Source: Terriglobia bacterium (GTDB lineage: Bacteria > Acidobacteriota > Terriglobia > UBA7540). From it: DNA of 40,440 nucleotides. The position numbers were made by a program, and so were the translations under genes. The notes below the pieces were generated by a model. The model had not been told where the DNA came from. It searched no databases and worked only from the letters and a program-made list of their open reading frames with translations. Position 1 is the first letter of the stretch. Each line of letters starts with the position of its first letter. The stretch lies in assembly GCA_030041095.1 (NCBI GenBank), contig JASHON010000076.1, positions 1 through 40,440 of the forward strand, read 5' to 3'. Of the stretch, positions 1 through 40,440 are shown in pieces.

Positions 1-2
1 TG

Positions 3-227
3 ATGTGGAGCGCACGGCCCCAGCACGGCCCGGGCACTTATCTGGCCATCTTCAACCGCAGTGATAGCCCGCTTCCCATTCACCTTCGCTGGAATGAAGC
101 CGGACTCGTGGTGGGCAGGGCCTACAAGATACGCGATCTTTGGGAGCACAAAGATCTGGGCGCCGCGACGACGCTTCGGCTAACCCTCCGCGCCCACGCC
201 TGCGCACTCTATAGAATTGAAGATTGA
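3..227 (+). CDS. 3' end of a probable alpha-galactosidase (GH27-like), cut by the window edge
   Basis: Only the last ~74 codons are present. The frame is open to the left edge, so the ATG at position 3 is probably internal. The visible part reads like the C-terminal beta-sandwich of GH27 alpha-galactosidases: a strand ending YLAIFNRSD, then YKIRDLWEHKDLG, then a closing strand with LTLRAHACALYRI. In that family the equivalent segments read RDLWxxKDLG followed by LxPHGxxLL. The enzyme would release terminal alpha-galactose from glycans, which fits the sugar genes downstream. The catalytic barrel lies outside the window, so the call rests on the C-terminal motif alone. The stop codon overlaps the first unit of a 7-nt-period repeat. 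Confidence 0.6.
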   Translation: MWSARPQHGPGTYLAIFNRSDSPLPIHLRWNEAGLVVGRAYKIRDLWEHKDLGAATTLRLTLRAHACALYRIED

Positions 228-245
228 TGATTGCGGATTCGATTT
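219..245. repeat. Short 7-nt-period repeat at the end of the first gene
   Basis: Three consecutive heptamers end in GATT: GAAGATT (219-225), GATGATT (226-232) and GCGGATT (233-239), followed by CGATT. The first unit overlaps the stop codon of the preceding gene. It has the same 7-nt period as four other tracts in the window. The rest of 246-352 shows no feature I can support. Confidence 0.5.
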
Positions 246-352
246 CCCCTCGCCGGGCGACGCGTCATCCCATTTCCCCGTGCCCAGGGTCTTGCGAACC
301 TGCAGCCTCAAACGCAGCCTGGCCTGCCTCCGCAGCCGCCTGGTGTTGCTCG

Positions 353-390
353 TTGACAATCCTTAATCGTCCATCGACAATCGTCAATTA
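353..390. repeat. 7-nt-period degenerate repeat upstream of the TPR gene
   Basis: The tract is built from AATCCTT, AATCGTCC, ATCGACA and ATCGTCA units in a row, with one 8-nt unit. It ends six bases before the ATG at 397. The same unit type recurs inside the coding region at 490-534. No Shine-Dalgarno sequence is visible between the tract and the start codon. Confidence 0.55.
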
Positions 391-396
391 GCCGCC

Positions 397-1872
397 ATGC
401 ATTCTCCCCGCATCACCCATCTGGCCACTCTTCTCGTGCTGAGTGCAGTTCCAAACGTTGCCCTGCACGCCGTGCAACCTTTAACCGCCGATCCTCAATC
501 GTCCATTCCAAGCGGTCGTCAATCCTCAACGGTCGCCGCTGCGAACGAGCAATTCCGCGTTGCGGTCTCGCATTATCAAACGGGCCAGTATCGCTTGGCG
601 GCTGAGGAGCTGGAATCGCTGGCGGGGCGAATGCCGCGCAGCTTCGAGGTTGAGGAGCTTCTCGGCCTTGTATATTCCTCAGAATCAGAGGATGCGAAGG
701 CACGACCGCACTTCGAAGCCGCAGTTCGCCTGAAGCCAGGGTTGGCGGCGGCGAGGGCCAACCTGGCCGTCAATCTTTCACGCTTGGGAGACAACAGCGG
801 GGCCTCTCAGGAGTTTCGGCGAGCGCTCCAACTCGAGCCCAAGAGTTACGACGCCAACCATGATTTCGGCGAGTTTTACATTCACACCGGCAAAGTTGCC
901 AAAGCCATACCGTATCTCGCGGCTGCCGAGCGTGCCCGCCCGAGATCGTACGCCAACGGCTACGATCTCGCTCTGGCTTACGTGCGAACGCGCCAGTGGG
1001 CCGCCGCGCAGGGCAGCATCCTCAACTTGATGGCCGGACACAACACCGCGGAGCTTCACAATCTTCTCGCTGCAGCGGACGAAGGATCCGGCGATTTCAT
1101 TTCCGCGGCAAACGAATATCAGACGGCGGCCCACATGAATCCCAGCGATGCAAATATTTTCGACTGGGGCGGCGAGTTCTTAGTGCATCACAACTGGGAT
1201 GCCGCCGCAAAGGTTTTCTCCCAAGGCCTGAAGCTTTATCCGAACTCAGCCCGGCTGAGCGTGGGACTCGGCCTGGCTCTTTACCATATGGGATCCTTCA
1301 ATCAGTCCGTGAAGGCGCTGGTGAGGGCGGCTGACCTCAATCCCTCCGATCCCGGCGCCTACTGCTTTCTCAACGAGTGCGACGAGCATTCGCCCGCGGA
1401 GGCGGACGCCGTGATCGAACGCTTCAAGCGTTACGCGGAGCTTCGCCCGCACGATCCCAAGGCTCTTTACTACTACGCGGAAAGTCTTTGGAAAACGAAA
1501 CAAGCTCCGCTCACGCAGGCTTCGTTCCTCCACGTGGAGCAGTTGCTCCAGAAATGCCTGGCACTGGAACCGGGCTTCGCCGACGGGCATTACCAGCTTG
1601 CCAACTTGTATTCGCAACGCCAGGAATATGCGAAAGCCGTTCCAGAATACGAGCGGACGCTCGCGCTCGATCCCAAGAACGGCAGGGCGCATTATCGGCT
1701 GGGTCAGGCTTACGTTCATTCAGGGAAAAAGGCGCTGGCGCAGAAGCAATTTGCAATTTATCAGCAATGGTATACACGCCACCTCGCCGAGGAGGACAAG
1801 GAGCAGAACCGTATTCGCACTTTTGTTTATTCCGAGGGAGGGGCTGAGACGCCCTCGCGCCGCGCGCGGTGA
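397..1872 (+). CDS. Secreted tetratricopeptide-repeat (TPR) protein
   Basis: The 491-residue protein starts with a signal-peptide-like segment (residues 1-26, hydrophobic LATLLVLSAVPNVALHA), so export is likely. From about residue 50 to 475 it is a chain of TPR helical hairpins, with recurring signatures such as YQTGQYRLAAEELE, AARANLAVNLSRLGD, LALYHMGSFNQSVKAL and LGQAYVHSGKKALAQKQF. TPR arrays are protein-protein scaffolds. No catalytic domain is visible and the partner is unknown. Residues ~32-46 (rich in Ser, Gln, Pro) are encoded by the same 7-nt-period DNA found upstream, so this linker may derive from repeat expansion. The start at 397 is chosen because the signal peptide follows at once, although there is no good ribosome binding site. 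Confidence 0.8.
   Translation: MHSPRITHLATLLVLSAVPNVALHAVQPLTADPQSSIPSGRQSSTVAAANEQFRVAVSHYQTGQYRLAAEELESLAGRMPRSFEVEELLGLVYSSESEDAKARPHFEAAVRLKPGLAAARANLAVNLSRLGDNSGASQEFRRALQLEPKSYDANHDFGEFYIHTGKVAKAIPYLAAAERARPRSYANGYDLALAYVRTRQWAAAQGSILNLMAGHNTAELHNLLAAADEGSGDFISAANEYQTAAHMNPSDANIFDWGGEFLVHHNWDAAAKVFSQGLKLYPNSARLSVGLGLALYHMGSFNQSVKALVRAADLNPSDPGAYCFLNECDEHSPAEADAVIERFKRYAELRPHDPKALYYYAESLWKTKQAPLTQASFLHVEQLLQKCLALEPGFADGHYQLANLYSQRQEYAKAVPEYERTLALDPKNGRAHYRLGQAYVHSGKKALAQKQFAIYQQWYTRHLAEEDKEQNRIRTFVYSEGGAETPSRRAR
490..534. repeat. 7-nt-period repeat lying inside the TPR coding sequence
   Basis: The units GATCCTC, AATCGTC, AATCCTC and AACGGTC match the intergenic tract at 353-390 but are here translated as part of the linker after the signal peptide. 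The reading frame is kept through the tract. Confidence 0.5.
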
Positions 1873-1986
1873 GGGATGGTAACTTACTGCCCCGAAGGGA
1901 CGAGGCCCGAGAATGGGACGCAGGTTTCGAGTGCGCTCGGTGTATGCTCTTTAGGAGCGCCACGCAACCGATTGGGAGGAAAAGCG

Positions 1987-2946
1987 ATGAAAGTTGGATT
2001 ATTTACTGCCTTGCTTGCGAATCTGAGCCTGGATGACGTCATCAAGAAAATCAAGCCATTGGGAATCCGCACGGTCGAGCTGGGCACGGGGAACTATCCG
2101 GGCGACCCGCACCTGAAACTGAAATGGCTGAGCTCGCCGGCCGAGCTCAAGGAATTCAAGCAAAGGCTTGACGACGAGGGAATCGCGATCAGCGCGCTAA
2201 GCTGCCATGGCAATCCGCTTCATCCGGATAAACGCACGGCGGAGCTGGCGCAGGAAACGAGCCGGAAGACGATTCTCCTGGCTCAGAAGCTTGGAGTGAA
2301 GCAGGTGATCGATTTCTCAGGATGTCCAGGCGATTCAGACCGCGCCCGCTACCCCAACTGGGTAACGGCACCGTGGCCGCCCGACTATCCCGAGCTGTTG
2401 AAGTGGCAATGGGAGAAGAAAGTGATTCCGTACTGGAAAAAACACGCGCGCTTTGCCCAGGAGCATGGCGTGCGGATTGCCATTGAGATGCATCCCGGAT
2501 TTGTGGTCTATTCTCCTGAAACCATGCTGAAACTGCGGGAAGCGGCAGGCCCGGCCGTCGGCTGCAACTTTGATCCGAGCCATATGTTCTGGCAGGGCAT
2601 CGACCCGTGCGCGGCGGTGCGGGTTTTGGGCGAAGCGGTCTTTCACGTGCACGCCAAGGACACGCGCATCTACGACGTCAACTCCAGGGTGAACGGCGTG
2701 CTCGATACCAAGCCGTATCGTGACGAAAAGAATCGCTCCTGGATCTTTCGCACGGTGGGCTACGGGCACGATGCGGATTTCTGGGGCGATTTTGTCTCGA
2801 CGCTACAAATGGTGGGCTATGACGACGTGCTCTCCATCGAGCACGAAGACAGCCTCATGTCAATTGATGAAGGACTCGCGAAGGCTGCCGGCTTCCTCAA
2901 CCACATCGTGATCAAAGAGAAGCTCACGGAAATGTGGTGGGCGTAG
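1987..2946 (+). CDS. Sugar phosphate isomerase/epimerase-like TIM-barrel protein (xylose isomerase-like, AP endonuclease 2 superfamily)
   Basis: The 319-residue product starts MKVGLFTALLANLSLDDVI. The ATG at 1987 is chosen over an upstream in-frame start at 1876 because GGGAGGA lies just upstream at suitable spacing and the family begins here. Metal-binding positions of the fold are visible: Glu in AIEMHPGF, Asp in NFDPSHMFWQG, His in FHVHAKDT and Glu in LSIEHEDS. Family members isomerise or epimerise sugars, inositols or keto-sugars with a divalent metal. The exact substrate cannot be read from sequence. It is followed by an oxidoreductase and a xylulokinase-like kinase on the same strand, suggesting a catabolic route for a pentose, polyol or similar sugar. 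Confidence 0.8.
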   Translation: MKVGLFTALLANLSLDDVIKKIKPLGIRTVELGTGNYPGDPHLKLKWLSSPAELKEFKQRLDDEGIAISALSCHGNPLHPDKRTAELAQETSRKTILLAQKLGVKQVIDFSGCPGDSDRARYPNWVTAPWPPDYPELLKWQWEKKVIPYWKKHARFAQEHGVRIAIEMHPGFVVYSPETMLKLREAAGPAVGCNFDPSHMFWQGIDPCAAVRVLGEAVFHVHAKDTRIYDVNSRVNGVLDTKPYRDEKNRSWIFRTVGYGHDADFWGDFVSTLQMVGYDDVLSIEHEDSLMSIDEGLAKAAGFLNHIVIKEKLTEMWWA

Positions 2947-2950
2947 CTGG

Positions 2951-3000
2951 GAACGTCCTTCGACCAGGAACTACGAACCAACGACAAAGGACCACACGAC
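2951..3000. repeat. Seven-unit 7-nt-period repeat between two sugar genes
   Basis: The 54-bp spacer is almost entirely consecutive heptamers: GAACGTC, CTTCGAC, CAGGAAC, TACGAAC, CAACGAC, AAAGGAC, then CACACGAC. Six of the seven end in GAC or AAC. The tract stops one base before the ATG of the next gene, and its AAAGGA unit may serve as the ribosome binding site. This is the cleanest example of the repeat type in the window. Confidence 0.7.
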
Positions 3001-3001
3001 G

Positions 3002-4144
3002 ATGCCAACAGTGAACATTGCACTCATCGGCTATAAATTCATGGGCAGGGCGCATTCCAATGCCTATCGGCAAGTGAGGCACTTTTTTCCGGGCAAGCTG
3101 GAGCCTCGCATGAAGGTGATTTGCGGGCGCGACCGGGAGGCCGTGACAGCGGCAGCGCGAAAGCTGGGCTGGGAAGAAGTAGAAACGGATTGGCGCCGCG
3201 CCGTCGAGCGAAAAGACATCGACGTGGTGGATATTTCCACGCCGGGCAATCTGCATCGTCCCATGGTCCTGGCAGCGGCGCACGCGGGAAAGCATGTTGT
3301 GTGCGAAAAGCCGCTTGCGAACACGCTGGCGGACGCGTACGAGATGCTGCGCGCCGTCGAGCGCGCCGGCGTGAAGCACATGCTGATGCATAACTACCGT
3401 AAGATCCCGGCCGTGGCATTTGCGCGCAAGCTGGTGCAGGAAGGCCGCATTGGAACGGTTTACCATTATCGCGGCGCTTATCTTCAAAGTTGGCTTCTGG
3501 ATCCCAAGTTTCCTTTGCTCTGGCGCCTGGATAGGAAACTGGCCGGGAGTGGCGCTCTGGGCGATATTGGCTCGCACGCCTGCGATCTGGCACGCTGTCT
3601 GAACAGCGAGTTCGAGTCCGTCGCCGGCCAACTGACGACATTCATTAAGGAGCGGGCTTACCCCGAGGCGCCGCGGCAAGCGAAGCGCCGGGGAAGAGTG
3701 ACGGTAGACGACGACGCCAACTTCCTGGCACGCTTCCGGAACGGAAGCGCGGGCGTGATTGAATCATCGCGGCTGTGCGGCGGAAGACTCAATTACAATA
3801 TGTTCGAGATGTATGGAAGCCGGGGGAGCCTGGCATTCAATCTCGAGCGGATGAACGAGTTGCAGTTTTTCGATGCCACGGAAGCGGCGGACCGGCGCGG
3901 GTACAGAACCATCAGCGTCACGCAAGCCGCACATCCTTATGTCGGCGCCTGGTGGCCTCCCGGCCATATTATCGGCTACGAGCACACGTTCGTTCACGCG
4001 ATTGCTGACTTTTTATCGGCGCTCGAGCGCGATCGTTTGCCAGAGCCGAATTTTTACGACGGAGTCAGGAACCAGGCGGTTCTCGATGCGGTCGAGCGTT
4101 CCGCCCAGTCCGGCCGGTGGGAAAAGGTGAAATGTCCTATTTAA
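3002..4144 (+). CDS. Gfo/Idh/MocA family NAD(P)-dependent oxidoreductase
   Basis: The 380-residue protein has an N-terminal Rossmann fold (ALIGYKFMGRAHSNAYRQV, residues ~7-25, in place of the usual GxGxxG), the EKP signature at CEKPLANTLADAYEM (~residue 100) and the C-terminal-domain motif GDIGSHACDL, which carries the Asp/His/Asp pattern typical of the family. Such enzymes oxidise or reduce sugar, inositol or amino-sugar carbons using NAD(P). The substrate is unknown. Its 3' end overlaps the next gene by 13 bases, so the kinase and oxidoreductase are probably co-translated. The upstream spacer is a 7-nt-period repeat that supplies a possible AAAGGA ribosome binding site. Confidence 0.85.
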   Translation: MPTVNIALIGYKFMGRAHSNAYRQVRHFFPGKLEPRMKVICGRDREAVTAAARKLGWEEVETDWRRAVERKDIDVVDISTPGNLHRPMVLAAAHAGKHVVCEKPLANTLADAYEMLRAVERAGVKHMLMHNYRKIPAVAFARKLVQEGRIGTVYHYRGAYLQSWLLDPKFPLLWRLDRKLAGSGALGDIGSHACDLARCLNSEFESVAGQLTTFIKERAYPEAPRQAKRRGRVTVDDDANFLARFRNGSAGVIESSRLCGGRLNYNMFEMYGSRGSLAFNLERMNELQFFDATEAADRRGYRTISVTQAAHPYVGAWWPPGHIIGYEHTFVHAIADFLSALERDRLPEPNFYDGVRNQAVLDAVERSAQSGRWEKVKCPI

Positions 4145-5664
4145 TGGGAATCGACGTAGGCACAACGGGAACGCGCGCCGTCATCATCCACCCGAACGGC
4201 AGCGTGAAAGGCGCGGCGACGGAAGATCATGCGCCCATGCGCATGCCGAAGCCGGGCTGGGCGGAGCAGAGCCCGGAAGATTGGTGGCGTGCTACTATTG
4301 CGGCCGTGCGCGCAGCCCTGGAACGCGCCGGCATTAAGGGCAGCAGCATCGGCGCCATAGGTCTTTCGGGACAGATGCATGGCGTCACGCTGCTTGACAA
4401 GCTGAACGCCGTGATTCGCCCGGCCATTATCTGGTGCGATCAGCGAACCCAGAAGCAATGCGATTGGATCACATCCCGCGTGGGCGCTGCCCGGCTCATT
4501 CAATGGGTATCCAATCCCGCGCTCACGGGCTTCAGCGCGCCGAAGCTCCTGTGGATCCGCGAGAACGAGCCTCAACTTTACGAGCGAGCGGCGCACGCGC
4601 TGCTGCCCAAGGATTTCGTTCGCTTCAAACTCACCGGTGAGTTTGCCACTGACGTCTCCGACGCTTCCGGCACGCTCCTGCTGAATGTGACGAAGCGCTG
4701 CTGGTCCACGGAAGTCATGGACAAACTGCAAATTGACCGGAAACTGATGCCGCCTGTCTTCGAATCAGTCGCGGCGACGGGCCAGGTGACGTCTGAGACG
4801 GCGGTGCTGACGGGGCTGCGCGCCGGAACGCCGGTGGTGGCCGGCGCGGGCGACCAAGCGGCAAGCGCGGTGGGCAACGGCATTGTTTCTACGGGGCTCA
4901 TTTCCTCAACGCTGGGCACTTCCGGCGTGATCTTTGCATATACGGATGCCCCGAGGACCGACCCTCATGGCCGCGTCCACACGTTCTGCCACGCCGTTCC
5001 GAACAAATGGCACGTGATGGGTGTGACGCAGGGCGCGGGGCTTTCGCTGCGATGGTTTCGGGAACAGTTCGGCGAGTGCGAAGCCGGCTACGCGCGCCGC
5101 GTGAGCCTTGACCCTTACGAGGTGATGATTCGCGAAGCGGATGGCATTCCTCCCGGCAGCGGCGGAGTACTGTTTCTGCCGTACTTGATGGGCGAGCGCA
5201 CGCCGCACCTGGATGCGCTGGCGCGTGGCATGTGGTTTGGGCTCACAGCCGGCCACACTCGCGGCCATCTGCTGCGGTCGATTTTGGAGGGCGTGGCGTT
5301 CAGCCTGCGGGATTCCGTCGAAATCCTGAAAGGGCTCAAGATTCCCGTTCGCCAGGTTCGCGCCTCGGGCGGCGGGTCGCGGAGCAGCCTCTGGCGCCAG
5401 ATCCAGGCGGATATCTATGGCGAAGAGTTGGTAACGCTGCGCGAGTCTGAAGGCTCGGCTTACGGCGCTGCGATGCTCGCCGGTGTGGGAAGCAAAGTGT
5501 ATTCCACCGTCGAGGAGGCTGCAAAGCGTACCGTCAAGGTTTCCGAGCGCATCACGCCCATCGCGGAAAACGTTGAGCGATACAACGAGCTCTATTCCGT
5601 CTACCGACGCCTCTATCCTGCGGTCCGTTCGCTCTCCCACGAGCTTGCGAATATGAACAATTAA
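4132..5664 (+). CDS. xylB: Xylulokinase-like FGGY carbohydrate kinase
   Basis: The 510-residue protein shows the FGGY kinase fold: phosphate-1 loop MGIDVGTTGTRAVI, the xylulokinase-type GLSGQMHGVTLLD and IIWCDQRTQ segments, a probable catalytic Asp in GAGDQAASAVGNG, and the second-domain loops STLGTSGVIFA and ASGGGSRSSLW. It would phosphorylate D-xylulose or a related ketose or polyol with ATP. The ATG at 4132 is preferred to the GTG at 4117 because AAAGGTG precedes it and the first beta strand follows immediately. It overlaps the oxidoreductase gene by 13 bases. Length and motifs fit XylB, but FGGY specificity is hard to read from sequence. Confidence 0.85.
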   Translation: MSYLMGIDVGTTGTRAVIIHPNGSVKGAATEDHAPMRMPKPGWAEQSPEDWWRATIAAVRAALERAGIKGSSIGAIGLSGQMHGVTLLDKLNAVIRPAIIWCDQRTQKQCDWITSRVGAARLIQWVSNPALTGFSAPKLLWIRENEPQLYERAAHALLPKDFVRFKLTGEFATDVSDASGTLLLNVTKRCWSTEVMDKLQIDRKLMPPVFESVAATGQVTSETAVLTGLRAGTPVVAGAGDQAASAVGNGIVSTGLISSTLGTSGVIFAYTDAPRTDPHGRVHTFCHAVPNKWHVMGVTQGAGLSLRWFREQFGECEAGYARRVSLDPYEVMIREADGIPPGSGGVLFLPYLMGERTPHLDALARGMWFGLTAGHTRGHLLRSILEGVAFSLRDSVEILKGLKIPVRQVRASGGGSRSSLWRQIQADIYGEELVTLRESEGSAYGAAMLAGVGSKVYSTVEEAAKRTVKVSERITPIAENVERYNELYSVYRRLYPAVRSLSHELANMNN

Positions 5665-5667
5665 CCT

Positions 5668-7608
5668 ATGCTCGCCCCCAGCTCCCAGACGAAATCCAAG
5701 CCTCCGTTGGAACGAGTGTTTGGACCGCATGGATGGCTTTCACGCAGCCATCCACGATACGAATACCGGCGGGCGCAGCTCGAAATGGCGGAGGAGGTGG
5801 AATCCGCGCTAGAAAATCGCCGGCCGCTCATTGTGGAGGCCGGGACGGGAACCGGCAAAACTCTGGCTTATCTGGTGCCGATCTTGCGGTCGGGCCAGCG
5901 CGTGGTGGTTTCGACCGGCACGAAAAATCTTCAGGAGCAACTGTTTTTCAAGGACATTCCTTTTCTCCGCAAGCTCTTCCCGAACCTCCAGGCCGTGCTG
6001 ATGAAGGGCCGGGCGAATTATCTCTGCAGGCAGAAAGTCTACGACATGGAAAAACAGCCCGGCCTGCTGAACCTGGAAGAAGTGCGCCAGTTTGCGCGGA
6101 TTGAGGCCTGGGAAAAAGAGACGGAAAGTGGCGACCGTACGGAACTGGAAGAGCTACCGGATTCGAACGACTTGTGGCGGCGGCTCGATGCCCGGCGCGA
6201 AGCCTGCACGGGCCAGAAATGCCCGCAGTTTGATCGATGTTTCATCACCAAAATGCACCAGCGCGCGAACGAGGCTGACTTAGTGATCGTGAACCATCAT
6301 CTTTTCTTTGCAGACCTGGCGTTGAAGCAGACCAATTACGCCACGCTGCTTCCAGACTATGCAGCCGTGGTGTTCGACGAGGCGCACGAAATTGAGGAAG
6401 TCGCCAGCCAGTACTTTGGTTTGCAGGTGAGCACATACCGCGTGGAAGAGCTGGCACGCGATACGGAAGTGACGGCGCGTGCGAAAGAGCTGCTCAACCC
6501 GGATCTGAGCGCGGCCGTGGAAAGCCTGCGCAACCGTTCGGCGCTGTTTTTTGATCTCTTCCCGTCCGCCGAGGGGCGGCACAGCTTCGAGCAGCGCGCT
6601 GTGTTCCTTGAGACGAGCCATGGACCCTATTCTTCCCTTCTGAACGCTCTGATACGGCTGGAATCCGAGCTGACGCGCGTTCAGGGCCGTCCGGAGGAAT
6701 TCAATAACCTGGCTCGCCGCGCTGCCGAATTGCGTACCGGCTTTGAAACGGTGCTGGAGGGCCAGGATAAGAATCGCGTCTACTGGTGGGAGCGGCGAGG
6801 CCGCGGATTGTTTCTGGAGGCGACGCCGATTGATGTGTCCGGCATTCTGCGGAAACTGCTCTTTGAACGAGTGGAAACTGCCATCCTGACCTCGGCGACA
6901 CTGGCCGTCGCCGGCAGCTTCACTTTCCTCAAGACTCGACTCGGCATACAGAATGCCAGAGAAAAGATTTTTCCATCGCATTTCAATTTTCAAGATCAGG
7001 CTCTCCTTTATATTCCCGCTCATCTTCCTGACCCCCGTGATCCGGGATTTGCCGGGCTGGCAACGGACGAAGTGGTTGAGTTGCTGAAAGCCAGCCGCGG
7101 CCGGGCGTTCGTCTTGTTCACTTCTTACGCGCAAATGCGGGAGTTATTCGAGCGCGTACGTTCCCGCTTGCGCTTTCCCATGCTGATCCAGGGAAGCGCA
7201 CCGGCTCCGGCGCTTTTGAAGAAATTCCTGTCGTCGTCGCACGCGGTTCTCTTTGCCACCAGCGCGTTTTGGCAAGGCGTGGACGTGCAGGGGCAGCAAC
7301 TGAGCGCCGTCATTATCGATCGCCTTCCGTTCGCCGTGCCTACCGATCCCGTCGTTGCGGCGCGCGTTCGCCAGACGAACGAGGAAGGAGGCAACGGCTT
7401 TGCGGACTACCAGGTTCCGCAAGCCGTCATCGCGCTGAAGCAGGGATTTGGCCGCCTCATCCGCAGCGAAGACGACTATGGTCTTCTGGCAATCCTGGAT
7501 AACCGCCTGGTTCGCAAAGCCTATGGAAAGATCTTTCTGGAGAGCTTGCCGCCGTACCGCCGCACACAGAATGTAGAAGAAGTACGGAGTTTCATGCAAA
7601 AATATTGA
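5668..7608 (+). CDS. dinG: DinG/XPD-like superfamily 2 ATP-dependent DNA helicase
   Basis: The 646-residue helicase has Walker A AGTGTGKT at residues 58-65, the DEAH box in VFDEAHEIEEV, motif III-like LTSATLA and a C-terminal motif VI segment QGFGRLIRSEDDYG. Between motifs I and II four cysteines are placed like the Fe-S cluster ligands of DinG and XPD: one in NYLCRQK and three in EACTGQKCPQFDRCF. The family unwinds DNA 5' to 3' and resolves D-loops, R-loops or G-quadruplexes. The start ATG lies three bases after the kinase stop with no clear ribosome binding site. The gene has no obvious functional link with the sugar genes, and only two bases separate it from queD. Confidence 0.88.
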   Translation: MLAPSSQTKSKPPLERVFGPHGWLSRSHPRYEYRRAQLEMAEEVESALENRRPLIVEAGTGTGKTLAYLVPILRSGQRVVVSTGTKNLQEQLFFKDIPFLRKLFPNLQAVLMKGRANYLCRQKVYDMEKQPGLLNLEEVRQFARIEAWEKETESGDRTELEELPDSNDLWRRLDARREACTGQKCPQFDRCFITKMHQRANEADLVIVNHHLFFADLALKQTNYATLLPDYAAVVFDEAHEIEEVASQYFGLQVSTYRVEELARDTEVTARAKELLNPDLSAAVESLRNRSALFFDLFPSAEGRHSFEQRAVFLETSHGPYSSLLNALIRLESELTRVQGRPEEFNNLARRAAELRTGFETVLEGQDKNRVYWWERRGRGLFLEATPIDVSGILRKLLFERVETAILTSATLAVAGSFTFLKTRLGIQNAREKIFPSHFNFQDQALLYIPAHLPDPRDPGFAGLATDEVVELLKASRGRAFVLFTSYAQMRELFERVRSRLRFPMLIQGSAPAPALLKKFLSSSHAVLFATSAFWQGVDVQGQQLSAVIIDRLPFAVPTDPVVAARVRQTNEEGGNGFADYQVPQAVIALKQGFGRLIRSEDDYGLLAILDNRLVRKAYGKIFLESLPPYRRTQNVEEVRSFMQKY

Positions 7609-7609
7609 G

Positions 7610-7978
7610 ATGTTTGAAGTTGCAGTGGAATACGTTTTCTCCGCGGGTCACGCCCTTCGCAATTACAAGGGGAAGTGTGAAAACGTTCACGGACACAATT
7701 ACCGCGTCGAGGTGACCGTCGCCGGGGAAACCTTGAGTGAGGCAGGCCTGCTCGTGGACTTTGTCGAGTTGCGTGCGGCGATTCGTGCGCTGGCTGACCG
7801 CCTCGATCATCAGTTTCTCAACCAGATTGAGCCTTTCGACCGGATCAATCCTTCCGCAGAGAACCTGGCCAAGTATTTCAGTGAGGGGATTGCGCTGCAG
7901 CTTCGCCAGCAGAACCTTCGGATCAAGGCCGTAAAAGTGTGGGAGACAGATACATCCTCAGCCACCTATCGGCCGTGA
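7610..7978 (+). CDS. queD: 6-carboxy-5,6,7,8-tetrahydropterin synthase (QueD/PTPS family)
   Basis: This 122-residue enzyme carries the zinc ligands His14 (SAGH), His27 and His29 (VHGHNY) and the catalytic Cys23 in GKCENVHGH. It also has LDHQFLNQ and a C-terminal WETDTSSATY holding the pterin-binding Glu. QueD converts dihydroneopterin triphosphate to 6-carboxytetrahydropterin, an early step of queuosine and 7-deazaguanine synthesis. The length is typical of bacterial QueD. It starts two bases after the dinG stop and is probably co-transcribed with it. No other queuosine genes are in the window. Confidence 0.88.
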   Translation: MFEVAVEYVFSAGHALRNYKGKCENVHGHNYRVEVTVAGETLSEAGLLVDFVELRAAIRALADRLDHQFLNQIEPFDRINPSAENLAKYFSEGIALQLRQQNLRIKAVKVWETDTSSATYRP

Positions 7979-7985
7979 AAAGCCC

Positions 7986-7991
7986 TATAAT
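7986..7991 (+). promoter_or_regulatory. Candidate -10 element for mreB
   Basis: A perfect TATAAT lies just after the queD stop. No convincing -35 hexamer is found 16-18 bases upstream. If used, transcription would start near 7998 and give mreB a leader of about 170 bases. Confidence 0.35.
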
Positions 7992-8003
7992 AACCCTATC
8001 GCG

Positions 8004-8021
8004 GTGCGGCACAAGCTGCAC
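8004..8021 (+). promoter_or_regulatory. Hairpin in the likely mreB leader
   Basis: GTGCGGC (8004-8010) pairs with GCTGCAC (8015-8021) around an ACAA loop, giving seven base pairs with one G-U. It begins a few bases after the predicted start of the mreB transcript. No T-run follows, so it does not look like an intrinsic terminator. The remainder of 8022-8169 is GC-rich leader, with an AGGAG at 8153-8157 as the mreB ribosome binding site. Confidence 0.4.
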
Positions 8022-8169
8022 CCTGATGCGCGGAACCGGAGCGGGGCGGCTGCCGGTCTCGCCGCGAAGTGTTGGTGAATGGCGCAGACCTTCGTTGCGC
8101 GCTGGTGCTCCAATTCCCACAAACCTGTGATCAGAGAGACGAATCCCGTAACAGGAGTTTAGCTTCGGA

Positions 8170-9195
8170 ATGAGCTTTCGATCTTTTTTCAGCATGTTTT
8201 CGTCGGACCTGGCCATCGACCTGGGGACGGCAAATTCACTGGTTTTTGCAAAAGGGAAAGGCATTGTGGTGAACGAGCCCTCGATCGTCGCCATTAATAA
8301 GCTGACTGGCGAAATTGAAGCGGTTGGGCGCGAAGCCAAGGAAATGCTCGGCCGTACGCCCGGAAACATTGTGGCCATTCGTCCCCTGAAAGACGGTGTC
8401 ATTGCCGACTTCAAAGTCACCGAGAAAATGTTGAATTATTTTATTCAGAAGGCGCACAACCGGAAAATGTTCGTGCACCCGAGAATCGTGATTGGCGTCC
8501 CCGCAGAAATCACCCAAGTGGAAAAACGCGCCGTTCAGGATTCCGCGATGCGCGCGAAGGCTAGCGAGGTGTACCTCGTCGAGCAGGCGATGATGGCCGC
8601 GATCGGTGCCGGGCTGCCCATTACCGAGCCCTCTGGAAGTATGATTGTTGATATCGGAGGCGGAACGACGGATATCGCCGTGATTTCGCTTTCCGGTATC
8701 GTGTACAGCCGGTCGGTGCGCGTGGCCGGAAATGAAATGGACGAATTCATCGTGGCCTATTTGAAGCGCAAATATAACCTGCTGATTGGGGAGCGAACGG
8801 CGGAGCAAATCAAGATCGAGCTGGGCTCCGCATATCCCCTTGAAAAGCCGCTGACCATGGAAATCAAGGGCCGCCACTTGCTGGAAGGCATTCCCAAAAC
8901 CGTCACCATCAACGACTCGGAGATCCGTGATGCGCTCTCCGAATGCGTCGCGACCATTCTGAACGCGATCCGCGTTGCCCTGGAGCGGACGCCGCCGGAG
9001 TTATCAGCCGATATTTCGGACCGCGGTATAGTGCTTACGGGCGGAGGGGCGCTCATCAAGAATCTTGACAAGCGCATCCGCGAAGAGACGGGTTTGCCCG
9101 TGTCAATTGCCGAGGACCCGCTGGCTTCCGTAGTTCTCGGCACAGGAAGGATGCTCACGGATTTCAATTTGCTGAAGCGGGTGGCCATCGAGTGA
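8170..9195 (+). CDS. mreB: Rod shape-determining protein MreB
   Basis: This 341-residue actin-like protein has the phosphate-1 loop DLGTANSLVF, phosphate-2 VDIGGGTTDIAV, and adenosine-site GIVLTGGGALIKNLD. The N-terminal FRSFFSMFSSDLAIDLG resembles the short membrane-binding segment of MreB proteins. MreB filaments guide elongasome cell-wall synthesis along the membrane. Length and motifs are canonical. It heads mreBCD. The ATG at 8170 follows AGGAG at 8153-8157, a slightly long spacing. Confidence 0.96.
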   Translation: MSFRSFFSMFSSDLAIDLGTANSLVFAKGKGIVVNEPSIVAINKLTGEIEAVGREAKEMLGRTPGNIVAIRPLKDGVIADFKVTEKMLNYFIQKAHNRKMFVHPRIVIGVPAEITQVEKRAVQDSAMRAKASEVYLVEQAMMAAIGAGLPITEPSGSMIVDIGGGTTDIAVISLSGIVYSRSVRVAGNEMDEFIVAYLKRKYNLLIGERTAEQIKIELGSAYPLEKPLTMEIKGRHLLEGIPKTVTINDSEIRDALSECVATILNAIRVALERTPPELSADISDRGIVLTGGGALIKNLDKRIREETGLPVSIAEDPLASVVLGTGRMLTDFNLLKRVAIE

Positions 9196-9213
9196 ACCAG
9201 TTACCTTAAGTCT

Positions 9214-10110
9214 ATGCTTGACGCTCATCCCGCAGGAATCCCGCGCCCTACACCACCCCGCACCCCGGAAGGGCCGGAGTTGATGCGGGCGTATATTGCC
9301 CGGCACGCGCCGTTCTTCCTGCTGGTTGTCATTCTGGCCACTCAGTTCCTTTTGCTCGCCTACCAGATTACCCAAAGGCACCACGCACGGCTGATCGAGG
9401 TTTGGGCGGTGGATGCGTTTGATCCCTTCGAGCGCTCGCTGCACGGGCTTGGAGACGTAGTTTCAGGCGCATGGGGATCGCTGGGCGAGCTTTCCAGCGC
9501 ACAGCGGGAAAATTCGCGCTTGAGGCAGGAATTGGCCGACGCGCGCGGCCAAATCCTCCAGCTTTCCGAAGCCGGCGTGGAGAACAAGGGCCTGCGATCG
9601 CTCCTTCACCTCGAGCGCCAGATTCCTTACCGGGCAGTCGCAGCCACCGTTATCGCGGCCAGCCCCGGCTCGAGTTCCTCCGTGTTTATCGATCGGGGAA
9701 AGACGGCAGGCATAACCGTAGATTTACCGGTGATGACCGCGGCCGGGATCGTGGGCAAAACGATTGCCGTCTTTCGGCACACGGCGCAGGTCCTCATCCT
9801 CACGGACGCGTCCAGCGGCGTAGGCGCGATGCTCGGAAAGAACGGGACGCAAGGAGTGGTGAAGGGACACGGACGTGGCCTTTGTTATCTCGATTACGTG
9901 ACGAATGACGAGCCAGTTTCAAAAGGAGACTTGGTGGTAACTTCCGGCTTGGATCAGATTTATCCGCGAGGGTTGCTGGTGGGCCGCGTGGTGAGCGTGG
10001 CGCGCGGCGAGATTTACCAGAAGATCCAGGTGAAGCCGGCTGCGCATCTTGATCGTCTGGAGAACGTGCTGGTGGTTTTTGGCTCGTCGCCGGCTCACAA
10101 AAACCCGTAG
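9214..10110 (+). CDS. mreC: Rod shape-determining protein MreC
   Basis: MreC is the bitopic scaffold of the elongasome that contacts MreB, MreD and PBP2. The protein has one N-terminal membrane helix (FFLLVVILATQFLLLAY), a coiled-coil stretch (about residues 85-130, ENSRLRQELADARGQILQL) and a beta-barrel domain with typical MreC segments such as GIVGKTIAVFRHTAQVLILT and DLVVTSGLDQIYPRGLLVG. The start is uncertain. The ATG at 9214 gives 298 residues with a Pro-rich head. The ATG at 9283 (residue 24, MRAYIARH) gives 275 residues and sits right before the membrane helix. Neither has a strong ribosome binding site. Confidence 0.92.
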   Translation: MLDAHPAGIPRPTPPRTPEGPELMRAYIARHAPFFLLVVILATQFLLLAYQITQRHHARLIEVWAVDAFDPFERSLHGLGDVVSGAWGSLGELSSAQRENSRLRQELADARGQILQLSEAGVENKGLRSLLHLERQIPYRAVAATVIAASPGSSSSVFIDRGKTAGITVDLPVMTAAGIVGKTIAVFRHTAQVLILTDASSGVGAMLGKNGTQGVVKGHGRGLCYLDYVTNDEPVSKGDLVVTSGLDQIYPRGLLVGRVVSVARGEIYQKIQVKPAAHLDRLENVLVVFGSSPAHKNP

Positions 10111-10145
10111 TATCGCAACACTAACCTGCCTTGTCCTTGCTGTTC

Positions 10146-10658
10146 ATGCCTAAAACTGCGGACCGGATTCCTGCTTCCTCTCGAATACATCCCGCGGCTT
10201 TTTGGATTAGCCTCTTTGCCGGACTTCTGCTCCAGGTTACGCTGCCGATCGAGATTCCGCTCGCCCGCCTGTTTGACTTCCCTTTGGTCCTGACGCTTTA
10301 CTACGCGATGGTGCGGCGGGATAAGATCTTCGGAACGTTGTTGGGGACCGGCCTTGGACTCGCTCAGGATGCCCTCGCGCGTGGCCTGATCGGCATGTTT
10401 GGCATCGTCGACGGGCTGGTTGGTTATCTCGCGGCGGCGGCAAGCATGAAGTTTGAGTTGGACCAGATGGGCGCACGATACGTTGTTACGGGGGTGCTGG
10501 TGTCGTTACACGCGCCCGTTCTGATCCTGGTGCAACACCTGTTGTTTGAATCTCCCCCGCGCTTTGTTCTTCTCGATTGGGTGAGCGGCGTTATAGTGAA
10601 CGTCGCTCTTGCGCTGATCTGCTACCCGGTTCTCGACCGCTTTCGGCGCGCAGCGTAA
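10146..10658 (+). CDS. mreD: Rod shape-determining protein MreD
   Basis: A 170-residue hydrophobic protein with about five to six membrane helices (for example AAFWISLFAGLLLQVTLPI and FDFPLVLTLYYAMV). The segment GTLLGTGLGLAQDALARGLIGMFGI matches the most conserved stretch of MreD (GxxxGLxxDxxxxxxLG). It is an integral membrane partner of MreC. The ATG at 10146 is preferred to an in-frame TTG at 10131, though neither has a clear ribosome binding site. The cluster stops here: mrdA (PBP2) and rodA, which often follow mreD, are absent and repeat-rich DNA takes their place. Confidence 0.88.
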   Translation: MPKTADRIPASSRIHPAAFWISLFAGLLLQVTLPIEIPLARLFDFPLVLTLYYAMVRRDKIFGTLLGTGLGLAQDALARGLIGMFGIVDGLVGYLAAAASMKFELDQMGARYVVTGVLVSLHAPVLILVQHLLFESPPRFVLLDWVSGVIVNVALALICYPVLDRFRRAA

Positions 10659-10660
10659 GC

Positions 10661-10803
10661 GAGTAAGAGTTTGGAGTTAGCGGCTGGGGATTAGGGATTG
10701 GTCGTTGGGTGTGGCGAACGAGTCTCTCGTCCAACCCTGCGCGGGCCACAAAAGATGAAGCTGTGGCAAACCGGACCCCAGTCCCCATCCCCCAACGCCT
10801 GGA
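10661..10803. repeat. Two facing 7-nt-period tracts around a palindrome, mreD-mutM spacer
   Basis: The left tract (10661-10709) runs GAGTAAG, AGTTTGG, AGTTAGC, GGCTGGG, GATTAGG, GATTGGT, CGTTGGG. The right tract (10775-10803) runs ACCCCAG, TCCCCAT, CCCCCAA, CGCCTGG. The left is G-rich and the right C-rich, so they form an imperfect long inverted repeat. The whole spacer is repeat DNA with no coding sequence. Confidence 0.55.
10711..10749. repeat. REP-like palindrome inside the mreD-mutM spacer
   Basis: An outer arm pair GTGGC (10711-10715) and GCCAC (10745-10749) encloses an inner hairpin ACGAG-TCT-CTCGT (10718-10730). Bracketed by two inverted 7-nt-period tracts, it looks like a small dispersed palindromic element, not a terminator, since no T-run follows. 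Confidence 0.45.
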
Positions 10804-10817
10804 CGCTGTACTGAGCC

Positions 10818-11687
10818 ATGCCCGAGCTTCCCGAAGTTGAAACAGTTCTGCGCGGTCTTCGCGGGTGCGTGGTGAATTGCAGGATCACGGCCGTCGAAAT
10901 CCTCCATCCTGCAATTATCGCCGGGCCATGCCAGCGATTCCGCGAGGGCATTCAGGGCCGCGAGATTGCCGGGCTCGAGCGGCGCGGCAAAGCCTTAGCC
11001 CTCCGCCTGCGAGCGTCCGACGGTGACGAGGCGGGATATCTCTTGCTGCGCCTGGGAATGACCGGCCAAGTGGTGATTGCGAACCACGACGTTGCGCTCG
11101 CGCCTCACACCCACGTCCGTCTGATGTTGAACGGCGGTCCGAAAGAGATCAGATACCGCGACGTACGCCGGTTTGGGAGTTTGCGCTATTGCACTCGCCA
11201 GGAAATGGAACAAGTCTTTGGAGCGTTGGGTCCGGATGCTCTCGAAATGACGGAGCGAGAATTCCGGGGGCGCTTGAATGGCAGGAAGGGAGCCATCAAA
11301 GGCTGGTTGCTGAACCAAAAATATATTGCAGGGCTCGGCAACATTTACGCGGATGAGGCACTTTTCGAAGCGCGCATCCATCCCTCAACCCCTGCAGATC
11401 GTGTGAGCTCCGCCCAAACGAAAAAGCTTTTCGAGGCCGTCCGTCATGTACTTCAGAAAGCCGTCGCACTTCAGGGAACCAGTTTTCGGGATTACGTCGA
11501 TATCGACGGACGGCCTGGGAATTACCTGCCTCGCCTCAAAGCTTACCAGAGAGACGGTGAGCCTTGTCCACGCTGTGGCGCCCTTATCCGGCGGATGATC
11601 ATTGGTGGGCGCAGCAGCCATTTCTGTCCCCGCTGCCAACGCCGGCCCACCCGCTACAAGACCTTGGGCGGTCATTCGGTTCCGTAA
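10818..11687 (+). CDS. mutM: Formamidopyrimidine-DNA glycosylase (Fpg/MutM)
   Basis: This 289-residue repair enzyme begins MPELPEVETVL, with the catalytic Pro2 (Schiff base) and Glu3. Lys58 in RRGKAL is the conserved lysine. The helix-two-turn-helix carries NQKYIAGLGNIYADE. The C-terminal zinc finger has Cys250, Cys253, Cys270 and Cys273, with the conserved Arg in IIGGRSSHFC. It excises 8-oxoguanine and formamidopyrimidines and nicks the strand by beta,delta-elimination. All key residues are present. Its 3' end overlaps the end of the convergent ABC permease gene by 16 bases. It is next to mreD but separated from it by repeat DNA. Confidence 0.95.
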   Translation: MPELPEVETVLRGLRGCVVNCRITAVEILHPAIIAGPCQRFREGIQGREIAGLERRGKALALRLRASDGDEAGYLLLRLGMTGQVVIANHDVALAPHTHVRLMLNGGPKEIRYRDVRRFGSLRYCTRQEMEQVFGALGPDALEMTEREFRGRLNGRKGAIKGWLLNQKYIAGLGNIYADEALFEARIHPSTPADRVSSAQTKKLFEAVRHVLQKAVALQGTSFRDYVDIDGRPGNYLPRLKAYQRDGEPCPRCGALIRRMIIGGRSSHFCPRCQRRPTRYKTLGGHSVP

Positions 11688-12532
11688 TCAATCTCCATGT
11701 CACGAACTCGCCAACTGGCGAGCGCCAGCAAGGAACAAGTGAGCGTTGCGAGCGCCACGAGCGAGAGCGAGGCTGATGCGGGCGGGACTTTCAAAGAGAG
11801 GAGAGCGAGGAAGCTATTGTGGCGCGAAGCGATCTCAGCCGGCTGAATGGGGCACAAGGACTTCAAATAATAAATCACGCTGAGCCTTCGAAGAGTAGGC
11901 GGCAGGAGACTACTGATCATTTCCCAGCCCAGAAAGCAGGCTGCGGGAATGAGGCCGTTGCGGAAAACAACACCGATCGTCAGAAACACCCCGCCGTATG
12001 CCATGCATGCCGCGAGAGTGACGCCGAGATCGGCAGCAAGCGTGGCGAGGCCGTGCGCGTTAAAAAACGATTGACGGAACGCGGTGGAATTCAGGTGCGC
12101 GTCAAGCACCACAGCCTGAAGAATGACGCTGGCGCAAAAGATCACCACAGACGATAAAACACCCGCCAGATATTTCGCCATAAGGAGAACCTCCCGGCGA
12201 ATAGGCGACAGGAAGTAATAATGCAGGCTCTTTTGCAGCATCTCGCCACGGAAGAGGTTCATGAAGATGCCGGCACAACCAAAAAAGACGACGAGCCGGA
12301 GGAAGAAAAATTGGAGTACGCTCGCAAAAAGCTGCGCGTCGTCGCCGGCGTCTGCGCCTTGGGCGTGGGCCGCGAGATAAGCGGAGCGCAGGCCGAAAAT
12401 CACCACTGGGGCAAGAGCGAGCAGGTAAATCCATAAGCCCCTGCGCGGCAAGAAGCTCTTCTTCCACTCCAGCCTCATTACGGCCAGCGTCTGCGCACGC
12501 CAGAGCGTCCACTGACTTTGGGCAGCGGTCAC
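11672..12532 (-). CDS. ABC-2 type transporter permease (distal pair)
   Basis: A 286-residue integral membrane protein with about six predicted helices, for example LWIYLLALAPVVIFGL, FFFLRLVVFFGCAGIFMNLF and YLAGVLSSVVIFCASVILQA. The cytosolic segment LHYYFLSPIRREVLLMAKYL is the substrate-independent motif seen in ABC-2 export permeases. It starts with GTG at 12532, which shares GTGA with the stop codon of its ATPase gene, so translation is coupled. It is the last gene of the minus-strand transporter run. Its stop lies inside the 3' end of mutM. The exported substrate is unknown. Confidence 0.82.
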   Translation of the reverse strand: MTAAQSQWTLWRAQTLAVMRLEWKKSFLPRRGLWIYLLALAPVVIFGLRSAYLAAHAQGADAGDDAQLFASVLQFFFLRLVVFFGCAGIFMNLFRGEMLQKSLHYYFLSPIRREVLLMAKYLAGVLSSVVIFCASVILQAVVLDAHLNSTAFRQSFFNAHGLATLAADLGVTLAACMAYGGVFLTIGVVFRNGLIPAACFLGWEMISSLLPPTLRRLSVIYYLKSLCPIQPAEIASRHNSFLALLSLKVPPASASLSLVALATLTCSLLALASWRVRDMEIDYGTE

Positions 12533-13503
12533 GACGAAGAATCCTCCGCGGCAATCAAATAGTCGTAAACCGAAAGCACATCATCATCGGCAGGCGCGAC
12601 GGACTCGATCGCAATGTCTTCAAGAGCGAGCCGGTTGAGCGCCAGATAGAAGCGGTCAGCATCTCGAGTCTTCACCAGAATGCTGCCACCGTCCGGATGA
12701 AGCCTCGCCTCGACCACTTCTCCCGAATCAAAAAGCTGCGACGCCAACGCACGCGGCCGGTCGCAATGAATCAAGATTTGCAAAGGCTGTTCGCGAATCT
12801 CCGTGCGAACGTCGTGGATTGCGCCTTCGGCGACTACGGTGCCTTGGCTGAGAAGAATGACGTTATCGGCGACGAGATCGACCTCATGCAATACCTGGGT
12901 TGAAATCATCACAAATCGCCCTTGCTGAGCGAACGTTTGAAATTGGGCCAAGGTTTCCGCGCGCGCGAGGGGGTCGAGGCCGTTCAGCGGCTCGTCAAGC
13001 ACGAGAACTTCAGGATCGTGAGCAATGGCCTGAGCGAGCTTGATTCGCTGCCGCATTCCCTTGCTGTAAGCCGCAATCTTGCGGTCAGCCGCATCAGCGA
13101 GCCCAGCTCGCTCGATGGATTTCCGAGCCAGATTGCCGGCCTCGAGGATGGAAAGACCCGTGAGGGCCAGGTAGTTCGCGACGAACTCGTATCCGGTCAG
13201 GCCTTTCGGAAATGAATCAAACTGCGTGCAATAGCCTACTCGACGGAAGAACTCCTCCGGTCTACGAGGCGATAGGCCCAACACGCTGAGTCGCCCGCGC
13301 GTGGGCAGGATCAGGCCTGTGAGCAGGTTCATGAGAGTCGTCTTTCCTGAACCGTTTGGGCCAACCAGGCTGGTGATGCCCGGCGGAATCGTAAGATTCA
13401 CATGGCTCACCCCCAAAACTTCGCCGTAATACTTCGATACATCTTCGAAAACGATGGCCGGACGCTTGGACTCGACCGGGTTGGCAGGACTCGCATCCGT
13501 CAT
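12529..13503 (-). CDS. ABC transporter ATP-binding protein (distal pair)
   Basis: A 324-residue ATPase with Walker A GPNGSGKTT, Q-loop in RVGYCTQFD, an ABC signature that departs from LSGGQ (AYSKGMRQRIKLAQAI, common in ABC-2 exporters), Walker B VLVLDEPLNGLDP and a switch His region ISTQVLHEVDLV. The C-terminal ~100 residues form an accessory domain. It pairs with the permease downstream. The ATG at 13503 overlaps the preceding permease stop as ATGA. An upstream in-frame start at 13551 would overlap that gene by 52 bases and is less likely. Confidence 0.88.
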   Translation of the reverse strand: MTDASPANPVESKRPAIVFEDVSKYYGEVLGVSHVNLTIPPGITSLVGPNGSGKTTLMNLLTGLILPTRGRLSVLGLSPRRPEEFFRRVGYCTQFDSFPKGLTGYEFVANYLALTGLSILEAGNLARKSIERAGLADAADRKIAAYSKGMRQRIKLAQAIAHDPEVLVLDEPLNGLDPLARAETLAQFQTFAQQGRFVMISTQVLHEVDLVADNVILLSQGTVVAEGAIHDVRTEIREQPLQILIHCDRPRALASQLFDSGEVVEARLHPDGGSILVKTRDADRFYLALNRLALEDIAIESVAPADDDVLSVYDYLIAAEDSSS

Positions 13504-14363
13504 TGCGCCACCTCGCGCGCCCGAATCTTGCGGATGATCAGCGCCAAGCATAGCATCGAGAGCAAGGCCAATTCAGCCCATGCAGCCCCTGCGGATACGG
13601 CGTGCGCAGACGGCCTCCGAAAGAGAGCGCTCTGCACAATGCGCATCAGATGGTCCAAGGCGAGGAAATCGCCGGCATGCGTCCTGAGCGACGCATTCAC
13701 GGCTTGGCCAAATCCGCTACCGAGGATAAACAAAAGAAGCAACGCTCCTCCGGCAACCAACTTTCGCCTGAACCATGCTGAAAACGCCAACGCCGGCAGC
13801 GAGAGCATCAGAATGGCATAGAAGGATCCAAAGAAAAGCCCTGCCAGCATCCACAAATTCGCCAGGAGCCAAGCGCTACCGGCAAGATCCGACTGAATCG
13901 CAAAAAGCCCCAAGCCGGGTAACCAGGTGATGCCGGAAAGGAGGGCGAGAAGTACCAACCACTTGCCCAGCAGGTATTCGGCGCGCGAAAACGGCCTCGA
14001 AAGATAGAGCACGATTCCCTGGTCCGTCAGATCGGGAGAAAGCAGGCCTGGGCCCGCGAGCGCAGTCAGGATAAGCGCCAAGCCCGTTTCCACCTGCAGG
14101 AAAACATAAAAAAACGTTGAGCCAACAAGCGTCGCCTGATTCGCTCCCAACACTCCGAGCACGGAGAGAACCAGTTTATTGTGGCATGCATAGATGTAAA
14201 CGGCGCATCCGATCGAGTAAAGGAAACAGGCGGCCACAAAAGCCACCAGCAGCCGCGACCGAACCAGGCGGCGGCCGGCATAACGCGCGACCACCAGAAA
14301 GCGCCTCCATTCCGGAGTTGTTTTCCCGGAATAACCGCGATAGCTCTTTCTATAGACGGCCAT
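13500..14363 (-). CDS. ABC-2 type transporter permease (proximal pair)
   Basis: A 287-residue membrane protein with about six helices. The segment [20 protein letters not shown] is the typical ABC-2 permease loop, comparable with SPIRREVLLMAKY in the distal permease. It begins at ATG 14363, 14 bases inside the end of its ATPase gene, and ends in an ATGA overlap with the next ATPase gene. The two permeases differ in sequence, so the four genes could form either two homodimeric exporters or one heterodimeric exporter. Confidence 0.82.
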
Positions 14364-15279
14364 CGGAACCCTCCATGGCCTTCAAGAAAATGTCCTGGAG
14401 CGAATCACGCCGGAAGTTCAGCCGGCGAATTCGAACGTTTTTTTCAGCGGCCAGCCTGAACAGCGAGCGGATTTCAAAGCCCTCCGAGAGAACCATCCTC
14501 ATTCGCCCCGGTCCGCTCACTGCGCACTCGCATCCTAGCTTTTCCGCTGCGTCGGCAAAGCCGCCATCGCCTCCGTAAGTCTCCAGCTCGAGGAATCGGC
14601 GGTTGGCTTTCCGTTCTTCTGCCAGATTCGAGTGATGAACAATGCAGCCGTCTTTCAGGATCAGCGCCTCATCGCAGGTTTCTTCCACATCCCGCAGCAG
14701 GTGGGAGCACAGAATGATGTTCAGGCCTTGGCTATCGCGCATTCCACGGATCAGGCGAATCATGCGCTCCCTCGCAGGCGGGTCAAGGCCATTCGTGGGC
14801 TCGTCCAGAATCAGCAGCCTGGGCCCATGTGCGATGGCCTGCGCCAGCTTCACAAGCTGCTTCATGCCCAATGAATAGGTTGAAAGCGCGCGATAGCGGG
14901 CTTCGCCCAAACCTACGAAATAGAGCGATTCGTGCGCGCGTTCGAGCGCCGCATCGGGCGGCAGGCCGGAAAGCTCTGCCATCATTCGAACGAAACTCAC
15001 GGCCGTCATTTCCGCAATGAACGATTCGTGTTCCGGCATATAGCCCACAAGGCTGCGGATCCGGCGAGGTTCGGCGCGGGTGGAAAAGCCGAAAACGCGC
15101 GCCGCGCCCGCAGCCGGCTGATAGAAGCCGAGCAGGGTGTTGATGAGAGTCGATTTGCCCGCTCCGTTCGGACCCAACAACCCGGTGGCACGCGCCGAAT
15201 ATGAGCCATTGAGGTCACTGAGAATCGTTTTCGGCCCGAAACGCACCGACAATTGGCTGAGCTCGAAGACCGGCGTCAT
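14350..15279 (-). CDS. ABC transporter ATP-binding protein (proximal pair)
   Basis: A 309-residue ATPase with Walker [11 protein letters not shown]-loop [11 protein letters not shown], signature [16 protein letters not shown], Walker [15 protein letters not shown] and switch-region [12 protein letters not shown]. The ~85 C-terminal residues form a small domain ([19 protein letters not shown] and following). It heads the ABC part of the run, 40 bases after the EamA gene. Family members energise export of antibiotics, lipids or peptides. No substrate or sensor gene is adjacent. Confidence 0.9.
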
Positions 15280-15319
15280 TGAAGTGATTAACGAAGTTTC
15301 CGCGCCGTTGGTTCCTCAA

Positions 15320-16174
15320 TTACAGCTTGCTTCCACCCAACTGCTCTGAAACCACCATTCCCACAAGCACGAGCGCGCAACCCAGGAGCACTCGCCCGCC
15401 CGGCCGTTCGCCCGCCAGCCAATATGAGATCAAGGCGGCAAAAACCGGCTCCAAGGTGAGGATCAGCGCCGTATGCGATGCCGAAATGTACCGCTGCGCC
15501 CAGTTTTGGACAGCAAAGGCAAAAGCTGTCGCGAGAATCGCCGTGACGGCAATGGCCGCTATTAACCCTCGCGTAAGCTGGAAGTGATATTGCGGATCGA
15601 ACGGCAGCGTCACGTAAGCGAAGATGCCCACGGCAAGAATCTGGGCTGGGGCAAGCTGGACGAACGAATATCTTTGCGCGAATAGGCCCACCCATATGAT
15701 ATAAAGCGCGAACGCCACTGCGCCGAACAAAGTGAGCAGGTCGCCACGATTGATGGACGCCGAACCGGAGGGTTCGATCAGGAAATAGAGGCCGGCAAGT
15801 CCCAGTAGTGCTCCCGTCGCGCTCGCCGCGTGCAGTCGCTGGCCCATGAGCGCGGAGACGAGCGGGACCAGAATCACGCTGAAGCCCGTAATGAACGCGC
15901 ACTTTGCGGGCGTTGTGGACTCCAGACCCCACGTCTGAAAAAGATAGCCCAGAAAAAGCAGAACGCCCAGCCACGCTGCGGGCAGAAGAACGCGCGGCTT
16001 TAAGTCCTTCCATCCCAAGACCAGAAAAAGCGCTACACCGGCTAGCGTGAAGCGGCCTGCCAGAAAAACGAGGGGAGAAGCATCGGCCAATGCGTCCTTC
16101 ACGACCACAAACGTCGCGCCCCAGATGAAGGCGACGATCACAAGGAGGATTTCCGCTTTGTAGGGCCGGCCCAT
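15320..16174 (-). CDS. EamA-type drug/metabolite transporter (DMT superfamily)
   Basis: A 284-residue membrane protein with about ten helices in two homologous EamA halves. The first half opens with LLVIVAFIWGATFVVVKDAL and the second with GDLLTLFGAVAFALYIIWVG. The closing helix pair holds HTALILTLEPVFAALISYWL, a hallmark stretch of the family. Members export amino acids or other metabolites, and the substrate cannot be predicted. Its ATG directly follows the TAG stop of the MFS gene with no gap, so they are co-translated. Confidence 0.88.
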   Translation of the reverse strand: MGRPYKAEILLVIVAFIWGATFVVVKDALADASPLVFLAGRFTLAGVALFLVLGWKDLKPRVLLPAAWLGVLLFLGYLFQTWGLESTTPAKCAFITGFSVILVPLVSALMGQRLHAASATGALLGLAGLYFLIEPSGSASINRGDLLTLFGAVAFALYIIWVGLFAQRYSFVQLAPAQILAVGIFAYVTLPFDPQYHFQLTRGLIAAIAVTAILATAFAFAVQNWAQRYISASHTALILTLEPVFAALISYWLAGERPGGRVLLGCALVLVGMVVSEQLGGSKL

Positions 16175-17368
16175 CTAGTCTTGCTCCTCGCGCGATTCCA
16201 CCGACCTGAAGAAGCGTATATAGAGATAGATATTGCACGCCATGATTGCGGCGTAGGCGTAGAAAGGGAGGGCAATATCGGAAAGGTCAAACATAGCGCC
16301 AGTGAACGCGATCGCGCCGGAAGAAGCGGCCAGACGCCCCACCTGGCTCAGGCCCAGCGCGCGCCCGAGTTCGTCGCCGCGCACCAACTCCGTCATCGCG
16401 GCGCGCTGGACGGGCATGGCCGCCACTCTCAATGCCGGTGTTACAAAATAGACCAGCAAGGCAAGCGGCAGGTCATGCACGAGGGGAAGCAGCAAGAGAA
16501 GCGCAACACCCACTCCTCGCGTCACGGCAATGCTGCCCACAAATCCCCAGATTTGGTCCAGTTGCGGAGCGGTTAGGACTGCAAGCGAGGCAAGCAAGCC
16601 TGCCACAAACCCGTAGACGGACATCTCCGATTTAGGTACGTGATACACGATGACGAAGAAGGGGATTAGAAAGGGAACAATCAACCCCGCGGAGAGCCCG
16701 TTCAGCACACCCGTCACCGTGAATTTGCCGATTATGGTTTTGCTCTGCAGCCGCCCCAGCCTGCCGCGGTATTCGCTGAAGTGCACGGGAAAGAGGCATG
16801 CGATGCCCAGCAATGAAATCAGCGCCGCGGCTGCGAATACATCGCGGGCCGTAAAAAGACGTGCCAGCAGCGCGCCGATTGCCGCCGTAATTCCGCTGAT
16901 GAATGTAAAAAGGGAGAAAATGAAAGTGCGCCTGCCGCGCGCCGTCAAGTCCGCAAGCGCCACCACCTGTGGAGCTTGAGCCGCTCCGCCGACCCCTCCG
17001 CCCATCAGCGAACCGGTGGCCGAGAACCCTCCTAGCATAGACGCCAGGAAGAGCGCGGGCAGCCAGCGCGAGATGAAAACCAGGCCGGCGCTCAAGGGCA
17101 ACATCAATCCTACGGCAATCAGGCTCTTCTTCTGCCCCCAGAGGTCTGTAAGGAAGCCGAAAACCAGGCCGAAGAGCGCCGTCGCCATGGCGCCCGCCGT
17201 ATAAAGCAGGCCCAGGATGAGCGCAGTATCGTGCAACCTACGCAGGATGAGATAGGGAAAGGCGATGGTGATCATCCCCGCAGCGACGCTCCGCGACACT
17301 CGGAACGCTCCGATCAGCGAGAGGGATCGGGTGGTGCGGGTGAGGGTTTCCTGTTTCGGGGTGGGCAT
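16175..17368 (-). CDS. Major facilitator superfamily (MFS) transporter
   Basis: A 397-residue protein with about twelve membrane helices. The loop between helices 2 and 3 carries GFLTDLWGQKKSLIAVG, a version of the MFS motif A (GxxxDxxGxR/KxxL). The second half has LIVPFLIPFFVIVYHVPKSE and VRGDELGRALGLSQVGRL. It is the first gene of the minus-strand transporter run. The 195-bp region upstream separates it from atpE, so it may have its own promoter there, but I could not identify one. Substrate unknown. Confidence 0.88.
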   Translation of the reverse strand: MPTPKQETLTRTTRSLSLIGAFRVSRSVAAGMITIAFPYLILRRLHDTALILGLLYTAGAMATALFGLVFGFLTDLWGQKKSLIAVGLMLPLSAGLVFISRWLPALFLASMLGGFSATGSLMGGGVGGAAQAPQVVALADLTARGRRTFIFSLFTFISGITAAIGALLARLFTARDVFAAAALISLLGIACLFPVHFSEYRGRLGRLQSKTIIGKFTVTGVLNGLSAGLIVPFLIPFFVIVYHVPKSEMSVYGFVAGLLASLAVLTAPQLDQIWGFVGSIAVTRGVGVALLLLLPLVHDLPLALLVYFVTPALRVAAMPVQRAAMTELVRGDELGRALGLSQVGRLAASSGAIAFTGAMFDLSDIALPFYAYAAIMACNIYLYIRFFRSVESREEQD

Positions 17369-17469
17369 GTCTCATGGGAGCTTCTGCGAAACCGGGCCGC
17401 GGAGGCGCCCAGCCTGAAGGGTCGGTCAAGTGTCATGGCACCGTCCGTGGGCTGACGGGCGGCGCTTCT

Positions 17470-17488
17470 CAGGGCTGGACCGGCCCTG
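17470..17488. other. Inverted repeat between atpE and the MFS gene
   Basis: CAGGGC and GCCCTG pair perfectly around a 7-nt loop in the otherwise featureless 17369-17563 spacer. It could stop or weaken read-through from the atp genes, but no T-run follows on the minus strand. Confidence 0.3.
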
Positions 17489-17563
17489 CGGGACTCTAAG
17501 CGAAAACGGGCGTACCGTCAGCAAGCAACAGCGCGAAAAGGTCGGTCCATCAACCCCGCAGGC

Positions 17564-17881
17564 TCAATGGACTTTGATGATGACGATCGCGAACGTATAA
17601 AGCGCCAGAGACTCGATGAAAATGAGGCCCAGGATCATGAAAAGGAAGATCGCGGGACGGGCGCCTGGATTGCGCGCCACGCCTTCGCACGCGCTGCCTG
17701 CGGCCCTTCCCTGCCCGATGCCGCAGAGACCCGCAGCAATGCCCATGCCAATGCCAGCGCCGATTGCACTTAATCCTACACCCGTACCGGCCGTCGCATG
17801 CGCCGTGCCCTGTGCGAAAGCCGGGACGGCAGCCAGCAATCCAACCGCTGCCATGAACAACATCAGTATCTTCTGTAGCAC
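17564..17881 (-). CDS. atpE: ATP synthase Fo subunit c, with signal-like N-terminal extension
   Basis: The c subunit forms the rotor ring of F-type ATP synthase. After a signal-like segment (residues 1-23, FMAAVGLLAAVPAFA) come two membrane helices joined by the polar loop EGVARNPGARP. Helix 1 has the Gly-rich GAGIGMGIAAGLCGIGQG, and helix 2 has the ion-binding Glu90 in FIESLALY. Gln57, Glu90, Ser91 and Tyr95 match positions used in Na+-binding rings, but the usual Thr is Leu92. The GTG start at 17881 follows AAAGGAG. At 105 residues it is longer than the common 75-90 because of the extension. Confidence 0.93.
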   Translation of the reverse strand: MLQKILMLFMAAVGLLAAVPAFAQGTAHATAGTGVGLSAIGAGIGMGIAAGLCGIGQGRAAGSACEGVARNPGARPAIFLFMILGLIFIESLALYTFAIVIIKVH

Positions 17882-17921
17882 CTTGTTCTCCTTTGTTTCA
17901 GTCCGCGCTCCTGCCTTCGCG

Positions 17922-18662
17922 TTAGTGCTCCTTCTGAACCGCCAGGCGAATATAAAGGAAGGGCAGAATCATGAAAATATACGCTTGCAGAAAAGACTCA
18001 AAAACGTGCAGAGCCATGAAAATCCCAGGGAGCCCTATGGGGATCATCCGGGTGAAGATTTTCACCAGAATTTCGCCCGCGAGCATATTGGCGCCAAGAC
18101 GAACGCTCAGCGAAAGCATCCGCATCACGTTACTGAAAATTTCGACCGGCAGCATCAGAAAAGCAATCGCCATCATGGGACCGGACAAATGCTTCAGATA
18201 ACCCAGTGGACCGTGGCGCTTGATTCCCTGGAAATTGAAATGAAGGAAAACGAGCGTCGCGCAGCCTAGCGGCACGGGACCATGAGCCGTTGGGCTGTCG
18301 AGCGTCGGAATGAGGCCCATCAGATTGCATAAGCAAATAAAAACTCCAAGCGTGCCAACCAGAGCCACGTATTGCCGGCCATCCGGCCCGACAACCTCTT
18401 CGCCCATGTTACGCGTGAACTCCACAACCGCCTCCATCGCGAGCTGGAAGCGTCCAGGTTTTTCGACTGACAGCCGCGTCCGCAGGATCACTGCTCCAAC
18501 AATGATGACGAGCAGAACCAGGACTTCCTCAGCCACGTACTTAGGGATGGGCTGCGCGGGGTTGGCGGGCGGAAACCCGATCTTGACGAGCAAAAAGGTC
18601 ACCCAGCCCCCAACCAGCTTGTTCAGCAGCGCTGCAAACCAGAATTGATGCTGTCCAACCAT
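17922..18662 (-). CDS. atpB: ATP synthase Fo subunit a
   Basis: Subunit a forms the ion half-channels against the c ring. This 246-residue membrane protein has the essential Arg188 in LSLSVRLGANMLAGE, the preceding LPVEIFSN motif and the C-terminal FESFLQAYIFMILPFLYI helix. It starts three bases after the atpI stop and is followed 40 bases later by atpE. All core residues are intact. Confidence 0.95.
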   Translation of the reverse strand: MVGQHQFWFAALLNKLVGGWVTFLLVKIGFPPANPAQPIPKYVAEEVLVLLVIIVGAVILRTRLSVEKPGRFQLAMEAVVEFTRNMGEEVVGPDGRQYVALVGTLGVFICLCNLMGLIPTLDSPTAHGPVPLGCATLVFLHFNFQGIKRHGPLGYLKHLSGPMMAIAFLMLPVEIFSNVMRMLSLSVRLGANMLAGEILVKIFTRMIPIGLPGIFMALHVFESFLQAYIFMILPFLYIRLAVQKEH

Positions 18663-18665
18663 GAT

Positions 18666-19070
18666 TCACGATAAGAGCATGGCCGTGAGCTGATAAGCGC
18701 TCTCTACCACCGCGCCGGCGAGAGGCACAAGAAGCCCGGCGAATACGGCCCAGAAAGGCAACCATTTTGTTCGGTAGAAAAGATAGACAATACCAAGTAG
18801 CATAGGATACCGTAGAATCAATTTTAAGACCAGCCCCTTTGTGCCAGTCTTTTGGCTGCTCCCGGCGCTACCGGCCGCGGCGGTCAAAGCGTGTCCCACG
18901 GCTGTCTCAAGCCAAATGAAACCGAGAGTCGCTGCGCTAGTACCCACCACAAAGCCCGCGGCGAATCGCAATTGGCCCACAACCGCGATCCCGAGCGCTC
19001 CCGCGCATCCGATCAGAACCATCCACTGAACCAGCCGCGTTTCAACTCTTGGGCTCACCATCCCTCTCAT
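18666..19070 (-). CDS. atpI: ATP synthase subunit I (AtpI-like) membrane protein
   Basis: A small membrane protein of about 134 residues with four predicted helices (MVLIGCAGALGIAVVG, FAAGFVVGTSAATLGFIWLE, ILRYPMLLGIVYLFY, WAVFAGLLVPLAGAVVESAY). Its position directly before atpB and the helix pattern fit AtpI, a helper in c-ring assembly and Mg2+ handling. Sequence similarity is weak, as usual in this family. The start is uncertain: ATG 19070 and ATG 19061 both overlap the end of atpZ. A further start at 19154 would overlap by more than 100 bases and is unlikely. Confidence 0.72.
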   Translation of the reverse strand: MRGMVSPRVETRLVQWMVLIGCAGALGIAVVGQLRFAAGFVVGTSAATLGFIWLETAVGHALTAAAGSAGSSQKTGTKGLVLKLILRYPMLLGIVYLFYRTKWLPFWAVFAGLLVPLAGAVVESAYQLTAMLLS

Positions 19071-19308
19071 CCTGCCGTTCCGCCTGTTTTTCGGTGCGGG
19101 CGATGAGTTGCACCAGTTCCACGATTCCCACGGCAGTGCCTGCGATTCCGCCAACGACGGTAAAGACGAGTTCCGTGTGCAGAGCGCGGTCGAGATACCA
19201 CCCGCCGAGACATCCCGCCGCCGTGCTCAGCGGAATCATGGAACTGAGGCCCACGTAGGAGAGCGCCCGCGCCCAAAGGGCCGATGTTTTTTCCTGGCGA
19301 GGGGTCAT
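19042..19308 (-). CDS. atpZ: AtpZ/AtpI-like Fo accessory protein
   Basis: This 88-residue protein has two membrane helices with the typical AtpZ pattern: YVGLSSMIPLSTAAGCLGGWYLD then VFTVVGGIAGTAVGIVELVQLI, followed by a charged tail. AtpZ works with AtpI in assembly of the Fo sector and possibly in ion supply. It is the first gene of the minus-strand Fo cluster. No Shine-Dalgarno sequence is seen before the ATG. A TATACT -10-like box only ~15 bases upstream suggests a very short or absent leader. Confidence 0.75.
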   Translation of the reverse strand: MTPRQEKTSALWARALSYVGLSSMIPLSTAAGCLGGWYLDRALHTELVFTVVGGIAGTAVGIVELVQLIARTEKQAERQDERDGEPKS

Positions 19309-19313
19309 TCGAA

Positions 19314-19330
19314 GTTATACATAGTATAAC
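19314..19330 (-). promoter_or_regulatory. Perfect 17-bp palindrome overlapping the atpZ promoter region
   Basis: GTTATAC-ATA-GTATAAC is a perfect inverted repeat five bases upstream of the atpZ start. On the minus strand it contains two -10-like boxes, TATACT (19328-19323) and TATAAC (19319-19314). It could be an operator overlapping the promoter. The -35 region is weak. Confidence 0.45.
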
Positions 19331-19357
19331 CCAATCGCCTGCGCGGCTATTCTAGCG

Positions 19358-20821
19358 TCAGTGGAGACTGTCGAGGTAGGCGATCAAGGCCTGCATGTCA
19401 GCATCATTAAGGGGGAAATTTGGCATCCCGCCTGCCTTCATTCGGGCATTGGGATGTCGAATAAGAGTTGCCAGTTGTTCAGGGCTTAGCTTGGCGCCGA
19501 TTCCAATCAGCTTGACGGCCACGGCAGTTCCGGCCCCGCCTTGGCCGTGGCACATAATGCAACCATTGGAAGCGAAAATCTGCTGGCCGCGAGCGGCGAG
19601 CGGATTCGGAGGCACTGCGTTTGCTTTAAGCCCGGCTACCGCCAAGCTCACTGAGAGTTGCGGCTTGAACGGCAAATGCATAAAGGCCTGCTCGGCCTTC
19701 TCCTGTCGCGCAAGCTGGGCCGTCACAGCAGGGTCATGCGCGTCCGCACGGTAACTGACAATACCCAAAACGACGAGTCCAACAAGAACGAACGAAAAGA
19801 CGCCGACGGCCACCGGCCGCCGCCACGGGCGCCGCTCGAGCCGGCGATCATAGAACGGCAATCCCAACAACAAAACAGTGATGATCCCCGGCACAACGAA
19901 TATTCCGATGATCGTCCGAGTGCCTTCCCAATACTTGAGCCATTGGAACAGCGGACGGTAGTACCATTCCGGCCGGGGAATGAAGGCGGTATCTGCGGGG
20001 TTGGCCACCGGTCCCAGTGTTTTGGGAACAAAGTGTGCTAGCAAGCCCAGAATCGCGATCAACAGCAGCGCAAACAAGGCATCGAAAAGCAATTGCTTGG
20101 GATAGAACGTCTCCCAGCGCCCCGGCGCCGGGGCTACCGGGTCCAGAGCGGGCGTTCCTGCCGGCCCCGCCTTGCGAAATAACAGCAGATGCGCCGCAAC
20201 AAAGGCCAGCAGACACAAGGGAATAAGGAAAACATGCATCACGTAAAAACGTGAGACGGTGAGTGTATTCATCCCCTCACCCCCTCGCAAAGCCAGCTTC
20301 ATCCAGTTCCCGATCCACGGCACTTCGCTCATGATGTTCGTCCCGACGGCAGTCGCAAAGTAGGAACGCTCATCCCAAGGAAGCAGATAGCCGGTGAAAG
20401 CCATGCCCAGCACCAAAGCAAACAGGATGCAGCCGGATACCCAGAGCAGCTCGCGCTTGCCCTTATACGAGCCATACATGAACGTTTGCGTCATGTGGAT
20501 GACCAGGAGCACCACCATGACGGCTGCGCCGTAAGAGTGAATGCCCCGCAGGAACGCGCCGTCCGTCACAACTTTCGTAATATAAGCGACCGTCTTGTGC
20601 GCGTGATCCGCGGCAGGAACGAAGTAGAGCGCTAGAAAGATGCCGGTGACCACCTGGGAAAGAAGAAGAAAGAGTAAACCGGAGCCGAAAACATAGGACC
20701 AGCGCGCACCGCCAGGAATGCGCTCTTCAAAAAGCGTGCGGAGCGAGGCCATGTATCCCGTCCGTGCATCCAGCCACGCCGCGGTGCGCCCAGGCCCGCG
20801 TTCTTCCGTTCCGTTGTTCAT
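19358..20821 (-). CDS. Cytochrome b fused to a C-terminal cytochrome c domain (bc complex core)
   Basis: A 487-residue fusion protein. The b part has seven predicted membrane helices and two heme-ligand pairs, His95/His109 (x13 spacing) and His196/His211 (x14 spacing, as in cytochrome b6). The quinol-oxidation motif PEWY is at residues 284-287. A linker leads to a class I cytochrome c domain with CIMCH at 421-425 and axial Met466 in GGMPNF. The protein would move electrons from quinol through two b hemes, with the c heme as local acceptor. It lies seven bases after the Rieske gene. No separate c1 gene is present, so the fused domain probably replaces it. Confidence 0.9.
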   Translation of the reverse strand: MNNGTEERGPGRTAAWLDARTGYMASLRTLFEERIPGGARWSYVFGSGLLFLLLSQVVTGIFLALYFVPAADHAHKTVAYITKVVTDGAFLRGIHSYGAAVMVVLLVIHMTQTFMYGSYKGKRELLWVSGCILFALVLGMAFTGYLLPWDERSYFATAVGTNIMSEVPWIGNWMKLALRGGEGMNTLTVSRFYVMHVFLIPLCLLAFVAAHLLLFRKAGPAGTPALDPVAPAPGRWETFYPKQLLFDALFALLLIAILGLLAHFVPKTLGPVANPADTAFIPRPEWYYRPLFQWLKYWEGTRTIIGIFVVPGIITVLLLGLPFYDRRLERRPWRRPVAVGVFSFVLVGLVVLGIVSYRADAHDPAVTAQLARQEKAEQAFMHLPFKPQLSVSLAVAGLKANAVPPNPLAARGQQIFASNGCIMCHGQGGAGTAVAVKLIGIGAKLSPEQLATLIRHPNARMKAGGMPNFPLNDADMQALIAYLDSLH

Positions 20822-20828
20822 GAGGTGG

Positions 20829-21386
20829 TTAGGTTACGATTTCCTTGTTGGGCAGGAGATTGCGATAGTATTGGTACCGGACTTCAAGTTGGCCGTTGCT
20901 CAAGCGAAGCGGCAGTGTGTCCATGCCGCGCGGAGCGGGTCCGGCTAGATACTTCCCGTCCGGCGCAAACCGGCTGCCGTGGCACGGACAATAAAAAATC
21001 CCCTTCCCGGCTGCCCATTGCACATCGCACCCGAGATGGGGACATACTGCCGTGAGTACTTCCACGCCGTTCAGGGAGCCGTTGCGATTTCCCTTGGTCA
21101 CATAAATGGCCTTTTCAGACATGCCCTCTTGCCAGCCCGCCAATTGCATCACCTTGATGGTCTTGCGCGTGGGGTCAGAGTTCGGGGTGAACTGATCGAT
21201 GCTGCCCAAGCCAGACCAGCGAGCCCCGGATGACCCGCCAAAGATCGGATAAAGAGCAAAACGGACCAGCGGTATGCTCAGAAGCACTGCCGTGACGGCT
21301 CCGCCAATGCCCATGGCCCATCCAATGAATCTCCGCCGGCCCATCTTCGGCGTTATGGCGTCTTCAGGGGGCTTCAGGGCTTCCAT
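20829..21386 (-). CDS. Rieske [2Fe-2S] protein of the bc complex
   Basis: A 185-residue protein with a twin-arginine membrane anchor (GRRRFIGWAMGIGGAVTAVL, residues 16-35) and a Rieske fold. Cluster ligands are Cys115 and His117 in CPHLGC, and Cys133 and His136 in CPCHGSRF. Cys120 and Cys135 form the expected disulfide. GPAPRGMDTLPL closes the cluster pocket. It accepts electrons from quinol and passes them to cytochrome c. The ATG at 21386 is chosen because GAGGAG lies eight bases upstream. A longer frame to 21470 adds a charged, unlikely head. Confidence 0.92.
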   Translation of the reverse strand: MEALKPPEDAITPKMGRRRFIGWAMGIGGAVTAVLLSIPLVRFALYPIFGGSSGARWSGLGSIDQFTPNSDPTRKTIKVMQLAGWQEGMSEKAIYVTKGNRNGSLNGVEVLTAVCPHLGCDVQWAAGKGIFYCPCHGSRFAPDGKYLAGPAPRGMDTLPLRLSNGQLEVRYQYYRNLLPNKEIVT

Positions 21387-21498
21387 CTCATGACTCCTCG
21401 GAGCACATTGCAATTCCCGTTTAAGGCGCCTTATCGGTAAAACACGACATTCCGAACGGGTTTTTATCATACCAGACCGGCACCCGTTCCATCCACCC

Positions 21499-21519
21499 TG
21501 AGTGCTCGGCTTGCACTCA
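21499..21519. promoter_or_regulatory. Perfect 7-bp inverted repeat in the divergent Rieske/DsbA spacer
   Basis: TGAGTGC-N7-GCACTCA, positions 21499-21505 and 21513-21519, lies between the divergent Rieske and DsbA-like genes. On the minus strand a TATGAT box lies about 28 bases further on, toward Rieske. It has the form of a dimeric repressor or activator site. Confidence 0.4.
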
Positions 21520-21572
21520 AGGCCAGTCTCACGAAAGGTGGACAGCTACAAGAGGCGCGAAGCCAGGTCAAA

Positions 21573-21602
21573 TTGATTTTCTGGCCCAGAGTCCATTAAA
21601 AT
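21573..21602 (+). promoter_or_regulatory. Candidate promoter for the first DsbA-like gene
   Basis: TTGATT (21573-21578) and TAAAAT (21597-21602) are separated by 18 bases. Transcription would begin near 21609, giving a leader of about 47 bases that contains AAGGAG at 21641-21646. Confidence 0.45.
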
Positions 21603-21655
21603 CCAAATGCACGGCGTTATGGACGTGATAGGCAAAGGATAAGGAGTGTTGGCGG

Positions 21656-22759
21656 GTGATTCGGGACTTTAAGAAGGATCTCGTCGCTGTCGTGGCTGCG
21701 ATCACGTTGCTGGGTTTGCTGCCGGTCTCGGGAGTGACTGCCACCGGCCCGTCGGAATCCGCGCTTCGCGAGACGATTATCAGTTTCCTTAGGGGAAAAT
21801 ATGCCATTCCGGATACTGACCCGATTCAGGTAGGCCCGTTCGGAAGCTCCCAGAACCCTTCGTACTACGAGGTGACAGTTACCACGGTCGCGCAGGGAAA
21901 AAGCCAGTCGCGGGCTGTGAGCATTTCCAAAAACGGGCGATATTTCGCACTAACACCCATGTTTTATCTGGGCCCGAATACGGATGCCGATCTCCTGCGG
22001 GATACACGCGCCTTTTACCACGTACCTCCTACCTGGGATTTATCCCTGGGACCTTTCAAGCGGTCTGTTGTTCCGAATTATCTCGAAACAACAATGACCT
22101 TCCAGGACGGCGCTAAGAAAGGGGCGGCAACCCTCTTCGTGACGTCCAACAAGCAATATGGTGTGCTGAGTCCGGTGTACGTTCTGCGCGGGCCTGGTGA
22201 GATCGAGCGTATGATCGACACAACCGATCAGCCCTTCTCCGGCTCGCCCAACGCCCCGGTGACCATTGTGGAGTATGCGGATCTCGAATGTCCGGAGTGT
22301 GCGCGCATGCAACCGGAGCTGGAAAACGAAATTCTGCCCCACTACCCAAACAAACTTCGCATCATCTATAAAGAATTTCCGCTGCCGCCGACCATGCATC
22401 CTTGGTCTCACGAGGCGGCGGTTGCCAACGAATGCGTTTATCAAATCGATCCTCAAGCCTTTGTCCAATACCGCACGGCCATTTTTGCGCACCAGGACCT
22501 TATCAGTCTTGCCAACGTTCGGGATCAACTTCTTTCGCTGGGAGATCAGGCCGGCGTTGACCGGCTTAAGCTGGCAGCGTGCCTTGATTCCCAAGCCTCC
22601 CTCCCGCGGGTGAAGGCCGACGTGCGCGAAGGCCAGTTACTACAAGTCGACAGCACGCCAACGTTCTTTATCAACGGGAAGATCATGGTCGGCGGCCAAC
22701 CAGCGTCGAACTTTTACAACGCGATCAACGAAGCTCTCAGTGAAGCTGCTGCGAAGTAA
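21656..22759 (+). CDS. DsbA-like thiol oxidoreductase with a tandem unknown N-terminal domain
   Basis: A 367-residue exported protein. Residues 8-29 form a signal peptide or anchor. Residues ~196-364 form a DsbA-like thioredoxin fold (Thioredoxin_4/BdbD type) with active site CPEC at 212-215, cis-Pro loop VDSTPTFFING and a further Cys pair (NECVYQ, AACLDS). It would oxidise or shuffle disulfides outside the cytoplasm. Residues ~37-106 and ~111-178 are two copies of a ~70-residue domain also found once in the next protein, with pattern VGP..., DG-rich turn, FVS/T-N/D-G-Y. I cannot name this domain. GTG start at 21656, with AAGGAG nine bases before it. Confidence 0.82.
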   Translation: MIRDFKKDLVAVVAAITLLGLLPVSGVTATGPSESALRETIISFLRGKYAIPDTDPIQVGPFGSSQNPSYYEVTVTTVAQGKSQSRAVSISKNGRYFALTPMFYLGPNTDADLLRDTRAFYHVPPTWDLSLGPFKRSVVPNYLETTMTFQDGAKKGAATLFVTSNKQYGVLSPVYVLRGPGEIERMIDTTDQPFSGSPNAPVTIVEYADLECPECARMQPELENEILPHYPNKLRIIYKEFPLPPTMHPWSHEAAVANECVYQIDPQAFVQYRTAIFAHQDLISLANVRDQLLSLGDQAGVDRLKLAACLDSQASLPRVKADVREGQLLQVDSTPTFFINGKIMVGGQPASNFYNAINEALSEAAAK

Positions 22760-22873
22760 AACCTCGAAACTTGCCGGCGAATCAGTCCCTCCTATAGTCC
22801 CGTTACGCGGCTGGCCTCGCGCCGGTCTTATCAGCCGCCGTCGTTCGACTCAGGCTCAAGCAAGGAGGAATGG

Positions 22874-23764
22874 GTGACAAAAGTACTTTTCGCGGTCGTC
22901 CTGTTCGGCGCTACTGCGTTTCCTCAAGCGAAGGGCAAGCCTGGCGAGCCCGCCGCATCTGCTACCCAAGATCAGGCGACGCGCGCCAAGATTGCTACAT
23001 ACCTTCGTGATCGGTTTTCGATTGCGCCGTCTGCCACGGTCGACGTTGGGCCGCTCCGCCCCTCCATTTATTCAGGCTTTGATTTGACCACCGTAACGAT
23101 CCAGGACGGGTCCCAGAGGGAATCGTCGCAGTTCTACGTTTCCAAAGACGGGGATTATCTGGTCGAGGGAAACGTTTTCGGTCTGAACGATAACCCCCAG
23201 GTGGAAGTGGAGAGCCTCATCCATACTCAGGGAGCGGCGTCATCGGGCCCGGCTGACGCGCCCGTCACGATTGTCGAGTACGCGGACCTGGAGTGCCCAC
23301 ACTGTGCGGCCGAACAACAGTTCATCGAAAAGCAATTGTTGCCGAAGTACGGGGACAAGATTCGCATCGTCTACAAAGATTTTCCACTTTATACCATTCA
23401 CCCCTGGGCAGTTGCGGCGGCTATGGCGGAAGAGTGCGCGTTCCGGACCAACGCCGCGGATTTTCTCCCCTATCGAGACGCGATCTTTCAGAACCAGGAT
23501 AAGATCACGCCGTCCACGGCACGCCAGCAGTTGCTGGACTTTGGCACTCAGGTCGGGCTGGACGCGGACAAATTCAGCGCCTGCTTGAACTCCAAGGCTA
23601 CTCTGCCCATCGTTGAAGAGGCTTACCGTGAAGGTGAGGGGCTTGGTGTAAGCAGCACTCCAACGTTCTTCATCAACGGTAAAATGGTGTCCGGCGTCGC
23701 GCCCCCGCAGGTCTTCTTCAATATCGTCGACAGCGCGCTCGCCAAGGCTCAACCGGCGAAATGA
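22874..23764 (+). CDS. DsbA-like thiol oxidoreductase with one copy of the unknown N-terminal domain
   Basis: A 296-residue paralogue of the preceding protein. It has a short signal peptide (residues 1-17), one copy of the ~70-residue domain (about residues 37-104, with VDVGPLRPSIYSGFDLTTVT and FYVSKDGDYLVEG), then the DsbA-like domain with active site CPHC at 141-144, cis-Pro SSTPTFFING and the extra Cys pair EECAFR/SACLNS. CPHC is the classic DsbA oxidase site, while the neighbour has CPEC, so the two may differ in redox potential. The GTG start at 22874 follows AAGGAGG by five bases. A nearby ATG at 22870 is out of frame. Confidence 0.85.
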   Translation: MTKVLFAVVLFGATAFPQAKGKPGEPAASATQDQATRAKIATYLRDRFSIAPSATVDVGPLRPSIYSGFDLTTVTIQDGSQRESSQFYVSKDGDYLVEGNVFGLNDNPQVEVESLIHTQGAASSGPADAPVTIVEYADLECPHCAAEQQFIEKQLLPKYGDKIRIVYKDFPLYTIHPWAVAAAMAEECAFRTNAADFLPYRDAIFQNQDKITPSTARQQLLDFGTQVGLDADKFSACLNSKATLPIVEEAYREGEGLGVSSTPTFFINGKMVSGVAPPQVFFNIVDSALAKAQPAK

Positions 23765-23775
23765 CGCTAATTTGC

Positions 23776-23795
23776 CTGCCGCTCCTTCAGCGGTG
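23776..23795 (+). other. Small hairpin after the second DsbA-like gene
   Basis: CCGCT-CCTTC-AGCGG forms a 5-bp stem 15 bases after the stop codon. No T-run follows, so terminator function is uncertain. Confidence 0.25.
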
Positions 23796-23833
23796 GGGGA
23801 CCGAACATGGAGCCTTGGGCAGCACAGGCTGAC

Positions 23834-23964
23834 GTAGCACCGGCTTCCAGCCGGCAACTCTCTTCAATTCAACGGAGGCCGGCAAGATGCCGGCGCTACA
23901 CTCGCGGCGGCGTCGAGTTTTTCCATAGCCTGAGTAGCCCAAAGGCGGAGGCTTGCGCCGCCTC
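23834..23964. repeat. REP/MITE-like palindromic element cluster
   Basis: Two 22-nt arms (23834-23855 and 23878-23899) are inverted copies matching at 18 of 22 positions. Each has its own CCGGC/GCCGG hairpin, and outer ends are GTAGC and GCTAC. A second hairpin, GAGGC (23948-23952) with GCCTC (23960-23964), follows. The minus-strand translation of this DNA gives AGILPAS... and AGWKP-type strings, which recur as spurious proteins across many bacterial phyla. The stretch 23965-24230 holds nothing else I can support. Confidence 0.6.
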
Positions 23965-24231
23965 CTCACGCCCGGCTTGGCCGTCCATTTGATTTTCAGC
24001 TCTCTCCGAAGAGCGATCATCTCTGTCACCAAATCCAGTACTGCGGACGTTCGTTACGGTTTGTTACTGTATTTTGACGCGGCCCTCAATGAGTACCAGC
24101 CCGAATTAACTGATTGAACGTAGAGGACGTATCTGTGTCACGGCGGATCCGGCAGCCTTTAAGCCCGGCAGTCTCGTCCGCCGCCAAGTCTATCTTCTCG
24201 CGCCCCTGCACGAAGCGCCGACTTTCCGGGA

Positions 24232-24240
24232 TGGTATAAT
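24232..24240 (+). promoter_or_regulatory. Extended -10 promoter for the membrane regulator
   Basis: TGG followed by TATAAT (24235-24240) is an extended -10 element with a perfect hexamer. The -35 is poor, as often with extended -10 promoters. Transcription would begin near 24247, about 20 bases before the ATG, with GGGGAG as ribosome binding site. Confidence 0.5.
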
Positions 24241-24267
24241 ATCTGTAATGGTTTTGGCGGGGAGAAA

Positions 24268-25602
24268 ATGAAAGCGGATGCCAGTGATGCCAAAGCGTCA
24301 CCGGAGCACGTGTCCTCTCTCAGCGACGATCAGGTGCGAACCATTCGCCTGGAACTGGATCGCATTTTGAAGAGTCAGGCATTCGGCGCCAGCAGACGCT
24401 GCCAGCAGTTCCTATCTTACGTAGTCGAACATACGCTCAGTGGCAAAAGCGAAGAATTGAAGGAGCGCAGCATCGGCATTGAGCTCTTTCACCGGCCTCC
24501 CACGTACCAAACGGGCGACGATCCGGTTGTTCGGGTGAAAGCTGGCGAAGTGAGGAGGCGGTTGGCGCAGTATTATGCCGAAGAGGCTGTTTCTCCAAAC
24601 GTTCGCATCGAGATCCCGGTGGGATCCTACGCGGCGGAGTTCCACTGGGAACAGTACGGGGCTCAGGCAACCGCCGAGTCAAGCCATCCTGCTGTTGCGC
24701 GCGAGCATCTTCCCAGAAACGCGCCGCCGCTTCCTCTACGGGTCCGCATCTGGCCTTGGGTAACCGCCAGTCTGCTTGTCGCCTTGGCCATCGTCCTGCT
24801 GCTCGTTCGTGACTTCGCCTTGCGCACTCGGCCCGCCGTACCGCCCGCGCTACAGGAGTTCTGGGCGCCGGTTCTCGCCTCCCCGCAGCCGGTGCTGATT
24901 TGCCTCGCCTCTCCAGTGGGCTATCGCCCCAGCTTGAGCCTTTATGCAAAGGGGAACCGCGCCCATCCCGGAGAATATGCCACGGAAGCGCAGCGGTTCA
25001 ACACGTTGCTTCAGCTCGACCCGAACACTCTCTTGAGATGGAAACAGATTGACCCGTTGGCCAACTTTTATGTGGCCAAGGATGACGCTTACGTTTCCGC
25101 ATCACTATCTGCCTTATTCGAGCGGATCCATAAGGCGAGCCAGGTACGCGCCGGGCATGACTTTTCCTATAGCGATCTGCGCAATTCGCCGGCGGTTTTG
25201 GTGGGAGCCTTCGACAATTCGTGGACGCTCCAGTTGACCTCTGGTTTGCGCTTTGTTTTCCGCGAGCACAACAACGTGGGATGGATCGCGGATCGGGACT
25301 TGAAAGGACGCATGTGGCGTCCGCATTTTGATGCTTACGGCAACGTTGTGGACAAGGACTATGCGATCATCGCACGTCTGCTAGACTCAAGAACAGGTCA
25401 ACTGCTGGTTGCGGTGGCGGGAGTGGGACAATACGGCACGCAAGCTGCAGGCGCATTCGTTTCCCGCGAGAGCGCGATGGAGGATGGACTTGGAACTGTC
25501 CCTCGCGGCTGGCAGAAGAGGAACCTCGAAATGGTCGTTACCACCAGCGTGATTGACGGAACCGCCGGTCCTCCGAAAGTCGTGGCGAGCACAACGTGGT
25601 AA
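24268..25602 (+). CDS. Membrane-anchored protein with N-terminal winged-helix-like domain (putative regulator)
   Basis: A 444-residue protein. Residues ~22-125 match by eye a domain common in Acidobacteriota, with pattern ELDRILKSQAFGASRRCQQF, LKERSIGIELFHR, DDPVVRVKAGEVRRRL and IEIPVGSYAAEF. It is usually taken as a DNA-binding or signalling module. One membrane helix follows (residues 164-180), then a ~260-residue C-terminal region outside the cytoplasm, with LVGAFDNSWT and AVAGVGQYGTQAAGAFVS. This is a CadC-like layout: cytoplasmic effector, single span, external sensor. The ligand and target are unknown. It has its own extended -10 promoter and faces the hydrolase gene 12 bases away. Confidence 0.6.
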   Translation: MKADASDAKASPEHVSSLSDDQVRTIRLELDRILKSQAFGASRRCQQFLSYVVEHTLSGKSEELKERSIGIELFHRPPTYQTGDDPVVRVKAGEVRRRLAQYYAEEAVSPNVRIEIPVGSYAAEFHWEQYGAQATAESSHPAVAREHLPRNAPPLPLRVRIWPWVTASLLVALAIVLLLVRDFALRTRPAVPPALQEFWAPVLASPQPVLICLASPVGYRPSLSLYAKGNRAHPGEYATEAQRFNTLLQLDPNTLLRWKQIDPLANFYVAKDDAYVSASLSALFERIHKASQVRAGHDFSYSDLRNSPAVLVGAFDNSWTLQLTSGLRFVFREHNNVGWIADRDLKGRMWRPHFDAYGNVVDKDYAIIARLLDSRTGQLLVAVAGVGQYGTQAAGAFVSRESAMEDGLGTVPRGWQKRNLEMVVTTSVIDGTAGPPKVVASTTW

Positions 25603-25614
25603 GATGCGCAACCA

Positions 25615-26622
25615 TCAGCGCACTTCGCTCAGAAATTTAGACACCGCCGCTTCGTAGGGTGTTCTCGCGTCATTGAAGCCTTCTCCGTGACGATGGCCAG
25701 GAAGGACGATCACTTCCTTGACCGGACTCCGATCCAGCGAATAGAGCGTGAGGGCAATGTGCGGCGGCATGCGTACGTCGTGTCTGACAGCAACAAAAAG
25801 GACCGGCCGTGGCGCAATACGTTCGACGGCCGTCTCGAGGTTGAAATTGGAAGGATCAAAATGAGCGTGCCGGGCCGACCAGGCAATGACTTCATCAGAA
25901 ATGGGGAAGGATGGAAGCGGCGGGAACCACCACCAATGGCGCCGGATGAAGTGGATGACCAAGCCGTAATGATGCTTGATGACGTTGTCAAAAGTCAGAA
26001 ACGTGCTGTCTGAGATGACAGCGTCAACCTTGGGATCTTCCGCCGCAGCCATGAGCGCCGCTGCCGCGCCCATGGAAATCCCCCAGAGGATCACCGGATG
26101 GTCCGCACGTTCCTTCGTGAGCGCCTCCCGAACCGCGGCTTCGGCGTCCAGCCGTTCCCAATAACCAATGGAAGTGACCGTCCCGCCGCTTTCCCCGTGC
26201 TGGCGAAAGTCAAAGAGCAAGCCGTTATAGCCCAAGCTGTGTCCGAATTGTGCCTCCGGCAGCATCTCCAGGCGAGTTTCGTGAAAACCATGGCAATAAA
26301 TGATCGTTCCCTTGGCTGGCTCGAGGTCACGGCTCCCGGCAACCTGCTTTTTTCCCAACCGCGCGGGCTTGGCAATACCGGCCGGGACATACCAGCCTCT
26401 CAGAACGATTCCGTCGCGTGACTTGAATTGAATGTCTTGAAACTTCATCCCAAACAAAGCAGGTGTCTTGCCGGGATCTTCGCGGCGAAAATGGGCTGGG
26501 TTGCCGGTGACGAAATAAGAGAGCAGCCAGGGGAAAACTCCGTAGAAAAAAACGATGAGGAGCGCGACCACGATGCCTACGACCCACTTCAATACTCGCC
26601 ACACGATCTTACGTCCACTCAT
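25615..26622 (-). CDS. Membrane-anchored alpha/beta hydrolase
   Basis: A 335-residue protein with an N-terminal membrane helix (residues 10-36) and an alpha/beta-hydrolase fold. The oxyanion region is IIYCHGFHETR, the nucleophile Ser183 lies in WGISMGAA, the acid is likely Asp in VAVRHDVRMPP and the His lies in LPGHRHGEGF. It resembles FrsA/YqkD-like serine hydrolases, and the substrate cannot be predicted. GAGGAG lies seven bases before the ATG. It converges on the membrane regulator gene. Confidence 0.82.
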   Translation of the reverse strand: MSGRKIVWRVLKWVVGIVVALLIVFFYGVFPWLLSYFVTGNPAHFRREDPGKTPALFGMKFQDIQFKSRDGIVLRGWYVPAGIAKPARLGKKQVAGSRDLEPAKGTIIYCHGFHETRLEMLPEAQFGHSLGYNGLLFDFRQHGESGGTVTSIGYWERLDAEAAVREALTKERADHPVILWGISMGAAAALMAAAEDPKVDAVISDSTFLTFDNVIKHHYGLVIHFIRRHWWWFPPLPSFPISDEVIAWSARHAHFDPSNFNLETAVERIAPRPVLFVAVRHDVRMPPHIALTLYSLDRSPVKEVIVLPGHRHGEGFNDARTPYEAAVSKFLSEVR

Positions 26623-26650
26623 TCAATCTCCTCATGGTCTGAAGGCAGGA

Positions 26651-26711
26651 GGGGCGGGTTTCACATCCGCCCCCGAAAAATAACGTGAAGAAACGTCCCG
26701 CCCAATGCGGG
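26651..26711. repeat. Paired REP-like palindromes upstream of the hydrolase gene
   Basis: GGGGCGG (26651-26657) and CCGCCCC (26667-26673) form one hairpin. CCCGC (26697-26701) and GCGGG (26707-26711) form another 23 bases later. They lie in the 300-bp divergent spacer between the hydrolase and CCA-enzyme genes. The rest of that spacer (26712-26922) shows only a weak TAAAAT -10 at 26908-26913. Confidence 0.5.
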
Positions 26712-26922
26712 ATACAAAGGCACCCAGTCTATCACCATCCATACTTACCGGTGTAAGGTTTCAGCGCCGTTCGGCGCAAAATGCAGCGCATCGCCGTCCA
26801 GAGATTCCGTCGGACGCAGATGGAAAATGCCAGGCACGGTGGGAGCGATATCCATAATGCCCGGCTGCGTGCTGGCTGCGTGCCTTCGCGTGAAGCTGCT
26901 CTTGCGTTAAAATGCTCACATC

Positions 26923-28242
26923 ATGGATCGAAAACAGCAGGATGCCACGGAAGTCGTGACGTCCTTGCGCAAGGAGGGCTTCGAAGCCTATTTCGTCGGC
27001 GGCTGCGTGCGTGACTTGGTGATGGCACGAGAGCCGAAGGACTACGATGTAGTGACGAATGCCCGGCCCGAGCAAGTGGTTAAACTATTTCCCCAAAGCG
27101 TGCTGGTAGGCGCACGATTTGGTGTGGTCCAGGTTTCGCGTGACTCCGGGATGATTGAAGTGGCGACTTACCGGTCCGACGGAACCTATATCGATGGAAG
27201 GAGGCCCAGCGAAGTCAGCTTTGCTCAGCGACCGGAAGACGACGTGTGCAGGCGCGACTTTACCATCAACGGACTTCTCTTCGATCCGGCCGAAAGCCGA
27301 GTGATCGATTACGTCGGCGGAGAAGCGGATATTCGCGATCGGCGGATCCGCGCGATTGGAGAGGCCGGCAAGCGATTCCGCGAGGACCACCTGCGGATGC
27401 TTCGTGCCGTGCGCTTTGCGGCTCGGCTCGGCTTCTCGCTCGACCGAACCGTTTTATACGCCATTCAAGAGCTTGGAACACTCATCGCCAGCGTAAGTCG
27501 TGAGCGCGTCCGCGATGAGATATTGAAGATGCTGACTCAAGGTTCAGCGAGGCGGGCACTGGAGTTGCTCGACGCCACAGGCCTCCTCGCCATCATCCTG
27601 CCTGAGGTTAAGGCCCTCCAGGGCGTGGAACAACCTCCCCAGTTTCATCCCGAAGGGGATGTTTGGAACCATACTCTCTTAATGCTGGAATGGCTCAAGA
27701 CCACTTCTCCCACGCTCGCCCTGGGTGTTTTACTTCACGACGTGGGTAAGCCCGCGACCTTCTCCATACGTGAACGGATTCGCTTCGACGGACACGCCGA
27801 ATTGGGAGCGAGAATGGCGGACGAGATTTGCAGGCGCCTGCGGCTCTCATCAACGCAAACCGCTCGCATTGCTGCTCTCGTGCAAAACCATCTTCGCTTC
27901 AAAGATCTTCCGCAAATGCGGCGCTCGAAGCAAATGCGGTTCATAGGAATGGAAGGTTTTGAGGAACACCTTGAGCTTCACCGGCTTGATTGCCTTGCGA
28001 GTCACGGCAACCTCGATAACTACCAGCTCGCGCGAAACTTACTCCTTACGACGCCGCCCGAGAGTATTAGGCCTCAACGGTTGGTCTGCGGCGACGACCT
28101 GATTGCGGAAGGCTACATACCGGGACCTCAGTTTAAGCAGATGCTGCACGCAATCGAGGACGCGCAACTCGAGGGCACGATTCGGACACGCGAAGAAGGG
28201 CTGGCCTTGGCCCGAAAATTGTTCCCGCGGAACTGTGAGTAG
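26923..28242 (+). CDS. cca: CCA tRNA nucleotidyltransferase (class II, with HD domain)
   Basis: A 439-residue enzyme. The polymerase-beta-like head has GGCVRDLVMAREPKDYDVVT with the metal-binding D-x-D, followed by RRDFTINGLLFDP and the template motif EDHLRMLRAVRFAARLGF. The C-terminal half has an HD phosphohydrolase domain (HTLLMLEWL, GVLLHDVGKPATF). It adds or repairs the 3' CCA of tRNAs, and the HD domain can act as phosphatase or phosphodiesterase. A poly(A) polymerase (PcnB) role cannot be fully excluded. A TAAAAT box at 26908 would put transcription start almost on the ATG, and no Shine-Dalgarno sequence is seen. Confidence 0.88.
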   Translation: MDRKQQDATEVVTSLRKEGFEAYFVGGCVRDLVMAREPKDYDVVTNARPEQVVKLFPQSVLVGARFGVVQVSRDSGMIEVATYRSDGTYIDGRRPSEVSFAQRPEDDVCRRDFTINGLLFDPAESRVIDYVGGEADIRDRRIRAIGEAGKRFREDHLRMLRAVRFAARLGFSLDRTVLYAIQELGTLIASVSRERVRDEILKMLTQGSARRALELLDATGLLAIILPEVKALQGVEQPPQFHPEGDVWNHTLLMLEWLKTTSPTLALGVLLHDVGKPATFSIRERIRFDGHAELGARMADEICRRLRLSSTQTARIAALVQNHLRFKDLPQMRRSKQMRFIGMEGFEEHLELHRLDCLASHGNLDNYQLARNLLLTTPPESIRPQRLVCGDDLIAEGYIPGPQFKQMLHAIEDAQLEGTIRTREEGLALARKLFPRNCE

Positions 28243-28256
28243 GTCCTAATGTCGTT

Positions 28257-28285
28257 TTGCAGGTAGAGAAGCGCTATGCTATATT
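28257..28285 (+). promoter_or_regulatory. Candidate dnaA promoter
   Basis: TTGCAG (28257-28262) and TATATT (28280-28285) are separated by exactly 17 bases. Transcription would start near 28292, giving a leader of about 175 bases. The leader contains a DnaA-box-like TTATCCATC at 28315-28323, a 7 of 9 match to TTATCCACA. Confidence 0.5.
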
Positions 28286-28466
28286 GAGCTTTTAGCGGCA
28301 TCCGCAGAGTAGGGTTATCCATCGAGTAAAATTAAGATAACACACGGGTTAGTATTTATTCGTATCAGAACCCGCCTGCCCGTACTGCGAATTTTGCCGT
28401 CGCGGTTCCGTTTGTCTTTTTATGGCTCCGAGGGGCAGTCTGTTAAGCCGCTCAGCGAACAACAAA

Positions 28467-28475
28467 CGTGGATAA
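28467..28475 (-). promoter_or_regulatory. DnaA-box-like site on the dnaA start codon
   Basis: The plus strand reads CGTGGATAA, that is TTATCCACG on the minus strand, an 8 of 9 match to TTATCCACA. The GTG start codon of dnaA is part of the box. It could allow autoregulation. Confidence 0.45.
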
Positions 28476-29808
28476 AGTCAGTTCCAGTCGCATGAATGCC
28501 TGGCAGGAAATTCTCAGTTACCTGAAAACCAGGGTAAACACACAGAGCTTCCAGACCTGGCTCAGGCCGACACGTCTGAGTTGCGCCGCTGGAGACACGC
28601 TCGTGGTGATCGTGCCGAACCGGGAATTCCAAAGCTGGATCCAGGAGAACTATGGAGTTCATATCCAGAGTGCCCTGACTGACCTGAAGTTGCCTTATTG
28701 CCAAGTATCGTACGTGCTCGACGAGGCCGGCGAGTGTAAGGCTGGCGCTTCAGCAAAAGCCGTCCAGGGGCGGCTTGATTTCGAATCCGCTGCCCACCAA
28801 CTCGATGCACGCTACACCTTTGATACCTTCGTTGTTGGATCCTGCAACCAGTTCGCGCACGCGGCGGCCCGCGCCGTCGCCCAGGCGCCTTCCAAGATGT
28901 ATAATCCGTTGTTTCTTTATGGAGGTGTTGGCCTTGGCAAGACGCATCTGATGCAGGCTGTGGGCCACACGCTGAAAAGCCAGTGGAAGGATATGCGCTT
29001 GGCCTATCTCTCCTCAGAAACCTTCACGAACGAAGTGATCAATTCACTGCGGTACGATCGTATGATCTCGCTGAGGGAGAAGTACAGGAACGTTGATGCC
29101 CTGCTCATCGACGATATTGAGTTTCTGGGTGGCAAGGAGCGGACCCAGGAAGAGTTCTTCCATACATTCAACGCACTTTACCAAGCCCACAAGCAGGTTG
29201 TGATTACGAGTGACTGCCCTCCTAAGGAAATTCCGGCTATCGAGGAACGTTTGCGCTCCCGGTTTGCTTGGGGTCTTACAGCCGACCTGCAGCCTCCTGA
29301 CCTCGAGACGAAAATTGCGATTCTTGCCAAGAAGGCTGAATTGCTCCGCGTACCCCTCCCGCAGGACGTTTCAGAGTTCCTGGCTTCAAAGATCAAGTCA
29401 AGCGTGCGCGATCTCGAAGGCGCTCTTACACGGTTGATTGCGTACTCTTCTCTCACTGATGAGCCTATTTCCCTGGATATGGCCCAGCAGGTATTGAGAA
29501 ACGTGGTTGATTTCGGGGACCGCTACGTCTCGATTGAATCTATCCAGCGCGGTGTGGCTCGCCATTTTGGCCTGACGATTACTCAGATCAAGTCGAAGAA
29601 TAACAGTCATCAAGTGGCGTATCCGCGCCAAATCGCCATGTACCTGGCAAAGCAACTGACACCAACGTCGCTGCCACAGATCGGCAGGGAATTCGGGGGG
29701 AAGCACCATACGACAGTCCTGCACTCCATCAATAAAATTGAGGAGTTAAGGAAAACGAACCGCGAATTGAACAGGATTATCAACAAGCTAAGAGATACTT
29801 TAAGCTAG
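28468..29808 (+). CDS. dnaA: Chromosomal replication initiator DnaA
   Basis: A 446-residue protein with all four DnaA domains: domain I (WQEILSYLKTRVNTQSFQTW), a short linker, AAA+ domain III with Walker A GGVGLGKT at 152-159 and Walker B ALLIDDIEFL (Asp215/Asp216), and domain IV with the DNA-binding signature GGKHHTTVLHSINKIEELR. It binds DnaA boxes and opens the origin. The GTG start at 28468 overlaps a DnaA-like box. An ATG at 28492 (residue 9) is an alternative. Neither has a strong ribosome binding site. Confidence 0.96.
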   Translation: MDKVSSSRMNAWQEILSYLKTRVNTQSFQTWLRPTRLSCAAGDTLVVIVPNREFQSWIQENYGVHIQSALTDLKLPYCQVSYVLDEAGECKAGASAKAVQGRLDFESAAHQLDARYTFDTFVVGSCNQFAHAAARAVAQAPSKMYNPLFLYGGVGLGKTHLMQAVGHTLKSQWKDMRLAYLSSETFTNEVINSLRYDRMISLREKYRNVDALLIDDIEFLGGKERTQEEFFHTFNALYQAHKQVVITSDCPPKEIPAIEERLRSRFAWGLTADLQPPDLETKIAILAKKAELLRVPLPQDVSEFLASKIKSSVRDLEGALTRLIAYSSLTDEPISLDMAQQVLRNVVDFGDRYVSIESIQRGVARHFGLTITQIKSKNNSHQVAYPRQIAMYLAKQLTPTSLPQIGREFGGKHHTTVLHSINKIEELRKTNRELNRIINKLRDTLS

Positions 29809-29869
29809 TGTTAGCGCCAAACTTTCAGAAACCCGTCGAGTGCAATGTGTGAATATCGCGGACGAGGAT

Positions 29870-30012
29870 TTTTCCACAGCTCATCACAGAGATTCACAAT
29901 AGGTTCCAAGCAGCGCGATCGAGATATCCCCATGATGGGGTTAAGGATGGCAAGGTATTCCACAAATCCACAGCCGCTTCGACTAAAATATCTAATATAG
30001 GTGCATATAAAC
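29870..30012. other. oriC: Putative replication origin (oriC) between dnaA and dnaN
   Basis: The 204-bp dnaA-dnaN spacer carries three same-strand DnaA-box-like sites ending in TCCACA: TTTTCCACA (29870-29878), TATTCCACA (29956-29964) and AAATCCACA (29964-29972), the last two sharing one base. A GC cluster GCCGC follows and then a strongly AT-rich stretch (29981-30012), a good candidate for the unwinding element. A perfect CCCCAT-G-ATGGGG palindrome lies at 29928-29940. The order box pair, GC cluster, AT-rich region is that of known basal unwinding systems. The AT-rich part may also hold the dnaN promoter. Confidence 0.6.
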
Positions 30013-31128
30013 ATGGAATTCACCATAGGCAGGTCCAATCTCTTGCGAGAGTTAGACCTCGCACAAGGGGTCACCGAAAAGAAGACCACAATTCCAATAC
30101 TCTCGAATGTGTTGCTGGAAACGGCGGAAGACCGTCTAAGCCTTACTGCCACGGACCTAGAGTTGGGCTTGCAGTGTGGATCTCCAGCCCGGATTGAGAG
30201 TGCGGGGGCTTCCACGGTTCCTGGAAAGCGGCTGCTGGAGATCGTGCGCGCGCTTCCTGAAGCCGACGTGAAAGTCAAAGGGCTTGAAAACCACTTTATC
30301 GAGATTTCCTGCGAGCGATCGGTCTTTAAGTTAGCAGGTATGGCGAAAGACAACTTTCCCAGCCTGCCTGAGGTTCCACGAGGTTTGGCCGTAATTCCTG
30401 GGGGAATCTTACCTTCCATGATCGAGCGGACGGCATTTGCCATTGCCAGCGAAGAGTCGCGGTATACGCTGAACGGGGCCCTGCTCATACTTAAACCAGA
30501 CCGTGTGGTGATGGTGGCGACGGACGGCCACCGGTTGGCTCACGTCGAGCGGCAAACACAGGTGGAGGGGCTGAACGGCGAGTTGAGAACGCTCATTCCC
30601 AAAAAGGCGTTGGCTGAGCTTCAGCGGCTGCTCGCGAGTGCGGATGAGAAGGCTACGGTCGAGTTTTCAAAAGATGAGAGTCACCTGTTCTTTTCCGTCA
30701 GCCGCCGCGTGCTGACGTCCAGGGTCTTGACGGGGCAGTATCCGAACTACGAAGCTGTTTTGCCTAGGGACAACAACCGGATCGTGGACTTGGATAAGTC
30801 GCGAATGACGGATGCGATCCGCCGGGTAGCGCTGCTCGCTGATGAAAGGTCGCGTGCGGTACGGCTCCAGTTTGGCTCAGGGCGGATGGAGATTTTCTCG
30901 TCGAGTGGTGAATTTGGTGAGGCGCATGAAGTGGTCGATGTAGACTTTAGCGGAGAGGAAATGCAGATTGGGTTTAATTATCAATACCTTTTGGATTTTC
31001 TCAACTCTTTAGGGGAAATTAAAAGCGTGCGCCTTGAACTCAAGGACGAGCAGAGCGCCGGTCAACTTCGACCGCTCGATGAATCGGTCGGGCAATATCG
31101 GTACGTTGTGATGCCCATGCGTGTTTGA
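30013..31128 (+). CDS. dnaN: DNA polymerase III beta sliding clamp
   Basis: A 371-residue clamp with the three-domain fold, opening MEFTIGRSNLLRELDLAQGV and closing with the typical YRYVVMPMRV tail. Characteristic segments are TTIPILSNVLLE, FAIASEESRYTLNGALL and DGHRLAHVE. The dimer encircles DNA and tethers the polymerase. The ATG at 30013 is preferred to the GTG at 30001, because AGGTG lies about nine bases upstream and the clamp's first strand begins here. It directly follows the putative origin, and gyrB follows after 21 bases. Confidence 0.96.
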   Translation: MEFTIGRSNLLRELDLAQGVTEKKTTIPILSNVLLETAEDRLSLTATDLELGLQCGSPARIESAGASTVPGKRLLEIVRALPEADVKVKGLENHFIEISCERSVFKLAGMAKDNFPSLPEVPRGLAVIPGGILPSMIERTAFAIASEESRYTLNGALLILKPDRVVMVATDGHRLAHVERQTQVEGLNGELRTLIPKKALAELQRLLASADEKATVEFSKDESHLFFSVSRRVLTSRVLTGQYPNYEAVLPRDNNRIVDLDKSRMTDAIRRVALLADERSRAVRLQFGSGRMEIFSSSGEFGEAHEVVDVDFSGEEMQIGFNYQYLLDFLNSLGEIKSVRLELKDEQSAGQLRPLDESVGQYRYVVMPMRV

Positions 31129-33579
<2,451 letters not shown>

Positions 33580-33591
33580 GGCTCAACAAGA

Positions 33592-33608
33592 CTGTACATT
33601 TAGTACAG
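33592..33608. terminator. Hairpin between convergent gyrB and secreted-protein gene
   Basis: CTGTAC-ATTTA-GTACAG is a perfect 6-bp stem 12 bases after the gyrB stop. The stop codon of the convergent minus-strand gene lies in its loop. It is symmetrical enough to act for both genes, but T-runs are short, so terminator function is tentative. Confidence 0.4.
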
Positions 33609-34040
33609 CCGGGTTTCCCCCTTGATTTTCCGCGCAAGTTTCTCGATCTTGTTCACCTGTTTCCACACAGCAACAGACAGAATATCGGGATTGGATTTCT
33701 GCATCTGTTTCTGAAGCGCCTGCACCATTTTGGAAAGTCTGGCAACGTCTTGCTGGGTCTTCTTGAAATTCTCTTCTACAATCGCGTCCTTCTGTCTCCG
33801 TGAAAGGGGAGCAGCGATGCCGATATCCTTTATGGGATTGGGCTGTTGGTGCATGGTTTGTGTCGATTGAGGGCCGCTGGGCGCTGACGGCCATTGAGAA
33901 GATCCGGTTTGGGGCGCAGATTGGGTTGAAGGCAACTGTGCCGCCTGCGGTGCTGCTGCATGCGCGACGGCTGCACCGTAGCAGAAAACAAGACCAAGAA
34001 TCGAAGCGGAAAAAACGATCGACATCTGTGATCGGCGCAT
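33600..34040 (-). CDS. Small secreted coiled-coil protein, conserved acidobacterial type
   Basis: A 146-residue protein with a signal peptide (residues 1-28, MSIVFSASILGLVFCYGAAVAHA near its end), a Ser/Gln/Pro-rich linker, and a C-terminal helical region (DAIVEENFKKTQQDVARL, MVQALQKQMQKS, VNKIEKLARKIKG). Acidobacterial genomes often hold short secreted proteins with this xxKVEKLAxxIK ending. The function is unknown. The ATG at 34040 is chosen because the signal peptide starts there and GAAAGGAAG precedes it. Its stop lies in the hairpin shared with gyrB. Confidence 0.65.
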   Translation of the reverse strand: MRRSQMSIVFSASILGLVFCYGAAVAHAAAPQAAQLPSTQSAPQTGSSQWPSAPSGPQSTQTMHQQPNPIKDIGIAAPLSRRQKDAIVEENFKKTQQDVARLSKMVQALQKQMQKSNPDILSVAVWKQVNKIEKLARKIKGETRLY

Positions 34041-34249
34041 GGAGGTCTTCCTTTCGCTCAATCGGTCGGGCGCAGGCGCCCTTGTGAGGGAATCTACCTT
34101 TCCGATTGTAGACCTTCCGGAGGGGCCCGGCAACCCGCGCTTCGTGTGCGTGATTCAGGTATGCGAGATCAGATGTTGCATTCTCCAATTGCGTTTGTTA
34201 TAAGCTTGGGGCTAGGTCAAGTCCGGCATTCAGGGTAGGAGGCCATCGG

Positions 34250-35278
34250 ATGGCTAAAGTGATTAAAGGGGTTGCTCGCCCAAAGCGTTCGCGCGCGGAG
34301 GTGGAGGCCGAGTTTGCAGACATCCGGAAAGAAAGTGAGGCTGAACGTGAAACAGCCGGGACCAAGGCCGACGAATCATCGCGTCTGAAGGACGCCGAAG
34401 TTCGGCAGGCGGTTGAGGGACTCACCGCCGAAGATTTAGTCCACAGAATGTCTGACTTGAGTATCGAGATCGGCCGGGCCCTGTCGGAAGTGTCGGAGAA
34501 GCTCGTTAGTGAGTTAAGCACTCTCAACCAAGTTCGCGATGCCGTCGTGCTTGAGCGGAAGGAGTTAGAGCGCCTGCACAAGATTGACGTCGCGGCAACC
34601 GCCCTGGACCAACTCGTGCAGGACTATTCTCGCCAAAAGGAGGCGCTGGCTGCGGAGGTGGCCGCCCAGCGCGAAGCGTGGGAAGGGGAGCTACAGCAGA
34701 AAGAGCGTGAGCGAAGGGACCTGGAAGAGAATCTGAAGAAACAGCGGCAGAGAGAAATGGAAGACTACGAATATAGGAAAAATCTCGATCGGAAGAAGGA
34801 ACGAGATCAGTACGAAGAGCAAGTGAAGTTGCTCGAAAGACAGAATCGCGAGAAGCAAGAAGCGCTTGAAAAGAGTTGGCAACAGCGTGACGCGCTCCTC
34901 AAGGAAAAGGAAGAAGAATTCGCACGGCTCAAGAAGGAATCCGAAGAATTCCCTGCGCGATTGAAGAAGGAGGCGGACTTGGCGGTTGCGGAGGCCATCC
35001 GGGCCACCCAGCAGCGATTCGAGCAGGAGATAATCTTGCTTAAGAAAGAAAACGAGTCCGAGAAGCGACTCGCGGCTCTTCAGATCAAGACGCTTCAGGA
35101 GGAGGTATCACGCTCCGCTGCCCAGGTGACCGGCCTTCAGAAGCAGGCAGACGAAGCCAAGCAACAGGTTCAAGAAATCGCTGTAAGGGCCATCGAGGGC
35201 GCCTCCGGCGCCAAGGCTCTCGCCCACATCAACGAGATTGCAATGGAGCAGGCACGCCGCCATCCTCCCCAACCCTGA
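34250..35278 (+). CDS. Large cytoplasmic coiled-coil protein of unknown function
   Basis: A 342-residue protein without signal peptide or membrane helix. A basic head (residues 1-15, KGVARPKRSRAE) precedes a segment with LSEVSEKLVSELSTLNQVRD and ERKELERLHKIDVAATALDQ (~residues 70-125), then a long Glu/Lys/Arg-rich coiled coil to about residue 310. Related proteins occur in cyanobacteria and other phyla as myosin-like hypotheticals. The TAGGAGG ribosome binding site is seven bases before the ATG, so it is probably well translated. No operon partner. It could be structural or DNA-associated, but nothing proves it. Confidence 0.65.
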   Translation: MAKVIKGVARPKRSRAEVEAEFADIRKESEAERETAGTKADESSRLKDAEVRQAVEGLTAEDLVHRMSDLSIEIGRALSEVSEKLVSELSTLNQVRDAVVLERKELERLHKIDVAATALDQLVQDYSRQKEALAAEVAAQREAWEGELQQKERERRDLEENLKKQRQREMEDYEYRKNLDRKKERDQYEEQVKLLERQNREKQEALEKSWQQRDALLKEKEEEFARLKKESEEFPARLKKEADLAVAEAIRATQQRFEQEIILLKKENESEKRLAALQIKTLQEEVSRSAAQVTGLQKQADEAKQQVQEIAVRAIEGASGAKALAHINEIAMEQARRHPPQP

Positions 35279-35374
35279 GGGCACAGACCTTCTACAAGCA
35301 CGCACGGCCCGCACCTTCCGGGAATGTCAGGCTATGCAGCATCGAGGCGAGGATAAGGACTACGGCCGCGTGGC

Positions 35375-35944
35375 CTAAGGCAGTGAATTGCCTGTGCGGC
35401 GGAGCAGGCGCTGCCAGCCCACAATCATGTAGTGGATCCCGGAGATGACCGTCATAACCCCCGCCAGATAGATGCAACTTTGAAGTACAACGGAGTTGAT
35501 TAGAGGAACATGGGCCTTCCATCCCACGGAGGCGAGAACCGCGGCGAGCTGGCTAAACGTGGATGCTTTACCCGCCAGCGTCGGGGGAAGCGGCTGATAT
35601 CCTGAAAACAGCATGACCAGCGCAGCCCCTCCTACGATCACTCCGTCGCGGATCAGCACGAGCCACGTCAGCCACCACGGCAGCGATCCGCAGAATGCCA
35701 GAATCAAATACGCAGCGCTCATGAGGATCTTGTCAGCGATGGGATCGAGAGTCACTCCCAGCGCGCTCTGCTGATGCAGTTTCCGGGCGGCCCAACCGTC
35801 GGCAAGATCAGAGACTGCCGCGAGCAGAGCTACCACCAGCGCCGCGTCATAGCGCCCTTCAAGCGCCGCAATGGCAAAGATCGGCGCGAAAATCAATCGC
35901 AGGATGGTGATCTGGTTGGGAATCGTCAAGATGCGCGCCAACAT
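35375..35944 (-). CDS. pgsA: CDP-diacylglycerol-glycerol-3-phosphate 3-phosphatidyltransferase-like protein
   Basis: An integral membrane enzyme of about 189 residues with five to six helices. The CDP-alcohol phosphotransferase motif is complete: SDLADGWAARKL, then GVTLDPIADK, giving the two Asp pairs that bind metal and CDP. The opening TIPNQITILRLIFAPIF is typical of PgsA. It would make phosphatidylglycerol phosphate in the inner membrane. The start is uncertain: ATG 35944 is preferred because the family begins here, while 35998 adds 18 residues. The gene ends close to an IS21 fragment on its upstream side. Confidence 0.85.
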   Translation of the reverse strand: MLARILTIPNQITILRLIFAPIFAIAALEGRYDAALVVALLAAVSDLADGWAARKLHQQSALGVTLDPIADKILMSAAYLILAFCGSLPWWLTWLVLIRDGVIVGGAALVMLFSGYQPLPPTLAGKASTFSQLAAVLASVGWKAHVPLINSVVLQSCIYLAGVMTVISGIHYMIVGWQRLLRRTGNSLP

Positions 35945-36017
35945 AGCCTTGAGGCCACAATATAGAAGCCCGGCGGCACGAATGTCAAATATCGCCAAAT
36001 ACGGTTTGGGGCAGCTC

Positions 36018-36235
36018 TGTGCTTACCTGATACCCGCACCGGCGTCGGCCGCCACGAGCCTGACCTGAACCGCACTTATCATGAGCTGGCCATGCGCTAC
36101 GGCGCGGCCCTACAGGCCCCGCGACAAAGCCAAGGCGGAAAATCGTGTGCTTCTGACGGAGCGTGGGGTGGTGGCTGCGCTCCGCCATCGCCGTTTCTTC
36201 AGTGTCGGGGAACTGTACCCTCACTGGCCAACGGG
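36018..36235 (+). pseudogene. Degraded 3' part of an IS21-family transposase (IstA)
   Basis: Two plus-strand frames together give an IstA-like C-terminal core. The first reads [19 protein letters not shown]. The second continues [13 protein letters not shown], then [18 protein letters not shown]. In IstA the equivalent region is EPDxNxTYxELAxHYG, then PRDKAKVE with the last DDE glutamate, then ARLRHRxFFSLxEL. The frame shift falls between YGAALQA and PRDKAKAE, where a few codons are missing. No start, no upstream DDE residues and no IstB are visible, so it is a relic. The following ~90 bases to 36328 hold nothing clear. Confidence 0.7.
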
Positions 36236-36328
36236 TCGAAATTCGCTCGACGGCAACGACAACCCTTCTTTCCACTGGGCTTGGAAATCTGCCAAAGAGC
36301 AAAGACGCCGGATTCCCAAGTGAACCAT

Positions 36329-36832
36329 CTAACCGGCGACCATTCGCCGCACGTCCTTCAACAGGACGAAGAGATGCATCGGATCAGTGGGAGACGGAAC
36401 GAAATCGAATCGCTGGTAGAAGTTCCTGGCGGCCTCGTCTTTTGCGTGAACGGCAAGGGCACGAATGCAGGCAATGTCTGCCGCATGCAACGTGCGCAGC
36501 ATGGCATCTTTCAAAAGCGCCTGGCCAATCCCCTTGCCCTGCCAGCGCCGATCTACCGCGAGCCGCGCCAGCAGCATGATCGGCGCCGGATGGCGTGCGA
36601 GCCCCTTGGTTAATCGCTCGGGTGCTTCCTCCCGCATGACTTGGCCGACGGCAAGGCTATAGTAGCCAACAACGGTATCGCCCACGACTCCGAGATACGT
36701 TTGCGCTGCGCCGGCCTGCTGGTTCTGCAAGGCGTATCGCAGAAGATAGCGGTTCAACTCATCCCGGCCGCAATCGAATTCCTCCAGGCGATGATCGGGG
36801 GGGAGCTTTTCGATGCGGTGGCCGGCGGTCAC
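36329..36832 (-). CDS. GNAT-family acetyltransferase, probable TacT/AtaT-like toxin
   Basis: A 167-residue GNAT protein. The acetyl-CoA loop is RRWQGKGIGQALLKDAM, and the C-terminal part has NFYQRFDFVPSP with the likely catalytic Tyr. The opening LEEFDCGRDELNRYL is typical of the toxin subgroup paired with DUF1778 antitoxins. Such toxins acetylate the amino group of charged tRNAs and stop translation. The GTG start at 36832 shares GTGA with the antitoxin stop codon, which supports a toxin-antitoxin operon. The protein appears intact. Confidence 0.83.
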   Translation of the reverse strand: MTAGHRIEKLPPDHRLEEFDCGRDELNRYLLRYALQNQQAGAAQTYLGVVGDTVVGYYSLAVGQVMREEAPERLTKGLARHPAPIMLLARLAVDRRWQGKGIGQALLKDAMLRTLHAADIACIRALAVHAKDEAARNFYQRFDFVPSPTDPMHLFVLLKDVRRMVAG

Positions 36833-37104
36833 TGACCAGATCCGGCGTCGAAGAATCCCGGTTTTTTCAAGAGCCGCTCAAGGCGAGGAAGGGGACGAGC
36901 TGGAGCATCGAGAGCAGCAAGGAAGGCTTTCCACTGTTTGTCGTTCAACGTGAAGGTCCTGCGATCCGCAAGCGTCTCATCCGCGCGCGCCAAGGCGCTT
37001 TCCAGCACAAATTCACTCACCGAGCGATGAGAAGTCGCTGCCGCTGCCTGAATCGTCCGCTTGGCATGGCGAGTAACGACCGGTAGGACCCGGCCTGGTA
37101 ACAA
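36829..37104 (-). CDS. DUF1778-type antitoxin (TacA/AtaR-like), doubtful 5' end
   Basis: The 91-residue product matches the family from HAKRTIQAAAATSHRSVSEF through ALARADETLADRRTFTL and QWKAFLAALDAP to RLLKKPGFFDAG. The first part should form a ribbon-helix-helix DNA-binding fold and the tail should neutralise the GNAT toxin. The start is odd. Only a TTG at 37104 is available in frame, without a ribosome binding site. The first strand reads GRVLPVVTRHAKRT, where the family usually has a sequence like RLNLRVTxxAKRT. The frame stays open upstream without an ATG. The 5' end may be a rearrangement junction. Confidence 0.7.
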   Translation of the reverse strand: MLPGRVLPVVTRHAKRTIQAAAATSHRSVSEFVLESALARADETLADRRTFTLNDKQWKAFLAALDAPARPLPRLERLLKKPGFFDAGSGQ

Positions 37105-37381
37105 GTGGAGCGAAAGGCGGCCGCATAGGAGCGAGGAGTGACGATCCGAGCTTACTGCCGGACAGGACGGCCCGCGAGTGGCCGAAAGATCGGGCCCAGA
37201 CTCGAGGGTCGCGTCCGGTTACGGAATGAAGTGGGAGGGCGCGCGGATAGGAGGCTGCAAGGGAGCGGCTAGGGTTAGGCTGACGGATGTCCAGGGTGTA
37301 AGACATTGCGCCGAAGTGACCGCGTCAACGCTCTAAATTTGAAAACGGCAGTTGCAAATTCTTTGGAACTTTGAGACACTC

Positions 37382-37400
37382 CTTATCGTATTGCGATAAG
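37382..37400 (+). promoter_or_regulatory. Perfect palindrome before padR, candidate autoregulatory operator
   Basis: CTTATCG-TATTG-CGATAAG, a perfect 7-bp inverted repeat with 5-nt spacer, ends eight bases before the padR ATG and touches its ribosome binding site AGAGGA. A TTGGAA at about 37361-37366 may be the -35 box. The upstream stretch 37105-37360 holds no gene or other feature I can support. Confidence 0.55.
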
Positions 37401-37408
37401 AGGACGCG

Positions 37409-37741
37409 ATGAGGCAAAAACGTACTGATCTTCTGCGCGGAACTCTCGATCTGCTGGTGTTGAAAGCAATTTCCCTGGAGCCTTTGCACGGAGTCGCCAT
37501 CTCCCGGCGCATCACGCAAATCACCCAAGGGGCCTTTCAGGTGAGTTTTGGTTCGCTTTTCCCCTCCTTGCACCGCATGGAGGAAAGAGGATGGGTGGAA
37601 GCCGAGTGGCGCGCGTCAGAGAACAACCGCCGCGCCAAATATTACCGGCTGACTTCTGCAGGGCGTGCCCAACTCAAAGCTGAAGAGCGGCAGTGGAACC
37701 AGGTGGTGAAGATCATGGCGGCGGCCGTTCAATCCACGTGA
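37409..37741 (+). CDS. PadR-family transcriptional regulator
   Basis: A 110-residue winged-helix protein of the small PadR type. It opens RTDLLRGTLDLLVLKAISLE, then the recognition region FQVSFGSLFPSLHRMEERGW and the wing ASENNRRAKYYRLTSAGRAQL, followed by a dimerisation helix. In Acidobacteriota such genes commonly stand just before ADOP permease genes, as here with a six-base gap. It likely represses the pair by binding the palindrome at 37382-37400. The inducing signal is unknown. Confidence 0.9.
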   Translation: MRQKRTDLLRGTLDLLVLKAISLEPLHGVAISRRITQITQGAFQVSFGSLFPSLHRMEERGWVEAEWRASENNRRAKYYRLTSAGRAQLKAEERQWNQVVKIMAAAVQST

Positions 37742-37747
37742 GACCGG

Positions 37748-40420
37748 ATGGGACGCATCATGTCAAAGCGAATTCTGAGCTTATTTCGGAACCTTTTTCG
37801 CAAGCGCGCAGTCGAGCAAGAACTCGACGACGAGCTCCGTTCATCGGTGGAAGTGCTGACTCAGGAGAAGATGAAACAGGGACTTTCGCAACCGGAAGCA
37901 CGGCGAGAGGCGCTCATCGAACTCGGTGGGATCGAGCAAGTGAAGGAAGAGGTGCGCGCGGCAAGGGCCGGGCGCTTTCTGGAGGATCTCGCCCGGGACA
38001 TCCGTTTCGCATTCCGCACCCTGGCCAAATCTCCCGGTTTCACGACAGTCGCAGTCCTTACCCTCGCCCTCGGTATTGGCGGCACCAGCACCGTCTTCAG
38101 TTGGATTGGTTCAACCTTGCTGAATCCTATTCCGGGCATCGCAGACACCAGCGACCTGGTGAGTGTGATGCGGGGGACGATCAGCGAGCATCCTACGCCT
38201 CCGTTTTCTTATCCGGACTACGTCGACTTGCGGCGCCACAATCGAAGCTTTTCGGGCCTGATGGCCTATCACGATGATTTCGTGTCGCTCACCGGTACCC
38301 GCAAACCTGAACGAATTTACGGCGCGCTGACCTCCGCCAATTACTTCAAGGTGCTCGGTGTCAAGCCCGTTCTGGGGCGCGGCTTCCTGCCGGAAGACGA
38401 AACCTCGCCGGGAGGCGCTCCAATCGTGGTGATCAGTTACGCGTTCTGGCGAAGCCATTTCGCTTCAGATCCCTCCGCAGTCGGCCGCACGCTTCAGATT
38501 AACCGGCATAACTACACCGTGGTCGGTGTCGCTCCACCGCATTTCCAGGGGTGCACGACAGGGCTCCGCGACGACGTCTGGATTCCGCTGGTGATGGACC
38601 GCGAAGTTTGGGGCTTTAACCGGCTCGAAGAACGCGGTATTTTTTGGCTCACCGTGCTGGGAAGACTGCGGACGGGCGTCACTCGCGAGCAGGCCACGGC
38701 AGAAATGAATCCGCTGATGCAGCAGATCGCCGCCAGCACTCCCAACATCGAGCGAGGTCCCAACCAGATCACGCTGGATCCGCTCTGGCGCTCGCCTTTT
38801 GGGGCCAACGTCTATCTCTATCGAACGCTGCCGTTGCTGCTGGGTCTGGCGACGGTTCTGTTGCTGCTGGCGTGCACCAACGTCGCCAATCTGCTGCTGG
38901 TGCGGCTGGTGCCGCGCAGGAGAGAGATTGCCCTGCGCCTGGCCATGGGAGCCAGCCGACTACAACTGGTGCGCCAGTTGATGATCGAAAGCCTCGTGCT
39001 TGCCCTGGCTGGCGGTGGCGTCGCGATGCTGCTGACCAACTGGAGTGCGGGGACGTTTGCCAGCTTCTTTCCACCCACCGCGTTGCCGCTCACGATCAAC
39101 GGCCACGCCAGCCGTGGCGTGATGCTGGCCATACTCGCCCTCGCGGTTCTGGCCGCGGTCGTTTTCGGGACACTTCCGGCGCTGCGCACGTCGCATCTCG
39201 CTCCGGCGGCCGTGCTGAAAGAAGAGGAGGCCAGGGTGTCCGGTGGCATCCACCGCTCGCGGCTATCCAGGACCATGGTGGTGGCTCAGATTGCTCTCTC
39301 CCTGCTTCTGTTGATCGCGGCCGGCCTCCTCACTCGCAGCTTTGAGAAGGAACAAAGCGCCGACCCCGGTTTCGATCCGAATCATGTTCTGCTCGCTTCC
39401 TACGATCTTGGGTCGGTTGGCAACACGCGTGTGCAAGGAATCGCGTTTGACCGGCAACTCCTCGACCGGCTACGCGCGTTGCCCGGGGTCAAGTCCGCCG
39501 CGCTGGCCGACTTCTCGCCTCTCAGCCTCACGACGATTCACAGCGACGATGTGCTGCCCGAAGGCTACGTCCCCCGGCCTCATGAATCGATGGAAATCAA
39601 CAGAGCCGTTGTCAGCCCTGGCTACTTTCAAACCTTGCGCACTCCCCTCGTAGCGGGGCGCGGCTTTACGGACCATGACAGCCAACAGTCCCAGCCGGTC
39701 GCCATCGTCAACCAGGAATTTTGCCGACGTTACTGGCCGGGGCAGGATGCAGTCGGCAAAAAGGTCACCATCTACGGCCAGGCTCGGGCGGTGGTTGGTG
39801 TGGCTCGAAACGCCAAATATCGGCTTCTGCGCTACGGCCCGGAGCCGGTGATTTACCTCCCGATCTATCAGGACTATTACGGCCAGTTGACCATCCATGT
39901 GCGTGTCGCGGGCGACCCGGGAGCCTTTGCCGCCGCCGTCCACAGAACCGTTGCCGAGATGAATCCTCGCCTTCCCCTGTTCGATGTGACCACGCTCAAG
40001 GCCAGTATGCAGTTTGGAAGCGTCTTCGAGCGGCTGGCGGCAACGCTAGTGGGTTCGTTTGGATTTCTCGCTCTCGTCCTGGCCGCGATTGGCATTTACG
40101 GTGTGGTCGCATTTGCCACTCGTCAGCGAACGCACGAAATCGGCATCCGCATGGCGCTGGGGGCACAGAGGAGCGACGTTCTCAAGATGGTCCTCATCCA
40201 GGGGTTCAAGCTGACTTTAGTGGGCGTCGCCTTCGGCATTGCTGGTGCACTGGCGCTGACGCGTTTCCTGGCAAGCTTGCTCTATGGCGTCAAGCCCACC
40301 GATCCGCTGACGTTCGCGGCAGTATCGCTGCTTCTCACCGGCGTTGCGCTGCTCGCATGTTGGATTCCCGCCCGGCGAGCGGCGAAGGTCGATCCGATGG
40401 TGGCCTTGAGACATGAGTAG
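37748..40420 (+). CDS. ADOP-type duplicated MacB/FtsX-like permease
   Basis: A complete 890-residue protein with the layout of acidobacterial duplicated orphan permeases. An N-terminal cytosolic segment (about residues 1-75, with EQELDDELRSSVEVLTQEKM) is followed by two repeats, each of one membrane helix, a MacB-type periplasmic domain and an FtsX-like three-helix bundle. The first bundle has LLACTNVANLLLVRLVPRRR and LRLAMGASRLQLVRQLMIES. The second has YGVVAFATRQRTHEIGIRMA and ALGAQRSDVLKMVL. No ATPase gene is adjacent, which is why these are called orphan. The role is probably efflux or lipoprotein/peptide handling, not shown. An alternative start is ATG 37760. Confidence 0.9.
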   Translation: MGRIMSKRILSLFRNLFRKRAVEQELDDELRSSVEVLTQEKMKQGLSQPEARREALIELGGIEQVKEEVRAARAGRFLEDLARDIRFAFRTLAKSPGFTTVAVLTLALGIGGTSTVFSWIGSTLLNPIPGIADTSDLVSVMRGTISEHPTPPFSYPDYVDLRRHNRSFSGLMAYHDDFVSLTGTRKPERIYGALTSANYFKVLGVKPVLGRGFLPEDETSPGGAPIVVISYAFWRSHFASDPSAVGRTLQINRHNYTVVGVAPPHFQGCTTGLRDDVWIPLVMDREVWGFNRLEERGIFWLTVLGRLRTGVTREQATAEMNPLMQQIAASTPNIERGPNQITLDPLWRSPFGANVYLYRTLPLLLGLATVLLLLACTNVANLLLVRLVPRRREIALRLAMGASRLQLVRQLMIESLVLALAGGGVAMLLTNWSAGTFASFFPPTALPLTINGHASRGVMLAILALAVLAAVVFGTLPALRTSHLAPAAVLKEEEARVSGGIHRSRLSRTMVVAQIALSLLLLIAAGLLTRSFEKEQSADPGFDPNHVLLASYDLGSVGNTRVQGIAFDRQLLDRLRALPGVKSAALADFSPLSLTTIHSDDVLPEGYVPRPHESMEINRAVVSPGYFQTLRTPLVAGRGFTDHDSQQSQPVAIVNQEFCRRYWPGQDAVGKKVTIYGQARAVVGVARNAKYRLLRYGPEPVIYLPIYQDYYGQLTIHVRVAGDPGAFAAAVHRTVAEMNPRLPLFDVTTLKASMQFGSVFERLAATLVGSFGFLALVLAAIGIYGVVAFATRQRTHEIGIRMALGAQRSDVLKMVLIQGFKLTLVGVAFGIAGALALTRFLASLLYGVKPTDPLTFAAVSLLLTGVALLACWIPARRAAKVDPMVALRHE

Positions 40421-40440
40421 GGGTCCGCAAGGCCGCGAAT

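Follow-up and report, generated by a model that had tools for sequence, protein, structure and literature searches.

Among the closest described systems are DsbC and DsbG of E. coli, in which an N-terminal dimerization domain (DsbC_N, PF10411) and a helix precede a thioredoxin fold with the active sites CGYC and CPYC and, according to passages of PMC4597128, a Thr before the cis-Pro. In DsbC the N-terminal domain pairs the two subunits and helps to bind substrate, and in a clustering survey of 2015 DsbG/C-type N-domains precede catalytic domains of the DsbG/C/HP0231 type (both as described in parts of PMC4597128). Sections of the same paper present H. pylori HP0231 (DsbK) as a protein with a DsbC_N-type domain, a highly diverged relative of that of DsbG/C, before an oxidoreductase domain that stems from DsbG, carries CPHC and has Val before the cis-Pro; it acts as an oxidase without isomerase activity (PMC4597128).

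In a second group, comprising Proteus and Caulobacter ScsC, Wolbachia alpha-DsbA2 and Legionella DsbA2, a type-II DsbA domain lies behind an N-terminal oligomerization segment. To our knowledge, the N-terminal segments of ScsC and alpha-DsbA2 are unrelated to DsbC_N. Isomerase activity has been reported for this group (PMC5524982, PMC4597128; titles of PMC8900818 and PMC6450060), and removal of the oligomerization segment turns PmScsC from an isomerase into an oxidase (part of PMC5524982). The segment of Legionella DsbA2 is described as a coiled coil unrelated to DsbC_N (in a section of PMC4597128).

The locus studied here lies in a 40,440-nucleotide stretch of DNA from a Terriglobia bacterium (the window) and encodes two proteins, P0001 and P0002, whose architecture is that of a natural DsbC_N-DsbA hybrid. 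Chimeras of the DsbC N-domain and DsbA were reportedly engineered by Zhao et al. in 2003 (cited in PMC4960241 and PMC5524982) and, by the title of that report, gained chaperone and isomerase activities. They too join the N-domain of DsbC to a DsbA catalytic domain; in contrast to them, the hybrid in the window is natural, uses another type of DsbA and has the N-domain doubled in P0001. With E. coli DsbC and DsbG the two proteins share a homologous N-domain, the Thr-cisPro and, in the predicted models, the helix before the thioredoxin fold, and they differ in a catalytic domain of the Thioredoxin_4 instead of the Thioredoxin_2 family, in the active sites CPEC and CPHC and in the second N-domain of P0001. 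They resemble HP0231 in the diverged N-domain and, for P0002, in CPHC, but not in the origin of the catalytic domain or the residue before the cis-Pro. A coiled-coil segment of the Legionella DsbA2 type is not the case here, as the N-domains in the window consist of a helix and strands, like DsbC_N. On tandem or acidobacterial DsbC-type proteins we found nothing relevant in the open-access literature. The domain and the catalytic domain are both known; the combination is unusual and the doubling seemingly recurrent. A putative new domain is thereby removed, and the sharper point is that nature joined the DsbC dimerization domain to a DsbA-type part, like the laboratory chimeras, and doubled it, apparently more than once.

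Two adjacent genes with one repeated domain

Both open reading frames lie on the forward strand where the initial annotation had placed them, with 367 and 296 residues, and its view that a single type of domain, doubled in P0001 and single in P0002, precedes a thioredoxin fold was borne out by alignment scores beyond 1000 shuffles, a common predicted order of helix and strands and Thioredoxin_4 matches in both proteins (Table 1). By eye, P0001 has a signal peptide of about 29 residues and a putative GTG start, and P0002 a signal peptide and a GTG start preceded by AAGGAGG. Both proteins fell below all NCBIfam cut-offs (best NF041057, 91 and 103 bits vs 190 needed), and promoter and terminator scans stayed at about the level of chance (2 vs 1.0 and 1 vs 2.9).

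Smith-Waterman alignment of the segments in pairs (residues 34-108 and 108-180 of P0001, 34-106 of P0002) gave scores of 93 for copy 1 with copy 2, 73 for copy 1 with the single domain and 80 for copy 2 with the single domain; composition shuffles of the segments had a mean of about 23 (SD about 4.6-4.7), and 0/1000 reached any of the pairwise scores. In a BLAST search of the whole genome the single domain of P0002 matched both P0001 copies (E 7.7e-5 and 5.1e-4) and, besides itself and these, one place in a 400-residue frame on contig C141, a protein in which the family profile finds two copies. That profile was seeded with the three window copies and iterated over homologs; the domain boundaries in Table 1 are taken from it, and the matches of the three copies to it hold by construction. 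The repeat is real and extends beyond the window.

AlphaFold2 models, built on input alignments of sequences from the window and related loci, reached a pLDDT of 95.0 and a pTM of 0.87 for P0002, and 96.9 and 0.91 for P0001. Structure prediction, which the initial annotation had proposed as a check together with a profile-profile search, gave the three copies the same order of a helix and then strands: each copy is modeled as a 12-20-residue helix followed by a short strand, a pair of long ones and a further one or two that are short, and a short helix is predicted between the last copy and the thioredoxin fold in both proteins. The layout of DsbC_N (helix, sheet, helix into the thioredoxin fold) is thus present in both models. 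Foldseek matched the P0002 model over both domains to DsbC 1jzd_A (272 columns, rank 41, E 2.9e-7, TM 0.45) with an rmsd of 10.8, too high for the two domains to be superposed together as a rigid unit; VIA-align matched residues 106..337 of P0001 (copy 2 and the catalytic domain) to residues 13..214 of DsbC 4i5q_B (rank 48, Z 16.2, 172 residues, rmsd 4.1). These lists are filled by matches to the catalytic domain, and that no DsbC stands in the best 50 VIA-align rows of P0002 is no evidence.

Table 1. Features of the P0001 and P0002 genes, in positions of the window.
Feature	Position	Strand	Remarks
P0001, 367 aa	21656..22759	+	exported thiol-disulfide oxidoreductase (predicted): DsbC_N-like domain twice, then a Thioredoxin_4 (DsbA-type) domain
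P0001 DsbC_N-like copy 1	21773..21970	+	profile i-E 3.9e-22 (seed member), AlphaFold2 model; DsbC Gly49 position is Thr
P0001 DsbC_N-like copy 2	21992..22186	+	profile i-E 1.3e-21 (seed member), AlphaFold2 model; DsbC Gly49 position is Ser
P0001 catalytic domain, Thioredoxin_4	22223..22729	+	nearest solved structures BdbD, ScsC, alpha-DsbA
P0001 active-site CPEC	22289..22300	+	
P0002, 296 aa	22874..23764	+	exported thiol-disulfide oxidoreductase (predicted): single DsbC_N-like domain, then a Thioredoxin_4 (DsbA-type) domain
P0002 DsbC_N-like domain	22988..23185	+	profile i-E 3.2e-28 (seed member); Pfam DsbC_N E 7.5e-4; Gly49 equivalent kept
P0002 catalytic domain, Thioredoxin_4	23240..23710	+	
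P0002 active-site CPHC	23294..23305	+	

Identity of the repeated domain

The domain of about 70 residues, which had been left unassigned, is a diverged DsbC_N, the N-terminal dimerization domain of DsbC and DsbG. In the Pfam scan the P0002 match to it scored 19.5 bits, below the gathering cut-off of 25 bits, and the single-sequence scan of P0001 gave no DsbC_N match; over the whole genome PF10411 ranked P0002 best (E 9.7e-4, below the cut-off), the one other match (E 0.85) looking like chance. Among 84 distinct homologs of the domain, 63 had a DsbC_N match with an E of 0.1 or less, the best being 1.9e-9, and the other 21 had none; the runner-up Pfam family was met in 3/84 only, and the NCBIfam DsbC model matched 9/84. 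When ten relatives, hand-picked from the matches and not random, were held against the 25-bit cut-off, five exceeded it (L091 with 26.7, the single-copy protein of L005 with 27.5, L055 with 34.2, L057 with 35.4 and L076 with 47.7 bits) and the remaining five stayed below, with no match at E<=0.01 for the archaeal L009 and L013 and for L002. The match of L076, a tandem protein, comprises two DsbC_N stretches, and that of the L005 protein spans positions 7-63 of 70, helix included.

In a search of the PDB sequences with the family profile, the nine top matches, with E from 5.9e-5 to 0.018, were all DsbC, DsbP or protein disulfide isomerase II; one of them covers positions 21-74, and each of the eight others about 25 positions. 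The profile-profile search with hhalign matched the family to the N-domains of eight DsbC/DsbG sequences (picked from the matches, not random) with a probability of 97.4, an E of 1.1e-11 and a score of 55.8 over 45 columns, compared with a maximum of 18.3 (best E 0.0026) in 50 column shuffles and 8.3 (E 0.41) for the reversed control. The match lies outside the helix, and the sequence likeness to DsbC_N resides in the sheet half.

The initial annotation had regarded an immediate match to a known family as an argument against novelty; since the domain is a diverged DsbC_N, a known family is what was found, not at once but through homologs and profiles. Its suggestion that the domain binds substrate or mediates dimers is plausible by analogy with DsbC, where DsbC_N does both. 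A new domain is ruled out, and the notion of an unrelated one with a chance resemblance to DsbC_N, to which the sub-threshold Pfam scores of the window sequences themselves could be counted, is practically refuted and vanishingly improbable in view of the relatives over the cut-off, the 63/84 members, the PDB profile matches and the hhalign result against its controls.

The catalytic domain and its active site

By its matches, the catalytic domain is of the DsbA/ScsC/BdbD (type-II DsbA) kind and not of the DsbC/DsbG branch. Pfam matched Thioredoxin_4 with E 4.4e-30 in P0001 and 3.8e-29 in P0002, Thioredoxin_4 and DSBA being above their cut-offs and Thioredoxin_2 under its own (E 0.0087 and 0.058); the single-copy protein of L005 is barely above the Thioredoxin_2 cut-off (27.4 vs 27). 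The nearest structures by VIA-align are BdbD, ScsC and alpha-DsbA2 (Z about 23), the top matches of P0002 by Foldseek and phmmer are corynebacterial DsbA/TsdA, and searches of the solved chains with the full sequences of P0001 and P0002 gave chains of the DsbA type but, at E<=0.01, not a single DsbC.

The active sites are CPEC and CPHC, as had been read earlier, but the argument for a division of labor that had been drawn from their difference did not hold up, the contrast not being conserved. Among 64 distinct proteins, chosen from the matches and not random, with the partial archaeal L013 among them, 63 carry a CPxC motif and one carries CGAC; CPEC occurs in 1/64, and Thr stands before the cis-Pro in all 63 readable proteins, the 64th being cut by the locus end. 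The middle residues of ten adjacent pairs (tandem/single) are PE/PH, PT/PH, PT/PM, PM/PM, PS/PM, PT/PT, PT/PT, PM/PQ, PS/PV and PL/PM, which are identical in three of the ten and follow no rule. With the middle residues scattered in this way across the pairs, CPEC and CPHC give no ground for a division of labor, although the doubling could yet underlie one.

Distribution, doubling and gene order

The domain occurs in 59 of 101 related genomes, the bacterium's own included (35/39 of the same family and 24/62 others). Across the phylum it was found in at least 56 of 396 genomes, at least 46 of them from the class of the window; up to 14 candidates were scored per genome, which makes these counts lower bounds. 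The matches outside the class come from ten genomes (E 1.4e-9 to 3.6e-4), and the weakest may include chance. Six loci were set aside as repeats of the window or of a named record (L001, L003, L004, L051, L053, L056), which left 85 distinct domains, and L005 and L006 were counted as the same records as G014 and G030; the alignment and the tree, each of 84 rows, do not contain the partial archaeal L013. L013 matches the family profile with an i-E of 4.3e-6 over positions 26-64. Together with L009 and L014 it represents DsbA-type proteins of Archaeoglobi/Ferroglobus, the N-terminal region of which may be the same DsbC_N-like domain.

Two copies are present in 21 of the 64 distinct proteins, and the class has two further tandem proteins, L113 and L114, in another family; a search of L115-L117 for a first copy gave none. 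The doubling is conserved. The tree of the 84 domain copies (74 columns) is weakly resolved. On it the second-copy label changes four times, with three of the changes forced by well-supported branches, and both copies of L071/L076 share a clade with a single-copy protein (support 99/98), as do, with weak support (88/59), those of L067/L073/L074 with L062. These changes and mixed clades suggest that the doubling apparently arose more than once, unless the copies were homogenized by conversion. Copy 1 of the window's clade is on a long branch (0.7).

In ten genomes a tandem and a single gene adjoin on one contig, on the same strand in 10/10 and with the tandem gene first in nine, the order being reversed in G002. 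Five or more further genomes (G019, G027, G031, G034, G038) have a frame with two matches and a frame with one match on different contigs, and so the adjacency is not general or the contigs are cut. A conserved wider cluster was rejected on three loci of 8-11 kb (L005, L006 and L007, the first two being pair loci): none of the window ORFs of at least 120 residues, the pair itself and frames antisense to it excepted, had a match there with an E of 1e-10 or less.

Place in the disulfide system

The genome encodes four Thioredoxin_4 domains, those of P0001, P0002, the C141 protein and a VKOR fusion; three of the four proteins have DsbC_N-like domains and the fourth is fused to VKOR. The C141 protein, third of the DsbC_N type in this genome (L002, contig C141 of G000, about 37987-38967), is a tandem protein with long-branched copies and CPHC. 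The fusion (contig C42 of G000, 21026-22090; L104, L132) is a 600-residue frame with VKOR, a DsbA-type domain (CPFC) and a C-terminal tail that is rhodanese-like by eye. A CcdA-type protein (DsbD_TM, 50 bits) has a neighbor that looks TlpA-like by eye.

We consider it quite probable that, with a diverged DsbC_N before a DsbA-type part, P0001 and P0002 are exported oxidoreductases on the plan of DsbC, likely the isomerase/reductase arm. P0002 would dimerize in the manner of DsbC, with both active sites turned toward a cleft, P0001 would be its relative with a doubled dimerization/substrate module, and the separate VKOR-DsbA fusion would supply oxidation, with the redox direction of P0001 and P0002 presumed. 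That the two proteins are the isomerase/reductase arm is, taken by itself, a reading we favor with some reserve. A VKOR-fused oxidase beside three DsbC_N-type proteins would fit a split into oxidase and isomerase, and PmScsC turns from an isomerase into an oxidase when its oligomerization segment is removed. As HP0231 illustrates (PMC4597128), having a DsbC_N domain is no proof of isomerase activity. The CPHC of P0002 is the motif of DsbA and counts against an isomerase.

For P0001, the position of Gly49 of DsbC bears on the question. This residue, which we take to lie in the DsbC dimer interface, is invariant in the eight DsbC/DsbG sequences, and no paper on a DsbC Gly49 mutant was found in the open-access literature. 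Its equivalent is kept in P0002 and family-wide (35/42 single domains, 16/21 first and 20/21 second copies), but it is Thr in copy 1 and Ser in copy 2 of P0001; in the window's clade of five, all first copies have Thr or Ser and the other four second copies keep Gly. The loss in both P0001 copies would count against a simple DsbC reading of that protein. The two copies may instead pair within one chain. P0001 would then be a monomeric pseudo-dimer and have only one catalytic arm, the doubling taking the place of dimerization. The apparent recurrence of the doubling, the confident one-chain model predicted for P0001 (pTM 0.91) and the long branch of copy 1, as if freed from an old partner, are consistent with this; the loss of the Gly49 equivalent from both copies speaks against such pairing too, and we regard it as a tentative possibility. 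If the copies do pair within the chain, these proteins could show if two active sites are necessary for a disulfide isomerase.

It is in our view rather doubtful that P0001 and P0002 are dimeric or larger oxidases like HP0231, with DsbC_N for substrate contact and the CPxC kept oxidized. CPHC in P0002 and catalytic domains nearest BdbD and alpha-DsbA agree with this, and HP0231 itself combines a DsbG-like N-domain and CPHC in an oxidase (in passages of PMC4597128). Against it, the Val before the cis-Pro of HP0231 cannot be changed to Thr without abolishing function in vivo (according to part of PMC4960241), and Thr is the residue in 63/63 of the family; moreover, the genome already has the VKOR-DsbA fusion. 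Thr-cisPro, however, is also a feature of BdbD-like oxidases, which counts against the isomerase/reductase reading.

Returning to the isomerase/reductase arm, Acidobacteriota might have repeatedly evolved asymmetric isomerases, the P0001 tandem serving either as a scaffold to bring in P0002 or as a covalently linked pseudo-dimer, with one catalytic arm or a P0001/P0002 hetero-assembly at a DsbC-like cleft. No layout of this kind turned up in the open-access literature searched; this extension is speculative, and we would not expect it to hold.

Other genes in the window

Beside a Rieske-like gene (20829-21470), and divergent from the pair, lies a gene on the reverse strand (19358-20821) for a cytochrome b-like protein with, by eye, a C-terminal CxxCH heme-binding motif. 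A DnaA-like protein, also recognized by eye, is encoded at 28468-29808 on the forward strand, about 10 kb from ATP-synthase-like genes on the reverse strand (17564-18662).
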